NCBI RefSeq assembly: GCF_003703395.1
Contig: NZ_RDQN01000003.1
Location: 186,001-250,000, forward strand
Source of the DNA: Pseudoxanthomonas spadix
GTDB taxonomy: Bacteria; Pseudomonadota; Gammaproteobacteria; Xanthomonadales; Xanthomonadaceae
DNA length: 64,000 bases
Reading direction: 5' to 3'
Shown here: piece after piece, positions 1 to 64,000 of the stretch
Layout: each line of letters opens with the position of its first letter
Numbering within the stretch: the stretch's first letter is position 1
Position numbers and translations under genes: made by a program
Notes under the pieces: model-generated
Seen by the model: the letters and a program-made list of their open reading frames with translations, nothing else
What the model was told of the DNA's origin: nothing
Database searches by the model: none

Positions 1-251
1 CAATAGGTGAAGCCCAGGAACGCCAGGGTCCAGTGCCCGCGCAGTTCGCCCTGGGTCAGCTGCGTGCCATCGGACTGGCGCAGCGAGAATGCCGGCAGTG
101 GGCGCGGCGTGGGCAGCAGGGTCACCGCCTGGGTTGCCGGCCAGCGCGCGTTGTTGGAGGTGGACGGCCCCAGCAGCCTGTTGCCGGCCAGCACGCCCAG
201 CACCGCGGCGATTGCGACCAGGAGTGCGACACCCAGAGTGCGTTTGGACAT
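1..251 (-). CDS. SCO1/SenC family copper chaperone, 5' part only
   Basis: Partial gene leaving the window at its left edge; 83 codons are visible from an ATG whose complement is at 249-251. The protein starts MSKRTLGVALLVAIAAV, a single N-terminal hydrophobic anchor at about residues 5-24. A proline-rich linker follows, then FSLRQSDGTQLTQGEL and WTLAFLGFTY. The last two visible bases are TG, fitting the first Cys of the copper-binding CxxxC that follows the FxFTY segment in this family. SCO/SenC proteins are membrane-anchored thioredoxin-fold proteins facing the periplasm that deliver copper to cytochrome oxidase CuA. The gene is divergent from prmB. The CxxxC itself lies outside the window, so a related thiol protein of the same fold remains possible. 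Confidence 0.72.
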   Translation of the reverse strand, partial: MSKRTLGVALLVAIAAVLGVLAGNRLLGPSTSNNARWPATQAVTLLPTPRPLPAFSLRQSDGTQLTQGELRGHWTLAFLGFTY

Positions 252-287
252 TGTTTACGTTTCCGCTGCAACGAGGAACCATGATAC

Positions 288-314
288 CGGCCGCCCCCCT
301 ATAATCGGCGGCCG
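288..314 (+). promoter_or_regulatory. Candidate prmB promoter: perfect TATAAT inside an inverted repeat
   Basis: TATAAT lies at 300-305 in the divergent gap between the SCO gene and prmB. It is bracketed by a perfect 8-bp inverted repeat, CGGCCGCC at 288-295 and GGCGGCCG at 307-314. No good -35 hexamer sits 16-18 bases upstream. The predicted start would leave a leader of roughly 20 nt before the prmB ATG at 334. Confidence 0.5.
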
Positions 315-333
315 CCTTCCGCTGTTGCTGTCC

Positions 334-1263
334 ATGACTGCCGACGCAGCCAACGCCCTGCACACCCTCATCGACCTGATCCGCTACGGCGCCAGCCGCT
401 TCAACGCGGCCGGGTTGACCTTCGGGCACAGCCACGACAACGCGCTGGACGAGGCCACCGCGCTGGTCCTGCATACCCTGCACCTGCCGCCGGACCTGGG
501 CCCGGCCTATGGCCAGGCGCACCTGCTGGCCGAAGAAAAGCAGGCCATCCTGGCGCTGATCGAGCGTCGCGTGGCCGAGCGCGTGCCGGTGGCCTACCTG
601 ACCGGCGAGGCCTGGTTCGCGGGCCTGAGCTTCAAGACCGATGCGCGCGCGCTGGTGCCGCGTTCGCCGATCGCCGAGCTGATCGAGTCGGGCTTTGAGC
701 CCTGGCTGGGCGGCCGCCAGGTGCAGCGCGTGCTGGACCTGTGCACCGGCTCGGGCTGCATCGCCATCGCCATGGGCCACTACAACCCGGACTGGCAGGT
801 CGATGGCGCCGACATCAGCGATGAGGCGCTGGCCCTGGCTGCCGAGAACAAGGCGCGCCTGCACGCCGACAACGTGCAACTGATCAAGTCCGACCTGTTC
901 AACGGCCTGTCCGGCCGTCGCTACGAGCTGATCGTCAGCAATCCCCCGTATGTCACCAACGAGGAAACCGACGCGCTGCCGCAGGAGTATTCCCACGAGC
1001 CGCAGCTGGGCCTGCGCGCGGGGCAGGACGGCCTGGACCTGGTCCTGAAGATCCTGCGCGATGCGCCGAGCCACCTGTCCGCCGACGGCCTGCTGATCTG
1101 CGAAGTCGGCGAATCCGAACGGCACCTGGTCAGACTGCTGCCGGAAGTGGACTTTTCCTGGATCGAGTTCAAGGTCGGCCAGATGGGGGTGTTCGCGGTG
1201 GAATGCCGCGAACTGATCGCGCACAGCGCTCGGATCACGGAATTGGCAGCGCAGCGGTCGTGA
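334..1263 (+). CDS. prmB: 50S ribosomal protein L3 glutamine methyltransferase PrmB
   Basis: 309-aa SAM-dependent N5-glutamine methyltransferase that modifies a glutamine of ribosomal protein L3 in the cytosol. A helical N-terminal domain (about residues 1-100) precedes a class I methyltransferase fold. Motif I is DLCTGSGCIAIA near residue 134, an acidic residue follows in GADIS, and the catalytic NPPY is at about 203-206. NPPY with this N-terminal domain is shared by PrmB and PrmC (HemK). The N-terminal sequence and the position just before aroC match PrmB of gammaproteobacteria. The reading frame is open far upstream, but the ATG at 334 gives the expected N-terminus; no clear Shine-Dalgarno precedes it. 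aroC begins 62 bp downstream and is probably cotranscribed. Confidence 0.9.
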   Translation: MTADAANALHTLIDLIRYGASRFNAAGLTFGHSHDNALDEATALVLHTLHLPPDLGPAYGQAHLLAEEKQAILALIERRVAERVPVAYLTGEAWFAGLSFKTDARALVPRSPIAELIESGFEPWLGGRQVQRVLDLCTGSGCIAIAMGHYNPDWQVDGADISDEALALAAENKARLHADNVQLIKSDLFNGLSGRRYELIVSNPPYVTNEETDALPQEYSHEPQLGLRAGQDGLDLVLKILRDAPSHLSADGLLICEVGESERHLVRLLPEVDFSWIEFKVGQMGVFAVECRELIAHSARITELAAQRS

Positions 1264-1325
1264 GCTGCGCTTTCGCCCGTCATGACGGCAACAGCGAAAA
1301 CAGTAGGTAACGGTACATCCCAATC

Positions 1326-2411
1326 GTGAACACATTCGGCCATCTGTTCCGCGTCACCACCTTCGGCGAGTCGCATGGCCCGGCGATCGGCTGCGTGGTC
1401 GATGGCTGCCCGCCGGGGCTGGAGCTGGACCCGGCCGAGTTCGCCCACGACCTGCAGCGTCGCGCCACCGGCAAGAGCCGGCACACCTCGGCCCGGCGCG
1501 AGGCCGACGTGGTGGAGATCCTCTCCGGCGTCTACCAGGGCCGCACCACCGGCACTCCGATCGGCCTGCTGATCCGCAACACCGACCAGCGCAGCAGGGA
1601 CTACGGCACCATCGCCGCCCAGTTCCGCCCCGGCCATGCCGACTACAGCTACTGGCACAAGTACGGCATCCGCGATCCGCGCGGTGGCGGGCGCTCATCG
1701 GCGCGCGAGACCACCATGCGCGTGGCCGCCGGGGTGATCGCCAAGAAGTGGCTGGGCCAGCGCTTTGGGGTGCGCGTGCGCGGATTCCTCTCGCAGCTGG
1801 GCCAGATCAGGCCGGCCGGTTTCGACTGGAACGCGGTCGAGGACAACCCGTTCTTCTGGCCGCACGCCGCGCAGGTGGATGAACTGGAAACCTACATGGA
1901 CGCGCTGCGCAAGTCCGGCGATTCGGTCGGCGCACGGGTGGACGTGGTCGCCGACAACGTGCCGCCGGGCTGGGGCGAGCCGGTCTACGGCAAGCTCGAC
2001 GGCGAACTGGCCGCGGCGCTGATGAGCATCAACGCGGTCAAGGGTGTGGAGATCGGCGACGGCTTCGCCGCGGCTGCGCAGAAGGGCACCGAACACCGCG
2101 ACCTGATCACCCCGCAGGGCTTTTTGAGCAATCACGCCGGTGGCATCCTCGGCGGCATCTCCACCGGCCAGGCGATCACCGCCTCGATCGTGCTCAAGCC
2201 CACCTCCAGCCTGCGCCTGCCCGGGGCCACCGTTGACGTGGACGGCAACGTGGTGGAGGTCGTCACCACCGGCCGCCACGACCCGTGCGTGGGCATCCGC
2301 GCCACGCCGATCGCCGAGGCGATGGTCGCCCTGGTCCTGATGGACCAGGCCCTGCGCCATCGCGCCCAGTGCGGCGATGTCGGCGCCGTCAGCCCGCGCA
2401 TTCCCGGGTGA
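1326..2411 (+). CDS. aroC: Chorismate synthase
   Basis: 361 aa. Catalyses the last shikimate-pathway step, 5-enolpyruvylshikimate-3-phosphate to chorismate, using reduced FMN. It begins [17 protein letters not shown], the family's N-terminal signature. [15 protein letters not shown] lies around residues 121-135, and the C-terminal [18 protein letters not shown] is the third signature region. Length is typical (about 360). Translation starts at GTG 1326; an in-frame TAA at 1308-1310 leaves no better upstream start, and the Shine-Dalgarno is weak. Chorismate feeds the trp genes later in this window. Confidence 0.96.
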
Positions 2412-2451
2412 GCAGGAACGTGCCACGCCCGGCATGCCGCGCGGTTCCTGC
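2412..2451. terminator. Hairpin just after aroC, possible weak terminator
   Basis: GCAGGAAC at 2412-2419 is the perfect inverse of GTTCCTGC at 2444-2451, with a 24-nt loop. It begins at the base after the aroC stop. No T-run follows, so it may be an mRNA-stabilising hairpin rather than an intrinsic terminator. Confidence 0.35.
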
Positions 2452-2531
2452 CAGCACCCGGCCATGGAGGGTCGGGCCGGTGCCGCCGGCCTTGCCGTCT
2501 GGCGCCATGGATGGCCGCAGGGAATCTCGTG

Positions 2532-3578
2532 ATGTCTAGGCCCCGGGTCTGGGTCAGCCAGCCGTTGTTCGACGACATCGTCGGGCAGCTGGCCGCGCAT
2601 TTCGAGTTGACCCTGGAGCGCGAAGTGCGCAGCTATTCCTCCGATGAGCTGGCCGAGCGGCTGGCGCCGCTGGACGGGGCGCTGGTCACGCTCAACGAGC
2701 GCATCGGCGCGGCCGAGATCGGCAGCGCCGGCAACCTGCGCGCGATCGCCAATGTCGGCGTCGGCTACAACAACCTGGACCTGGAGGCGCTGAGCGCGGC
2801 CGGCATCGTGGCCACCAACACGCCCGACGTATTGACCGAGACCACCGCCGACCTCGGCTTCGCCCTGCTGATGGCCACCGCGCGCCGGATCACCGAGGCC
2901 GAAGCGTTCGTGCGCGAGGGTCGCTGGCGTGCCTGGTCGTTCACCACCCTGCTCGGCGCGGACCTGCACGGCAGCACCCTGGGCATCCTGGGACTGGGCC
3001 GGATCGGCCGGGCCATCGCCCGGCGCGCGCGCGGCTTCGGCATGCGCGTGGTCTACCACAACCGCTCGCGGCTGGCGCCGGCGCTGGAAGCCGAACTCGG
3101 CGCCTCCTGGCTCGGCTTCGATGACCTGCTGTCTGCCTCCGATCACCTGGTGCTGGTGCTGCCGTACACACCGGCCTCGCACCACCTGATCGACGCCCGT
3201 GCTTTGGCCAGGATGAAGCCGACCGCGACCCTGGTGAACATCGCCCGCGGCGGCATCGTCGATGAACTGGCCCTGGCCGATGCGCTGGCCCATGGCCGCC
3301 TGGCCGGCGCCGGGCTGGACGTGTTCGAAGGCGAACCCAGGGTCCGCCCGGAGCTGCTGGCGCTGAAGAACCTGGTGCTGACCCCGCACATCGGCAGCGC
3401 CAGCCTGGCCACGCGCCGGGCCATGGTGCAGCTGGCCGTGGACAACCTGATCGCGGCGATGGGCGTGGGGCCCAACGCCGGCCATCCGCCGAGCATCCTC
3501 AACGCCGACGCGCTCAAGGCCGCCGGGACTGGCGCTGCCGTCGCCGGCGCGAAAAACACCACCGCGAGCAAACGATAG
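2532..3578 (+). CDS. D-isomer-specific 2-hydroxyacid dehydrogenase (glyoxylate/hydroxypyruvate reductase type)
   Basis: 348 aa from the ATG at 2532 (an ATG at 2511 would add seven residues). NAD(P)-dependent oxidoreductase of the D-2-hydroxyacid dehydrogenase family. The split catalytic domain includes VGVGYNNLD, and the Rossmann motif LGLGRIGRAIARRA lies around 158-170. Catalytic residues are visible: Arg in VNIARGG, Glu in DVFEGEP and the general-base His in LTPHIGSAS. The closest characterised groups are glyoxylate/hydroxypyruvate reductases (GhrB) and gluconate 2-dehydrogenases; the substrate cannot be fixed from sequence alone. It sits between aroC and asd on the same strand, separated from each by about 100 bp that contains a hairpin. 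Confidence 0.85.
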   Translation: MSRPRVWVSQPLFDDIVGQLAAHFELTLEREVRSYSSDELAERLAPLDGALVTLNERIGAAEIGSAGNLRAIANVGVGYNNLDLEALSAAGIVATNTPDVLTETTADLGFALLMATARRITEAEAFVREGRWRAWSFTTLLGADLHGSTLGILGLGRIGRAIARRARGFGMRVVYHNRSRLAPALEAELGASWLGFDDLLSASDHLVLVLPYTPASHHLIDARALARMKPTATLVNIARGGIVDELALADALAHGRLAGAGLDVFEGEPRVRPELLALKNLVLTPHIGSASLATRRAMVQLAVDNLIAAMGVGPNAGHPPSILNADALKAAGTGAAVAGAKNTTASKR

Positions 3579-3616
3579 GGAACCTTGCGCGCGCACACCG
3601 ACAGCGAAAGGTTCCC
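3578..3616. terminator. Hairpin after the hydroxyacid dehydrogenase
   Basis: GGGAACCTT at 3578-3586 pairs perfectly with AAGGTTCCC at 3608-3616 across a 21-nt loop. The stem begins on the last base of the stop codon. There is no T-run, so this is at best a Rho-assisted or RNA-stability hairpin. Confidence 0.35.
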
Positions 3617-3678
3617 CGAGCCCAAGCCCCGCGTGCCCCATGCCCCTGACCATCCTTTCCCTTGAAGAAGACACTTCC

Positions 3679-4707
3679 ATGAGCAACACCCCATCGCGCA
3701 CATTCCACGTCGCCGTCGTGGGCGCCACCGGCGCCGTCGGCGAGACCATGCTCTCGATCCTGGCCGAACGCGATTTCCCGGTCGGCACCCTGTCGGTGCT
3801 GGCCTCCGAGCGTTCGGCCGGCGGCCAGATCGAGTACCGCGGCCGCACGGTCGTGATCCAGGACCTGGCCAGCTTCGATCCGGCCGGCGTGGACATCGCG
3901 CTGTTTTCGGCCGGTGGCGCCATCTCCAGGGAATACGCCCCCAGGTTCGCTGCCGCCGGCGCGGTGGTGATCGACAACTCCTCGGCCTTCCGCTACGAGG
4001 ACGACGTGCCGCTGGTGGTGTCCGAGGTGAACCCGGAAGCGGCCAGCAACCGCCCGCGCGGGATCATTGCCAACCCCAACTGCTCGACCATGCAGATGGT
4101 GGTGGCGCTGGCCCCGCTGCACCGCCAGTACGGCATCGAGCGCATCAACGTGGCCACCTACCAGTCGGTGTCCGGCGGCGGGCGTTCGGCGCTGGAGGAG
4201 CTGGGCAAGCAGACCGGCCAGCTGCTCAATTTCCAGCAGATCGACCCGCAGCGCTTCCCGGTGCAGATCGCCTTCAACCTGATCCCGCACATCGACGAGT
4301 TCCTGGACAACGGCTTCACCAAGGAGGAAATGAAGCTGGTCTGGGAAACCCGCAAGATCCTGGGCGACGACAGCATCCTGGTGAACCCCACCGCGGTGCG
4401 CGTGCCGGTGTTCTACGGCCATTCCGAAGCGGTGGCGATCGAGACCAGGATCAAGGTCACCCCGGAAGCGGCGCGCGAACTGCTTTCGCGCTCGCCGGGG
4501 GTGGAAGTGGTCGACGAGCGCGTGGCCGGCGGCTACCCGACCCCGGTGACCCATGCCTCGGGCACCGACGCGGTGTACGTGGGCCGCATCCGCGAGGACC
4601 TCTCGCACCCGCGCGGACTCAACCTGTGGATCGTCTCGGACAACATCCGCAAGGGCGCCGCGCTCAACGCCGTACAGCTGGCCGAACTGGTCGCTGCCGG
4701 CGGCTAG
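3679..4707 (+). CDS. asd: Aspartate-semialdehyde dehydrogenase
   Basis: 342 aa. NADPH-dependent reduction of L-aspartyl-4-phosphate to aspartate semialdehyde, the branch point for lysine/diaminopimelate, threonine and methionine. The N-terminal nucleotide-binding motif is VGATGAVGETML. The catalytic Cys lies in IANPNCSTMQM (about residue 136), and the substrate-binding region VYGHSEAVAIE has the form VFYGHSEAV here. The ATG at 3679 is preferred over the ATG at 3640 because the family N-terminus begins directly with this short leader. fimV follows after a 255-bp gap occupied by a heptamer-repeat element. Confidence 0.96.
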   Translation: MSNTPSRTFHVAVVGATGAVGETMLSILAERDFPVGTLSVLASERSAGGQIEYRGRTVVIQDLASFDPAGVDIALFSAGGAISREYAPRFAAAGAVVIDNSSAFRYEDDVPLVVSEVNPEAASNRPRGIIANPNCSTMQMVVALAPLHRQYGIERINVATYQSVSGGGRSALEELGKQTGQLLNFQQIDPQRFPVQIAFNLIPHIDEFLDNGFTKEEMKLVWETRKILGDDSILVNPTAVRVPVFYGHSEAVAIETRIKVTPEAARELLSRSPGVEVVDERVAGGYPTPVTHASGTDAVYVGRIREDLSHPRGLNLWIVSDNIRKGAALNAVQLAELVAAGG

Positions 4708-4711
4708 TGGC

Positions 4712-4895
4712 GGGTCCCGGGACTCGGGAGTCGGGGCTCGGGACTCGGGACTCGGGACCCGGGACCCGGGACCCGGGACCCGGGGAGGAGCAAGCGCCGA
4801 CAGCGACGGCGACAGCGACAGCAGGCTTTCGCGCTGATGCGTCCGCGCCTCGGCTTTTCCGGGCCCCGGGTCCCGAGTCCCGAGTCCCGAGTCCC
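4712..4895. repeat. Mirrored heptamer element, copy 1 (asd/fimV gap)
   Basis: The left arm (4712-4781) is ten in-register heptamers. From the outside inward they are GGGTCCC, GGGACTC, GGGAGTC, GGGGCTC, two GGGACTC and four GGGACCC, then GGGG. The centre is 4786-4860 (75 nt) and ends in CGGCTTTTCC. The right arm (4861-4895) is GGGCCCC, GGGTCCC and three GAGTCCC. Read from the other strand, the right arm is GGGACTC outside and GGGACCC inside, the same variant order as the left arm. The element could therefore fold into one long hairpin. Seen directly; function unknown. Two related copies lie at 12757-12891 and 21179-21319. Confidence 0.9.
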
Positions 4896-4962
4896 CAACA
4901 AGCCGTCAGACGACCAGCGCCGCGGCGCGAACGGCTATAGTCGCGGCGGGAAAACGCAGGGG

Positions 4963-6771
4963 ATGTCCTTGAGACTGGCGGGGTGTAAACCGGTTGTGCG
5001 TGGCGTGCTGGGGCTGGTATTGCTGGCCGCCAGTGGCATGGCCATGGCGCTGGGTCTGGGCGAGATGCGGGTGAAGTCGCGGTCCGGCCAGCCGCTGGTG
5101 GCCGAGATTCCGGTCATCTCCGGCGCGCCGGGCGAGCTGGAACAGCTGCGCGCGCGGCTGGCCTCGCCGGAGATCTTCGAACGGGTGGGCCTGCAGCGGC
5201 CGACCGGGCTGGTGGGCCAGCTGGACTTTGCCGTGGCGCTGTCCGACGCCGGCGAGCCGGTGATCCGGGTCACCAGCCAGGATCCGGTGGACACCGCTTC
5301 GGTGAATTTCCTGATCGAAGTGGACTGGGGCCAGGGCCGGCTGGTGCGCGAGTATTCGGCACTGGTCGGCGCGCCCGGCGCGCTGGCCGCCGCCGACGCC
5401 CCGCAGCTCCAGGCGCCCGCGCCGGCGCCGTCAAACCGCATCGACCGCCCGGCCGTGGCGGCTGCAGCGGCACCCTTGCCGGGCCAGCCGGAGGAATCGG
5501 TGGCCAGCGAAGGGGCTGCTTCGGTCGCCTCGGCGCCGCGCGCAGACAACAGCGCGCCGGTCGCGCCCACGGGCGTACTCGAAACGGTCCGTGTCCAGCA
5601 GGGCCAGTCGCTGTCGCAGATCGCGCGCAGCCTGCAGCAGGGCGGCACCCTGGACCAGACCATGATCGCGCTGCTGCAGGCCAACCCGCAGGCCTTCATC
5701 GACAACAACATCAACAGGCTGCGCAGCGGCGCGCTGCTGCGGGTGCCGCCGGTTTCGGAGATGACCGCGCTGGCCGCGGCCGAGGCGGCGGCGATGGTCC
5801 GCCAGCAGGTCAGCGACTGGCGCCAGGCGCGCCAGACCGTGCCGCAGCCGGCCGACGCATCCGGTGCGACGCCGATTCCCCTTGCCAACGCCGCACCGGC
5901 GGTGGCCGGCGCACGTCTTGAAATCGCACCGCCGGCGGCCGATGCCGCGCAGCGGGCAGGAACGACATCCGGCACCCAGGCCGGGGGCGAGGGCGACATG
6001 CTGGCAAACGAACAACTGCGTCAGACCAGGGAAGACCTGGCCGCGCGCAACGCCGAGGTGCAGGAACTGCGTACCCAGGTGGCCGAACTGGAAAAGCTCA
6101 GGGCCCAGCAGGCCCAGCTGATCGCGATGAAGGACAGCGACCTGGCCGCCGCGCAGCAGCGCCTGGGCCAGGCCCAGGGCGGGGCAGGGGTGCCGGCCTG
6201 GCTGTGGATCGGCGCGCTGCTGGTGATCGTCGGCCTGCTGGCCTGGGCGCTGCTGCGGCGCCACCGTGGCCTGCGCCCGACGCCGGTCTACCAGGGCGCG
6301 CTAGCGGTGCCGCCGGCGGCCGGTCCGGCCGAATCGGTGCCCGTGGCCACGCCGCCGGTCGAAGCGGCCGTGCCCGGATCGGTTCCCGAAACGGCGCGCT
6401 ACACGCCGGTGTACGTTTCCGCCGAACCGGCGCCGGACACGCCCGCGTCCGCGCCGGCCAGGGTCGCCACGCCGGCCTGGATGCAGACGGCCACCGCCAA
6501 GCCCACCTGGCACACCGTCGATGGCCCGCAGCCGGCCGCCACCCGGATCCTGTCCGGGATATCACCGGCCGCGGCGGCGCCTGCGCCGGCGGCCGACCCG
6601 GTGCCGGCGATTGCGCCGTCGGCCGGCAGCCGCGAGCGCCTGGAGCTGGCCATCGCCTACCTGGACCTGGGCGACACCGAAGCGGCCCGTTCGCTGCTGG
6701 CGCAGGTGGCCGCCGGCGACGATCACCAGGCCCGCGCCGAAGCCGACAAACTCCTGCGCGAGCTCGGCTAA
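4963..6771 (+). CDS. fimV: FimV/HubP-family polar hub and pilus-assembly protein
   Basis: 602 aa from the ATG at 4963; the frame is open back to 4837, but that stretch is repeat DNA. The signal segment (about 8-29) ends AMALG and is followed by the conserved FimV N-terminal domain ([18 protein letters not shown]). A LysM-like peptidoglycan-binding region lies at about 205-265 ([13 protein letters not shown]). A coiled coil follows at about 350-400, then a membrane span at about 407-427 ([19 protein letters not shown]). The last 45 residues hold the FimV C-terminal motif ([20 protein letters not shown]). FimV organises the cell pole for type IV pili and twitching. The asd-fimV-truA order is conserved in gammaproteobacteria. 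It is shorter than Pseudomonas FimV (about 900 aa), mainly in the acidic cytoplasmic region. Confidence 0.9.
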
Positions 6772-6800
6772 CGCCGCGCCGCGCACGGGAGTTCTTCGGC

Positions 6801-7652
6801 ATGCGTTATGCGCTGGGCGTCGAGTACGACGGCAGCGACTTCAATGGCTGGCAGCGGCTTGAAAAAGCGGGCGCGCCGGTACACACGCCCAGCGTGCAGT
6901 CGGCGCTGGAAGCGGCCCTGTCCAGCGTGGCCGATGCGCCGGTGGCCACCGTCTGCGCCGGGCGCACCGATGCCGGGGTGCACGGCCAGTGCCAGGTGGT
7001 GCATTTCGACAGCGACGCCCCGCGTGCTCCGCGCGGCTGGGTGCTCGGGGTCACCGCCCAGCTGCCGCCGTCGGTGTGCGTGCGCTGGTGCCAACCGGTG
7101 GCCGAGGACTTCCACGCCCGGTTTTCGGCGCGCGCGCGTCGCTATCGCTACGTGCTGCTGAACCGCCAGGTGCGCCCGGCCCTGGGTCGCCAGCTGCTGG
7201 CCTGGGAGCGCCTGCCGCTGGATGCCGAGGCGATGCATCGCGCCGCGCAGGCCCTGCTGGGCGAGCAGGATTTTTCTGCGTTTCGCACCGTGCACTGCCA
7301 GGCCCGCCACCCGATGCGCGAGCTGCAGTCGATCACCGTCACCCGCCAGGGCGAGCAGGTCATCGTCCAGGTGCAGGCCAACGCCTTCCTGCACCACATG
7401 GTGCGCAACATCGTCGGCTCGCTGCTGCTGGTGGGCCGCGGCGAACAGCCCGAGCGCTGGATCGGCCAACTGCTGGCCGGCCGCGACCGCACCCTGGCCG
7501 GCCCGACCGCCCCGGCACAGGGGCTGGTGTTCGTCGGCCCCCTGTACGCGCCGCAATGGGGCCTGCCGGACGAAGTAACCTTGCAGCAGGGTGGCCCGGG
7601 GCCAGGCGTGAGCGCCGGATCGGCGCGCCGCGGCGCCTGCGATCCATCCTGA
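6801..7652 (+). CDS. truA: tRNA pseudouridine(38-40) synthase
   Basis: 283 aa. Converts U38, U39 and U40 of the anticodon stem-loop to pseudouridine in many tRNAs. It starts [18 protein letters not shown], the TruA N-terminal signature. The catalytic Asp is in [11 protein letters not shown] (about residue 60). [14 protein letters not shown] and [12 protein letters not shown] are the other conserved blocks. It begins 29 bp after fimV with no terminator between, so cotranscription is likely. The C-terminal tail after the core is short and low-complexity. Confidence 0.95.
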
Positions 7653-7733
7653 GCACGGCGCCAGCGTCTCTTTCGCGCTGGCGTGCCGTCCTTCCCCTTC
7701 GTTTCTCACTCCTTCGACCTCACTGCCTGCTGC

Positions 7734-8348
7734 ATGTCGACCCGAATCAAACTCTGTGGCATGACCCGCCCCCAGGACGTGCGCCTGGCGGTGGAACTGG
7801 GCGTGGACTACATCGGCCTGGTCCTGGCCCGCAGCGCGCGCCAGCTGTCCATCGCCCAGGCCCGCGCGCTGCGTGAGCTGATTCCGGACAGCATCGGCGC
7901 GGTGGCGCTGGTGATGGACCCCAGTGCCGCCGAGCTGGCCGCCATCGCCGAACAGGTTCGCCCGGACCTGATCCAGTTCCATGGCCAGGAAGACGATGCG
8001 GCCTGTGCCGCAGCCGGCCTGCCCTTCCTCAAGGCGCTGCCGATGGGGGCCGGCCTGCAGGCCGAGGCGGCGATGCCGGCCTTCCCGTCGGCCTGGGGCT
8101 TCGTGCTGGACAGCCACGCGCCCGGCGGCGCCGGCGGCAGCGGCAGGACCTTCGACTGGTCCCGCTATCCGCACAAGGCCGCCAGGCCCTGCCTGTTGGC
8201 CGGCGGCCTGACCGCCGCGACCGTCGCGGCGGCCATTGCCGCCGCCCAGCCCTGGGGCGTGGACGTCTCCGGCGGCATCGAATCGGCGCCGGGACACAAG
8301 GACCCCGAAGCCATGCGCCGCTTCGTCGCCGCGGTGCGTGCGGCCTGA
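7734..8348 (+). CDS. trpF: Phosphoribosylanthranilate isomerase
   Basis: 204 aa TIM-barrel enzyme that isomerises N-(5-phosphoribosyl)anthranilate to CdRP in tryptophan synthesis. The catalytic Cys is in KLCGMTRPQD (about residue 8). The catalytic Asp falls in the GFVLDSHAPGGAGGSG region, which also carries the phosphate loop, and the C-terminal phosphate-binding motif is WGVDVSGGIES. The ATG at 7734 is used because the family starts directly with TRIKLCG; an upstream in-frame ATG at 7683 adds an unconserved leader. It follows truA by 81 bp and is separated from trpB by a convergent LysR gene. Confidence 0.95.
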   Translation: MSTRIKLCGMTRPQDVRLAVELGVDYIGLVLARSARQLSIAQARALRELIPDSIGAVALVMDPSAAELAAIAEQVRPDLIQFHGQEDDAACAAAGLPFLKALPMGAGLQAEAAMPAFPSAWGFVLDSHAPGGAGGSGRTFDWSRYPHKAARPCLLAGGLTAATVAAAIAAAQPWGVDVSGGIESAPGHKDPEAMRRFVAAVRAA

Positions 8349-8366
8349 GGCGCCACCCGCAGACCG

Positions 8367-9266
8367 TCAGCCGGCCGGCGCGGGCGCGGCCAGCTCCGCC
8401 TGCATCCACTGCGCCAACGACGCCAGGCGGGCATCGGGACCGCGGCGCGGCGTGCACAGCGCCCAGCTGCCGCGGGTGCGGGTGAAGCCCCACGGCGCCA
8501 GCAGGCGGCCGCTGGCCAGATCCTCGGCCACCAGCTGGCGCGGGGCGATCGCCACGCCCAGGCCTGAGGCGGCCGCTTCCAGCAGGTAATACAGGTGCGC
8601 GAAGCGCTCGCCGTAATTCAGGTCGGCCGTGGCCAGCCCGTGTTGGGCCGCCCATTGCGGCCAGGCCTGCGGGCGCGAGCCGGTGTGCAGCAGGCGCTGC
8701 CCCGACAGTGCCTGTGGCGGTTGGCCTTCGAGCGCCGCCAGGCCCGGGTAACGCGGGCTCACGACCGGGCCGATTTCCTCATCGCCCAGCGCGATGACCT
8801 GCCAGTGGGCCGGCCAGGGCGGCTGGCCCAGCAGCAGCATCGCGTCCGCGCCGGACTGCAGCTCGGGGGATTGCTGCGCGGAAAAATGCAGGCGCACCCC
8901 GGGCAGGACCTGACCCATGCGCTCCAGGCGCGGGATCACCCAGCGCGCCAGCACGCTGGCCGAGCAGCCCAGCACCAGGGTGTCGCCGGTGTCGGCGCGG
9001 CGCAGCGCGCTCCAGGTCTGATGCAGCTGGGCGAAGGCGGCCCCGGTGGCATCGCGCAGGCGGGCGCCGGCCGCGGTCAGGACCAGGCCGCGGCCGGCGC
9101 GTTCGAACAACGGCTGGCCCAGTGCCTGCTCCAGCGCGCGGACCTGGCGGCTGACTGCGCCGTGGGTGAGGTGCAGTTCGGCGGCCGCCTGGGTCACGCT
9201 TTCCAGGCGGGCGGCGGCTTCGAACGCCCGCAGGGCGCCCAGCGGGGGCAGGGAAGGGCGGGCCAT
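8367..9266 (-). CDS. LysR-family regulator, TrpI-like by position
   Basis: 299 aa. The N-terminal winged helix-turn-helix spans about residues 5-64 (LRAFEAAARLESVTQAAAEL, then HLTHGAVSRQVRALE). A LysR-type ligand-binding domain follows and resembles the GcvA/TrpI subgroup. It is divergent from trpB across a 96-bp gap, the arrangement of Pseudomonas trpI, where indoleglycerol phosphate-bound TrpI activates trpBA. I infer the same role here from position. The gap contains an operator-like inverted repeat at 9292-9304. It faces trpF tail-to-tail with an 18-bp gap. Effector specificity cannot be read from sequence. Confidence 0.85.
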   Translation of the reverse strand: MARPSLPPLGALRAFEAAARLESVTQAAAELHLTHGAVSRQVRALEQALGQPLFERAGRGLVLTAAGARLRDATGAAFAQLHQTWSALRRADTGDTLVLGCSASVLARWVIPRLERMGQVLPGVRLHFSAQQSPELQSGADAMLLLGQPPWPAHWQVIALGDEEIGPVVSPRYPGLAALEGQPPQALSGQRLLHTGSRPQAWPQWAAQHGLATADLNYGERFAHLYYLLEAAASGLGVAIAPRQLVAEDLASGRLLAPWGFTRTRGSWALCTPRRGPDARLASLAQWMQAELAAPAPAG

Positions 9267-9291
9267 CGGTGAGTTTTCCTGACAGGTCGTG

Positions 9292-9333
9292 GCGATCTTA
9301 TCGCTATGGGCCGGCGACCGGCTGCGCTAACAT
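9292..9333 (+). promoter_or_regulatory. trpB control region: operator-like inverted repeat and -10
   Basis: GCGAT-CTT-ATCGC (9292-9304) is a perfect inverted repeat containing a T..A dyad of LysR-box type. TAACAT at 9328-9333 is a plausible -10 for trpB, and no good -35 is present at the right distance, as expected for an activator-dependent promoter. The position between the divergent lysR and trpB starts supports a shared operator. Confidence 0.4.
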
Positions 9334-9362
9334 GTCGCTCCAGTCCCAACCGCCCCGCGCCC

Positions 9363-10580
<1,218 letters not shown>

Positions 10581-10631
10581 GGGGGGCGCGTTTCGCTGCA
10601 CCCTTCATCATCGACTTGCAAGGAACGTTTC

Positions 10632-10994
10632 ATGGCTGACGACACCGCGTCTTCGCAGACCCCGCCGGACCCCGAGGCGCTGCCGCTGGATCCGGCGTTC
10701 TTCGAGGTGGTCAACAAGTTCGTGCAGCTGGCCAACCGCCAGGGCGGGATCCACGGCCTCAAGCGCACCAGCTTCGCCGCGCTCTACGGCGTGGCCCGCT
10801 ACAACGCGTTTACCTATGTCAGCGTCGAACCGGACCTGGCGGGTTCGCGCGCCGGTTTCCTGGACTACATGAGCGCCCTGTACCGGCGCATGCTCAACGA
10901 GCACCTGGACGCGCTGGGTGCCGAACGCGGCCTGGATGTGGGCGTGTCAGAACTGGCCGAACCGGCCGCCGTCCAGGACACCAAGCCCGAATGA
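10632..10994 (+). CDS. Small conserved protein between trpB and trpA (DUF3144-like)
   Basis: 120 aa, soluble, no signal or membrane segment. The core reads FFEVVNKFVQLANRQ, then RTSFAALYGVARYNAF, and is predicted mainly helical. From memory it matches the DUF3144 family found in this operon position in xanthomonads; its function is unknown to me. It starts 51 bp after trpB and its stop overlaps the trpA start (ATGA at 10991-10994), so trpA translation is probably coupled to it. Its strict linkage to two subunits of one enzyme hints at a role in expression or assembly, but this is inference. Confidence 0.8.
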   Translation: MADDTASSQTPPDPEALPLDPAFFEVVNKFVQLANRQGGIHGLKRTSFAALYGVARYNAFTYVSVEPDLAGSRAGFLDYMSALYRRMLNEHLDALGAERGLDVGVSELAEPAAVQDTKPE

Positions 10995-11803
10995 ATCGCC
11001 TGGACAGCAGGTTCGCCGCACTCAAGGCGGCTGGGCGCAAGGCGCTGGTGCCCTTCGTCACCGCCGGCGATCCCTCGCTGGAAGCCACCGTGCCGGTCAT
11101 GCGCGCGCTGGTGGCCGCCGGCGCCGACGTGATCGAGCTGGGCGTGCCGTTTTCCGACCCGATGGCCGATGGTCCGACCATCCAGCGCTCCTCCGAACGG
11201 GCGCTGGCGCGCGGGGCCGGGCTGCGCTTCGTGCTGGAGGTGGTGTCGGCCTTCCGCCAGACCGATGCGGACACCCCGGTGGTGCTGATGGGCTATCTGA
11301 ATCCGGTCGAGATCCACGGCGCGCAGCGCTTCGCCCGCGAGGCCATCGATGCGGGCGTGGACGGGGTGCTGCTGGTCGACCTGCCGCCGGAGGAGGCCGC
11401 CGAGACCCGCGCGCTTTTCAACCACGCCGGCCTGCAGCTGATCGCGCTGGCCGCGCCGACCACCTCGCCCGCGCGCACCGCGCTGCTGTGCCAGCAGGCG
11501 CAGGGCTATCTTTATTACGTCAGCTTCGCCGGGGTCACCGGAGCCTCGGAGCGGCTGGACAGCGCCGCCGCCGGCCCCCGGCTCAAGGCGCTGCGGGCCG
11601 CCTCCCCGGTGCCGGTGGTGGCCGGTTTCGGCATCAAGGACGCCGCCAGTGCCGCGGCCATGGCCCCTGAGGCCGACGGGGTGGTGGTCGGCAGCGCCCT
11701 GGTCCAGGCCATCGCCCAGGCCACCAGCCCTGCGCAGGCTGCTGAACTGGCAGGGAATTTCCTCAGGCCCCTGCGGGAAGCGCTGGACCGGGGGCTGGGC
11801 TAA
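10991..11803 (+). CDS. trpA: Tryptophan synthase alpha chain
   Basis: 270-aa TIM barrel that cleaves indole-3-glycerol phosphate to indole and glyceraldehyde-3-phosphate; partner of TrpB in the alpha2-beta2 complex. The catalytic Glu49 lies in [15 protein letters not shown] and the catalytic Asp in the [14 protein letters not shown] region. SFAGVTGA and the phosphate-binding VVAGFGIKD are present. The start overlaps the stop of the preceding small gene. accD starts 52 bp downstream. Confidence 0.97.
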
Positions 11804-11855
11804 ACTGCCGCGCTTGCATCCCGCCCCGCGCGCTGAATCAGGTTTCCATACATCC

Positions 11856-12740
11856 ATGAGCTGGCTGAGTAAACTGATGCCTTCGGGCATCCGCACCGAC
11901 GCGGCAACCCGCAAACCCAGGCGCAGCGTCCCCGAGGGGCTGTGGGAAAAATGCGACAGCTGCGGCGCGGTGCTGTACCGGCCCGAGCTGGAAGAAAACC
12001 TGGAGGTTTGCCCCAAGTGCAACCACCACATGGCCATCCGCGCCCGTGCCCGGCTGACCGCGTTGTTCGATCCGGATTCGACCCAGGAGATCGGCGCGGC
12101 CCTGGGGCCGACCGACGTGCTCAAGTTCCGTGACCAGAAGCGCTACGCCGACCGGATCAAGGCCGCGCAGAAGGCCACCGGCGAGCGCGATGCGCTGATC
12201 ACCCTGCAGGGCAAGGTCAAGGGACGCGCGCTGGTCGCCAGCGCCTTCGACTTCGCCTACATGGGCGGGTCGATGGGCTCGGTGGTCGGCGAGCGCTTCG
12301 CCCTGGGCGCGGAGAAGGCCCTGGAGCTGGGCTGCCCATTCGTGTGCTTCTCCGCCTCGGGCGGGGCGCGCATGCAGGAAGGCCTGTTCTCGCTGTTGCA
12401 GATGGCCAAGACCTCGGCCGCGCTGGGTCGCCTGCGCGCGGCCGGGTTGCCGTACATCTCGGTGCTGACCCACCCGACCACCGGCGGGGTGTCGGCCAGT
12501 TTCGCGATGCTGGGCGACATCAACATCGCCGAACCCAAGGCGCTGATCGGCTTTGCCGGCCCGCGGGTGATCGAGCAGACCGTGCGCGAGAAGCTGCCCG
12601 AGGGCTTCCAGCGCGCTGAATTCCTGCTCGAGCACGGCGCCATCGACCAGATCTGCGACCGCCGCGCGCTGCGCGAGCGCATCGCCGAGCTGACCGCGAT
12701 GATGATGCGCCAGCCGGCGCCGCAGGAAACCGCGGCATGA
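11856..12740 (+). CDS. accD: Acetyl-CoA carboxylase carboxyltransferase subunit beta
   Basis: 294 aa. With AccA it forms the carboxyltransferase that makes malonyl-CoA for fatty-acid synthesis. The N-terminal four-Cys zinc finger is visible as CDSC (residues 33 and 36) and CPKC (about 52 and 55). The crotonase-like carboxyltransferase domain follows, with [12 protein letters not shown] and [14 protein letters not shown]. The start is at ATG 11856 because earlier frame is trpA shadow. In relatives folC often follows accD; here the next gene is glmM, across a gap filled by a heptamer element. Confidence 0.96.
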
Positions 12741-12756
12741 GGGTGGGTGGGAGGCC

Positions 12757-12891
12757 GGGACTCGGGACCCGGGACCCGGGACCCGGGAAAGCAGTGGCAA
12801 GGCTTGCAACTGGAGCCAGCGGGGGGAGGGGAAAGCGCGCCTGTGGCCCGCCGGCTTTTTCCTGGGTCCCGGGTCCCGGGTCCCGGGTCCC
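12757..12891. repeat. Mirrored heptamer element, copy 2 (accD/glmM gap)
   Basis: The left arm (12757-12784) is GGGACTC and three GGGACCC. The right arm (12864-12891) is four GGGTCCC. The centre is 12785-12863 (79 nt) and ends CCGGCTTTTTCCT. Complementarity extends outside the arrays: GGGAGGCC before the left arm matches the inverse of GGCCTCCCC after the right arm. It also extends inside, where GGGAAAG pairs approximately with CTTTTTCC. The possible stem is about 40 bp with only a few mismatches. The element occupies nearly the whole 160-bp gap and ends at the base before the glmM ATG. Confidence 0.9.
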
Positions 12892-12900
12892 GGCCTCCCC

Positions 12901-14259
12901 ATGACCCGCAAGTACTTCGGCACCGACGGCATCCGCGGGCGGGTGGGGCAAAGCCCGATCTCGGCCGATTTCATGCTGCGCCTGGGCAATGCCTATGGCC
13001 ACGCGCTGGCCGCGCGCGTGCGCCGGGCCGGGGCCGGCAAGCCGATGGTGATCATCGGCAAGGACACGCGCATCTCCAACTACATGTTCGAGGCCGCGCT
13101 GGAAGCCGGGCTGGTGGCCGCCGGCGTGGACGTGCAGCTGATGGGCCCGATGCCCACCCCGGCCGTGTCGCACCTGACCCGCGCCCTGCGCGCCTCGGGC
13201 GGGATCGTGATCTCGGCCTCGCACAATCCGCATTACGACAACGGCATCAAGTTCTTCTCGACCGAAGGCGAAAAACTCGACGACGCCACCGAGCTGGCCA
13301 TCGAGGTCGCCCTGGAACAGCCGTTCCGGACCGTGGCCTCCGAGCACCTGGGCAAGGCGGTGCGCACCCGCGATGCGGTCGGCCGCTACGTGGAAAGCTG
13401 CAAGAACTCGGTGCCGCGCGAGTTCGACCTGACCGGGATGAAGATCGTGGTGGACTGCGCCAACGGCGCCACCTACCAGGTCGCGCCGATCGTGCTGCGC
13501 GAGCTCGGCGCACGCGTGGAAGTCATCGGCGATGCGCCCAACGGCCTGAACATCAATGACGGGGTGGGTTCGACCCATCCCGAGCACCTGGCCAAGCGCG
13601 TGCTCCTGTCCGGCGCCGACCTGGGGATCGCCTTCGATGGCGACGGCGACCGGGTGCTGTTGGTCGATGGCCACGGCAAGGTGGTCGACGGCGACGGTCT
13701 GCTGTACGTGCTGGCCAGCGACTGGAAGCGCAGCGGCCGCCTGCACGGGGCCGTGGTCGGCACGCTGATGACCAACTACGGCCTGGAAAAGTCGCTGGGT
13801 GAGCAGGGCATCGCCTTCGTCCGTGCCCAGGTCGGCGACCGCTACGTGCACCAGGCGCTGGTCGATGGCGGCGGCGTGCTCGGCGGCGAAGCCTCCGGCC
13901 ACATCCTGTGCCTGGACCGGGCCAACACCGGCGACGGCATCGTCAGCGCGCTGCAGGTGCTGGAAGTGCTGCGGCGCACCGGCCAGCGCCTGGACCAGGC
14001 ATTGAAGGGACTGGTGATGCTGCCGCAGCAGACCGTCAACGTGCGCCTGGAGGGCGTATCGGCCAAGGACGTGGTCCAGGCGCCGGCGGTCAGGGCGGCA
14101 CTGACCCAGGCCCAGCAGTGCGTGGCCGGGCGTGGGCGCGCGTTCCTGCGTCCGTCCGGTACCGAGCCGGTGGTGCGGGTGACGGTGGAAGCCGACGACG
14201 ATGCACTGATGCAGGCCACCCTCGACGCCCTGGCCGGTGCGGTGCGTGCCGCGGCGTGA
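12901..14259 (+). CDS. glmM: Phosphoglucosamine mutase
   Basis: 452 aa. Interconverts glucosamine-6-phosphate and glucosamine-1-phosphate for UDP-GlcNAc, peptidoglycan and LPS. It starts [16 protein letters not shown]. The phosphoserine loop is [11 protein letters not shown] with Ser107 in the catalytic position. The Mg-binding loop DGDGDR is at 246-251, GEASGH is the sugar-specificity loop, and [11 protein letters not shown] binds phosphate near the C-terminus. The ATG at 12901 abuts the right arm of a heptamer element and no Shine-Dalgarno is visible (only GGCCTCCCC upstream). Elsewhere in the class glmM usually follows ftsH-folP; here it has been separated from folP. Confidence 0.96.
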
Positions 14260-14335
14260 AAGGCTGCTGATCGCCCTGGGCGTGGTCATCGCCAAGGCGT
14301 TCACGTTCTGGGGCTTGTGTCTGCTCCTGCGTTAG
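14246..14335 (+). CDS. Possible 29-aa membrane micro-protein after glmM
   Basis: A GTG-initiated frame overlapping the glmM end by 14 bp. It would encode 29 residues with one hydrophobic helix ([20 protein letters not shown]). No obvious Shine-Dalgarno is present and coding status rests only on the clean transmembrane pattern and the coupled position. I do not recognise a family. It could equally be chance. Confidence 0.22.
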
Positions 14336-14388
14336 CTGCGTGCCAGGCGATAAACTGGCCGGCCAAGCATGCTGACCGCCGATCGCCC

Positions 14389-15339
14389 ATGAGCGCCATC
14401 CCCACCCTCGACATCGCCCGCTTCATCCATCCGACCAGCGCGGCCGATCGCGCCGCGTTCGTGGCCGAACTGGGCGCGGCCTACCGCCAGTGGGGCTTTG
14501 CCGGGATCGGCAATCACGGCATTGCGCAGGCGCAGATCGATGCGGCCTACGAGGTGTTCAGGGACTTCTTCGCGCTGCCGGAGCAGACCAAGCTCAAGTA
14601 CTGCCTGCCCGGCAGCGGCGGGGCGCGCGGCTACACACCCTTCGGTGTGGAGACGGCCAAGGACTCAAGGCATTTCGACCTGAAGGAGTTCTGGCACATC
14701 GGCCGTGAGCTTCCGCCCGACTCCAGGTACGCCCAGGTGATGCCGCCGAACCTGTGGCCGGAGGAAGTGCCCGGCTTCCGCGAGCATGGCTACGGCCTGT
14801 ACCAGCAGCTCGATGCACTGGGCAGCCATGTGCTGGCGGCGCTGGCGCTGCATCTGGGCTTGCCGGAAGACTATTTCCTGGACAAGACCGACTGTGGCAA
14901 TTCGATCCTGCGGCCGATCCATTACCCGCCGATCACCAGCCAGGACATCCCCAACGTGCGCGCCGGCGCGCACGAGGACATCAACCTGATCACGCTGCTG
15001 GTCGGCGCCAGCGCCGCTGGCCTGGAAGTCAAGTCCAAGCAGGGCCAGTGGGTGCCCTTCACCAGCGATGCGGACACCATCGTGGTCAACATCGGCGACA
15101 TGCTGCAGCGCCTGACCAACCACGTGTATCCCTCCACCACCCACCGGGTGACCAATCCGCCGGGTGAGGCAGCGCGCCAGCCGCGCTATTCGGTGCCGTT
15201 CTTCCTGCACCCCAATCCGGATTTCCTGATCGACGTGCTGCCTTCGACGATCACCCCGGACAATCCCAACCGCTATCCGGAAGCGATCACCGCACAGGGC
15301 TATCTGGAACAGCGCCTGCGCGAGATCAAGCTGAAGTAG
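14389..15339 (+). CDS. 2OG-Fe(II) oxygenase, isopenicillin N synthase family
   Basis: 316 aa. The N-terminal DIOX_N-type domain reads IPTLDIARFIHP and GFAGIGNHGI. The double-stranded beta-helix core has HxD at His195/Asp197 (AGAHEDINLITLL), the distal His at about 252 (STTHRVTNPP), and RYSVPFF supplying the 2-oxoglutarate/substrate Arg-x-Ser. Family members are non-haem iron oxygenases or oxidases. The substrate is unknown; amino-acid or small-acid oxidation is typical. The ATG at 14389 is chosen from the family N-terminus. No tight operon partner is evident; a short-chain dehydrogenase converges on it. Confidence 0.85.
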   Translation: MSAIPTLDIARFIHPTSAADRAAFVAELGAAYRQWGFAGIGNHGIAQAQIDAAYEVFRDFFALPEQTKLKYCLPGSGGARGYTPFGVETAKDSRHFDLKEFWHIGRELPPDSRYAQVMPPNLWPEEVPGFREHGYGLYQQLDALGSHVLAALALHLGLPEDYFLDKTDCGNSILRPIHYPPITSQDIPNVRAGAHEDINLITLLVGASAAGLEVKSKQGQWVPFTSDADTIVVNIGDMLQRLTNHVYPSTTHRVTNPPGEAARQPRYSVPFFLHPNPDFLIDVLPSTITPDNPNRYPEAITAQGYLEQRLREIKLK

Positions 15340-15424
15340 GAGCACACCGCAGGGGCGCGATGGAGCGTTCCCGGTAAAGCCCCTCGCGGCCGCGTCCCAA
15401 GAAGGCGACAAAGGCCGCCCCCGT

Positions 15425-16231
15425 TCACCCCTGCGAGCGCACCCGCCGCGAGCTGCGCGCCATCAGGCGCAGCAGCCAGGCCTGTGGCAGATGCCGCAGT
15501 ACCTGGTACAGCCCGCGATAGCGCCAGCCGGGAATGACCAGCACCTGGCCGCGGCGGACACCTTCGATGCCGGCGCGCACCACTTGCTCGGCGCTGAGCC
15601 AGACCCACTTGGGCAGCCTGGACATCTGCGCGCGGGTGCCGGTGACATCGTGGAACTCGGACCAGGTGAAGCCCGGGCACAGCGCGCACACGTGCACGCC
15701 GCGGTCGGCGTATTCCAGCGACAGTGACTGGCTCATCGCCAGCAGCCAGGCCTTGGCCGGTGCATACAGGGTCTGGCCATCCGCACCCGGGACCAGGGCC
15801 GCAAACGAGGCAACGTTGATGATCTGGCCGCTGCCGCTCTGGATCAGGTCTGGAAGCAGGCGCCAGGTCAGTTCGCTGGGCGCGGTCACCATCAGCTGCA
15901 CGAAGCGTGCATGCACGGCCCAGTCGCGGGTCAGATAACGGCCGGCAACGCCATAGCCGGCATTGTTGACCAGGATCTGCACGGGCAGCCGGCGGCGCTG
16001 GAGTTCCGCCTGCAGACGCGCCGGCGCGGCCGGGTCTTCCAGATCCTCGGCAATGACCTGGACGTCCACCTGCGATGCCAGTTCGGCCGCCAGCGATTGC
16101 AGGCGATGGACCCGTCGCGCAGTGAGGATCAGCGGCACGCCAAGGGCGGCGTACTGCCGCGCGAATTCAGCCCCGATGCCGCTGGAAGCACCGGTGATCA
16201 GGGCATAGCCTCGGGCCGCCGTAGCATCCAT
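15425..16231 (-). CDS. Short-chain dehydrogenase/reductase (SDR), classical type
   Basis: 268 aa from the ATG complement at 16229-16231; the frame is open 99 bp further upstream without a good start. The NAD(P)-binding TGASSGIG is at 13-20, LVNNAGYG follows, and the active-site Tyr-x3-Lys is in LYAPAKAWLL with an upstream VASFAALVPG segment. The C-terminal part resembles the SDRs annotated as DltE-like or as general ketoreductases. The substrate is unknown. It is divergent from tpiA (167-bp gap) and convergent with the oxygenase. Confidence 0.85.
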   Translation of the reverse strand: MDATAARGYALITGASSGIGAEFARQYAALGVPLILTARRVHRLQSLAAELASQVDVQVIAEDLEDPAAPARLQAELQRRRLPVQILVNNAGYGVAGRYLTRDWAVHARFVQLMVTAPSELTWRLLPDLIQSGSGQIINVASFAALVPGADGQTLYAPAKAWLLAMSQSLSLEYADRGVHVCALCPGFTWSEFHDVTGTRAQMSRLPKWVWLSAEQVVRAGIEGVRRGQVLVIPGWRYRGLYQVLRHLPQAWLLRLMARSSRRVRSQG

Positions 16232-16398
16232 GGATGCGCCTTTTGCTCTGGTTGAGGCGGCAGAGTGTGCATGACGTCCGTCGGCCTGGCATCGACACAC
16301 GCTTCGGCCCCTTTGCAAGAGGGCGGACATATCGCACCGTCAACCGGTGACGACAGGCGCCGCGGTATGCTGTGGGCCCTATCCAGACAGGAGCCCCC

Positions 16399-17151
16399 AT
16401 GCGCCGCAGGATCGTCGCCGGAAACTGGAAGCTGCATGGCAGCCGCGCCTTCGCCACCCAACTGGTGTCGGAACTGGTGGCCGCGCTGCCATTGGGCGGC
16501 GTGGAGCTGGTGATCCTGCCGCCACTGCCCTATCTGGGCGACCTGATCGAGGATTTCGAAGACCGGCCCATCGCATTCGGGGCGCAGGATGTCAGCGCCA
16601 ACGAGAAAGGCGCCTACACCGGTGAAGTCTCCGCCGCGATGCTGGCCGATGTGGGCGCGCGCTACGGCCTGGTCGGCCATTCCGAACGCCGCCGCTATCA
16701 CCACGAGAGCAACGCGCTGGTCGCGCGCAAGTTTCTCGCTGCACGCAACGCGGGCCTGACGCCGGTGCTGTGCGTGGGCGAAACCCTGGAGCAGCGCGAG
16801 GCCGGCCAGACCGAGGCGGTGATCGCCGACCAGCTCGAGTCGGTGCTGGCCCTGGCCGGCGTGGCCGCCTTCGACGGCGCGGTGGTGGCCTACGAGCCGG
16901 TCTGGGCGATCGGCACCGGCCGCAGCGCCTCGCCGCAGCAGGCCCAGGCGGTCCATGCCTTCATCCGTGGCGTGGTGGCGCGACACGATGCTAGAATTGC
17001 CGATTCACTGCCGCTGCTGTACGGCGGGAGCGTCAAGCCCGACAACGCCGCCGAACTGTTTTCGCAAGCCGATGTCGATGGTGGGCTGGTCGGAGGCGCC
17101 TCGCTGGTGGCTGCCGACTTCCTGGCCATCGCGCGTGCGGCGGCCGGCTGA
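16399..17151 (+). CDS. tpiA: Triosephosphate isomerase
   Basis: 250-aa TIM barrel interconverting dihydroxyacetone phosphate and glyceraldehyde-3-phosphate. The active-site residues are Lys11 in GNWKLHG, His94 in GHSERR and Glu166 in AYEPVWAIGTG. The phosphate loop LYGGSVKPDN is present. A good ACAGGAG lies before ATG 16399, which decides the start over an upstream ATG at 16372. The tpiA-secG-tRNA-Leu-nuo order is the usual one in this family. Confidence 0.97.
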   Translation: MRRRIVAGNWKLHGSRAFATQLVSELVAALPLGGVELVILPPLPYLGDLIEDFEDRPIAFGAQDVSANEKGAYTGEVSAAMLADVGARYGLVGHSERRRYHHESNALVARKFLAARNAGLTPVLCVGETLEQREAGQTEAVIADQLESVLALAGVAAFDGAVVAYEPVWAIGTGRSASPQQAQAVHAFIRGVVARHDARIADSLPLLYGGSVKPDNAAELFSQADVDGGLVGGASLVAADFLAIARAAAG

Positions 17152-17214
17152 CCTCACGCGTATTAGAACGGCTCCGCTGCATGCCGGCGGGGTTCTTTAC
17201 CGAGAAACCGATTC

Positions 17215-17646
17215 ATGTCGATGTTGATGCTGATCCTCAATGTGGTCTACGTGGTGGTGGCGATCGCCATCATCGGGCTCGTGCTGATGCAGCGCGGCTC
17301 CGGTGCGCAGGCCGGCTCGGGCTTTGGTGCCGGTGCTTCCGGCACCGTATTCGGCTCGCGCGGCGCGTCCAACTTCCTGTCCAAGAGCACCAAGTGGCTG
17401 GCCGTGGCGTTCTTCGCCATCAGCCTGTTCATGGCCTGGAGCGCCTCGCGCACCGCCCACACCGGCAGCCAGCAGCAGGACCTGGGCCTGATGTCCGAGC
17501 AGCCGGCCGCCGCCGCACCCGAGCCGGCGGCGCCGCCGCCGCCGGGCGAACTTGCACCGCCGGCCAGCAGCCAACCAGCTGCTTCGGCCCCGGCCGCCGC
17601 CACGCCGGCACCGCCACCGCAGCAGGCTCCCGCTCCGGCGGAGTGA
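17215..17646 (+). CDS. secG: Preprotein translocase subunit SecG
   Basis: 143 aa. Inner-membrane subunit of SecYEG that assists SecA-driven export. There are two membrane helices, about 3-22 (LILNVVYVVVAIAIIGLVL) and 60-78 (LAVAFFAISLFMAW). Between them is the conserved MQRGSGAQAGSGFGAGASGTVFG loop (shown here in part). The tail after residue 85 is proline/alanine-rich, a common C-terminal extension in proteobacterial SecG. It starts 63 bp after tpiA and is followed 46 bp later by tRNA-Leu. Confidence 0.95.
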   Translation: MSMLMLILNVVYVVVAIAIIGLVLMQRGSGAQAGSGFGAGASGTVFGSRGASNFLSKSTKWLAVAFFAISLFMAWSASRTAHTGSQQQDLGLMSEQPAAAAPEPAAPPPPGELAPPASSQPAASAPAAATPAPPPQQAPAPAE

Positions 17647-17692
17647 CGCGTACAATGCCCGCCCGGCGCAGGTCGGGTTGGCAGACAGCTTT

Positions 17693-17777
17693 GCCCAGGT
17701 GGCGGAATTGGTAGACGCACTACCTTGAGGTGGTAGCGGCGAAAGCCGTAGGGGTTCGAGTCCCCTCTTGGGCACCA
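17693..17777 (+). tRNA. tRNA-Leu, anticodon GAG
   Basis: 85 nt including an encoded CCA. The acceptor GCCCAGG pairs with CTTGGGC (one G-T pair). The anticodon stem is CTACC/GGTAG around the loop TTGAGGT, anticodon GAG at 17727-17729. There is a long variable arm (GCGGCGAAAGCCG) and the T-arm GGGGTTCGAGTCCCC. The long variable arm and the anticodon both identify leucine. It reads CUC and CUU codons. Confidence 0.97.
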
Positions 17778-17796
17778 AACGAGCAGGACACGACAG

Positions 17797-17815
17797 AGGG
17801 CCTTGATGGCCCTTT
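17797..17815 (+). terminator. Terminator-like hairpin after tRNA-Leu
   Basis: AGGGCC (17797-17802), loop TTGAT, GGCCCT (17808-17813), followed by TTG. The stem is perfect but the T-run is short. It probably ends or processes the secG/tRNA transcript before the nuo promoter. Confidence 0.55.
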
Positions 17816-17921
17816 GCCGTTGCTGGCATCGGCATTTTGCGCGGCTGGCCCGTCCAGTGGGCCATTTGAGCGACGTGTTGCGGCCCAGTGCGTTCGCAGT
17901 CGATGGCAGCGCCTCAAAACG

Positions 17922-17951
17922 TTTACTCACCAGTTCAGTGAACGCTACAAT
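17922..17951 (+). promoter_or_regulatory. Sigma-70-type promoter of the nuo operon
   Basis: TTTACT (-35, 17922-17927), an 18-bp spacer, TACAAT (-10, 17946-17951). It is the best promoter match in the tRNA-Leu/nuoA gap. Transcription would begin near 17958, leaving about 220 nt of leader before nuoA. Confidence 0.6.
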
Positions 17952-17957
17952 TGAACG

Positions 17958-18179
17958 GTTCGCTGCAGTGTCCGGTACGAATCAACGGAAGGAGACTGAA
18001 GCGGAGCGCCCGGCTTGGCCGGACCGGAGTACGGAAGACGCGGGTCGCGGCTTCCGGGCGCCAGGCCCACCGCAAGGGTGGACCCGCAAGACCGGACCCG
18101 TTTGCGACCTTCGCATCGCCTGCCGCATTGCAGCAGTAGACTGTGCCCAGTCGCCGGACCCCTACAGAGAGAACTGCGC
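17958..18179 (+). other. Long nuo 5' leader, no gene seen
   Basis: About 220 nt between the predicted start and nuoA. It is GC-rich with several self-complementary blocks, including GGACCGGAG, TTCCGGGCGCC, a CGCAAGGGTGG loop, and repeated GGACCCG/GGACCGG. I see no ORF with a credible Shine-Dalgarno and no riboswitch class I can name. A shorter leader from an internal promoter is possible. Confidence 0.4.
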
Positions 18180-18536
18180 GTGCTGGCCAATTACCTGCCG
18201 AACCTGCTTTTCCTGATCGTCGCCACCGGCATCGGCATCTCGTTGATGGTGATCGGTCGCCTGATCGGCCCCAGGCGCCCTGACGCCGAGAAACTCTCCC
18301 CCTACGAATGCGGCTTCGAGGCATTCGAGGACGCGCGCATGAAGTTCGACGTGCGCTACTACCTGATCGCCATCCAGTTCATCGTCTTCGATCTGGAAAT
18401 CATCTTCATCGTGCCCTGGACCCAGGTGTTCATGGAAATCGGTGCGCGCTCCCTGGTCACCATGGGCCTGTTCGTGGGCATGTTGTTCCTGGGCTTCATT
18501 TACGTCTGGAAGAAGGGAGCGCTCGAATGGGAGTGA
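18180..18536 (+). CDS. nuoA: NADH-quinone oxidoreductase subunit A
   Basis: 118 aa, starting at GTG 18180 behind AGAGAGAA; the longer open frame upstream is the leader. There are three membrane helices (about 5-27, 61-82 and 88-108) and the conserved loop [19 protein letters not shown]. NuoA is a proton-channel-junction subunit in the membrane arm of complex I. The first gene of the 14-gene operon; it overlaps nuoB by 10 bp. Confidence 0.97.
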
Positions 18537-19081
18537 TCCAAACCATCGACAAGCTGATGACCAACCCCGTGCCGGAGGGTCGGGTGGACGACATCCTGCG
18601 TCCCGAGGGCGACAATCCGCTGCTGGACAAGGGCTACGTCACCACCAGCGTCGATACGCTGATGAACTGGGCCCGCACCGGTTCGATGTGGCCGATGACC
18701 TTCGGCCTTGCCTGTTGCGCGGTGGAGATGATGCATGCCGGTGCCGCGCGCCTGGACCTGGACCGCTATGGGGTGGTGTTTCGCCCAAGCCCGCGCCAGG
18801 CCGACGTGATGATCGTGGCCGGCACCCTGGTCAACAAGATGGCTCCGGCGCTGCGCAAGGTCTACGATCAGATGCCCGACCCCAAGTGGGTGATCTCCAT
18901 GGGCAGCTGCGCCAACGGCGGCGGTTACTACCATTATTCGTACTCGGTGGTGCGCGGCTGCGACCGTATCGTGCCCGTCGACATCTACGTGCCGGGCTGC
19001 CCGCCCACTGCCGAGGCGCTGGTCTACGGCATCCTGCAACTGCAGAAGAAGATCTGGCGTACCCAGACCATCGCCCGCTGA
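18527..19081 (+). CDS. nuoB: NADH-quinone oxidoreductase subunit B
   Basis: 184 aa. Holds the terminal [4Fe-4S] cluster N2 that passes electrons to quinone. The cluster cysteines are visible as [21 protein letters not shown] and [11 protein letters not shown], with the [13 protein letters not shown] region between. It overlaps the end of nuoA and precedes nuoC by 30 bp. Confidence 0.97.
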
Positions 19082-19111
19082 ACCCCTTTATCTAGAGCAC
19101 GCAAAGCCCCC

Positions 19112-19864
19112 ATGGCAGAGCAAGCCGCTTATATCCAAGAGCTGTGCACGCGTTTGACCGACGCGGTCGTGACCGTGTCGCCCGCGGGCGAGACCACCAT
19201 CGAGGTGCCGCATGCGCAATGGCATGCGCTGTGTCTGGCGCTGCGCGACAGCTTCGGCTTCGAGCAGCTCAGCGACCTGTGCGGGGTCGATTACCTGGGC
19301 TATGGCAGTGACGAGTGGGATACCGCGGATGTGTCCTCGCAGGGCTTCTCGCGCGGGGTGGAAGGCAAGGCCGTGGGCCGTTTCGCCTGGGGTGAGTTCC
19401 CCTCCCAGGAAAACGGCAACGCCGACGGTGTCCAGCCGATGCAGGTGCCGGTCCAGCGCTTTGCCGTGGTGGTCCACCTGATCTCGTACCAGCACAACCG
19501 TCGCCTGCGCCTGCGCTGCTATGCGCCCAACGACGACGTGCCGGTGGTGGCCTCGGTCACCGACATCTGGCCTGGCGCCAACTGGTTCGAGCGCGAGGCA
19601 TTCGACCTGTTCGGCATCGTCTTTACCGGCCACCCGGATCTGCGCCGCATCCTGACCGACTATGGTTTCGTCGGGCATCCGTTCCGCAAGGATTTCCCGC
19701 TGATCGGCAACGTCGAAGTGCGTTACGACGCAGAGCGCAAGCGGGTGGTGTACGAGCCGGTGACCTCGGTCGAGCCGCGCGTGGGCGTGCCGCGCGTGAT
19801 CCGCGAGGACCCCCGCTACCAGACCGCCGCCGGTGAAGCCGCAGCGCGGGAGTCGAGCAAATGA
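19112..19864 (+). CDS. nuoC: NADH-quinone oxidoreductase subunit C
   Basis: 250 aa, separate from NuoD (in E. coli the two are fused). 30-kDa subunit of the connecting arm. The signature [21 protein letters not shown] is present (here with VTDIWPG), then [15 protein letters not shown] and [10 protein letters not shown] roughly 40-residue insertion around [21 protein letters not shown]-type sequence is typical of xanthomonads by memory. The stop overlaps nuoD (ATGA). Confidence 0.97.
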
Positions 19865-21171
19865 GCGCACACGTCAGGCCATCGCATGAAGCCTTCGCCA
19901 GCAATCCCAGCGAAGGCAAGCAGGAAATCCGCAACTACACGATGAACTTCGGCCCGCAGCATCCGGCCGCGCACGGCGTGTTGCGCCTGATCCTGGAAAT
20001 GGACGGCGAAACCATCGTCCGTGCCGATCCGCACATCGGCCTGCTGCACCGTGGCACCGAGAAGCTGGCCGAGTCCAAGCCGTTCAACCAGTCGATCGGC
20101 TACATGGATCGCCTGGACTACGTGTCGATGATGTGCAACGAGCACGCCTACGTGCTGGCCATCGAGAAGCTGATGGGCATCCAGGCGCCCGAGCGCGCGC
20201 AGTACATCCGCACGATGTTCGACGAGATCACCCGGATCCTGAACCACCTGATGTGGCTGGGTTCCAACGCGCTGGACCTGGGCGCGATGGCGGTGATGCT
20301 GTACTGCTTCCGCGAGCGCGAAGAGCTGATGGACTGCTACGAGGCGGTCAGCGGCGCGCGCATGCATGCCACCTACTACCGTCCGGGCGGGGTCTATCGC
20401 GACCTGCCCTCGCAGATGCCCAAGTACAAGGAATCGCCCTGGCACAAGGGCGCTTCGCTCAAGCGCATCAACGCCGCGCGCGAGGGCTCGCTGCTGGACT
20501 TCCTGGAAGACTTCACCAGGACCTTCCCGAGCCGCGTCGACGAGTACGAAACCCTGCTCACCGACAACCGCATCTGGAAGCAGCGCACCGTGGGCATCGG
20601 CGTGATCACCCCGGACCAGGCGCGTGCCTGGGGCATGACCGGGGTAATGCTGCGCGGTTCGCAGATCGAATGGGACCTGCGCAGGAAGCAGCCCTACGCC
20701 AAGTACGACGCGATGGAGTTCGACATCCCGGTCGGCATGAATGGCGACTGCTACGACCGCTACCTGGTGCGCGTGGCCGAGATGCGCCAATCCAACCGCA
20801 TCATCGCCCAGTGCGTGAAGTGGCTCAAGGCCAACCCCGGTCCGGTGATGGTGGAGAACTTCAAGGTCGCCCCGCCCAGGCGCGAGGCCATGAAGGACGA
20901 CATGGAAGCGCTGATCCATCACTTCAAGCTGTTCAGTGAAGGCTACTGCGTGCCGGCCGGCGAGACCTATACCGCGATCGAGGCGCCCAAGGGCGAGTTC
21001 GGCTGCTACCTGGTGTCCGATGGCGCCAACAAGCCGTTCCGCGTGCACCTGCGCGCGCCGGGCTTCGTCCATCTTTCGTCGATGGACGCGATCGTGGTCG
21101 GGCACATGCTGCCGGACGTGGTCGCGATGATCGGCACCTATGATCTGGTGTTCGGCGAGGTGGACCGGTGA
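19861..21171 (+). CDS. nuoD: NADH-quinone oxidoreductase subunit D
   Basis: 436 aa. 49-kDa subunit that forms the quinone pocket with NuoB; related to NiFe-hydrogenase large subunits. It shows [26 protein letters not shown], and the quinone-site Tyr/His segments in DRLDYVSMM and GPQHP. The C-terminus ends VFGEVDR, as the family does. The nuoD stop is followed by a 160-bp gap containing a heptamer element, which splits an otherwise tightly packed operon. Confidence 0.97.
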
Positions 21172-21178
21172 ACGGCTC

Positions 21179-21319
21179 GGGACTCGGGTTTCGGGACTCG
21201 GGGCTCGGCGAACGTCGGTCCATGGCTCCCCTTTCTGCAACTGCACCAAGGTTTTTCGACGGTCCGGGCATTCCGGCGCATGGGCTCTTCCGAGTCCCGA
21301 GTCCCGAGTCCCGAGTCCC
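21179..21319. repeat. Mirrored heptamer element, copy 3 (inside the nuo operon)
   Basis: The left arm (21179-21206) is GGGACTC, GGGTTTC, GGGACTC, GGGGCTC. The centre is 21207-21291 (85 nt) and ends GGGCTCTTCC. The right arm (21292-21319) is four perfect GAGTCCC. Here both arms use the GGGACTC variant, whereas copy 2 uses GGGACCC. The GGAG that follows the last heptamer appears to supply the nuoE Shine-Dalgarno. Confidence 0.9.
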
Positions 21320-21331
21320 GGAGATTCACGC

Positions 21332-21859
21332 ATGAGAGCCACAGGCAATTTCGAAAACGCGCGCCACGTCGATCCGATGGTCGTGCTGAGCGAAAAGACG
21401 CGCGCCCATATCGATCACTGGCTGAGCAAGTTTCCGCCGGACCGCAAGCGCTCGGCGGTGCTGCAGGGCCTGCATGCGGCGCAGGAACAGAACGGCGGCT
21501 GGCTCAACGACGAGCTGATCGCCGCGGTGGCCAGGTATCTGGACATTCCGGCCGTGTGGGCCTATGAGGTGGCCAGCTTCTACTCGATGTTCGAGCTGGA
21601 AAAGGTCGGCCGCCATAACGTGGCCTTCTGCACCAACATCAGCTGCTGGCTCAATGGCGGCGAAGAGCTGGCCCAGCACGCCGAGCGCAAGCTCGGTTGC
21701 AAGCGTGGCCAGTCCACCGCCGACGGGCGCATCTTCCTCAAGCGCGAGGAAGAGTGCCTGGCCGCCTGTTCGGCCGCGCCGATGATGGTCATCAACGGCC
21801 ATTACCACGAACACCTCACACCCGAGAAAGTCGACGCACTGCTGGACGGGCTGGAGTAA
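21332..21859 (+). CDS. nuoE: NADH-quinone oxidoreductase subunit E
   Basis: 175 aa. 24-kDa peripheral subunit carrying [2Fe-2S] cluster N1a. The four cysteines lie in [11 protein letters not shown] and [12 protein letters not shown]. The Shine-Dalgarno GGAG (21320-21323) is eight bases before ATG 21332 and decides the start; the longer frame upstream is repeat DNA. It is separated from nuoF by 4 bp. Confidence 0.96.
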
Positions 21860-21863
21860 GCGC

Positions 21864-23198
21864 ATGGCAGATTCGCACGCATCCACCGGCCCGGTCGGGC
21901 CGGCGCCGCAGCCGCACCAGGTGGTCTACACCACGCTGCATTACGACACCCCGTGGTCCTACGAGAACTACCTCAAGACCGGCGGCTATGCGGCCCTGCG
22001 CAAGATCCTGGAAGAAAAGATCGCGCCGGCCGACGTCATCGAGATGGTCAAGGCCTCCAACCTGCGTGGCCGCGGCGGGGCGGGCTTTCCGACCGGTCTG
22101 AAGTGGTCCTTCATGCCCAAGGGCGACATGCAGAAGTACATCCTCTGCAATTCGGACGAATCCGAGCCTGGCACCTGCAAGGACCGCGACATCCTGCGCT
22201 ACAACCCGCACTCGGTGGTGGAGGGCATGGCGATCGCCTGCTATGCCACCGGATCGACGGTGGGCTACAACTACCTGCGCGGCGAGTTTCACCACGAGCC
22301 GTTCGAGCATTTCGAACAGGCCCTGGCCGATGCCTACGCCAATGGCTGGCTGGGCCGGGACATCCTCGGCAGCGGCGTGAACATTGACATCCACGCCGCG
22401 CTGGGCGCCGGCGCCTACATTTGCGGCGAAGAGACCGCGCTGATGGAGTCGCTGGAAGGCAAGAAGGGCCAGCCGCGCTACAAGCCGCCATTCCCGGCCA
22501 ACTTTGGCCTGTACGGCAAGCCGACCACGATCAACAACACCGAGACCTACGCCTCGGTGCCGGCGATCATCCGCAACGGTCCGGAATGGTTCCTGGGGCT
22601 GAGCAAGACCAAGAACGGTGGCCCCAAGATCTTCTCGGTCTCCGGCTGCGTGACCAAGGGCGGCAATTTCGAAGTGCCGCTCGGCACCACCTTCGATGAA
22701 CTGCTGGAAATGGCCGGCGGCCTCAGGCCGGGCCGCACGCTCAAGGGCGCCGTGCCCGGCGGCGTGTCGATGCCGGTGCTCAAGGCCGAGCAGCTGGCCG
22801 GCCTGCAGATGGACTACGACACCCTGCGTGCGCTGGGCACCGGCCTGGGCTCGGGCGCCATCGTGGTGCTGGACGACAGCGTGTGCTGCGTGCGCTTTGC
22901 CTGCCGCATCAGCCAGTTCTTCCACAAGGAATCCTGTGGCCAGTGCACCCCGTGCCGCGAGGGCACCGGCTGGATGCACCGGGTGCTGGAGCGGATCGTC
23001 GCCGGCAAGGGCACGATGGAAGATCTACATCAGTTGAAAGCCGTGGCCGGCCAGATCGAAGGCCACACCATCTGCGCGTTCGGTGAAGCGGCGGCATGGC
23101 CCATCCAGGGCTTCCTGCGCCAGTTCTGGGACGAATTCGAGTACTACATCGTCAACGGTCGTTCGATTGTGGACGGTCCGCTGGAGGCTGCGGCATGA
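21864..23198 (+). CDS. nuoF: NADH-quinone oxidoreductase subunit F
   Basis: 444 aa. 51-kDa NADH dehydrogenase module with FMN and cluster N3. The NADH/FMN site [13 protein letters not shown] is present, [19 protein letters not shown] contacts FMN, and [15 protein letters not shown] with the later [14 protein letters not shown] binds [4Fe-4S]. The stop overlaps nuoG (ATGA at 23195-23198). Confidence 0.97.
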
Positions 23199-25441
23199 GT
23201 GCCCAACCGGTCGATCCCAAGGTCCCGCCGGATCACGTCACCATCGAGATCGACGGTCGCGTCCTGTACGCGCCCAAGGGCTCGATGATCATCCAGGCCG
23301 CCGACAAGGCCGGTATCCCGATCCCGCGTTTCTGCTACCACGACAAGCTGTCCATTGCGGCCAACTGCCGCATGTGCCTGGTCGATACGGAAATCGGTGG
23401 CCGCGGTGCGCCCAAGCCGTCGCCGGCCTGCGCCACGCCGGTGGGCGATGGCCTGAAGGTCTTCACGCGCAACGAGAAGGCGCTCAAGTACCAGCGCAGC
23501 GTCATGGAGTTCCTGCTGATCAACCATCCGCTGGACTGCCCGATCTGCGACCAGGGCGGCGAGTGCGAACTGCAGGACGTCTCGCTGGGCTATGGCCGTT
23601 CGGTCAGCCGCTTCAATGAGCGCAAGCGCACCGTGCCCGACGAGGACATCGGTCCGTTGGTCGCCACCGAGATGACCCGCTGCATCCAGTGCACGCGCTG
23701 CGTGCGCTTCACCGCCGAGATCGCGGGGACCTACGAGCTCGGCGGCATGTACCGCGGCGAGAACCTGCAGATCGGCACCTACGACGGCCAGCCGCTGACC
23801 ACCGAGCTGTCCGGCAACGTGGTGGACGTGTGCCCGGTCGGCGCGCTGACCAACAAGGTGTTCCAGTTCCGCGCCCGTCCGTGGGAGCTGCAGGCGTACC
23901 CGTCACTGGGCTACCACGACCCGATGGGCTCGAACCTTTTCGTGCACGTGCGCCGCGGCGAAGTGCTGCGCACGGTGCCGCGCGACAACGAGGCGGTCAA
24001 CGAGTGCTGGCTGTCCGATCGCGACCGTTATTCGCACCAGGGCCTCTATGCCCAGGACCGCGCGGTCAAGCCGCTGCAGAAGGTCGACGGCGAATGGAAG
24101 GAAGTGAGCTGGGCCGAAGGCCTGGCCGCCGCCGCGCAGATCCTCAAGGCGCACCAGGGCGATGACCTGGGCGTGCTGGTCCATCCGGCCACCTCGAACG
24201 AGGAGGGCGGGCTGCTGGCCAGGCTCGCCGCAGGGCTGGACAGCGGCAATCTCGACCACCGCATCCTGTCGTGCGACCTGTCCGATGGCGCAGTGGCGCA
24301 GCCGTTCGCGCTGCCGCTGGCCGACATCGAGAAGGCCGGCGCGATCGTGGTGTTCGGCAGCAACCTGCGCCATGAGCTGCCGCTGCTGCACCAGCGCATC
24401 CGCAAGGCCAACCGCAACGGCGCCCAGGTGCACGTGGTCAATCCGGTGGATTTCGAGTTCACCTTCGCCACCACCGGCAAGTACATCGTGCCGCCCTCGC
24501 AGCTGGCTGACGCACTGGACAATGCCGAACTGCGCGACGCGGTGAAGGGCGCCAGCTCGGCCGTGGTCATTGTGGGTGCGATCGCCGAAAACCACCCGCA
24601 GGCTTCGGCACTGCGCAAGGCCGCGGCCGACTTTGCCGCGGCCACCGGCGCTGCGCTGTGCCGGATCCCGCAGGGCGCCAACGCCGTGGGCCTGACCCGC
24701 GCCGGGGTGCTGCCGACCGGCAGTGACGCGGCCGAGATGGTGTCCAGGCCGCGTGCTGCGTATGTGATCTACGGGATCGAGCCGGGCCTGGATTTCGCCC
24801 ATGGCTTTGCCACCCAGAAGGCGCTGGCCGCAGCCAAGGTCGTGGCCTTCAGCCACTTCGCCTGCGCCTCCACCCGCCGCCTGGCCGATGTGATCCTGCC
24901 GATCGGTGCGCTGCCGGAAATCGAGGCGACCCTGACCAACCTGGACGGCCGCGAGCAGCGCGCCCAGGCCGGCGGCAAGCCGCCGGGCGAGGCACGCGAA
25001 GGCTGGAAGGTGCTGCGCGCCCTGGGCGGCGCGCTGGAACTGCCAGGCTTCGAGTTCACCGACCTGGCCGGTGCCCGCGCCAGCCTGGCTGGTGCCGCCA
25101 CCGTGACGCCCAGGGCATCGGCGGCGCCGTCGCTGGCGGGCGAGGGGCTGGAAGTGGTGACCACCGCGGCGATCTACCGCACCGACGGCTTCGTCCGTCG
25201 CGCCAGCGCGCTGCAGTCGCATCCGCTCAACGCCGCGCCGGCCGTGAGCCTGCACCCGGACGACGCCAAGGCCGCCGGGCTGGCCGACGGCCAGGTGGTC
25301 AAGGTGCAGGCCAGTGACGGAACGGCCACCCTGCCGGTGGTGATCAATGACCGTGTCGCACCGGGTTCGGTGTGGATCGAGTCGGGCCATGGCGCGACCG
25401 CGCCCATCGGTGCCGGCCGTGTGAAGGTGGTGGCTGCATGA
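23195..25441 (+). CDS. nuoG: NADH-quinone oxidoreductase subunit G
   Basis: 748 aa. 75-kDa subunit with the electron-wire clusters. The N-terminal [2Fe-2S] ferredoxin domain has [17 protein letters not shown], the His/Cys cluster N5 motif is [11 protein letters not shown], and [4Fe-4S] N4 has [11 protein letters not shown] with a later [10 protein letters not shown] molybdopterin-oxidoreductase-like C-terminal domain follows, without a cofactor. The ATG at 23195 overlaps the nuoF stop; earlier in-frame sequence is nuoF shadow. The stop overlaps the nuoH start. Confidence 0.97.
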
Positions 25442-26529
25442 ACGAGCTGTTGATCAATGGGGTCAGCCCGCTGCGCGACTGGCTGCTGGGCCTGGGCGCC
25501 ATCGGCGTGATCGTGTGGATCGTGCTGAAGATCCTGGTGATCGCCATGCCGGTGATCATTTCGGTGGCCTTCTACGTGGTCTGGGAGCGCAAGCTGATCG
25601 GCTGGATGCACGTGCGCCACGGGCCGATGTACGTCGGCATGGGCATCTTTCAGGCCTTTGCCGACGTCTTCAAGCTGCTGTTCAAGGAAATCATCCAGCC
25701 AGCCAGCGCGCAGAAGTCGATTTTCGTCATCGCCCCGCTGATCACCCTGGCGCCATCCTTCGCAGCCTGGGCGGTGGTGCCCTTCGATGGCCAGCTGGTG
25801 TTGTCCAATGCCAACGCCGGGCTGCTGTATCTGCTGGCGATGACCTCGCTGGGCGTGTACGGCATCATCCTGGCCGGCTGGGCCTCCAACTCCAAGTACG
25901 CCTTCCTGGGCGCGCTGCGCTCGGCCGCGCAGGTGGTCAGCTACGAGATCGCGATGGGCTTTGCGCTGGTGGGCGTGATGATCGCGGCCGGCAGCCTCAA
26001 CCTGTCGGCCATCGTCGAGGCCCAGCGCGGCAATGCCGGCTTCCTGGAGTGGTACTGGCTGCCGCTGTTGCCGCTGTTCATCGTGTACTGGGTGTCCGGG
26101 GTGGCCGAGACCAACCGCGCGCCGTTCGACGTGGTGGAAGGCGAATCGGAAATCGTCGCCGGGCACATGGTGGAGTACTCCGGCTCGGCGTTCGCGCTGT
26201 TCTTCCTGGCCGAGTACGCCAACATGATCCTGGTCAGCTTCCTGATCTCGATCTTCTTCCTGGGTGGCTGGCTGAGCCCGATCCAGGGCTGGGTCGAGGC
26301 GGACGTCTCCCCGTGGGTCGACTGGATCTGGCAGGGTGGCTGGCCGTGGCTGTTTGCCAAGGTGTTCTTCTTCGCCAGTGCCTACATCTGGTTCCGCGCC
26401 AGCTTCCCGCGCTACCGCTATGACCAGATCATGCGGCTGGGCTGGAAGGTGTTCATTCCCCTGACCATCGTGTGGATCGCAGTGACCGCACTGATGGTCT
26501 TCTACGGCGTCATCCACCGAGGCGCCTGA
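25438..26529 (+). CDS. nuoH: NADH-quinone oxidoreductase subunit H
   Basis: 363-aa membrane subunit with about eight helices that forms the quinone tunnel and the link to the proton channel. It contains [31 protein letters not shown], and the conserved acidic loop [19 protein letters not shown]. Length is slightly above the 325 aa of E. coli. It overlaps nuoG by ATGA and precedes nuoI by 5 bp. Confidence 0.97.
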
Positions 26530-26534
26530 CCCCT

Positions 26535-27023
26535 ATGAACAAGATCGCCCATTACTTCAAGAGCCTGTTGTTGCTTGAGCTGCTGCAGGGTCTGTGGCTG
26601 ACCCTCAAGTACACCTTCAAGCCCAAGTACACGATGATGTACCCGATGGAAAAGTTCCCGCAGTCGCCGCGCTTCCGCGGCCTGCACGCGCTGCGCCGCT
26701 ATCCCAACGGGGAAGAGCGTTGCATTGCCTGCAAGCTGTGCGAAGCGGTCTGCCCGGCGCTGGCGATCACCATCGATTCGACCAGGCGCGAGGATGGCAC
26801 CCGCCGCACCACGCGCTACGACATCGACCTGTTCAAGTGCATCTATTGCGGCTTCTGCGAGGAAAGCTGCCCGGTGGACTCCATCGTGGAAACCCACATC
26901 CTGGAGTACCACTTCGAAAACCGTGGCGAGAACATCGTCAACAAGCAGCAGCTGCTGGCCATTGGCGACCGACTCGAGTCGGAAATCGCCGAGCGCCGTG
27001 CCGCCGACGCCGCCTTCCGCTGA
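26535..27023 (+). CDS. nuoI: NADH-quinone oxidoreductase subunit I
   Basis: 162 aa with two 8-Fe ferredoxin-type motifs, [12 protein letters not shown] and [12 protein letters not shown], carrying clusters N6a and N6b that feed N2. The N-terminal amphipathic helix [11 protein letters not shown] docks on the membrane arm. The ATG at 26535 is chosen from the family N-terminus and follows the nuoH stop. Confidence 0.97.
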
Positions 27024-27030
27024 GGACGAG

Positions 27031-27687
27031 ATGGACTGGGTACTGATCAGCTTCTACATCTTCGCCGCCGTGGCCGCCCTGTCGGGCGCGGCAGTGATCA
27101 GCGTGCGCAACCCGGTGCACGCGGTCCTGTTTCTCATCCTGACCTTCTTCAGCGTGGCCTGCACCTGGCTGCTGGTGGGCGCCGAGTTCCTGGGCGTGGC
27201 CCTGATCCTGGTGTACGTCGGCGCGGTGATGGTGCTGTTTTTGTTCGTGATCATGATGCTGGACATCGACGTGGCCAACCTGCGCGAGGGGTGGGTCAGG
27301 TTCCTGCCGGTGGGCATCCTGGTGGCGGTGGTCATGCTGGTCCAGATGCTGGTGCTGATCGGGATCAAGGCCAAGACCGGCGCGCCGCTGCCGGACAACG
27401 CGGCCTCGGTGGCGGCCGAGACCTCCAACATCACCTGGCTGGCGCGCACGCTGTTCACCGAATTCCTGCTGCCGTTCGAGTTCGCCGCGGTCATCCTGAC
27501 CGTGGCGGTGATCGCCGCGGTGATGCTGACCCTGCGCAAGCGCGAAAACGTCAAGACCCAGGACGTGTCGGAGCAGACCAGGGTCAAGGCCAGCAACCGC
27601 TTGCGCATGGTGCACATGGAGTCGGTGCGCCCGGTGGTGGCTGTTCCGGAAACGCCGGCCGACGATTCGCAGGAGACCAAGCCATGA
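27031..27687 (+). CDS. nuoJ: NADH-quinone oxidoreductase subunit J
   Basis: 218 aa, five predicted membrane helices. The conserved [21 protein letters not shown] stretch (shown in part) contains the pi-bulge helix that gates coupling. The hydrophilic tail after residue 175 is not conserved. The stop overlaps the nuoK ATG. Confidence 0.96.
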
Positions 27688-27989
27688 TCACCCTGGGACA
27701 CCTGCTGGCCCTGGGCGCGGTGCTGTTCTGCATCTCGCTGGCGGGCATCTTCCTCAACCGCAAGAACATGATCATCCTGCTGATGTCGATCGAGCTGATG
27801 CTGCTGTCGGTCAACATCAACTTCGTGGCCTTCTCGCGCCAGTTGGGCGATCCGGCCGGGCAGCTGTTCGTGTTCTTCATCCTCACCGTGGCCGCGGCCG
27901 AGGCCGCGATCGGCCTGGCGATCCTGGTCGCGCTGTTCCGCAGCCGGCGCACGATCAACGTCGCCGAAGTCGACTCCCTCAAGGGCTGA
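27684..27989 (+). CDS. nuoK: NADH-quinone oxidoreductase subunit K
   Basis: 101 aa, three helices. Membrane Glu residues of the central proton axis are visible in [10 protein letters not shown] and [20 protein letters not shown] is conserved. The start overlaps nuoJ by ATGA. Confidence 0.97.
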
Positions 27990-27996
27990 TGTACTG

Positions 27997-30162
27997 ATGA
28001 TGGGCGAAATCCTCCTTTCCAAGTCCATGCTGGTCGCCGTGGTGCTGGCGCCGTTGCTGGGCAGCATCGTGGCCGGCCTGTTCGGCCGCCAGGTCGGCCG
28101 TGTCGGTGCGCACACCATCACCATCCTGGGCGTGGCGATCAGCTGCGCACTGTCGTGCTGGGTGCTTTACCAGCTGGCCTTCAACGGTGCGGCGCCGTTC
28201 AACGAAAACCTCTACACGCTGTTCGACATCGGCAATTTCCATGGCCACGTCGGCTTCATGGTCGATCGCCTGACCGCGATGATGATGGTGGTGGTGACCT
28301 TCGTGTCGCTGCTGGTCCACATCTACACCATCGGCTACATGGCCGACGACGACGGCTACCAGCGCTTCTTCAGCTACATCTCGCTGTTCACCTTCAGCAT
28401 GCTGATGCTGGTGATGAGCAACAACTTCCTGCAGCTGTTCTTCGGCTGGGAGGCGGTGGGCCTGGTGTCCTACCTGCTGATCGGTTTCTGGTTCAAGCGC
28501 CCGACCGCGGTGTTTGCCAACCTGAAGGCGTTTCTGGTCAACCGGGTGGGCGACTTCGGCTTCCTGCTGGGCATTGCCGCGGTGCTGCTGTGGTTCCGCA
28601 CGCTGGACTACAGCGCGGTGTTCGCCAGCGCGCCGATGCTCAAGAACATGTCGTTGACCCTGATCGAGGGTCATCCGTGGCAGGTCTCGACGGTGATCTG
28701 CATCTGCCTGTTCATCGGTGCGATGGGCAAGTCGGCCCAGGTGCCGCTGCACGTGTGGCTGCCCGACTCGATGGAAGGCCCGACCCCGATCTCGGCCCTG
28801 ATCCACGCCGCGACGATGGTCACCGCCGGCATCTTCATGGTGGCGCGCATGTCGCCGCTGTTCGAACTGTCGCAGGCGGCGCTGGACTTCGTGCTGTTCA
28901 TCGGCGCGACCACGGCCTTCTTCACCGGCCTGATCGGCATCGTCCAGAACGACATCAAGCGCGTGATCGCCTACTCCACGCTGTCCCAGCTGGGCTACAT
29001 GACCGTGGCGCTGGGCGTGTCGGCGTACAGCGCAGGCGTGTTCCACCTGATGACCCATGCCTTCTTCAAGGCGCTGCTGTTCCTGGGCGCCGGCTCGGTG
29101 ATCATCGGCATGCACCACGAGCAGGACATGCGCAGGATGGGCGGGCTGCGCAGGTACATGCCCATCACCTACGTCACGATGATCATCGGCACCCTGGCCC
29201 TGGTCGGCACGCCGTTCTTCTCCGGGTTCTACTCGAAGGACACCATCATCGAGGCCGCCGGCCACCACGCGCAACAGGCGCACGGCTGGGTTGCCTCCTA
29301 CGGCTACTGGGCGGTGCTGGGCGGGGTGCTGGTGACCAGTTTCTACAGCTTCCGCCTGCTGTTCCTGACCTTCCACGGCGCTGAACGCTTCCGCGATCCC
29401 CATGTCGCGCAGGAATCGCAGCACGGCGCAGCCGCGCACACCGATGCGGAGGCACAGGTGCACGCCGATGATCGCGGCGTGCAGGCCCATGGCGATCACG
29501 CCCATGACGAGCACGGGCATGGCGCGCATGAGCCGCACGAGTCGCCGTGGGTGGTGACCGTGCCGCTGATCCTGCTGGCGATCCCCTCGGTGCTGATCGG
29601 CTTCTTCACCATCGGCCCGATGCTGTTCGGCACCAACTGGGCGGGGCATCACGCCGAGGCGGCAGTGCCTGGACAGGAGGTGGGCTTCTTCACCGGCATC
29701 ATTGATTTCTACGAGCCTGCACGCGATACGGTCGGGGCGCTGGCCGAGGAATTCCACGGTCCGGTGGCGTTTGCGCTGCACGGCATCTGGGCCTGGCCGT
29801 TCGCGCTGACCGTGCTCGGTTTCGTGCTGGCCGCGCTGCTGTACCTGGTGCTGTCGCCGGAATGGCCGGCCAGGCTGCGCCAGCGCTTCTCGGTGCTGGT
29901 GAAGATCCTGGAGGCCAAGTACGGCTTCGACATCCTGTGGATCGACGGTTTCGCCGCTGGCGGTGTCCAACTGGGCAAGCTTTCGCGCTGGATCGATACG
30001 CGCATCATCGATGGGTTCTTCGTCAACGGCAGCGCCCGGGTGGTCGAGCTGGCCTCGCAGCTGCTGCGCCGCACCCAATCCGGTTTCCTCTACCACTACG
30101 CCTTCGCCATGATCCTCGGCCTGATTGCACTGCTGGCCGCAGTCATGACGTACTGGCGCTGA
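27997..30162 (+). CDS. nuoL: NADH-quinone oxidoreductase subunit L
   Basis: 721 aa. Distal antiporter-like proton pump of complex I, with about 16 helices and a lateral amphipathic helix near the C-terminus. FFGWEAVGLVSYLLIGFW, KSAQVPLHVWLPDSMEGPTP, and HAFFKALLFLGAGSVI are the conserved pump segments with key Glu/Lys/His. It is about 100 residues longer than E. coli NuoL. Part of the excess is a hydrophilic loop at about 469-515 with 11 histidines. It starts at a double ATG, and either is possible. Confidence 0.96.
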   Translation: MMGEILLSKSMLVAVVLAPLLGSIVAGLFGRQVGRVGAHTITILGVAISCALSCWVLYQLAFNGAAPFNENLYTLFDIGNFHGHVGFMVDRLTAMMMVVVTFVSLLVHIYTIGYMADDDGYQRFFSYISLFTFSMLMLVMSNNFLQLFFGWEAVGLVSYLLIGFWFKRPTAVFANLKAFLVNRVGDFGFLLGIAAVLLWFRTLDYSAVFASAPMLKNMSLTLIEGHPWQVSTVICICLFIGAMGKSAQVPLHVWLPDSMEGPTPISALIHAATMVTAGIFMVARMSPLFELSQAALDFVLFIGATTAFFTGLIGIVQNDIKRVIAYSTLSQLGYMTVALGVSAYSAGVFHLMTHAFFKALLFLGAGSVIIGMHHEQDMRRMGGLRRYMPITYVTMIIGTLALVGTPFFSGFYSKDTIIEAAGHHAQQAHGWVASYGYWAVLGGVLVTSFYSFRLLFLTFHGAERFRDPHVAQESQHGAAAHTDAEAQVHADDRGVQAHGDHAHDEHGHGAHEPHESPWVVTVPLILLAIPSVLIGFFTIGPMLFGTNWAGHHAEAAVPGQEVGFFTGIIDFYEPARDTVGALAEEFHGPVAFALHGIWAWPFALTVLGFVLAALLYLVLSPEWPARLRQRFSVLVKILEAKYGFDILWIDGFAAGGVQLGKLSRWIDTRIIDGFFVNGSARVVELASQLLRRTQSGFLYHYAFAMILGLIALLAAVMTYWR

Positions 30163-30181
30163 TCTGTACGGATACGAACAC

Positions 30182-31702
30182 GTGTCGAACCTGCTGAGCA
30201 TTCTGATCTGGCTGCCGATCCTCGGCGGTGCCCTGGCACTGGCGATGGGGGCCGGACGCGCGCAAGCCGCACGCTGGCTGGCCCTCATCGTCGCGCTGCT
30301 GACCTTCCTGGCGAGCATTCCGTTGCTGACCCACCTGCAGTGGGGCAGCGGCGAGATCCAGTTCGTCGAGAAGCACGCCTGGGTGTCGGCCTTCGACATC
30401 TGGTATGCGCTGGGGGCCGATGGCATCTCGGTGGCGCTGATCGTGTTGACCACGCTGACCACGCTGCTGGCGTTGATCGGCGCCTGGACGGCGATCGACA
30501 AGCGGGTCAACCAGTACGTGGCCGCCTTCCTGATGCTGGAAGGCATGATGATCGGCGTGTTCAGTGCCACCGACGCGATCCTGTTCTACGTGTTCTTTGA
30601 AGCGATGCTGATCCCGATGTTCCTGATCATCGGCATCTGGGGCGGCCCGCGCCGCATCTATGCGTCGATCAAGTTCTTCCTGTACACCTTCCTCGGCTCG
30701 GTACTGATGCTGGTCGGGTTGATCTACCTGTACATGAAGGGCGGCGAGCTGGGCCATGCAAGCTTCCAGTTCGCCGATCTGTACATCCTGCCGCTGACGG
30801 CCAGGGAACAGACCTGGTTGTTCTTCGCCTTCCTGATCGCCTTCGCGGTCAAGGTGCCGATGTTCCCGTTCCACACCTGGCTGCCGGACGCGCATGTGGA
30901 GGCGCCGACTGCAGGCTCGGTGATCCTGGCCGCGATCATGCTCAAGATCGGTGGCTATGGCTTCCTGCGCTTCTCGCTGCCGATCACGCCCGATGCGGCC
31001 CACGAGTGGGGCCAGCTGGTGATCGTGCTATCGCTGATCGGCATCGTCTACGTCGGCCTGGTGGCGCTGGTGCAGGAGGACATGAAGAAGCTGATCGCCT
31101 ATTCGTCGGTCTCGCACATGGGCTTTGTCACCCTGGGCACCTTCATTGCCGCCGGCCTGATGCGCGATTACGACAACGGCGATGCCGCGCGCCTGGGCCT
31201 GCAGGGCGCGGTGGTGCAGATGATCTCGCATGGCTTGGTCTCCGGCGCGATGTTCTCGCTGGTCGGCGTGGTCTACGACCGCATGCACACGCGCATGATC
31301 AAGGACTACGGCGGGGTGGCCAATGTCATGCCCTGGTTTGCGGTGTTCTTCGTGTTCTTCGGCATGGCCAACTCGGGCCTGCCGGGCACCAGCGGCTTCG
31401 TTGGCGAGTTCATGGTGATCCTGGCCAGCTTCCAGAAGCATCCCTACATCGCCGTGGTCGCGGCGCTGACCCTGATCATCGGCGCCGGCTACACGTTGTG
31501 GCTGGTCAAGCGCGTGCTGTACGGGGAAGTGGCCAACAGCCACGTCGCCGAACTGAAGGACATCAACTGGCGCGAAGCCCTGGTGCTGGGCGTGTTCGCC
31601 GCCGGCACGCTGGCCATCGGTGTGTATCCCAAGCCGCTGACCGACCTGCTCGAGCCGTCGATCGCGCAACTGGCGATGCAGCTCGCCACCAGCAAGCTGT
31701 AA
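30182..31702 (+). CDS. nuoM: NADH-quinone oxidoreductase subunit M
   Basis: 506 aa, starting at GTG 30182. Second antiporter-like pump with about 14 helices. FFEAMLIPMFLIIGIWGG, VKVPMFPFHTWLPDAHVEAP, and the Lys-containing SVSHMGFVTLG region match the family. It lies 19 bp after nuoL and 13 bp before nuoN. Confidence 0.97.
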   Translation: MSNLLSILIWLPILGGALALAMGAGRAQAARWLALIVALLTFLASIPLLTHLQWGSGEIQFVEKHAWVSAFDIWYALGADGISVALIVLTTLTTLLALIGAWTAIDKRVNQYVAAFLMLEGMMIGVFSATDAILFYVFFEAMLIPMFLIIGIWGGPRRIYASIKFFLYTFLGSVLMLVGLIYLYMKGGELGHASFQFADLYILPLTAREQTWLFFAFLIAFAVKVPMFPFHTWLPDAHVEAPTAGSVILAAIMLKIGGYGFLRFSLPITPDAAHEWGQLVIVLSLIGIVYVGLVALVQEDMKKLIAYSSVSHMGFVTLGTFIAAGLMRDYDNGDAARLGLQGAVVQMISHGLVSGAMFSLVGVVYDRMHTRMIKDYGGVANVMPWFAVFFVFFGMANSGLPGTSGFVGEFMVILASFQKHPYIAVVAALTLIIGAGYTLWLVKRVLYGEVANSHVAELKDINWREALVLGVFAAGTLAIGVYPKPLTDLLEPSIAQLAMQLATSKL

Positions 31703-31715
31703 GGACTCCAACGTC

Positions 31716-33182
31716 ATGGCCGCCCCGATGCTTTCCTCCGCCCCCGTCACCGACCTGCTGCCGATCATTCCGGAGCTGGTCGTGGTTGCCGGTGCCTTCG
31801 CGCTGCTGATCCTGGACGTGTTCCTGGACGCGCGCCGCCGCGTCGTCACCCACGGCCTGACCCTGGTGGTGCTGGCGATCGCCTTGGTCCTGCTGGTGAC
31901 CCACGTCGGCTGGGATGCCGCAGGCGCCAGGACGGTGTTCAACGGCATGTTCGTGCGCGATCAGCTGGCCGATGTGATCAAGGCCGCGATCGTGCTGGTC
32001 TCGGGCCTGTCGCTGGTCTATGGCTGGCCGTACCTGCGCGAGCGCAACCTGTATCCGGGCGAATTTCCTGTGCTGGTGCTGTTCGCCAGCGCCGGCATGA
32101 TGATGCTGGCCTCGGCCGGCAGCCTGGTGATGGTCTACCTGGGCCTGGAACTGCTGTCGCTGTGTTCGTATGCGCTGGTCGGCATGAACCGCGACAACGG
32201 CCTGGCGACCGAGGCGGCGATGAAGTACATCGTGCTCGGGTCGATCGCTTCGGGCTTGCTGCTCTACGGCATGTCGCTGGTCTACGGTGCGACCGGTTCG
32301 CTGGAGCTGTCGCAGATCAACGCCGCCATCGCCGGCATTGCCGATCGCCCGATGCTGCTGACCGGGATGGTGTTCATGGTCTGCGGCATCGCCTTCAAGC
32401 TGGGCGCCGCGCCGTTCCACATGTGGCTGCCGGACGTCTACCAGGGCGCGCCGACGCCGATCACGCTGTTCATCAGCGCCGGTCCCAAGCTGGCCGCCTT
32501 CGCCATGGCCTATCGCGTGCTGGAGCAGGGCGTGGGCCCGACTTCGCCGCAGTGGCAGCTGTTGCTGGCCGGCCTGGCCGCACTGTCGCTGATCATCGGT
32601 AATGTCGTGGCCATCGCCCAGCGCAACCTCAAGCGCATGCTGGCCTATTCGACCGTGTCGCACATGGGCTTCCTGCTGCTCGGCCTGGCCGGCGGTGGAC
32701 CCGAGGGCTATGCAGCGGCGCTGTTCTACGGCATCACCTACGCGCTGATGTCGGCCGCCTCGTTCGGCGCGATCCTGGTGCTGTCGCGCCGCGGTTTCGA
32801 AGCGGAGATGATCGACGATTTCAAGGGGCTGAGCTCGCGCAGCCCGTGGATGGCCGGCATGGTGCTGTGCGTGATGGCCTCGCTGGCCGGGGTGCCGCCG
32901 TTCCTGGGCTTCTGGGCCAAGCTGGTGGTATTGCGCGCGGCCTTGAACGGCGACCTGATGTGGCTGGCGCTGCTGGCGGTGGTGTGCGCGGTGATCGGCG
33001 CGTTCTACTACCTGCGCGTGGTCAAGGTGATGTACTTCGACGAGCCGGTTGGCGCATTGCCGGCGCCGCGCGCGGGCAAGGTCGTGCCGTTTCTGTTTGG
33101 CGTCAACGCGCTGGGCCTGCTGGTGCTGGGTCTTGCCTGGAACCCATTGATGACCTGGTGCAAGGCCGCCTTCGGCCTGTGA
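31716..33182 (+). CDS. nuoN: NADH-quinone oxidoreductase subunit N
   Basis: 488 aa, about 14 helices. The third antiporter-like pump and last gene of the operon. YLGLELLSLCSYALVG, KLGAAPFHMWLPDVYQGAP, and the ISAGPKLAAFAM segment carry the conserved Glu and Lys residues. No clear terminator follows; the tRNA-Met promoter starts 29 bp downstream. Confidence 0.97.
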   Translation: MAAPMLSSAPVTDLLPIIPELVVVAGAFALLILDVFLDARRRVVTHGLTLVVLAIALVLLVTHVGWDAAGARTVFNGMFVRDQLADVIKAAIVLVSGLSLVYGWPYLRERNLYPGEFPVLVLFASAGMMMLASAGSLVMVYLGLELLSLCSYALVGMNRDNGLATEAAMKYIVLGSIASGLLLYGMSLVYGATGSLELSQINAAIAGIADRPMLLTGMVFMVCGIAFKLGAAPFHMWLPDVYQGAPTPITLFISAGPKLAAFAMAYRVLEQGVGPTSPQWQLLLAGLAALSLIIGNVVAIAQRNLKRMLAYSTVSHMGFLLLGLAGGGPEGYAAALFYGITYALMSAASFGAILVLSRRGFEAEMIDDFKGLSSRSPWMAGMVLCVMASLAGVPPFLGFWAKLVVLRAALNGDLMWLALLAVVCAVIGAFYYLRVVKVMYFDEPVGALPAPRAGKVVPFLFGVNALGLLVLGLAWNPLMTWCKAAFGL

Positions 33183-33211
33183 TCCATTCAGTCGCCAAGG
33201 TGTCACAGGGC

Positions 33212-33240
33212 TTGCCTATTTTCCTGTAATTCTCCATAAT
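33212..33240 (+). promoter_or_regulatory. Promoter of the initiator tRNA genes
   Basis: TTGCCT (33212-33217), a 17-bp spacer, CATAAT (33235-33240). Transcription would start near 33247, about five bases before the mature tRNA 5' end. Confidence 0.7.
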
Positions 33241-33251
33241 TCCGCTCCTGA

Positions 33252-33328
33252 TGCGGGGTGGAGCAGTCTGGCAGCTCGTCGGGCTCATAACCCGAAGGTC
33301 GCAGGTTCAAATCCTGCCCCCGCTACCA
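33252..33328 (+). tRNA. Initiator tRNA-fMet (CAT), copy 1
   Basis: 77 nt with an encoded CCA. The anticodon stem has the three consecutive G-C pairs of initiators (GGG-CTCATAA-CCC), and the acceptor GCGGGG/CCCCGC leaves position 1 unpaired. Here position 1 is T opposite T at 72; E. coli has C opposite A. The unpaired first position is the formylation determinant. Confidence 0.95.
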
Positions 33329-33373
33329 ATGAATCTACGTTCGAGATGACGTAGTCGCTTCAGAAGTTTCTGT

Positions 33374-33450
33374 TGCGGGGTGGAGCAGTCTGGCAGCTCG
33401 TCGGGCTCATAACCCGAAGGTCGCAGGTTCAAATCCTGCCCCCGCTACCA
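33374..33450 (+). tRNA. Initiator tRNA-fMet (CAT), copy 2
   Basis: Identical over all 77 nt to the copy 122 bp upstream. The 45-bp spacer contains CTACGT and ACGTAG, a hairpin likely used in processing. No separate promoter is evident, so the two are probably one transcript. Confidence 0.95.
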
Positions 33451-33487
33451 CGGAAAATCTGCATCGGCGACGATGCAGCGGTGGTAC

Positions 33488-33526
33488 ACGAAACGGCGTT
33501 CCCGGCAACGGGCTCGCCGTTTTCGT
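33488..33526 (+). terminator. Intrinsic terminator after the tRNA-fMet pair
   Basis: AAACGGCG (33491-33498) pairs with CGCCGTTT (33515-33522), a 16-nt loop lies between, and TCGTTTG follows. The stem can extend with ACG/CGT around a bulged base. Confidence 0.6.
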
Positions 33527-33644
33527 TTGTGCTGGATCGTGGGGTTTCGGGCCAGGGCTTGCGATCGTCCAGACGGGGGTTTCCCTGCAGCGACTTTGCG
33601 CAGCTGCTTCACTGGATCTGTCGATCCTTGTCAAGGCGACGCGC

Positions 33645-33664
33645 CCATGTGCATGCCCACATGG
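33645..33664. promoter_or_regulatory. Palindrome upstream of the small Gly-rich gene
   Basis: CCATGTG (33645-33651) and CACATGG (33658-33664) form a perfect 7-bp inverted repeat with a 6-bp spacer. It lies 55 bp before the start of the 55-aa ORF, in a position typical for a repressor or activator site. Nothing else recognisable lies between the terminator and this site. Confidence 0.3.
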
Positions 33665-33719
33665 CTTCAGAACGCGTCGAGGGAGCGAATCCTGCGGCGG
33701 TGGATAGATCGAGGAACGC

Positions 33720-33887
33720 ATGAACAAGCGCGCGGGTTGGAGTCTGGGAATCGGCATGGCATTGGGCGCCGCGCTGGGCGTGGGCTTTGGCGCGGCCATG
33801 CATGACATCGGTGCCGGCCTGGCGGTCGGGCTCGGCCTGGGTGCCGTGCTCGGTGCGTTCAAGCTCAGCCAGAAAAAACGCCGCTGA
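33720..33887 (+). CDS. 55-aa glycine-zipper membrane micro-protein
   Basis: ATG at 33720 after GAGGAACGC. After a short basic start (MNKRAGWS) almost the whole sequence is small-residue hydrophobic with G-x3-G spacing (GIGMALGAALGVGF, then AGLAVGLGLGAVLGAF). It ends in a basic SQKKRR tail. Two short membrane helices or one glycine-zipper hairpin are predicted. The function is unknown to me. A second protein of the same kind is encoded 108 bp downstream, which supports both being real. Confidence 0.6.
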   Translation: MNKRAGWSLGIGMALGAALGVGFGAAMHDIGAGLAVGLGLGAVLGAFKLSQKKRR

Positions 33888-33994
33888 CCCATGAGGGCCG
33901 CCGCGCATGCGGTCACATCGGCCGGCGTGATGCGTCCTGTCCCACAAGGGCCCCGCACGGCGGCGTGTGGTGCGGCCCGGACAGGAGCAACGAC

Positions 33995-34180
33995 ATGAAA
34001 CGCCATCGCGGCATCGTGGTATTGGTACTGGGCATCGCCCTGGGCGCGGCCCTGGGCGCGGCGACTGGGGAGATGGGCCTGTGGCTGGGCATGGGCGCCG
34101 GCATCGGCGCGGGCTGGATGGCGCTGCTGGGCGGGATCGATCGCGGCCGTCGCTGCCTGCGCGGGCGCGCGCGCGACTGA
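33995..34180 (+). CDS. 61-aa glycine-zipper membrane micro-protein
   Basis: ATG at 33995 behind a strong ACAGGAG. The composition resembles the preceding micro-protein: basic N-terminus MKRHRG, then GIALGAALGAATGEMG and GMGAGIGAGWMALLGG, and a basic C-terminal RGRRCLRGRARD. Likely membrane-embedded, with unknown role. It is followed 45 bp later by folP. Confidence 0.65.
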   Translation: MKRHRGIVVLVLGIALGAALGAATGEMGLWLGMGAGIGAGWMALLGGIDRGRRCLRGRARD

Positions 34181-34225
34181 CGCGTATCATGCGCGCTCGC
34201 TGAAACTGCCCACGGAGTGCGCCGC

Positions 34226-35125
34226 ATGTTCGACACCTCGGTCCAGCTGGATTGCGCCGGGCGCCTGCTGCGTCTGGACCGTCCGCGGGTGATGGGCATC
34301 GTCAACGTCACCCCCGATTCGTTCTCCGACGGCGGCGCGCACGACACCCTGGAGGCGGCCGTCGCCCATGGCCTGCAACTGGCTGCCGAAGGCGCCGACC
34401 TGCTGGACGTCGGCGGCGAGTCCACCCGCCCGGGCGCGCAGCCGGTGCCGCTGGAAGAAGAGCTGCGCCGGGTGGTGCCGGTGATCGAGCGGCTCGCGCG
34501 CCAGACCACGCTGCCGATCAGCATCGATACCTTCAAGCCGGCGGTGATGCGCGCGGCGGTGGCCGCCGGCGCCGGCATGATCAACGACATCCGCGCACTG
34601 CGCGAGGACGGCGCGCTCGAAGCGGCCGCCGAACTCGGCGTGCCGGTGGTGCTGATGCACATGCTGGGCCAGCCGCAGTCGATGCAGGACGCGCCGGTGT
34701 ATGACGACGTGGTGGGCCAGGTGCATCGGTTCCTGGCCGAGCGGATCCTTGCCGCGGAAATGAGCGGCATCGACAGGAAGAAGCTCGTGGTCGATCCCGG
34801 CTTCGGCTTCGGCAAGACCACCGCGCACAACCTGGCGCTGCTGGCCCAGCTGCAGCGCTTTGGCGAACTGGGGGTGCCGGTGCTGGCCGGGCTCTCGCGC
34901 AAGCGCAGCATCGGCGAAATCACCGGGCGCCAGGTGCCGGCCGAGCGTCTGGCCGGCTCGGTGGCCGCGCACCTGATCGCCGCCCAGCGCGGCGCGATGA
35001 TCCTGCGCGTGCATGACGTGGCCGCCACGGTCGACGCGCTGAAGGTCTGGGCGGCGGTGGCTGCCGTGCCGATGCCGCGTGCCGATGCGCCGGCGGCGCA
35101 GGTCCGCTGGCCCGACGAAGATTGA
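34226..35125 (+). CDS. folP: Dihydropteroate synthase
   Basis: 299 aa. Joins p-aminobenzoate to dihydropterin pyrophosphate in folate synthesis; the sulfonamide target. VMGIVNVTPDSFSDGG and GGESTRPGAQPV are the two signatures, NDIRAL and DPGFGFGKT the later pterin-site blocks, and LSRKRSIGEITG carries the conserved Lys/Arg. GGAG at 34214-34217 favours ATG 34226 over GTG 34217. It lies away from ftsH and glmM, with which it usually clusters, and is convergent with gntK, 10 bp apart. Confidence 0.96.
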   Translation: MFDTSVQLDCAGRLLRLDRPRVMGIVNVTPDSFSDGGAHDTLEAAVAHGLQLAAEGADLLDVGGESTRPGAQPVPLEEELRRVVPVIERLARQTTLPISIDTFKPAVMRAAVAAGAGMINDIRALREDGALEAAAELGVPVVLMHMLGQPQSMQDAPVYDDVVGQVHRFLAERILAAEMSGIDRKKLVVDPGFGFGKTTAHNLALLAQLQRFGELGVPVLAGLSRKRSIGEITGRQVPAERLAGSVAAHLIAAQRGAMILRVHDVAATVDALKVWAAVAAVPMPRADAPAAQVRWPDED

Positions 35126-35135
35126 CCAGCTCAGC

Positions 35136-35648
35136 TCAGCGCAGGGCAGGGAGCTGGGCGATGATCTGGGCGACCGTGCCTTCGACCGGGCCCTTGGGCA
35201 CCACCCGCACGGCGCGTTCATCGGCCGCTGGCGGTTCCAGCGTGGCGAGCTGGTCATCGAGCAGGCTGGCCGGCATGAAATGGCCGGACCGGTGTCCGAT
35301 GCGCTGCTCCAGGGTGGCGCGGTCCACGTCCAGCCACACGAACACCATGTCCGGATCGGCCTGGCGCAGCACATCCCGGTAGCGGCGCTTGAGGGCCGAG
35401 CAGGACACCACCACGCGGTGCTGCAATGCGCGTTGCTCGGCGATCCACGCGGCCACCTTCTGCAGCCACGGCAAGCGGTCGGCATCGTCCAGGGCGATAC
35501 CGGCGCGCATCTTCTCCACGTTGGCGGCCGGGTGCAGGTCGTCGGCGTCGAGCACATGACAGTCCAGCTCGGCGCCGAGCAGGTTGGATATCGTGGTCTT
35601 GCCGGAGGCCGAAACGCCCATCACCACCAATGTCCCGGGATTGCTCAT
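35136..35648 (-). CDS. gntK: Gluconokinase, GntK type
   Basis: 170 aa P-loop kinase that phosphorylates D-gluconate to 6-phosphogluconate. The Walker A GVSASGKT is at 11-18. DADDLHP and the lid region follow, and ALKRRYRDVLR is the typical central helix. It is the last gene of the minus-strand set GH15-zwf-gntK, 102 bp after zwf. Together these connect glucose and gluconate to the pentose-phosphate and Entner-Doudoroff routes. Confidence 0.94.
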   Translation of the reverse strand: MSNPGTLVVMGVSASGKTTISNLLGAELDCHVLDADDLHPAANVEKMRAGIALDDADRLPWLQKVAAWIAEQRALQHRVVVSCSALKRRYRDVLRQADPDMVFVWLDVDRATLEQRIGHRSGHFMPASLLDDQLATLEPPAADERAVRVVPKGPVEGTVAQIIAQLPALR

Positions 35649-35750
35649 GGCTGCGCCTTCGCGTGAAAGGAATCGGATCGGATCAGGGCGAGGCGGTGCA
35701 GCCGTCGCCGTACGGCACTGGGCCGCGTCGCGGTCTGCCGGCCGCGCCGG

Positions 35751-37514
35751 TCACCTTGCGCGCTTGCCGGTGCGCGACCTGGCCGCGGGCGGCGATGTGA
35801 CGGCCTTGGTCGCGGTCTTCGCCGCGTGCCTGGCAGGCGCCTTGGTCGCGTTACGTTTCGCCGGCGCCTTGGCAGGCGCGGCCGCGGCCGCCTTCGGGGC
35901 GCGCTTGTTCTTCGTCGCGCCTGGATCGACTGGACGCCGCGCACGCTGCGGCGGACGCGTGCGGCCCGGCGTCAACACCCGCCAGGTGCGTCCGCCGTCC
36001 AGCGCCAGCAGCGCATCGGCTGCGGCCGGGCCGGCGCTGCCGGCGGCGTAGTTGGGGAATTCGACCGCTGGCTGCCTGGCCCAGGCATCCAGCACCGGCT
36101 GCACGATGCGCCAGGCCGCATCGACCATGGCCGCGTCCTGGAACAGGCCGGCCTCGCCGCGCATGCAGTCGTGCAGCAGGCGCTCGTAGCCGACCGTGTT
36201 CTGCTGCGGGAACCAGTCGCGGTAGCGGAAGTCCATCCGCACCGGCGCCAGGGCCACCGGATAGCCCGGGCGCTTGACGTCGAACTGCAGCGAGATGCCC
36301 TCATCCGGCTGGACGTGCAGCACCAGCCAGTCCGGTCCGTAGCCGCCCACGGCGGTGTGCCGGAACGGCGCCAACGGCGCCGGCTTGAAACGGATCGCCA
36401 CCTCGGTGGTACGGGTGCGCAGGCGCTTGCCGGTGCGCAGGTAGAACGGCACCCCGGCCCAGCGCCAGCTGTCGATGGCCAGCTTGATCGCCACGTAGGT
36501 TTCGGTGTCCGAGGTGGGCGAGACCGTGTCCTCGTCGCGATAGGCCGGCACCGCCTCGCCATTGACCGTGCCGGCCGCATACTGGCCGCGCACCACATCA
36601 TCCGGGCCCAGCGGACGCACTGCCTCGATCACTTCCGAGCGCCGGCGCAGCATCGCCTTGGGGGTGAACTCGCTGGGCGGTTCCATCGCCACCATTGCCA
36701 GCAGCTGGAACAGGTGGTTGGGCACCATGTCGCGCAGTGCGCCGGTGGGTTCGTAGAAGCTGCCGCGGCCTTCCACGCCGATCGTCTCGGCGGCGGTGAT
36801 CTGCACGTGGTCGATGCGGTCCCGGTTCCAGACCGGTTCGAACAGGCCGTTGGCGAAACGGAACGCCAGGATGTTCTGCACCGTCTCCTTGCCCAGGAAA
36901 TGATCGATCCGGAACACCTGGTCCTCGCTCAGCACCTTGCCGATCTGGGCATTGAGCGCGCGGGCGCTGTCCAGGTCGTGGCCAAAGGGTTTTTCGATGA
37001 TGACCCGGCGCCATGGGCCCTCCTGCGCCTGCTTGACCAGGCCGGCGCGGCCCAGTTCGCTGACCGCCTGGCCAAAGAAACGCGGTGCGGTGGCCAGGTA
37101 GAACAGCGCATTGCCCTGGGTACCGTGCCTGTGGTCCAGCTCGGCCAGGCGCGTCTTGAGCGCGCGGTAGTCCGTGGCCACGGTGAAGCTGCCGCGCTGG
37201 TAGTACATGCGTCTGGACAACCAGCGCCAGGTGTCCTCGTCGATGCCGTCGGCCTGGAATTCGCCGCCCCCGCGCTTGGCCTGGCCACGCAGCGCATCGC
37301 CGATCATGCGCCGCCAGGCGGCCTCGCTGATGTCGCCGTGATCGAAGCCGACGATGGCGAAGCGCTCGTCCAGCTGCCCGGCGCGCCTGAGGTTGTACAG
37401 CGCCGGCATCACCAGGCGCCGGGCCAGATCACCGCGCGCGCCGAACAGCACCAGTACGCACGGCGGCGCCAGGGCGGAGGAGTCGGTCACGCCGGGGGAC
37501 GGGGTATCGTTCAT
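35751..37514 (-). CDS. zwf: Glucose-6-phosphate 1-dehydrogenase with histone-H1-like C-terminal tail
   Basis: 587 aa from the ATG complement at 37512-37514; family length is about 490. LFGARGDLARRLVMPALYNL is the nucleotide-binding start (Gly-Ala-x-Gly-Asp-Leu). RVIIEKPFGHDL is the catalytic block and FRIDHFLGKETVQNI carries the active-site His. After about residue 515 comes an unusual tail rich in Ala, Lys, Pro and Arg (repeats such as APAKAPAK, KAPARHAAKTATKA) with nine Lys, ten Arg and one acidic residue. Such AlgP/H1-like tails bind nucleic acids in other proteins; here the role is unknown. The start overlaps the stop of the GH15 gene (ATGA). Confidence 0.94.
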   Translation of the reverse strand: MNDTPSPGVTDSSALAPPCVLVLFGARGDLARRLVMPALYNLRRAGQLDERFAIVGFDHGDISEAAWRRMIGDALRGQAKRGGGEFQADGIDEDTWRWLSRRMYYQRGSFTVATDYRALKTRLAELDHRHGTQGNALFYLATAPRFFGQAVSELGRAGLVKQAQEGPWRRVIIEKPFGHDLDSARALNAQIGKVLSEDQVFRIDHFLGKETVQNILAFRFANGLFEPVWNRDRIDHVQITAAETIGVEGRGSFYEPTGALRDMVPNHLFQLLAMVAMEPPSEFTPKAMLRRRSEVIEAVRPLGPDDVVRGQYAAGTVNGEAVPAYRDEDTVSPTSDTETYVAIKLAIDSWRWAGVPFYLRTGKRLRTRTTEVAIRFKPAPLAPFRHTAVGGYGPDWLVLHVQPDEGISLQFDVKRPGYPVALAPVRMDFRYRDWFPQQNTVGYERLLHDCMRGEAGLFQDAAMVDAAWRIVQPVLDAWARQPAVEFPNYAAGSAGPAAADALLALDGGRTWRVLTPGRTRPPQRARRPVDPGATKNKRAPKAAAAAPAKAPAKRNATKAPARHAAKTATKAVTSPPAARSRTGKRAR

Positions 37515-39313
37515 GCATGAACCTCCGCGCTGGTGCGCTTGGCGTTGTGGGCGTCGTTGAGACGGTAGGCGGCGTTGACCAGCGCCACGTGCGAATACCC
37601 CTGCGGGAAATTGCCCAGCATGCGCTTGCTGCGCGGGTCGTATTCCTCGGCCAGCAGGCCGACATCGTTGCACAGGGCCTGCAGGGTGTCGTAGAGCGCG
37701 GTGGCCTGCTCGGTACGGCCGATCATCACCAGCGCCTCGACCAGCCAGAAGCTGCAGGCCAGGAAGGTGCCTTCGCCGGGGGGCAGGCCATCGGCGTGGT
37801 CGTGGGTGTGATAGCGCTGGACCAGGCCATCGACAGTCAGTTGCGCCTGGATCGCCTCGACCGTGGCCACGATCCGCGGATCGTCTGCCGGCAGGAACCC
37901 CACCAGTGGCATCAGCAGCAGGGCCGCGTCCAGCGCATCGCTGTCGTAGCTCTGCACGAAGTAGCCGTCGGCGTGCAGGCCGCGTTGCAGGATCTGCGCA
38001 TGGACCTGCTCGGCCTGCACCTGCCAGCGCTGCCGATCTTCCTGGCTGAAGCCGCTCTGGTCATTCTGCGAGGCCAGATGGAAGGCCAGCCACGCCATCA
38101 GCTTGGAATGGGTGAAATGGCGGCGTTCGGAGCGCACTTCCCAGATGCCTTCGTCCGGCTCCTGCCAGCGGGCCTCCAGCTCCTGCAGGAAGGCGCGCTC
38201 GAGCTGGTTGCCATCTCTGCCGACCTTCATGCCGCGCATGCGCGCCACCTCGAACAGCGCGATCAGCTCGCCGTAGACGTCCAGCTGGAACTGGCACGCG
38301 GCCGCGTTGCCGATCCGGACCGGGGCCGAGCCCTCATAGCCGGGCAGCCAGTCGGCGACCCATTCCTGCAGCCGGCGTTCGCCGCCGACCCCGTACAGCG
38401 CCTGCAGCTGGTCGGGCGTGCCGGCCACCGCGCGCTTGACCCAGTCGCGGAATGCGCCGGCTTCATGGCGGAAACCGGCGTTCATCAGTGCCAGCAGGAT
38501 GAAGCTGCTGTCGCGCAGCCAGCAGTAGCGGTAGTCCCAGTTGCGCTGGCCTGCGATCTTTTCCGGCAACGAGGCGGTGGGCGCGGCGACGATCGCGCCG
38601 GTGGGCAGGTAACTCAGGCCCTTGAGCACCACCAGCGAGCGCCTGACCTGCGCGCTCCAGCGCCCGGCCGGTGCGCAGCGCGCGGACCAGTCTTCCCAGA
38701 AGGCCAGGGTGGCCTCCAGCGCATCCTGCGGTTCCAGCGCCGGTGGGCGCTCCAGGTGCGAGGCGCCGTGGCTGAGCACGAACCAGGTCGATTCACCGGC
38801 GGCCAGGGTGAAATCGGACTGCGAGGTCAGGTCGCGGCCTTGCATCGCCACCGGCGTGCGCAGCAGTACCTGATCGGGACCGGCCACGGCCCGCAGCGCA
38901 TCGTCGTCCTCGGTCACCCACGGCACGATGCGGCCATAGCCGAAGCGCAGGACCAGCTCGGTGCGCATCGGCACGCGGCCCTGGACGCCCTCCAGGCAGC
39001 GCACCAGGTGGCTGTGCGGATGGCCGTTGCCACTGGCAACCATGAAGTCGATCATCCTGACCACGCCGGTGGCGGTGGTGAAGGTGGTTTCCAGGATCAG
39101 GCTGCCGTCCAGATAGCGGCGCGTGCTGGTGGCCTGGTCGTCCTGCGGACACAGCAGCCAGCGGCCGTGTTCCGGGGTGCCCAGCAAGGCGGCGAAGACC
39201 GCATCGGAATCGAACCGGGGCAGGCACAGCCAGTCGATGGAGCCGTTACGGGAGACCAGGGCGGCGCTGCGGCAGTCGCCAAGCATTGCGTAGTCTTCGA
39301 TCGGGGTCGACAT
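37511..39313 (-). CDS. GH15 family glucoamylase/trehalase-like hydrolase
   Basis: 600 aa, no signal peptide, so probably cytosolic. It starts PIEDYAMLGDCRSAALVSRNGSIDWLCLPRFDS, the N-terminal beta-domain signature of trehalase-like GH15 proteins. The (alpha/alpha)6 barrel shows NWDYRYCWLRDSSF and the conserved YDPRSKRMLGNFPQGYSHVALVNAA end, where the general base Glu lies nearby in LAEEYDP. Alpha-glucosides such as trehalose or maltodextrin are the likely substrates; the exact one is not readable. It is the first gene of the operon with zwf and gntK, which would accept the released glucose after phosphorylation. Confidence 0.88.
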   Translation of the reverse strand: MSTPIEDYAMLGDCRSAALVSRNGSIDWLCLPRFDSDAVFAALLGTPEHGRWLLCPQDDQATSTRRYLDGSLILETTFTTATGVVRMIDFMVASGNGHPHSHLVRCLEGVQGRVPMRTELVLRFGYGRIVPWVTEDDDALRAVAGPDQVLLRTPVAMQGRDLTSQSDFTLAAGESTWFVLSHGASHLERPPALEPQDALEATLAFWEDWSARCAPAGRWSAQVRRSLVVLKGLSYLPTGAIVAAPTASLPEKIAGQRNWDYRYCWLRDSSFILLALMNAGFRHEAGAFRDWVKRAVAGTPDQLQALYGVGGERRLQEWVADWLPGYEGSAPVRIGNAAACQFQLDVYGELIALFEVARMRGMKVGRDGNQLERAFLQELEARWQEPDEGIWEVRSERRHFTHSKLMAWLAFHLASQNDQSGFSQEDRQRWQVQAEQVHAQILQRGLHADGYFVQSYDSDALDAALLLMPLVGFLPADDPRIVATVEAIQAQLTVDGLVQRYHTHDHADGLPPGEGTFLACSFWLVEALVMIGRTEQATALYDTLQALCNDVGLLAEEYDPRSKRMLGNFPQGYSHVALVNAAYRLNDAHNAKRTSAEVHA

Positions 39314-39459
39314 GGGTCCTGTTCCGGTAAAAACGTGGCAGTTCTACCAGCGCCCATGTCGTCCCGGCGTGCGGGTTCGGTGCCATCGGCAGGACACACG
39401 GTGTCGGCGCGGCCCGGCGCGCGGGCCGATGTGCTTGCAATATCGGCCCTGCAGCGCCA

Positions 39460-39503
39460 TGACAGGCCTGTCAGCGGGTATGCCGGTGGCGACCTAGTAG
39501 AAT
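39460..39503 (+). promoter_or_regulatory. hflK upstream region: 14-bp palindrome and -10
   Basis: TGACAGGCCTGTCA (39460-39473) is a perfect 14-bp palindrome, followed by TAGAAT (39498-39503), a good -10. No clear -35 lies 17 bp upstream; the palindrome occupies the adjacent position. The gap between the divergent GH15 and hflK genes is 250 bp, and the part next to GH15 shows nothing else I recognise. Confidence 0.4.
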
Positions 39504-39563
39504 CGGGCGGCGCTGCGTTCCGGGGAACCGGAGCGCGTGCACCTCATCAATTTTGGAGTGGGC

Positions 39564-40709
39564 ATGGCCTGGAACACCCCTGGTAGCGGTTCGGGAGACA
39601 ACGGTGGCGGCAGCGGATCGGGCGGGGGACGCAATTCCTGGAAGCCAGGCCGCGGCGCCGCGGACAACCTGCTGGAGCGGCTACGCACCCTGCTGGCCGG
39701 TGGCGGTGGCAGCAATCCGCTGCGCTGGATCGGGCTGATCGTCGTCCTGGTCCTGGCCTTCAGCAGCTTCCAGCTGGTGGGCGAGCAGCAGCGCGGGGTG
39801 GTCCTGCGCTTTGGCCAGTTCGCCCGCATCATGCAGCCCGGCCCCAACTTCAAGTGGCCCTGGCCCATCGAGACCGTGCGCACAGTGGAAGTCACCACCA
39901 TCCAGACCTTCAGCAATACCCTGCCGGTGCTGACCAGCGATGAGAACATCGTCAATGTCACGGTCAACGTGCAGTACCGCATCGACGATCCGCGCCAGTA
40001 CCTGTATGGCACCGCCGCGGCCGACCAGGTACTGACCCAGGCCGCGCAGAGCGCGGTGCGCGAGCAGGTCGGCCGGGCCACGCTGGAGGATGTGCTGAAC
40101 AAGCGCGGGCCGCTGGCCATCGCCGCCAAGGATCGCCTGCAGGCCGCGCTCAACGCCTATCGCAGCGGCATGGCCGTGACCGACCTGACCCTGCCCAACG
40201 CCCGCCCGCCCGATGAGGTCAAGCCGGCCTTCGACGACGTCAACAGTGCCCAGCAGAGCCGCGAGCGTCTGGTCAACGAGGCCCAGGCCTATGCCGCCCG
40301 CGTGGTGCCCGAGGCCCGTGGCGAAGCCGCGCGCACCCGCACCGCCGCCCAGGGCTACAAGGAGGCCGCCATCGCCAACGCGCAGGGCGATGGCGATCGC
40401 TTCACCCTGCTGCAGCAGCAGTACGCCGCCGCCCCGGAGACCACCCGCAAGCGCCTGTGGCTGGAGACGTTGGAACAGGTGCTGGCGCACAACCGCAAGG
40501 TCGTGGGCGGCGACGCTCGCCAGCTGATCTACGTGCCGATGGACGGCAACGCCCAGGCCCAGCTGCCACCGGCCACCAGCCTGCCGCGCCTGCCGGCCGA
40601 GACCTATCTGCCGCCGCTGGAGGGCACCGGCAGCAACGCCGCCGGCAGTTCGGGCAGCGACATCGTGCGTCCGGCCCGACCCAGCGGCCGCGAGGAGGCC
40701 CGCCCATGA
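39564..40709 (+). CDS. hflK: FtsH modulator HflK
   Basis: 381 aa. SPFH/band-7 protein that with HflC forms the large periplasmic-side cage around FtsH. The glycine/asparagine-rich cytosolic N-terminus (about 1-45) is followed by one membrane helix (about 53-73, WIGLIVVLVLAFSSF). The SPFH domain begins VGEQQRGVVLRFGQF, and a coiled-coil region contains RLVNEAQAYAARVVPEARGEAAR. GGAG before ATG 39564 decides the start over GTG 39537. It overlaps hflC by ATGA. Confidence 0.95.
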   Translation: MAWNTPGSGSGDNGGGSGSGGGRNSWKPGRGAADNLLERLRTLLAGGGGSNPLRWIGLIVVLVLAFSSFQLVGEQQRGVVLRFGQFARIMQPGPNFKWPWPIETVRTVEVTTIQTFSNTLPVLTSDENIVNVTVNVQYRIDDPRQYLYGTAAADQVLTQAAQSAVREQVGRATLEDVLNKRGPLAIAAKDRLQAALNAYRSGMAVTDLTLPNARPPDEVKPAFDDVNSAQQSRERLVNEAQAYAARVVPEARGEAARTRTAAQGYKEAAIANAQGDGDRFTLLQQQYAAAPETTRKRLWLETLEQVLAHNRKVVGGDARQLIYVPMDGNAQAQLPPATSLPRLPAETYLPPLEGTGSNAAGSSGSDIVRPARPSGREEARP

Positions 40710-41569
40710 AGACTTCCGCGACCGTGGCCCTGATCGTGGCCGTCCTGCTGGCGCTGATGGGCTCGGTGTTCGTGGTGCGCGAAGACCAGACCGCGATGGT
40801 GCTCAACCTGGGCCGCGTGGTCCGCGCCGACCTCAAGCCGGGCCTGCACTTCAAGCTGCCGGTCGTGGAAACCGCGCGGGTGTTCGACCGCCGTTTCCGG
40901 ATCATGGACACCACCCCCGAGCGTTACTTCACCAGCGAGCAGAAGGACGTGTCGGTGGACTTCTTCGCGATCGGCTACATCTCCGATGTGCGTGCCTACT
41001 ACCGCGCCACCGGCGGGCTCGAGGACGTGGCCGACAAGCGCCTGGCGCCGATCATCACCAACTCGCTGCGCAACGAGATCAACTCGCGCACGCTGACCCA
41101 GCTGGTCTCCGGTGACCGCAGCGAGATCATCGCCGGCCAGCTCAAGGGGATCAACGCGGCGATCAAGAACCTCGGCATGCAGCTGGTGGACATCCGCCTC
41201 AAGCAGATCGACCTGCCGCAGGACAGCAAGGTGCTCAGCGAGGTCTACGACCGCATGCGTGCCCAGCGCCAGCAGGTGGCCAGCGCCCTGCGCGCCGAAG
41301 GCGAGGAACAGGCCCGCACGATCAAGGCCGAGGCCGACCGCCAGCAGGTGGTGATCGCCGCCGAGGCCGAGCGCGATGCGCAGCGCCTGCGCGGTGAAGG
41401 CGACGCCCAGGCCGCCCAGCTCTATGCCAGGGCCAGCGCCACCGATCCTGGCTTCTACGCCTTCTATCGCAGCCTGGAGGCGTATCGCAATTCCTTCTCC
41501 GACGGCAATGCGGTGATCGTGCTGGACAAGAACGATCCGTTCCTGCAGTACATGAAGAGTGATCGTTGA
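40706..41569 (+). CDS. hflC: FtsH modulator HflC
   Basis: 287 aa. N-terminal membrane helix (about 5-23), then an SPFH domain (VVREDQTAMVLNLGRVV, RFRIMDTTPERYFTSEQKD). A coiled coil follows (VASALRAEGEEQARTIKAEADR). The C-terminus SFSDGNAVIVLDKNDPFLQYM is typical. Pairs with HflK. In many gammaproteobacteria a tiny DUF2065 gene separates hflC from purA; I see none here. Confidence 0.96.
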   Translation: MKTSATVALIVAVLLALMGSVFVVREDQTAMVLNLGRVVRADLKPGLHFKLPVVETARVFDRRFRIMDTTPERYFTSEQKDVSVDFFAIGYISDVRAYYRATGGLEDVADKRLAPIITNSLRNEINSRTLTQLVSGDRSEIIAGQLKGINAAIKNLGMQLVDIRLKQIDLPQDSKVLSEVYDRMRAQRQQVASALRAEGEEQARTIKAEADRQQVVIAAEAERDAQRLRGEGDAQAAQLYARASATDPGFYAFYRSLEAYRNSFSDGNAVIVLDKNDPFLQYMKSDR

Positions 41570-41577
41570 TCATCTGA

Positions 41578-43143
<1,566 letters not shown>

Positions 43144-43171
43144 CGTTTGACGCTGGACCGACGCCGCAGAG

Positions 43172-43196
43172 GTCCCGGCGGGAGCCGGGGCTTCTT
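43172..43196 (+). terminator. Intrinsic terminator after purA
   Basis: GTCCCGGC (43172-43179), tetraloop GGGA, GCCGGGGC (43184-43191), then TTCTT. Eight pairs with one G-T. Confidence 0.75.
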
Positions 43197-43297
43197 CCTG
43201 GCCAGTTCCGGCTTGCGTTTGACTTGGCGCCTGGCCTTCGTCTGAATCGTGCCTTGGCCCGGCGAGCGTTCAACTTGCCCACTACAGCAGGCCCCAC

Positions 43298-44464
43298 ATG
43301 AGCAATCCCCTGGGCATCCGCCCGCTCGTTGCACACATGCCCGAATCGCAGATCCGCGAAGTGGCCAATGCCGGTCTCGGCGTGGCCGGCGTGTTGCCGT
43401 TCTGGTTCGGCGAATCGGACATGCCCACCACGCCGGAGGTCACCGCTGCGGCGACCGCGGCGCTGGCGCGCGGCGAGACGTTCTATTCGCACAACCTCGG
43501 CCTGCCCGAGCTGCGCCAGGCCATCGCCGGCTACGCCTCGGCGCTGCACGGGCCGATCGGCGCCGACCGCATCGCGGTGACCTCCTCGGGCGTCAATGCG
43601 CTGATGATCGCCAACCAGCTGCTGCTGGAGGCCGGCGACGAAGTGGTGGTGATCACCCCGGTATGGCCCAACCTGGTCTGGCAGCCACGCCTGCTCGGCG
43701 CGCAGGTGCGCGAGGTGAGCCTGGCCCCGACCGCCGATGGCTGGCAGCTGGAGATCGAGCAACTGCTGGCCGCGATCACCCCCGCCACGCGCCTGCTGAT
43801 CCTGAGTTCGCCCAACAACCCGACCGGCTGGACGCTGACCGGCGCCGAGCAGCAGCGCATCCTCGACCATTGCCGCCACACCGGCACCTGGATCCTGGCC
43901 GACGAGGTCTATGAGCGCCTGTACTACGTGCCCGGTGCCACGGCCGCGCCGAGTTTCCTGGACATCGCGCAGGCCGCCGATCGCCTGATCGTGGTGCAGA
44001 GCTTTTCCAAATCCTTCCTGATGACCGGCTGGCGGCTGGGCTGGCTGGTCGTGCCGGCGTCGCTGGTGCGCCAGGTCGGGGTGCTGATCGAATACAACAC
44101 TTCGTGCGCGCCGGTATTCGTGCAGCGCGCCGGCCTGGCCGCCATCGACAACGCGGCCACCGTGGCACCGCTGGTGGCGCATCTGCGGCAGTGCCGCGAC
44201 ACCCTGGTCAAGGCGCTGGCGCCGCTGCCCGGGGTGCAGGTCATCCCCGCCGATGGCGGCATGTACGTGCTGCTACGCGTGCAGGGCCACGACGACTCGC
44301 TGGCCCTGGCCAAGCGGCTGGTGGTCGAAGCCAGGCTGGGCCTGGCCCCGGGCAGCGCCTTCGGCAGCGCCGGCGAAGGCTGGCTGCGCTGGTGCTTCGC
44401 CTCGCGCGAGCTGGGACGGCTGGAAGAAGGCGCGGCGCGGCTGCAGAAGTTCCTGGTGGGGTGA
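43298..44464 (+). CDS. PLP-dependent aminotransferase, class I/II
   Basis: 388 aa fold-type I aminotransferase. GVNALMIANQLLLEAGDEV precedes the cofactor site. SSPNNPTGW, ADEVYERLYY and the PLP-Lys in VQSFSKSFLMTGWRLGW are visible. The C-terminal substrate Arg may lie in WLRWCFASRELGRLEEG. Aspartate/aromatic or methionine-type substrates are possible; I cannot fix one. It ends 7 bp before the response regulator gene, so it is likely cotranscribed with the two-component and perhaps the efflux genes, an unexpected partner for metal resistance. Confidence 0.88.
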   Translation: MSNPLGIRPLVAHMPESQIREVANAGLGVAGVLPFWFGESDMPTTPEVTAAATAALARGETFYSHNLGLPELRQAIAGYASALHGPIGADRIAVTSSGVNALMIANQLLLEAGDEVVVITPVWPNLVWQPRLLGAQVREVSLAPTADGWQLEIEQLLAAITPATRLLILSSPNNPTGWTLTGAEQQRILDHCRHTGTWILADEVYERLYYVPGATAAPSFLDIAQAADRLIVVQSFSKSFLMTGWRLGWLVVPASLVRQVGVLIEYNTSCAPVFVQRAGLAAIDNAATVAPLVAHLRQCRDTLVKALAPLPGVQVIPADGGMYVLLRVQGHDDSLALAKRLVVEARLGLAPGSAFGSAGEGWLRWCFASRELGRLEEGAARLQKFLVG

Positions 44465-44471
44465 GCGCGAC

Positions 44472-45161
44472 ATGCGCATCCTGATCGTCGAAGACTCCCA
44501 GACCCTGTCCGAGGCACTGGATCGACGCCTGCGCCAGGAGGGCTATGCCTGCGACATCGCGGCCGACGGCGTGGCGGCGCTGGAATTCCTGCACCGCTAT
44601 CGCTACGACGCGATCGTCCTGGATCTGATGCTGCCGCGACTGGACGGCTTCGGCGTGCTGCGCCAGATGGGGCGCGAGAGCGGGGCCGCGCCGGTGCTGG
44701 TGCTGTCGGCGCGCGAGCTGGTCGATGACCGGGTCAATGCGCTGGACGCCGGTGCCGACGATTACCTGGTCAAGCCCTTCGCGCTGGACGAGTTGCTGGC
44801 GCGGCTGCGCGCGCTGGTGCGTCGCCCCGCGCAACGCGACGCGCCGGTGCTGCGCCATTGCGAACTGGAAGTGGACCCGCGCGCGCGCGCCGCCCGCTGG
44901 CGTGGGCAGGACCTGCGCCTGACCCCCAAGGAATACGGATTGCTGGAACTGCTGTTGCGTCGGCAGGGTGCCACGCTGTCCCGTACCCAGATCTTCGAGC
45001 ATCTCTACGACAGCCGCAGTGATGCCTCGGACAAGGTCGTGGAGGTCATCGTCAGCACCCTGCGCACCAAGCTGGCACGCCATGGCATCGGCGATCTGAT
45101 CCAGACCCGGCGCGGCTTCGGCTATGTTTTCGATGAGCCGTTGAAGACGCACCTGCCTTGA
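44472..45161 (+). CDS. OmpR/PhoB-family response regulator
   Basis: 229 aa. The receiver domain has the acidic pair at Glu7/Asp8, phospho-acceptor Asp51 in VLDLMLPRLDG, and Lys in DYLVKPFALDEL. A C-terminal winged helix (about 130-225) contains LTPKEYGLLELLLRR and DASDKVVEVIVSTLRTKL. It is of the QseB/PmrA/CzcR subgroup by overall resemblance. The stop overlaps the kinase start (TTGA). Its target is probably the efflux operon downstream, where an 11-bp tandem repeat sits at 46613-46636. Confidence 0.92.
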   Translation: MRILIVEDSQTLSEALDRRLRQEGYACDIAADGVAALEFLHRYRYDAIVLDLMLPRLDGFGVLRQMGRESGAAPVLVLSARELVDDRVNALDAGADDYLVKPFALDELLARLRALVRRPAQRDAPVLRHCELEVDPRARAARWRGQDLRLTPKEYGLLELLLRRQGATLSRTQIFEHLYDSRSDASDKVVEVIVSTLRTKLARHGIGDLIQTRRGFGYVFDEPLKTHLP

Positions 45162-46561
45162 ACGCGCCATCGACGCCGGGCGCAGGCTCGCCGCCCTCCT
45201 GGTCATTGCATCGCCAGCTGGCGGTGGGCCTGGCGCTGAGCATCGGCTGCGTGTTCGGCGTGCTGTTCCTGGCGCTGGATTACTGGATCGACCGGGAGAT
45301 CTACCAGCGCATGGACCTGGCGCTGCTGGAGCGCGCCGGGGCGGTGGGCCGGGTGCTGCAGGAGCAGGACCTGCGCGAGCTGGAACGGCTCATGCCCGAG
45401 TACGAGTCCGAGCGGCACACCGAATTCTTCACCGTGTTCGATGCCCATGGCCGCAGCCTGCTGCTGTCACCCAACAGCGCCGGCAGCGCGCTGTCGATGG
45501 GCCCCGAAGGCAGCGGCACGCCGCGCTATTTCGACCTGGTGCTGCCCGATGGCCATGCCGGCCGGGCGCTGGCCACGCGCCTGCCGTCGCGCTCGTCCGA
45601 TGCCGCGCCGCGGGTGCTGGTGGTGGCCACCGAGCGCGAGAACTGGGACCGCACCGAGGGGCGCATTCATTTCGCCCTGCTGGGCGGGATCGTGCTGGCC
45701 CTGGTACTGGCCGTCGGCCTGGGCCTGCTGGTGGTCCGGCATGTGATTACCCTGTTGTACCGGGCCGGCGCCAGGGTCGCGGCGCTGGACGCCGAAGCCC
45801 CCATGCAGCCCATCGGCGACGACTTTCCCAGCGAGCTCAAACCTTTCGCCGAGGCCTTCAACACCGGCCTGCAGCGCCTGTATGCGGCGATCGCACGCGA
45901 ACGCCGCTTTGCCCGGGACGTGGCCCATGAGCTGCGCACCCCGCTGGCCGAGATCCGCGTCAGCGCCGAAGCCGCACTGGCCGATGCCGATCCGGCCCAG
46001 GCCCGGCGCAGCCTGCGCGCGGCCGTCCAGGCCAGCACGCGCATGCAGCGCAGCGTCGATGCGCTGCTGCTGCTGGCCCGGCTCGAATCCGGCCAGGCTG
46101 CGATCGCACCCGATCCGCTGGACCTGGCCGACCTGGTCGCTGGGCTGGTCGCGGCCCTGCACGAGCTGGCGCTGGCGCGCGCGATCACGGTCCACACCGA
46201 GCTGCCACCGTCGGCCTGGGTACAGAGCGATCTGGGCATCGTCGAGCGGATCGTGTCCAACCTGTTGCGCAACGCGCTGGAGTATTCGCCCGAAGGCGGG
46301 CAGGTGGTGTGCCGCGTGCGCCGCGAAAGCGCGGGCTGGTTGCTGATCATCGACAACCCCGCGCCGGACCTGGAGGCGGCCGACCTGGAGCACTTCGGTC
46401 ATCGGTTCTGGCGCAAGCATCCCGAAGGCGGCACCGCGCACCATGCCGGCCTGGGCCTGGCCTTGACCCATGGCCTGGCCCAGGCGCTGGCGCTGCCGCT
46501 GCGCTTCGATCTGGACGGCGGCCGGTTGTCGGTGCGGCTGGGGCCGTGGCCGGCGCTGTAG
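45158..46561 (+). CDS. Sensor histidine kinase, QseC/CzcS-like
   Basis: 467 aa from TTG 45158, whose TTGA overlaps the regulator stop; any later start would lose the first membrane helix (about 21-42). The periplasmic sensor spans about 43-170 and the second helix about 171-195. A HAMP-like linker follows, then HisKA with His257 in DVAHELRTPLAEIR. The ATPase has NLLRNALEYSPEGGQ and HHAGLGLALTHGLAQ (G boxes). The start codon is rare but supported by coupling. The signal may be a metal ion, inferred from the neighbours only. Confidence 0.9.
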   Translation: MNAPSTPGAGSPPSWSLHRQLAVGLALSIGCVFGVLFLALDYWIDREIYQRMDLALLERAGAVGRVLQEQDLRELERLMPEYESERHTEFFTVFDAHGRSLLLSPNSAGSALSMGPEGSGTPRYFDLVLPDGHAGRALATRLPSRSSDAAPRVLVVATERENWDRTEGRIHFALLGGIVLALVLAVGLGLLVVRHVITLLYRAGARVAALDAEAPMQPIGDDFPSELKPFAEAFNTGLQRLYAAIARERRFARDVAHELRTPLAEIRVSAEAALADADPAQARRSLRAAVQASTRMQRSVDALLLLARLESGQAAIAPDPLDLADLVAGLVAALHELALARAITVHTELPPSAWVQSDLGIVERIVSNLLRNALEYSPEGGQVVCRVRRESAGWLLIIDNPAPDLEAADLEHFGHRFWRKHPEGGTAHHAGLGLALTHGLAQALALPLRFDLDGGRLSVRLGPWPAL

Positions 46562-46612
46562 CGCTGTAGACCGCGCCGGGCAGGGCCGGCCGCAGCGGCG
46601 GATCGCGCCGCA

Positions 46613-46636
46613 CCAAAGCTTGGCCAAAGCTTGGCT
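46613..46636 (+). promoter_or_regulatory. 11-bp tandem repeat, likely response-regulator operator
   Basis: CCAAAGCTTGG occurs twice with no gap (46613-46623 and 46624-46634), so the period is exactly one helical turn. Tandem 10-11 bp direct repeats are how OmpR/PhoB-type dimers bind. It lies 105 bp before the membrane-fusion gene and just after the kinase gene of the same system. Confidence 0.5.
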
Positions 46637-46738
46637 CGGCAGGATGTCGGTCCCCGTCCATGTCCGATCGACCTCGATGCGCCACTTGTCCATTGGTTTT
46701 CCGGTGCAGGCCCGCAGCCCCCATGCGGCGGTCCGGCC

Positions 46739-47893
46739 ATGAGCCCGGCTCCCCCAGGTCGGGCGCGCCGGCGCCGGCCGCTGATCTGGCTGGCCGCTGC
46801 GGTGGTGCTGGCCGCGGTGCTCGCGGTGTGGCTGTGGCCTTCGCGTGCGCCGGACAGCGTTGCGCCGGCGCCGCCGGCCGCCAGTGCCGAGGGCGGCGTG
46901 GATCTGACCGACGCCCAGATCCGCAACCTGGGCATCGAAAGCGCCGCGGTCGCGGCCGCCACCGAGCTGCCGTTGCCCGGCTTGCCGGCCCAGGCCGCCG
47001 CGCCGCTGGAGGCCAGCGCGCAGGTGGCGGTGCCGTATGCCGGGGTGGTCACCCGCATCCTGGTCGACGAAGGCGGCTCGGTGCGCAAGGGCCAGCCGCT
47101 GGCACGGCTGCAGAGCATTGACCTGCTGACCGCGCAGGCCGACCTGGCCCGGGCACGCAGCGAGGCGGCGGCGGCTTCGCAGCAGGCGCGCCGGGACGCG
47201 GCGCTGCTGGCCGAGGGCATCATCGCCGCTTCGCGCAACGAGCAGAGCCAGGCCCGCGCCAGCGCCGCCGAAGGTGCGCGCCGCCAGGCCGAGGGCGCGT
47301 TGTCGCACGTGGGCACCGCGACCGGCGGCCAGCCCGGCGAATACGCCTTGCTGGCGCCGATCTCCGGCACGGTGCTGCGCCGGATGGTCGCCCCCGGGCA
47401 GGCGCTGGCGGCGCTGGAGCAAGCCTTCGTCATCGCCGAGCCCGGCCCGCTGGACGTGACCTTCACCGCACCGGTGCGGGTCCGCAATGCGCTGGCGCCA
47501 GGCCTGGAAGTGCGCCTGCCCGATGGTGGCAGCGCGCGCGTGGTCGCGGTCGGCGCCGACACCGATCCGGCCAGCCAGAGCCTGCGCGTGCGTGCCCGGG
47601 TGGACGATGCGACGCCCGCGGCCGGCTACGCGGCGGGCCAGCAGTTCAGCGTGACCTTGCTGTTGCCGGCCCCGGCCGGCACCTGGGCCGTGCCCACTGC
47701 CGGGTTGCTGCCTTCCGGACAGGGCCAGGTGCTGTACCGGCGCGATGGCCGTCACTTCCGCGCGGTGCCGGTGCAGGAACTGCTCGGCGGCGATGAAGCC
47801 ATCAGCATCGTCCGCGCCGATGGGCTCGGTCCCGGCGCGCAGGTGGTGACCCGCGGCACGGCGCTGCTCAAGTCGCTGATCCCGGCGGAGTGA
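46739..47893 (+). CDS. RND efflux membrane fusion protein, CzcB/CusB-like
   Basis: 384 aa. An N-terminal anchor (about 15-35, LIWLAAAVVLAAVLAVWLW) after a basic start is followed by a barrel-sandwich hybrid (VAVPYAGVVTRILVDEGGSVRKGQPL) and a helical hairpin (about 135-185). The returning half-motif is LLAPISGTVLRRMVAPGQ, and a beta-barrel and membrane-proximal domain complete the protein. The adaptor links the pump and outer-membrane channel. No obvious His/Met-rich metal site is seen at the N-terminus. The ATG at 46739 has a poor Shine-Dalgarno, and a longer product is possible. Confidence 0.9.
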   Translation: MSPAPPGRARRRRPLIWLAAAVVLAAVLAVWLWPSRAPDSVAPAPPAASAEGGVDLTDAQIRNLGIESAAVAAATELPLPGLPAQAAAPLEASAQVAVPYAGVVTRILVDEGGSVRKGQPLARLQSIDLLTAQADLARARSEAAAASQQARRDAALLAEGIIAASRNEQSQARASAAEGARRQAEGALSHVGTATGGQPGEYALLAPISGTVLRRMVAPGQALAALEQAFVIAEPGPLDVTFTAPVRVRNALAPGLEVRLPDGGSARVVAVGADTDPASQSLRVRARVDDATPAAGYAAGQQFSVTLLLPAPAGTWAVPTAGLLPSGQGQVLYRRDGRHFRAVPVQELLGGDEAISIVRADGLGPGAQVVTRGTALLKSLIPAE

Positions 47894-47901
47894 CGCCAGC
47901 C

Positions 47902-50900
47902 ATGCTTTCCCGGCTCATTGAATTCTCGCTGCGCCAGCGCGTGCTGGTGCTGCTGGCTGCCGTCGCGCTGGCCGGCGCCGGCGTCGCCGCGTTCCTCAGT
48001 CTGCCGATCGATGCCTATCCGGACATCTCGCCGACCCAGGTCAAGTTGATCCTCAAGGCGCCGGGGATGACCCCGGAAGAGGTCGAGTCGCGGGTCATCT
48101 CGCCGCTGGAGATGGAGCTGCTGGGCGTGCCGCAGGGCGTGATGCTGCGCTCCACCGCCAAGTACGCCATCGCCGACATCACCCTGGACTTCGCCGAGGG
48201 CAGCGACATCTACTGGGCCCGCCAGCAGGTCGCCGAGCGCTATGGCAACGTCGCGCCGAACCTGCCCGCCGACGTCAGCGGCGGCCTGGCGCCGATCTCC
48301 ACGCCGCTCTCGGACGTGTTCATGTTCACCATCGAGGGCGGCGGGCTGTCCCTGGCCGAACGCCGCAGCCTGCTCGACTGGACCCTGCGCCCGGCGCTGC
48401 GCACGCTGCCCGGCGTGGCCGACGTCAACGTGCTCGGCGGCCAGGCGCGCAGCTTCACCGTGATCCCCGATCGCGCGCGGCTGTCGGCGGCCGGGCTGCA
48501 CTTTCGCGACGTGATCGACGCGATCGGGCGCAACAACCGCAATGATGGCGCCGGCCGCGTCGATGCCGGCGAGGACACCCTGATCGTGCGCGCCGAGGGC
48601 GCGATCCACACCCTGGAGGACCTGTCGCGGATCGTGATCCGCCCCGGCCCGGCGCCGGTGCGGATCGGCGATGTAGCCCAGGTGCGCACCGATGCGCTGA
48701 CCCGCTATGGCGCGGTCAGCCGCGACGGCGCCGGCGAGGCGGTGGAGGGCATCGTGGTGGCCCTGCGCGGTGCCGATGCCTCGACCCTGGTGCAGGCCAT
48801 CCGCACGCGCCTGGACGAGCTGGCGCCCAGCCTGCCGGCCGGGGTCAAGGTGGTGCCCTTCTACGACCGCAGCACCCTGATCACGCGCGCGGTCAGCACC
48901 GTCGAGCACGCGCTGATCGAAGCCACCGTGCTGGTGGTGATCCTGCTGCTGCTGTTCCTGGGCGAGTTCCGCGCCGCGCTGGTGGTGGCCCTGATGGTGC
49001 CCTTCGCCACGCTGGGCACGTTCCTGCTGATGCGCCTGACCGGCATGAGCGCCAACCTGATGAGCCTGGGCGGCCTGGCGATCGCCATCGGCATGCTGGT
49101 CGATGCGGCGGTGGTGGTGGTCGAGAACGCGGTCAGCCGGCTGGCCCCCGATGCGCCCGGCGCCCACCTGCCGCGCGTGCACCGGGTGTTCGCGGCCGCA
49201 CGCGAGGTCGCCACGCCGGTGGCCGCCGGCATCCTGATCATCTGCCTGACCTTCATGCCGCTGCTCACCCTGCAGGGGCTGGAGGGCAAGCTGTTCGCAC
49301 CGGTGGCGCTGACCATCGTGTTCGCACTCGGCGCCTCGCTGCTGCTGTCGCTGACGCTGGTGCCGGTGCTGGCCTCGCTGCTGCTCAAGGAGCGCGCGCA
49401 CAGCGAACCGTGGCTGATGCGCCAGGCCGACCGGCTGTACCGGCCGCTGCTGGAGCAGGCGCTGGGCCATCCCGGGCGCGCGGTGGCGCTGGCGGTGGTC
49501 GCGCTGGTGCTTGGCGCCGCCGCCTACCTGGGCACCGGCAAGACCTTCATGCCGACCATGGACGAGGGCGACATCCTGCTGCAGTTGCAGAAGCCCGCCT
49601 CGATCGGCCTGCAGCGTTCGCTGGAGATCGATCTGGCAGTGGAAAAGGCCATCGCCGCCAACGTGCCGGAGGTGCAGCACAGCATCGGCCGGGTCGGCTC
49701 GGACGAGCTGGGCCTGGACCCGATGGGCCTGAACGAGACCGACCTGTTCATGCAGCTCGCCCCGCGCGAGCAGTGGCGGGTCAACGACAAGGCCTGGCTC
49801 ACCGACCGCATCCGCGAACAGATGGCCGCCTTCCCCGGCCTGGACTTCGGCTTCACCCAGCCCATCGAGATGCGCGTGTCGGAGATGCTCACCGGCAGCC
49901 GCGGCGATGTGGCGATCAAGGTGTTCGGGCCGGATCTGTCCACCCTGGGCGAGCTGGCCCAGCGCATCGCCGCGGCCGTCGAGCGGGTTCCCGGCGCGCA
50001 GGACGTGCTGACCCAGTCCACCGACGGCGTGGAGTACCTGCAGGTGAAGGTGGATGCACAGGCGGCCGGACGCGCCGGCCTGGCGGTGACCGACGTGCAG
50101 GACGAGCTGCGCGCGCAGCTGGAAGGGGTGCCGGCCGGCATCGTGATCGAGCCCGACCGGCGCACCCCGATCCTGGTGCGCGGCGATGCACAGGTGCGCG
50201 GTTCGGCGGCGCGGTTCGGGGAGCTGCAGCTGGCCCGCGGCGATGCCGGGCAAGTGCCGCTGGCCGCCCTGGCCACGATCGCCTCGACCTCCGGGCCGGT
50301 CCAGGTGCGGCGCGAGAACGGCTCGCGCTTCTCGCTGATCCAGTCCAACGTCAGCGGCCGCGACCTGGTCGGCTTCGTCGAGGAGGCGCGCGCTGCGGTC
50401 GCGCGCGATGTGCCGCTGCCGCCGGGCTACCGGCTGGCCTGGGGCGGCCAGTTCGAGAACCAGCAGCGCGCCGCCGCGCGCCTGGGGCTGGTGGTGCCGG
50501 TCGCGCTGGGGCTGATCTTTCTGGTGTTGTTCATGACCTTCGGCTCGGTGCGCCAGGCCCTGCTGATCCTGGGCAATGTGCCGTTCGCGATGGTCGGCGG
50601 GATCCTGGCGCTGTGGCTGGCCGGGCAGTACCTGTCGGTGCCGGCCTCGGTGGGCTTCATCGCGCTGCTCGGCATCGCCGTGCTCAACGGCCTGGTCCTG
50701 GTGTCGCATTTCAACCAGCTGCACGCGCTCGGCCATCCGCTCGAACATGTCGTGCGCGAGGGCGCCTGGCGCCGGCTGCGCCCGGTGCTGATGACCGCCA
50801 CCATCACCGCCTTCGGCCTGGTGCCGCTGCTGCTGGCCAGCGGCCCGGGCTCGGAGATCCAGCGTCCGCTGGCGATCGTGGTGATCGGCGGGCTGGTGAC

Positions 50901-51021
50901 CTCCACCGCGCTGACCCTGCTGCTGTTGCCGGTGATGTACCGCCGTTACGGCCAGCCGCCGGCGCCGGCGTCCCGACCGCCGTCCACGCCCGCGGCGCCC
51001 AGCACGGAACTGCACCCATGA
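47902..51021 (+). CDS. Heavy-metal efflux RND pump, CzcA/CusA superfamily
   Basis: 1039 aa inner-membrane proton antiporter with about 12 helices and two large periplasmic loops. It starts MLSRLIEFSLRQRVLVLL and has the HME-type PDISPTQV. The fourth helix reads GMLVDAAVVVVENAV with Asp401. That motif differs from the DFGxxxDGAVVxxEN of classic CzcA (Zn/Co/Cd) and from the GAMVDAAIVMIENAH of CusA (Cu/Ag), so the metal cannot be named. The start is ATG 47902; GTG 47890 overlapping the previous stop is an alternative. It overlaps the next gene by ATGA. Confidence 0.93.
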   Translation: MLSRLIEFSLRQRVLVLLAAVALAGAGVAAFLSLPIDAYPDISPTQVKLILKAPGMTPEEVESRVISPLEMELLGVPQGVMLRSTAKYAIADITLDFAEGSDIYWARQQVAERYGNVAPNLPADVSGGLAPISTPLSDVFMFTIEGGGLSLAERRSLLDWTLRPALRTLPGVADVNVLGGQARSFTVIPDRARLSAAGLHFRDVIDAIGRNNRNDGAGRVDAGEDTLIVRAEGAIHTLEDLSRIVIRPGPAPVRIGDVAQVRTDALTRYGAVSRDGAGEAVEGIVVALRGADASTLVQAIRTRLDELAPSLPAGVKVVPFYDRSTLITRAVSTVEHALIEATVLVVILLLLFLGEFRAALVVALMVPFATLGTFLLMRLTGMSANLMSLGGLAIAIGMLVDAAVVVVENAVSRLAPDAPGAHLPRVHRVFAAAREVATPVAAGILIICLTFMPLLTLQGLEGKLFAPVALTIVFALGASLLLSLTLVPVLASLLLKERAHSEPWLMRQADRLYRPLLEQALGHPGRAVALAVVALVLGAAAYLGTGKTFMPTMDEGDILLQLQKPASIGLQRSLEIDLAVEKAIAANVPEVQHSIGRVGSDELGLDPMGLNETDLFMQLAPREQWRVNDKAWLTDRIREQMAAFPGLDFGFTQPIEMRVSEMLTGSRGDVAIKVFGPDLSTLGELAQRIAAAVERVPGAQDVLTQSTDGVEYLQVKVDAQAAGRAGLAVTDVQDELRAQLEGVPAGIVIEPDRRTPILVRGDAQVRGSAARFGELQLARGDAGQVPLAALATIASTSGPVQVRRENGSRFSLIQSNVSGRDLVGFVEEARAAVARDVPLPPGYRLAWGGQFENQQRAAARLGLVVPVALGLIFLVLFMTFGSVRQALLILGNVPFAMVGGILALWLAGQYLSVPASVGFIALLGIAVLNGLVLVSHFNQLHALGHPLEHVVREGAWRRLRPVLMTATITAFGLVPLLLASGPGSEIQRPLAIVVIGGLVTSTALTLLLLPVMYRRYGQPPAPASRPPSTPAAPSTELHP

Positions 51022-51371
51022 GCCTGCCCGGCGAAGACCACGTTGCGCACCGCCAGGCCACACCGGGGGCCGGGTTGGTCCGCCTGAACCTGGTGTTTCC
51101 GCCCAGCCTGGAGGATGCGGTGACCGAGGCGTTGCTCGCCGGCCCGGCGCTTCCCGGCTTCACCCTGTTCCATGCCGAAGGCCACACCAGCGACTTCAGC
51201 CGCGCCTCGGCCAGCGAACGGGTGCGCGGCCGGGTCGAGCGCCGCGTGCTGTGGGTGGTGATCGAATACGCGCGCCTGGATGAGGTGCTGTCCGTGCTGC
51301 ACGCGCGGGTCGCATCGACCGAGGTGCGCTGGTGGGCTGAGCCGGTGATCGCCTCCGGGAGGCTGGCATGA
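51018..51371 (+). CDS. Small PII-like protein (DUF3240-like) in the efflux operon
   Basis: 117 aa, no signal. The fold suggested by the sequence is ferredoxin-like: RLNLVFPPSLEDAVTEALL, then GFTLFHAEGH, VRGRVERRVLWVVIEYARL, and a C-terminal strand ARVASTEVRWWAEPVI. From memory this is the DUF3240 family, grouped with PII-like proteins and often found beside CzcA-type pumps. The presumed role is sensing a metal or nucleotide to control the pump, but this is inference. Both ends overlap neighbours by ATGA, so it is translated with the pump and the channel. Confidence 0.75.
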   Translation: MSLPGEDHVAHRQATPGAGLVRLNLVFPPSLEDAVTEALLAGPALPGFTLFHAEGHTSDFSRASASERVRGRVERRVLWVVIEYARLDEVLSVLHARVASTEVRWWAEPVIASGRLA

Positions 51372-52639
51372 GCCCGCTGCAGCGCCTGCTGGTGGCCGTG
51401 CTGGCGTCGCTGCCGGCCGCCGCGCTGGCCCAGGATTACCTGCCGCCCGAACACCTGGTCGGCATCGCCCTGGAGGCCCAGCCGAACGTGCGCGCGGCCA
51501 TGGCCCGGGCCGGCGCGGCCACCGCCAATGCCCGTGCGCTGTCGGTGGGAAGCCATGAATTCGAGGCCAGCGTGATCCCGCAATACCGGACCACCGACGC
51601 CGACGGCGACTTCCGCGAATGGGAAGCCCTGCTCAGCCGTCGCATCCGCCTGCCCGGCAAGGCCCGGCTGGACCGCCAGATCGGCGACCACACCCGCAGC
51701 GCCGCCGATCTGCGCCTGGACGATGCCGAACACCAGGCGGCGCGGCGCCTGCTGGAGCTGTGGATGGGCTGGCTGGGCAGTTCGGTCACCGCCGAGGAAA
51801 CCGCGGCCCAGCAGGCGCTGCTGGTCCGCGAACGCGATGCGCTGGCACGCCGCGTGGCCCTGGGCGATGCCGCGCAGCGCGACCTGGAGCTGTTCGAGGC
51901 CGAGCGCGCGCAACTGGCGGTGCAGGCGCTCGGCGCGCGCGCCGCCGCGATCGCCGCCCGGCAGGCGCTGGCCGCCGAATTCCCGCAGATTCCCCTGCCG
52001 GAACGGGCCCCGGCGTTGCCCGAACCGGTGGCCTTGCCCGGCGACGTCCGGTCCTGGCGCGAACTCATCATCGCCCGCAGCCATGAGATCGGCATCGCCA
52101 TGGAGGACGCCACCCGGCAGTCGCTGGTCGCCGCGCGTGCCCGCGCCGACCGCCGGCCCGACCCCAGCGTCGGCGTGCGGGTGATGTCCGACCGCAGCAA
52201 CGACGAACGCGCCATCGGCCTGGTCCTGAGCATCCCGATCGGCAGCACCTATCGCAGCGCACAGGCCGCCGCCGAGAGCGCCAACGCCACCGCCGCCGAA
52301 GCCGACGCCGATGCCGTGCGCCTGATGATCGAGCAGGCGGCATGGGCCACCGCCCAGGCCGCGCAGGACCGCATGGTGCAGTGGCAACTGCAGCAGCAGT
52401 CCCTGGCCGCCCAGACCGCCGCCAGCACCCGCACCCGCCGCGCCTGGGAGCTGGGCGAGACCGCCCTGAGCGAGTACCTGCTGGCCCAGCGCAACCAGCG
52501 CCAGGCCCAGCTGGCCGAGGCCCTGGCGCGGGTGCAGGCCCTGCAGGCGATCCTGCTGGTGCGCGTGGACACCCACGAGCTCTGGCATCCGGAACTGGCC
52601 TCGGCCCAGCCGCATGCCGGCGGCGAACCCGCGCGATGA
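51368..52639 (+). CDS. TolC-family outer membrane efflux protein, CzcC-like
   Basis: 423 aa. A signal peptide is visible (cleavage probably after PAAALA, about residue 20). Two long helical-hairpin repeats rich in Ala/Arg/Gln follow, typical of OEP domains (ARRLLELWMGWLGSSVTAEE; AQAAQDRMVQWQLQQQSLAAQ). The last repeat has LGETALSEYLLAQRNQRQAQL. It forms the trimeric channel for the RND pump and is last in the operon, an order opposite to czcCBA. Confidence 0.88.
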   Translation: MSPLQRLLVAVLASLPAAALAQDYLPPEHLVGIALEAQPNVRAAMARAGAATANARALSVGSHEFEASVIPQYRTTDADGDFREWEALLSRRIRLPGKARLDRQIGDHTRSAADLRLDDAEHQAARRLLELWMGWLGSSVTAEETAAQQALLVRERDALARRVALGDAAQRDLELFEAERAQLAVQALGARAAAIAARQALAAEFPQIPLPERAPALPEPVALPGDVRSWRELIIARSHEIGIAMEDATRQSLVAARARADRRPDPSVGVRVMSDRSNDERAIGLVLSIPIGSTYRSAQAAAESANATAAEADADAVRLMIEQAAWATAQAAQDRMVQWQLQQQSLAAQTAASTRTRRAWELGETALSEYLLAQRNQRQAQLAEALARVQALQAILLVRVDTHELWHPELASAQPHAGGEPAR

Positions 52640-52740
52640 GCGGCGTCCAGACCCGCGCCCGGCTGCGCGTCTGACGCCTGCCGAAGATCCGGCAAGGCTG
52701 AAGCAGCAGCAGCGCTGAGTTTTCAGCCAACCGCCGCAAA

Positions 52741-52773
52741 CAAGGGCCCCGCATCGCGAGGCCCCTGCTTTTC
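52741..52773 (+). terminator. Intrinsic terminator after the efflux operon
   Basis: An imperfect 12-bp stem (52741-52752 with 52756-52767, two mismatches, loop ATC) is followed by CTTTTC. It separates the core-type operons from the accessory region that starts with hsdR. The rest of the 256-bp gap has only a TAAACT at 52820-52825 that could be the hsdR -10. Confidence 0.6.
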
Positions 52774-52895
52774 GCGTGCCTTGGCGCGGCGTGGATGGCT
52801 CAGGAGTCGAGGCAGCCGGTAAACTCGCGGCTCAAACCATGCGGCCTGGATGTCTCTCACGGCACTGTGCTGCTCGTCCGGGGAACGAGGCTGTC

Positions 52896-55800
52896 ATGCA
52901 CGTCAAGGAAAGCACCATCGAGCAGGAGCTGATCGAGAAGCTCGGCGAGCTCAAGTACACCCTGCGACCTGACATCCGCGACCGTGCGGCCATGGAACGC
53001 AACTTCCGCGAGAAATTCGAGGCGCTGAACCGCGTCAGCCTGACCGATGCCGAGTTCCAGCGCCTGCTCGATGAGATCGTCACCCCGGACGTGTTCACGG
53101 CCGCCCATACGCTGCGCCACCGCAACGCGTTCACCCGCGACGACGGCACCCCGCTCAACTACACGCTGGTGAACATCAACGACTGGTGCAAGAACGATTT
53201 CGAAGTCGCCAGCCAGTTCCGCATCAACACCGACTACAGCTACCACCGCTACGACGTGCTGCTGCTCATCAACGGCGTGCCTGCCGTGCAGATCGAGCTG
53301 AAGACCCTGGGCATCAACCCGCGCCGGGCGATCGAGCAGATCGTCGAGTACAAGAACGATCCCGGTAACAGCTATACCCGCACGCTGCTGTGTTTCATCC
53401 AGCTGTTCATCGTCAGCAACCGCGACTTCACCTACTACTTCGCCAACAACAACGCGCGCCACTTTGCGTTCAACGCCGACGAGCGGTTCCTGCCGATCTA
53501 CCAGTACGCCGCGCCGGACAACACCAAGATCAACGGCATCGACGCCTTCGCCGAAGCGTTCCTGGCCAAGTGCACACTGGGGCAGATGATCAGCCGCTAC
53601 ATGGTGCTGGTGGCCAGCGAGCAGAAGCTGTTGATGATGCGGCCCTACCAGATCTACGCGGTCAGGAACATCGTCGAGTGCATCGACAAGAACCTTGGCA
53701 ACGGCTACATCTGGCACACCACCGGCAGCGGCAAGACGCTCACCAGCTTCAAGGCCTCCACCCTGCTCAAGGCCAACCCCGCCATCGAGAAGTGCCTGTT
53801 CGTAGTGGACCGCAAGGACCTTGATCGCCAGACCCGCGAGGAATTCAACCGCTTCCAGCAAGGCTGCGTCGAGGAAAACACCAACACCGGCGCACTGGTG
53901 CGTCGCATGCTTTCCGACGATGCGGCCGACAAGGTCATCGTCTGCACCATCCAGAAGCTCGGCCTGGCGCTGGACGAAAACAGCAGGCGCAACAAAGGTC
54001 GCGAAAAGGGTGGTCTTGCCAGCCACAGAGAGCAGCTTGCGGCGCTGCGCGACAAGCGCATCGTCTTCATCTTCGACGAATGTCACCGCTCGCAGTTCGG
54101 CGACAACCACCAGGCCATCAAGGAATTCTTCCCCAAGGCCCAGCTGTTCGGTTTCACCGGCACGCCGATCTTCGAGGCCAACGCCAGCTACAAGCGCATC
54201 GAGGGCGAGGAACAGACGCTCAAGACCACGCAGGACCTGTTCCAGCACTCCCTGCACGAATACACCATCACCCACGCCATCGAAGACCGCAACGTCCTGC
54301 GCTTCCACGTGGACTACTACAAGCCTGAGAAGGGCGGGCCCGACGGCAAACGGCCGCCCACGCCCGGCGAAACGCTGGCCAAGCGCGCCATCGTCGACGC
54401 CATCCTGGCCAAGCACGACGCCGCCACCGGCGGGCGCCGCTTCAACGCCCTGCTCGCCACCGCGTCGATCAACGACGCCATCGAGTACTTCAGGCTGTTC
54501 GAGTCCGCGCAGGCCGAGAAGCAACAGGCCGACCCGCACTGGCAGCCGCTCAACATCGCCGCGGTGTTCTCCCCGCCGGCCGACGTCAGCGCCGATGTCA
54601 GGCAACTGCAGGAAGACCTGCCGCAGGAGCAAGCGGACAACCGGCACGACCCCGAGGCCAAGAAGAACGCGCTCAAGGCCATCATCGCCGAGTACAACGC
54701 GCGCTTTTCCACCAACCATCGCATCGAGGAGTTCGACGTCTACTACCAGGACGTGCAGCAGCGCATCAAGGACCAGCAGTTCCCCAACGCCGACCTGCCG
54801 CACAAGGGCCGCGAAAAGCTCGACATCGTGATCGTGGTGGACATGCTGCTCACCGGCTTTGACAGCAAGTACCTCAACACCCTGTACGTGGACAAGAACC
54901 TCAAGCACCACGGCCTGATCCAGGCGTTCAGCCGCACCAACCGCGTGCTCAACGACACCAAGCCCTACGGCAACATCCTCGACTTCCGCGGCCAGCAGAA
55001 GGAAGTGGACGCGGCCATCGCGCTGTTCTCCGGCGCCAAGGCCGACACCGCCCGCGAAATCTGGCTGGTGGACAGCGCGCCGGTGGTCATCGACAGGCTG
55101 AAGGACGCGCGCGACAGGCTCGACCGCTTCATGGCCTCGCAGGGCCTCACCGGCAAGGCGGGCGACGTCGCCAACCTCAAGGGCGATGCGGCCCGCGCCG
55201 CCTTCGTCGAGCACTTCAAGCAGGTGCAGAAGCTCAAGGTGCAGCTGGACCAGTACACCGACCTGGACGAGGAGCAGAAGCAGCAGATCGAGGCCGTCCT
55301 GCCGCGCGATGAGCACAACGCCTTCCGCGGCGCCTATCTGGAGACCGCGCAGCGGCTGCGCGCCCAGCAGGCAAAGTCGTCAGGGCAGAAGGACGGGGCG
55401 GCCAACGAACAGATCGACCAGCTCGATTTCGAGTTCGTGCTGTTTGCCTCCAGCACCATCGACTACGACTACATCATGAAGCTGATCGCCGACTACTCGG
55501 CCAAGACCCCCGGCAAGGCCAGCATGAGCCGCGAGCAGCTGATCGGCCTGATCGCCTCTGATGCCAAGTTCATGGACGAACGCGAGGACATCAGCGAGTA
55601 CGTGCGCGGCCTCAAGGCCGGCGAAGGGCTCAACGAGGCCGCCATCCGCGCCGGCTACGAACGTTTCAAGCAGGACAGGGCGGCGCAGGACATGGCCGCG
55701 CTGTCGGAAAGACACGGCCTGCCCGTGACCGCACTGCAGGCCTTCGTCGATGCCATCCTGGCCCGCCGCATCTTCGATGGCGAACAGCTCACCGAGCTGC

Positions 55801-55931
55801 TGGCACCGCTCGACCTGGGCTGGAAGGCGCGCACGCAGAAGGAGCTGGCGCTGATGGGCGATCTGCTGCCATTGCTGAAGAAGCGGGCCGGTGGGCGTGA
55901 GATCGCCGGGCTCAAGGCATACGAGGATTGA
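52896..55931 (+). CDS. hsdR: Type I restriction enzyme R subunit
   Basis: 1011 aa. The N-terminal PD-(D/E)xK nuclease (RYDVLLLINGVPAVQIELKT, about 118-137) is followed by a superfamily 2 translocase: motif I TTGSGKT at about 275-281, motif II DECH at about 394-397, and motif III FTGTP. The second RecA domain contains VDMLLTGFDSKYLNTLYVD and QAFSRTNRV. It translocates and cleaves DNA together with HsdM and HsdS. The ATG at 52896 is chosen because sequence before it is not family-like. The stop overlaps the hsdS start region (ATTGATGATG). hsdR is transcribed first, the reverse of most type I loci. Confidence 0.95.
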   Translation: MHVKESTIEQELIEKLGELKYTLRPDIRDRAAMERNFREKFEALNRVSLTDAEFQRLLDEIVTPDVFTAAHTLRHRNAFTRDDGTPLNYTLVNINDWCKNDFEVASQFRINTDYSYHRYDVLLLINGVPAVQIELKTLGINPRRAIEQIVEYKNDPGNSYTRTLLCFIQLFIVSNRDFTYYFANNNARHFAFNADERFLPIYQYAAPDNTKINGIDAFAEAFLAKCTLGQMISRYMVLVASEQKLLMMRPYQIYAVRNIVECIDKNLGNGYIWHTTGSGKTLTSFKASTLLKANPAIEKCLFVVDRKDLDRQTREEFNRFQQGCVEENTNTGALVRRMLSDDAADKVIVCTIQKLGLALDENSRRNKGREKGGLASHREQLAALRDKRIVFIFDECHRSQFGDNHQAIKEFFPKAQLFGFTGTPIFEANASYKRIEGEEQTLKTTQDLFQHSLHEYTITHAIEDRNVLRFHVDYYKPEKGGPDGKRPPTPGETLAKRAIVDAILAKHDAATGGRRFNALLATASINDAIEYFRLFESAQAEKQQADPHWQPLNIAAVFSPPADVSADVRQLQEDLPQEQADNRHDPEAKKNALKAIIAEYNARFSTNHRIEEFDVYYQDVQQRIKDQQFPNADLPHKGREKLDIVIVVDMLLTGFDSKYLNTLYVDKNLKHHGLIQAFSRTNRVLNDTKPYGNILDFRGQQKEVDAAIALFSGAKADTAREIWLVDSAPVVIDRLKDARDRLDRFMASQGLTGKAGDVANLKGDAARAAFVEHFKQVQKLKVQLDQYTDLDEEQKQQIEAVLPRDEHNAFRGAYLETAQRLRAQQAKSSGQKDGAANEQIDQLDFEFVLFASSTIDYDYIMKLIADYSAKTPGKASMSREQLIGLIASDAKFMDEREDISEYVRGLKAGEGLNEAAIRAGYERFKQDRAAQDMAALSERHGLPVTALQAFVDAILARRIFDGEQLTELLAPLDLGWKARTQKELALMGDLLPLLKKRAGGREIAGLKAYED

Positions 55932-57247
55932 TGATGGCGAAGCAGGGAAACTCAACGGCGGTGCCGAGGCTGCGGTTTCCGGAGTTTCGGAATGCTGAGG
56001 CGTGGAAAGAAAAAAAGCTGGGGGAGTTGATCGAGACGGTCAGCCCGCCGTCGAAGTTGCCATCGTCGAGCTATCTGGCGACGGGCAAGTTTCCAATCGT
56101 CGACCAATCCCAAGACGCGATCTGTGGATGGACTGACGACGCGCAGGCCCTGGTGGAAGAGCCGCTGCCACTTATCGTCTTTGGCGACCATACCTGCGCC
56201 ATAAAGTTGGTTGAGATGCCGTTCGCGCAAGGCGCAGATGGCATCAAGATACTGGCAGCCAAACCAGTGGTTGCGATCGAATACTTGTTCCATTCGCTCA
56301 ACCACCAACCGTTAGTAATGGAAGACTACAAACGCCATTTTTCTGTGTTGAAGGAGCGGCGAGTTTTCTTTCCAAGCGTCGAATCTGGCGAGCAGCAAAA
56401 GATCGCCGACTGCCTGACTTCGCTGGACGAGGTGATTGCCGCGCAGGGGCGGATCGTTGCGGCGTTGAAGAAGTACAAACGCGGCCTGATGCAGCAGCTT
56501 TTCCCCCGCGAAGGCGAAACCCGCCCCCGCCTCCGCTTCCCCGAGTTCCGCGATGCGCCGGAGTGGAAGAAACTACCACTTTGCGATTTGGGTGAAATAG
56601 TCACGGGAAAGACGCCAAGCACGACTGATGCCGAGCGATGGGGTGGAGATGTTCTTTTTATCACTCCGACTGATATCAGCGAAAATAATAAATACCAAAG
56701 ATCAAGTCAGAGAACCGTTGTCGCGACGCCAAAATTGAAAGTATTGCCTGCAGGTAGCATTACGTATACTTGCATTGCGTCAATAGGGAAGATGGCAATC
56801 ACTGTGCGCCCGAGCATCACAAATCAGCAGATCAACTCTGTCGTAACACTTCCAACAATCAGCAATGAGTTCGTTTACTACGCTTTAGCGAATTTGACGC
56901 CATGGATAAAGTCGATACCGGCATCTTCGACTCTTGCGATTATTAATAAGAAGGATTTTTCTGGAATCGATATCTGGATCCCAGTCGATAGCTCCGAGCA
57001 GAAGGTAGTTGCCGACTGCCTGTCCTCCTTAGACACACAGATCGCCGCCGAAACCGACCAGCTCGCCGCCCTCAAGACCCACAAGCAGGGCCTGATGCAG
57101 CAGTTGTTCCCGTCGCGGGAAGTCGTCGCCGCATGGGGAAGAAGATCCTCATCCTCGCCGGCCCGAACGGCGCCGGAAAAACCACCTTCGCCCGTTCGTT
57201 TCTTCCCGAGGAGGCGCAGTGCCCGCGCTTCATCAATGCCGACCTGA
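55931..57247 (+). CDS. hsdS: Type I restriction specificity subunit, tail overlaps next gene
   Basis: About 438 aa, with starts at 55928, 55931 or 55934 (ATGATG run). There are two target-recognition domains (about 15-150 and 215-360), each headed by RLRFPEFR. Two coiled-coil spacers are nearly repeated (EQQKIADCLTSLDEVIAA; EQKVVADCLSSLDTQIAA), each ending in GLMQQLFP. Repeated organisation is typical. After GLMQQLFPSREVV the family normally stops. Here the frame continues about 40 residues through the start of the kinase gene (57133) to 57247, giving a basic, Ser/Pro-rich tail that is probably read-through of a lost stop. The second recognition domain is clearly richer in A and T. Confidence 0.9.
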   Translation: MMAKQGNSTAVPRLRFPEFRNAEAWKEKKLGELIETVSPPSKLPSSSYLATGKFPIVDQSQDAICGWTDDAQALVEEPLPLIVFGDHTCAIKLVEMPFAQGADGIKILAAKPVVAIEYLFHSLNHQPLVMEDYKRHFSVLKERRVFFPSVESGEQQKIADCLTSLDEVIAAQGRIVAALKKYKRGLMQQLFPREGETRPRLRFPEFRDAPEWKKLPLCDLGEIVTGKTPSTTDAERWGGDVLFITPTDISENNKYQRSSQRTVVATPKLKVLPAGSITYTCIASIGKMAITVRPSITNQQINSVVTLPTISNEFVYYALANLTPWIKSIPASSTLAIINKKDFSGIDIWIPVDSSEQKVVADCLSSLDTQIAAETDQLAALKTHKQGLMQQLFPSREVVAAWGRRSSSSPARTAPEKPPSPVRFFPRRRSARASSMPT

Positions 57248-57647
57248 TCGCGGCAGGCTTGTCGCCCTTCGCACCGGACGCAGCGGCGGTGAGGGCGGGG
57301 CGGCTGATGCTGGAGGAGATCAACGCCAGCGCTGCCCGCGGTGAAAGCTTCGCGTTCGAAACCACGCTTTCCGGCGTCGGCTACCGGCGGTACATCCGGC
57401 GCTGGCGTGGATTGGGATACCACGTCAGCCTGTTCTTCCTGCGCCTGCCCGATGCAGGCACTGCCATCGCCCGTGTGGCGATGCGTGCGTCAGGGCGGCC
57501 ATGACATCCCCGACGAGGTGATCCGGCGCCGCTTTGATGCCGGACTGCGGAACCTGGAGGCGATCTACAAAGAGGAAGTGGACGCCTGGGCTTTGTACGA
57601 TAACGCGGGGCGAGGAGCCCGCCCTGCTTGACTGGAGCCAGAAGTGA
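57133..57647 (+). pseudogene. Zeta-toxin-like P-loop kinase, two frameshifts
   Basis: Starts GKKILILAGPNGAGKTTFAR with Walker A at about 10-17, then INADLIAAGLSPF and FETTLSG, the zeta-toxin/UDP-GlcNAc-kinase family pattern. The first frame runs to 57504 and ends VAMRASGRP. The expected continuation RQGGHDIPDEVIRRRF lies in another frame near 57490; a 2-bp loss in the GCGTGCGTCAG stretch would explain it. A second shift at the GGGG run (57607-57610) moves the expected end NAG-EEPALLDWSQK into a third frame, stopping at 57645-57647. Intact it would be about 170 aa. The second shift is a homopolymer and could be a sequencing error; the first is not. Confidence 0.75.
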
Positions 57648-57850
57648 TGAACCCGCGCGATATTTCCCAGGCCAGCGATCCGGATCTGCGTGCTTCGCTG
57701 ACGGCGTTGCGCCGTGCAGCCGCTTTGGCACGCAAGACGGCGATCCAGACCGGCACCGACCTGATCGTGGTGCGTGACGGCCAAACAGTGCGGATTTCCG
57801 CCGATACCCTGCGCAGCCAGACCAAGACCGACAGGGATTCGGCACCATGA
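57647..57850 (+). CDS. 67-aa partner of the zeta-like kinase, putative antitoxin
   Basis: Starts MNPRDISQASDPDLRASL, then ALRRAAALARKTAIQTGTDL, then IVVRDGQTVRISADTLR. It is small and helical at the N-terminus with a beta segment at the C-terminus. By memory this small protein accompanies zeta-family kinases in type I restriction loci; the antitoxin role is inferred from that pairing. The start overlaps the kinase stop (TGATG), and its stop overlaps the hsdM ATG, so all three are coupled. Confidence 0.6.
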   Translation: MNPRDISQASDPDLRASLTALRRAAALARKTAIQTGTDLIVVRDGQTVRISADTLRSQTKTDRDSAP

Positions 57851-59472
57851 CCGAAAACGACCAGAAACAACTCGGCAAGACCCTGTGGGCCGTCGCCGAT
57901 CAACTGCGCGGCACCATGGACGCGGACGACTTCCGCGACTACATGCTCTCGTTCCTGTTCCTGCGCTACCTCTCGGACAACTACGAAGCGGCGGCTCGGA
58001 AGGAGCTGGGATCGGACTACCCGGACCCCAACGCCATCGGCAATGCCGGCAAGACGCCGCTGTCGGTCTGGTATGCAGAAAACGCCGCCGATGTGGCTGC
58101 ATTCGAGCAGCAGATGCGACGCAAGGCGCACTATGTCATCGAGCCGGATTTCCTCTGGAACCATATCGTCCATCTGGCCAAGACTCAGCACGGCGACCTG
58201 TTGACGACGTTGCAGCGCGGTTTCAAGTACATCGAGGAACAGTCGTTCGAGAGCAAGTTCCAGGGCCTGTTTTCGGAGATCAACCTCGCCTCTGACAAGC
58301 TCGGACGCAATTACTCCGACCGCAACGCCAAACTGTGCGCCATCATCAGCGAGATCGCGCGTGGCATGGCGCGATTCTCCACCGACAGCGACACGCTGGG
58401 CGATGCCTACGAATACCTGATCGGCCAGTTCGCGGCAGGCAGCGGCAAGAAGGCGGGCGAGTTCTACACCCCGCAGCAGATCTCCAACATCCTCTCGGCC
58501 ATCGTCACCCTGGACAGCCAGGAGCCAAAGACCGGCACGCGCAGCAAGCTGGACAGCGTGTTCGATTTCGCCTGCGGCTCGGGCTCGCTGCTGCTCAACG
58601 TGCGCCACCGCATGACCGCCGCCGGCGGCAGCATCGGCCGCATCTACGGGCAGGAATCCAACATCACCACCTACAACCTGGCGCGCATGAACATGCTGCT
58701 GCACGGGGTGAAGGACACCGAGTTCGAGATTTACCACGGCGACACGCTGAAGAACGACTGGGACTGGCTGCGCGAAACCAATCCGGCGAAGAAGCCGCAG
58801 TTTGATGCCGTGGTGGCCAATCCGCCTTTCAGCTACCGCTGGGAACCCAAAGACGAGGCAAGCCAGGATCCGCGATTCAAGAATTACGGCGTGGCGCCCA
58901 AGAGTGCGGCCGACTTTGCCTTTCTGCTGCACGGGCTGCACTACCTCAAGGACGACGGCGTCATGGCCATCATCCTGCCGCACGGCGTGCTGTTCCGCGG
59001 TGGCAAGGAGGCAGACATCCGCACCAAGCTGCTCACCGACGGGCACATCGACACGGTGATCGGCCTGCCGCCGAACCTGTTCTACTCCACCGGCATTCCC
59101 GTCTGCATCCTGGTGCTGAAGAAGTGCAAGAAGCCGGACGACGTGCTGTTCATCAACGCCGCCGAGCACTTCACCAAGGGCAAACGGCAGAACCAGCTGG
59201 GCGACAGCGACATCGCCAGGATCGTCGAGACCTACCAGCAACGGCCTGAAGAGCCGATCGAGCGGTACGCGCGCCGCGTGTCCATGCAGGAGATCATCGA
59301 CAACGACTACAACCTCAATATCTCGCGCTACGTCAGCACTGCCGGTTCGGAAGCGGACATCGATTTGGCCGCGACCCATGCCGAGCTGGTGAAACTTGAT
59401 GGCGAACTGCGCGCCGCCAAAAACAGGCACAACGCGTTTCTGCAAGAGCTTGGCTTGCCGCTGCTGCCATGA
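57847..59472 (+). CDS. hsdM: Type I DNA methyltransferase M subunit
   Basis: 541 aa. The N-terminal HsdM_N helical domain (about 8-140, LWAVADQLRGTMDADDFRDY) is followed by the N6-adenine methyltransferase. The SAM motif DFACGSGSLLLN is at about 240 and the catalytic NPPF at 325-328. AGEFYTPQQIS precedes motif I as usual. It modifies adenine at the HsdS-defined site and is needed for restriction. It lies downstream of the kinase pair rather than beside hsdS. Confidence 0.95.
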   Translation: MTENDQKQLGKTLWAVADQLRGTMDADDFRDYMLSFLFLRYLSDNYEAAARKELGSDYPDPNAIGNAGKTPLSVWYAENAADVAAFEQQMRRKAHYVIEPDFLWNHIVHLAKTQHGDLLTTLQRGFKYIEEQSFESKFQGLFSEINLASDKLGRNYSDRNAKLCAIISEIARGMARFSTDSDTLGDAYEYLIGQFAAGSGKKAGEFYTPQQISNILSAIVTLDSQEPKTGTRSKLDSVFDFACGSGSLLLNVRHRMTAAGGSIGRIYGQESNITTYNLARMNMLLHGVKDTEFEIYHGDTLKNDWDWLRETNPAKKPQFDAVVANPPFSYRWEPKDEASQDPRFKNYGVAPKSAADFAFLLHGLHYLKDDGVMAIILPHGVLFRGGKEADIRTKLLTDGHIDTVIGLPPNLFYSTGIPVCILVLKKCKKPDDVLFINAAEHFTKGKRQNQLGDSDIARIVETYQQRPEEPIERYARRVSMQEIIDNDYNLNISRYVSTAGSEADIDLAATHAELVKLDGELRAAKNRHNAFLQELGLPLLP

Positions 59473-59621
59473 GCGGCTGCTTCAGCGTGCCCGGGCATCT
59501 GTTGCGATATGCAGCAGCAGCGCGAAGAGAACAAGGCTGGCGGATCAGCCGAGCGGAAATTTCTCGCACGGATCGTGAGCATGTGCCACACTTAATTTCG
59601 GTGGGCACGATAGAGGGCGAT

Positions 59622-59891
59622 GTGGCAATACATCCTTCAAACAACGAAGTCCAGGTCGGCGCGCAAGGGCGATTGGTCATTCCCGCCGCGCTGCGCAAGG
59701 CGCTGCACCTGAAGCCGGGGGATCGGCTGATCGCCCGGCAAGAGGGCGAAAGGCTGGTCCTGGAGCGGCGCGAGGCGATCGAGAAACGGCTCCAGGATCG
59801 GTTTCGCCACATTCCCAAAGAGGTCAGTCTGGTGGATGAGCTGATCGCCGAGCGTCGCGCCGAGGCAGCGAAGGAGGCGGCGGAGGGGTGA
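59622..59891 (+). CDS. AbrB/SpoVT-domain antitoxin
   Basis: 89 aa from GTG 59622 behind GAGGGCGAT. The swapped-hairpin DNA-binding domain VQVGAQGRLVIPAALRKALHLKPGD is at about 10-35, with LIARQEGERLVLERRE after it. The helical tail that would bind the toxin has LVDELIAERRAEAAKEAAEG. A longer reading from ATG 59469, overlapping the hsdM stop, would add 51 unconserved residues and is less likely. Its stop overlaps the PIN toxin start, the usual VapB/VapC coupling; the pair likely represses its own promoter. Confidence 0.8.
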   Translation: MAIHPSNNEVQVGAQGRLVIPAALRKALHLKPGDRLIARQEGERLVLERREAIEKRLQDRFRHIPKEVSLVDELIAERRAEAAKEAAEG

Positions 59892-60268
59892 CGCTGGTCC
59901 TTGATGCATCAAGTTTGCTGGCGTTTCTGCACGACGAGCCAGGGGCCGACCGGGTCTGGTCGGCATTGGCGGGCGCCATGGTCTGCGCGGTGAACTGGTC
60001 GGAAGTCGTGCAGAAATCCCTGCGCCGTCAGGTCGATATCGCCGGGATGCGGCAGGAATTCGCGGAGGCGGGCGTCATCTTCATGCCGTTCACGCAGGAG
60101 CAGGCCGAAATCGCCGCCCTGTTGTGGGATAAAACACGTCACCACGGCCTGTCGCTGGCTGATCGCGCTTGTCTGGCGCTGGCGATGGAACGCCAACGAC
60201 CCATTCTTACCGCGGACCGGGCCTGGTCCGGGCTGAGCCTGGGCCTGGATATCCAGCTCATCCGCTAA
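59888..60268 (+). CDS. PIN-domain ribonuclease toxin, VapC-like
   Basis: 126 aa from GTG 59888 (GTGA overlap with the antitoxin). The four acidic residues of the PIN active site are visible: Asp6 (LVLDASSLL), Glu39 (NWSEVVQ), Asp92 (SLADRACLALA) and Asp110 (ILTADRAW). VapC toxins cleave initiator tRNA or rRNA; the substrate here is unknown. It appears intact. Confidence 0.85.
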   Translation: MTLVLDASSLLAFLHDEPGADRVWSALAGAMVCAVNWSEVVQKSLRRQVDIAGMRQEFAEAGVIFMPFTQEQAEIAALLWDKTRHHGLSLADRACLALAMERQRPILTADRAWSGLSLGLDIQLIR

Positions 60269-60277
60269 AGAGGGACC

Positions 60278-60387
60278 ATGGCAAAAAAGCACCAGCGAAG
60301 CTGCGTTTGAAACCGCCAGTCCGGCGGGTGCATCGGGTCACGTTGCGCTGCCGGGATGGCGATATCATCGCCCTGGAGAGCAGGTGA
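60278..60387 (+). pseudogene. Micro-ORF (about 36 aa) broken in a poly-A run
   Basis: A strong AGAGGGACC precedes ATG 60278, but the frame stops after 10 codons. With one more A in the AAAAAA run at 60283-60288 it would read [20 protein letters not shown] and on to [10 protein letters not shown], ending 60387. This basic peptide does not match a family I know. Either a 1-bp deletion or a homopolymer sequencing error explains it. Confidence 0.35.
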
Positions 60388-60445
60388 TCCACCTGCCGGG
60401 CTGTGCAGATTCCCGGCGGCAAGCTCTCTTCGAGGAAGACCGCTC

Positions 60446-62293
60446 ATGGAAAAGAAAAATCAGTGGCACGTCGGCTACTGGATCTTCGCCTTCGTGTTCC
60501 TGCTGATGCTGCAGAACTACTGGCAAGTGGCCAAAACGGTCGAATCGGTGCCGTACAGCGAATTCGAGAAGGCGCTGGACGAAGGGCGCATCGCCGAGGT
60601 GCTGGTGTCCGACCGCACCGTCACCGGCCGCCTGAAATCGCCCGACAGCCAGGGCAAGACCACCATCGTCGCCACCCGGGTCGAACCTGACCTGGCCGAT
60701 CGCCTGTCCAGGTACGACGTGCGCTACGCCCGCGTGGTGGAAAACACCTGGCTGCGGGACATCCTGTCGTGGATCCTGCCTGCGGTGGCGTTCTTCGGCG
60801 TCTGGTTCTTCCTGTTCCGCCGCTTTGCCGACAAGCAGGGCATGGGGGGCTTTTTGAGCATCGGCAAGAGCCGGGCCAAGGTCTTCGTGGAGAAGAACAC
60901 CGGCGTCACCTTCGCCGATGTCGCCGGCGTGGACGAAGCCAAGGCCGAACTGGTGGAGATCGTCGATTTCCTCAAACACCCGCAGGACTATGGCCGCCTG
61001 GGGGCGCGGATCCCCAAGGGCGTGCTGCTGGTGGGTCCGCCCGGCACCGGCAAGACGCTGCTGGCCAAGGCGGTCGCCGGTGAGGCCGGGGTGCCGTTCT
61101 TTTCCATCTCCGGCTCGGAGTTCATCGAGATGTTCGTCGGGGTGGGCGCCGCGCGCGTGCGCGACCTGTTCGAACAGGCCCGCGGTCAGGCCCCGGCCAT
61201 CATCTTCATCGACGAGCTCGACGCGCTCGGCCGCGCGCGCGGTGCCGGCGGGCCGATGGGCGGGCATGATGAGCGCGAGCAGACGCTCAACCAGTTGCTC
61301 ACCGAAATGGACGGGTTCGACGGCTCGGTGGGGGTCATCATCCTGGCCGCCACCAACCGTCCGGAAATCCTCGACCAGGCGCTGTTGCGCGCCGGTCGTT
61401 TCGACCGCCAGGTGCTGGTGGACCGGCCCGACAAGAAGGGCCGCCGGGACATCCTCAAGGTCCATGTCAAGAAGATCACCCTGGCCAGCGAGGTCGATCT
61501 TGAACAGGTCGCAGCGCTGACCACCGGCTTTTCCGGCGCGGATCTTGCCAACCTGGTCAACGAAGCGGCGTTGGCCGCGACCCGGCGCAAGGCGCAGGCC
61601 GTCGAGCTGCAGGACTTCACCACCGCCATCGAGCGCATCGTGGCCGGCCTGGAAAAGAAGAGCCGGGTGCTCAACCCCAAGGAGCGCGAAACGGTGGCCT
61701 ATCACGAGATGGGCCACGCGCTGGTGGCGCTGTCGCTGCCGGGCACCGACCCGGTGCACAAGATCTCGATCATCCCGCGCGGTATCGGCGCGCTGGGCTA
61801 CACGCTGCAGCGCCCCACCGAAGACCGATTTCTGATGACGCGTGCCGATCTGGAAAACAAGATCGCGGTGCTGCTGGGCGGGCGCGCCGCGGAGAAGCTG
61901 GTGTTCGGCGAGCTCTCCACCGGGGCTGCAGACGATCTGGCGCGGGCCACCGACATCGCCCGCGACATGATCACCCGCTTCGGCATGGACGAGGGACTTG
62001 GCTATGTCGCCTACGAGGCGCAGCGGCCGCGCTTCCTCGACGCGCCCGAGCTGGCGCACGGCGGCTTGCAAGTGGCCGAATCGACCCAGGCGCGCATCGA
62101 CCAGGCCATCCGCGAGATCGTGATGGGCGTGTTCGCGCGTGCATACCGGATCCTGGAGACCAATCGCGCGGTGCTGGAGCGCTGCGCGCGCGAGCTGCTG
62201 GTGCGGGAAACCCTGGACGAAAACGACATCCGCCAGCTGACTCAGGGGCTGCAGCGCCAAGCCGCGGAAGCGACCGTCTCCGCGGCGGGTTGA
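60446..62293 (+). CDS. ftsH: Accessory ATP-dependent zinc metalloprotease FtsH
   Basis: 615 aa from ATG 60446. Two N-terminal helices (about 8-24 and 109-130) flank a short periplasmic domain ([20 protein letters not shown]). The AAA ATPase has Walker A GPPGTGKT at about 197-204, Walker [11 protein letters not shown], and the second region of homology [21 protein letters not shown]. The peptidase has HEMGH at 420-424 (canonical HEAGH) and the third ligand Asp in [12 protein letters not shown]. The [12 protein letters not shown] start resembles the extra FtsH copies of stress-tolerance islands more than the housekeeping enzyme; the latter usually neighbours folP or glmM and is not in this window. 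Possible partners HflK/HflC are 20 kb away. Confidence 0.9.
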
Positions 62294-62347
62294 ACCCTCC
62301 CGGGAAGGGCTGAACGACATGACCTGACGTGAGCTCGGTGTGCCGAT

Positions 62348-62366
62348 GATCGTGGCATCCACGATC
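62348..62366. terminator. Hairpin downstream of the accessory ftsH
   Basis: GATCGTGG (62348-62355), loop CAT, CCACGATC (62359-62366): a perfect 8-bp stem 54 bp after the ftsH stop. There is no T-run, so a protein-binding palindrome is an alternative. The rest of 62294-62489 shows nothing intact. Confidence 0.35.
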
Positions 62367-62489
62367 GTGCCCCGCGCGGAGTTCGACGCCGTTGCCGAAG
62401 CTGGGTATGCCGGCATCATCGCTCGGGGCGACGTGCGGGAGAACCGGCTTGCAGGGCCAACCAGCCAGGTGCCTGGTGACGCGGCAACA

Positions 62490-62778
62490 ATGGCGGCATC
62501 GAGCTGGCCAGAGGCGGGCAGGGATCTGGCGCGGATCGCCGATCACCTGCAGCGCCATGAGGCCGCGCATGTGCTGCCCGGTGGCCGAGATCACCCAGGC
62601 GATCAGCATGCCAGACACCAATCCTTGTTGGCGCCTGGTCAGCGGGCACGAGCGTGAGTTGGTAATCGGTCCAGATGCGTGCTGCTACCGGGCGCTGTAC
62701 GGGTACGTGGTCCGGATCGACACGGTGCCCGTGCTGGCAGTGCGCGCACAGCGCGAGGCGGGTTTGGTCGGCCCATGA
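62490..62778 (+). pseudogene. Degraded RelE/ParE-family toxin gene
   Basis: From ATG 62490 the first frame gives SSWPEAGRDLARIADHLQRHEA, the ParE N-terminal pattern. After about 62570 the family-like sequence continues in another frame: VAEITQAISMPDTNP, then SGHERELVIG, then CCYRALYGYVVRIDTVPVL and AVRAQREAG, stopping at 62776-62778. One frameshift therefore splits it. No intact antitoxin is readable directly upstream (62340-62489 is open but unrecognised). Confidence 0.6.
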
Positions 62779-62889
62779 TCACATCGATGCGCACGCTCCG
62801 GGCCCCGATGCTTGCGCGCACTGCCGGTCTTCGGGTATCAAATCCTCCGTACCGCCGGGGGCAGCGGCCACAAGGAACAGGGGAAACCC

Positions 62890-63867
62890 ATGGCAGGTCT
62901 GAAGAACGTGCGCCAGCGGCGCACCGACGCATTGACGAGGGTGTCGTGGCAGCAGTTCGAAACGCTGCTGGCCGATTACTACCGCGCGCAGGGTTACACC
63001 GTTGAGCATGTCGGCACCGGTTTGTCGGGTGCGGAAAGCGACGGCGGCATCGACCTGAAGCTACGTCGTGATGGCCGCTATGTGGTCGTGCAGTGCAAAC
63101 ACTGGAACGCCAAGCAGGTCACCCACAACCCGATGCATGAGCTGCTCGGCGTGATGCTCACTGAAGGGGCGACCGGCGCCATCCTGGTGACCAGTGGCGA
63201 GTTCACGCGCGCAGCCTGGGAGAAAGCCCAGGCGTTGCCGCAGATCACGCTGATCGATGGCCAGGCCGCGCGGGAGATGCTGGGCCCGCTGTTGGACGAG
63301 CCGGGGTCACCCACTGTGCCGGCCCCGGCCCCGTCGCGCGCCGATCAGCCCATGGCGCGGCGTCAGCATGTGGTGCCTGCTACCAGCGCGCCGATGGCCC
63401 ATCGGCTGATCGAGAACGCAGCTTCGCGCCTGATTTGTGCGGCTGAAGACCGCATTCGCTATGGCGGCCGTTCACGTCGTTCGCGCCGGCGTAGTTCCGG
63501 TCCGCTGACATCCCTGCTGGGTGCATTCGGCGCCAAGCTGCTCGTCGCGGCCTTCGGTTTGATCGTGATGCTGGTCTGCATCCAGGTGTTCCTGAGCCAG
63601 ATGCACAAGACCGTCGCGGGCATTGGCCCGCAAAGTGCGCAGGGCGCGCAGCGTGTCGCGCCCAGCCAGCGTCCCATGGCGTTACAGGTGGCTGCTACAC
63701 CGCTACAGCGATCAACCGAGGCGACACTGGCCGCCCCGCCCCGGCAGGTAGACCAGATCCCGCAGATGTCCATCGGCAATACGATGAGCAAGAACGAACA
63801 GGAAGAGTGGAAGCGCAAGAACGCAGAATCGATGCGAATCCTTGAGGCGACCACGCCTGAGCTTTAA
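62890..63867 (+). CDS. Mrr-like restriction endonuclease domain protein, membrane-anchored
   Basis: 325 aa from ATG 62890. The N-terminal Mrr_cat-type nuclease (about 15-135) begins VSWQQFETLLADYYRAQGY and has the PD-(D/E)xK core: Asp55 in DGGIDL and Gln68-x-Lys70 in VVVQCKHW. A proline-rich linker follows, then a basic patch (RSRRSRRRSSG, about 194-204), one membrane helix (about 213-235), and a hydrophilic Gln/Ser-rich tail. The nuclease would lie on the cytosolic side before the helix. Related proteins are annotated as restriction endonucleases, but membrane-anchored versions may act in defence or conjugation-linked functions. The role is not known. Confidence 0.8.
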   Translation: MAGLKNVRQRRTDALTRVSWQQFETLLADYYRAQGYTVEHVGTGLSGAESDGGIDLKLRRDGRYVVVQCKHWNAKQVTHNPMHELLGVMLTEGATGAILVTSGEFTRAAWEKAQALPQITLIDGQAAREMLGPLLDEPGSPTVPAPAPSRADQPMARRQHVVPATSAPMAHRLIENAASRLICAAEDRIRYGGRSRRSRRRSSGPLTSLLGAFGAKLLVAAFGLIVMLVCIQVFLSQMHKTVAGIGPQSAQGAQRVAPSQRPMALQVAATPLQRSTEATLAAPPRQVDQIPQMSIGNTMSKNEQEEWKRKNAESMRILEATTPEL

Positions 63868-63908
63868 GTCCGGCCATAACCAGGACGAACCCGCTGGCCA
63901 ACCTGGCG

Positions 63909-64000
63909 ATGAAGGCTTCGGACAACGCGATCACTTACAACGACGACCTCGGCGATGCCTCCACCCAGGTGGAAATCCCGGCGTATGCGATCCAGACGCT
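63909..64000 (+). CDS. Possible 5' end of an unrecognised gene, cut by window edge
   Basis: ATG 63909 opens a frame reading MKASDNAITYNDDLGDAST, then VEIPAYAIQT, to the window end. The frame is also open about 40 bases upstream. Composition looks protein-coding, but I do not recognise a family and no Shine-Dalgarno stands out. Confidence 0.3.
   Translation, partial: MKASDNAITYNDDLGDASTQVEIPAYAIQT

Follow-up and report, generated by a model that had tools for sequence, protein, structure and literature searches.

What a long hairpin is doing between two genes of an otherwise tightly packed operon, and where it came from, is the question raised by the nuoD-nuoE junction of Pseudoxanthomonas spadix, examined here in a window of 64,000 nucleotides (the whole stretch of DNA that was analysed). 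The stop codon of nuoD ends at position 21171 and the ATG of nuoE begins at 21332, leaving 160 bp that are occupied almost entirely by a hairpin of inverted seven-base repeats (heptads). The twelve other nuo junctions measure -10, 30, -4, 4, -4, -4, 5, 7, -4, 7, 19, and 13 bp, four of them being 4-nt ATGA overlaps; this range of -10 to +30 bp agrees with the preliminary description of this DNA, in which the remaining junctions were said to overlap or to lie 4-30 bp apart. The features of the site are as follows.

19861-21171, forward strand: nuoD
21168-21171, forward strand: GTGA, end of nuoD, left copy of the doubled stop/start overlap
21176-21208, forward strand: left arm, G-rich heptad array of CTCGGGA units, 4.7 copies
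21209-21289, forward strand: loop or core, 81 nt
21290-21320, forward strand: right arm, C-rich heptad array of CCGAGTC, 4.4 perfect copies, inverted relative to the left arm
21320-21323, forward strand: GGAG, likely Shine-Dalgarno sequence of nuoE, judged from the sequence
21332-21335, forward strand: ATGA, start of nuoE, right copy of the doubled overlap
21332-21859, forward strand: nuoE

The nuoD-nuoE site and its state in relatives

The hairpin arms (21178-21208 and 21290-21320) are 31 nt long, 90% complementary, and 81 nt apart, and they lie in tandem arrays of period 7 with 80% matches on the left (21176-21208) and 100% on the right (21290-21320). The folding energy calculated for the RNA is -87.2 kcal/mol (z -5.4), with none of 200 dinucleotide shuffles equally stable; arms, arrays, and fold together bear out the earlier view of a heptamer hairpin that makes up nearly the whole 160 bp. 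The arms contain G-tracts, and the stem would compete with G-quadruplex formation. The edge of the right arm reads CCCGGAG, with its GGAG 8 nt 5' of the nuoE ATG, so that the proposal that this edge supplies the GGAG serving nuoE appears correct as far as the sequence goes. A search of the 64-kb window against Rfam returned only three tRNAs above the gathering score and placed the nuo hairpin in no family; two of the tRNA genes (33252-33325 and 33374-33447) have equal Rfam scores and are about 120 bp apart.

Species genomes were scanned with NuoE, and the best 80 of 577 loci were compared, nearly all of them titled Xanthomonadaceae or Lysobacterales, with Pseudoxanthomonas sp. GM95 and P. winnipegensis as the nearest of these. 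Among these best 80, nuoD and nuoE meet in a stop/start overlap at 51 loci (49 4-nt overlaps called by script, plus L073 and L110, reclassified after the junctions had been read), are separated by 13-43 bp at 5, carry a different insert of 82-97 bp at 18 (Stenotrophomonas and one record labelled Bacillus), and carry heptad hairpins of 109-157 bp at 6. Because this junction is an overlap in 51 of the best 80 loci, including that of the nearest relative, Pseudoxanthomonas sp. GM95, the nuoD-nuoE hairpin is an insertion at a stop/start overlap, as the word "inserted" in the preliminary description implied. A comparison of the spacing in relatives had also been suggested there, and an unstructured gap of similar length was not found in near relatives. 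The end of the Stenotrophomonas-type insert (e.g., L043, L055, L035) resembles the 3' end of nuoD, and this insert accounts for one change on the tree described below; the Bacillus record (L074, titled Bacillus subtilis SK7B5) has a nuo locus that groups inside Stenotrophomonas and is probably a contamination.

The six filled relatives are Xanthomonas sp. AmX2, X. albilineans, Xanthomonas sp. GPE 39, and three Luteimonas, and their heptads differ (GGGACTC, GGGTCCC, GGGAATC, GTGATTC, and one like GGCCTCT). ATGA flanks both sides in six of the seven filled copies, the copy in the window being bordered by GTGA and ATGA. These repeats are not certain to be target-site duplications, since any insertion that spares both genes must double those four bases. 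Xanthomonas sp. AmX2 carries a second heptad hairpin between nuoF and nuoG (L047); ATGA borders it on either side, and at this junction the three relatives that were read have an ATGA overlap.

On a tree built from nuoD and nuoE DNA (81 rows, quick IQ-TREE), the heptad state requires at least five changes, and the starred branches also force five, a count that carries no direction (gain or loss). Only 7 of 500 sets of shuffled labels need as few changes as the observed five, so the heptad label is somewhat clustered. The sister of the window on this tree, Pseudoxanthomonas sp. GM95, has an empty site (overlap). The core of the window copy resembles that of AmX2 at the same site (z 10.9, 0 of 500 shuffles as good) far more closely than it resembles 11 other cores of its own genome (z 3.6 for the element L115, at most 2.3 for the other ten), and the two species stand far apart on the tree despite their like cores. 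Judged from this likeness, the window and AmX2 copies appear to share an origin, whether through inheritance, with repeated losses in other lineages, or through transfer. The likeness fits an old insertion followed by repeated clean loss, or lateral transfer, equally well as a new insertion, and for the site as a whole the data fit either one ancient insertion or five fresh ones. No relation of the Luteimonas and X. albilineans cores to that of the window was detected, and the AmX2 and X. albilineans cores compare at z 4.0 or 2.1 under different trimming. Pairs of cores from the same site reach z of at least 4 in 7 of 41 cases, against 10 of 310 for pairs from different sites, and same-site cores are mostly unrelated.

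Copies at other operon junctions

In the 3.37-Mb genome there are 24 exact occurrences of the 15-mer CGGGACTCGGGACTC and 0 of its reversed pattern; with up to one mismatch, the counts are 71 and 1, respectively. Among 38 genomes of the genus, only one other, G036, carries the exact 15-mer. The pattern CGGGACCCGGGACC, with up to one mismatch, is found 241 times, compared to 19 for the control. From 100 of these 241 places we took 28 regions, which are thus not all copies, and arrays of at least 25 bp are present in 26 of them, including two half-sites (L127 and L128) and one element with an IVP gene (L119). The half-sites were left out as empty-site tests, as only one flank matched among the matches listed. 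A typical copy comprises, in order, a stop codon, ...AGC, G-rich heptads, a GGAAGAGC-like motif, a variable core, a GCTCTTCC-like motif, C-rich heptads, and GCTT. Six hairpin copies fold with z from -5.4 to -11.9, and two siblings of the nuo element lie in the window itself, the hairpin of the first being detected at 12755-12893.

12741-12900, forward strand: sibling element between accD and glmM, flanked by ATGA at 12737-12740 and 12901-12904
4711-4895, forward strand: sibling element immediately following the TAG stop of the upstream gene

Copies sit at junctions that we take, by recognition of the genes, to be accD-glmM, accB-accC, rpoB-rpoC, fusA-tuf, ftsQ-ftsA, ftsA-ftsZ, and guaB-guaA. 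They are also found within coding sequences: a gene that is presumably purL (L133, G000:C22:1900-5600, G000 being the genome of the window) contains two heptad elements and has an open reading frame through both, an IspD-like and an IspF-like sequence, as we recognize them, are fused in frame via a heptad element (L115, G000:C1:162400-164900), and the right arm of one copy encodes the start of a protein assumed to be ArgG. Genomes G034 and G036 have heptad arrays of other sequence at both purL places. At two places on the same contig, L111 (G000:C1:12756-13547) and L113 (139153-139769), elements are amplified in tandem in units of about 72 and 90 bp that include core and heptads.

These copies bear on the possibility that the hairpin is a nuo-specific regulatory device that sets the ratio of NuoA-D to NuoE-N, as the preliminary description proposed alongside a possible RNase boundary; the long stable stem placed exactly between the genes and the new GGAG before nuoE speak for such a device. 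The hairpin is, however, missing in the nearest relatives, and the same hairpins stand at the presumed accB-accC, accD-glmM, rpoB-rpoC, fusA-tuf, guaB-guaA, and ftsA-ftsZ junctions and inside the presumed purL. Since the same kind of hairpin occurs in many unrelated operons and is absent from nuo in most relatives, a function specific to nuo is very improbable.

Among 30 loci of the same genus read at accD-glmM, 15 have the 4-nt ATGA overlap, three a gap of -1, five a gap of 5-8 bp (by script), and three an unrelated spacer of 45-73 bp. Hairpins are found in four of the 30 (G000, G036, G030, and G010), with different heptads, matching arms, and ATGA on both sides; in G030 and G010, a longer stretch than ATGA is repeated. 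At 17 sites of the window's genome, period-7 arrays were found in G034 (6 of 17 examined) and G036 (10 of 14), and none in G026 (0 of 16), G027 (0 of 16), and G032 (0 of 17). Under a stricter rule (arrays and arms), the numbers for these five genomes were 5, 6, 0, 0, and 0.

Pairing between arms was compared at accB-accC in ten genomes with IVP elements, in which three heptad classes occur. The left arm fits its own right arm with a mean of 20.35, compared to 16.34 for a random one, and 65 of 20000 permutations were as high (10 of 11 loci; L254 was omitted because the end of accB was not found); within a heptad class, a foreign arm often fits equally well or better. Counting compensatory pairs after aligning these arms with MAFFT was dropped, as the heptads fell into different registers. 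For 20 copies within the window's genome, the effect is weaker (21.45 for the own arm and 19.36 otherwise, 47 of 20000 permutations as high), and it fails singly at L126, L133, and L138, which come out at or close to the bottom of the ranking. Copies in other genomes have a different heptad, and their two arms still match.

IVP genes between heptad arms

Matches to the IVP domain (PF05635) number 23 in the genus, spread over 20 of 38 genomes; in the family, 84 of 198 genomes carry the domain, and in a class sample 77 of 369. The only IVP match in the window's genome lies between heptad arms, at a junction which we take to be carA-carB, and its protein matches PF05635 (1.2e-35), TIGR02436, and PDB 2gsc (XCC0516; 6.2e-27). 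We know of no function for IVP, although its structure has been solved (PDB 2gsc).

The surroundings of the IVP domain were scored at 50 loci (all 23 of the genus and 27 further family loci, best-scoring first). Complementary arms (z at least 5) were present within about 190 bp of the domain at 43 of the 50, compared to 1 of 100 shifted windows. The class sample yielded 29 IVP loci, of which seven with incomplete flanks were left out and 22 were scored, one of these (L315, in G065) belonging to the same family; 18 of the 22 have complementary arms, in contrast to 0 of 44 control windows. No clear arms were seen at 7 of 50 and 4 of 22 loci, respectively. Enclosure in a heptad hairpin is thus far commoner for IVP genes than for control windows. 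In arms of at least 20 nt, the best self-match lag (among lags 3 to 12) is 7 in 41 of 43 and 15 of 15 cases (together 56 of 58), with a mean match at lag 7 of 0.74 and 0.79, compared to 0.17-0.38 at other lags (own shuffles). The period is kept across 31 different majority heptads at 62 loci, and some heptads of the class sample, e.g., TTCAGTG and AGATTCA, contain no G-tracts. An Rfam search of 20 of the 29 class-level IVP loci found no rRNA match. At two accB-accC loci (L243 and L250), the IVP open frame extends back to an ATG in the left-arm heptad array, so the length of the array could affect IVP translation.

An IVP match is present in G000, G034, and G036 and absent from G026, G027, and G032, a comparison of three against three that is confounded with kinship, and G030, which has a heptad hairpin but no IVP match, counts against a strict link.

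The terminal inverted repeats, the short direct repeats at the ends, and the intergenic spread of the copies would also be expected of a MITE or REP-like element whose mobility comes from a transposase, e.g., Y1 (RAYT-type), and the genome does contain seven Y1_Tnp matches, six of them over the cut-off. Five of the seven Y1 loci, read over about 1.5 kb on each side, nevertheless showed no three-unit CGGGNNN array, the terminal repeats lack the fixed sequence between genomes that a transposase would be expected to need, and the protein found inside the elements is IVP. We regard mobilization by a transposase as improbable. The genome gave no match to the PF00078 reverse transcriptase, so copying by a resident reverse transcriptase is also unlikely.

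A proposed IVS-type element in messenger operons

The reading that we prefer, with a probability of roughly 70%, is that the heptad hairpins resemble the intervening sequences (IVSs) of 23S rRNA, living here in messenger operons, and that the nuo copy is an IVS-type element without IVP. In the nuo copy, the IVP gene is absent and no IVP remnant was seen in the core, so its descent from an IVP-bearing element is suggested by architecture only. As in 23S rRNA IVSs, an inverted-repeat stem of about 30 bp encloses a loop, with an IVP gene inside the full-length members, a feature that here belongs to the family and not to the nuo copy. Unlike those IVSs, the present elements lie between or inside protein-coding genes (the nuo copy is not in rRNA) and are numerous in a single genome, with a heptad that varies from one genome to another; their removal by RNase III is predicted by analogy.

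The closest parallel is the IVS of Coxiella burnetii 23S rRNA, which, according to the accessible part of its description, has an inverted-repeat stem and an S23p/IVP ORF and is cut by RNase III in vitro; tandem GACAGAT heptads, variable in number between strains, precede the ORF, the RNase III site lies at the first repeat, and production of the S23p protein in vivo is doubted (PMC4990558). The elements described here share these tandem heptads in the stem, which are not known to define the IVS family. They also share the existence of ORF-less versions with the rRNA insertions of CPR bacteria, where excerpts report ORF-bearing and ORF-less insertions at the same rRNA sites (PMC11270868).

By analogy with these IVSs, cutting of the nuo hairpin by RNase III is plausible, and the hairpin is probably a substrate of this enzyme. 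Within the nuo transcript, a stem of about 30 bp would form and be cut by RNase III as in 23S rRNA, which would split the nuoA-D mRNA from that of nuoE-N with both coding sequences intact. The arm edge CCCGGAG may replace the lost translational coupling with a ribosome site of nuoE's own, and after the cut nuoE would depend on this GGAG. The element would persist because it is nearly neutral.

Short palindromic repeats within operons, or in frame within genes, are familiar from Rickettsia palindromic elements, ERIC, and Correia/NEMIS, the last of which is cut by RNase III. Unlike Rickettsia palindromic elements, ERIC, and NEMIS, in which the sequence is conserved, the present elements seem to conserve period and arm pairing alone between genomes.

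The heptad hairpins very probably belong to the same family as the GGGAATC repeats of Xanthomonas, with which, in the part of that report at hand, they share tandem G-rich heptads, inverted pairs, and a position beside stop or start codons. Rehm et al. (2015) counted 186 and 183 such repeats in two genomes, with 70 and 75 cases of inverted pairs, mostly just past a stop codon or before a start codon, and found G-quadruplex formation in vitro; in assembled X. citri transcripts, ends or starts fell more often in quadruplex-capable than in control repeats (PMC4692102). This excess would fit processing, and other readings exist. Unlike here, the available sections of Rehm et al. (2015; PMC4692102) treat the repeats as quadruplex-forming, with no general association with mobile elements, and do not mention IVP. 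Their counts, inverted pairs, and in vitro quadruplexes, together with the similar placement of copies in the genome examined here, would speak for G-rich simple repeats born by slippage, forming G-quadruplexes, with a regulatory or structural role and unrelated to IVP. Slippage does not, however, explain a clean insertion at an ATGA overlap, two inverted arms of one heptad class, a period of 7 kept across 31 heptads, some without G-tracts, or an IVP gene between the arms, and we consider this origin unlikely.

Seven-base units in tandem, present at many places between genes and at some inside them, are also described, in the accessible portions of the reports, as heptanucleotide elements of Geobacter metallireducens (PMC2700814) and TAACTGA repeats of Beggiatoaceae (PMC4679880), their role being given as putatively regulatory or open; the present elements resemble both. 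Bacterial heptameric repeats have so far been noted piecemeal, with no agreed origin. Searching the literature for the heptamer letters gave no relevant title, and in the open-licence PMC literature we recognized no paper that links IVP genes to heptad repeats in messenger operons, the nearest statement, in the part seen, being the heptads of the Coxiella IVS (PMC4990558).

To go by those portions of the sources, the heptads of Xanthomonas, Geobacter, and Beggiatoaceae were known before, and IVP had been described in 23S rRNA and in cas loci (PMC3936711) and as related to the DGR protein Avd (PMC10053308). What appears new, in the open-licence PMC literature searched, is that IVP genes of messenger operons are enclosed by inverted heptad arrays whose period is constant and whose heptad varies. 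As IVP genes lie between inverted heptad arrays of many sequences in the class sample, the heptad and IVP puzzles are tied together, and both become testable. More tentatively, and with less than even confidence, we hypothesize that rings of the IVP four-helix bundle cause bacterial inverted heptad arrays in general by generating, copying, or holding together seven-base repeats. The heptads of Xanthomonas, Geobacter, Beggiatoaceae, and cyanobacteria would then be arms of one widespread IVS-like family that settles at transcribed operon junctions, and the 23S rRNA IVSs its ribosomal branch. At the nuo locus, a selfish-looking hairpin can be seen to enter a tightly overlapping operon with both proteins unchanged.

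As a separate observation, one genome of the class sample (G548) has eleven weak PF05635-like matches, many of them with the same score, in 1.5 Mb.
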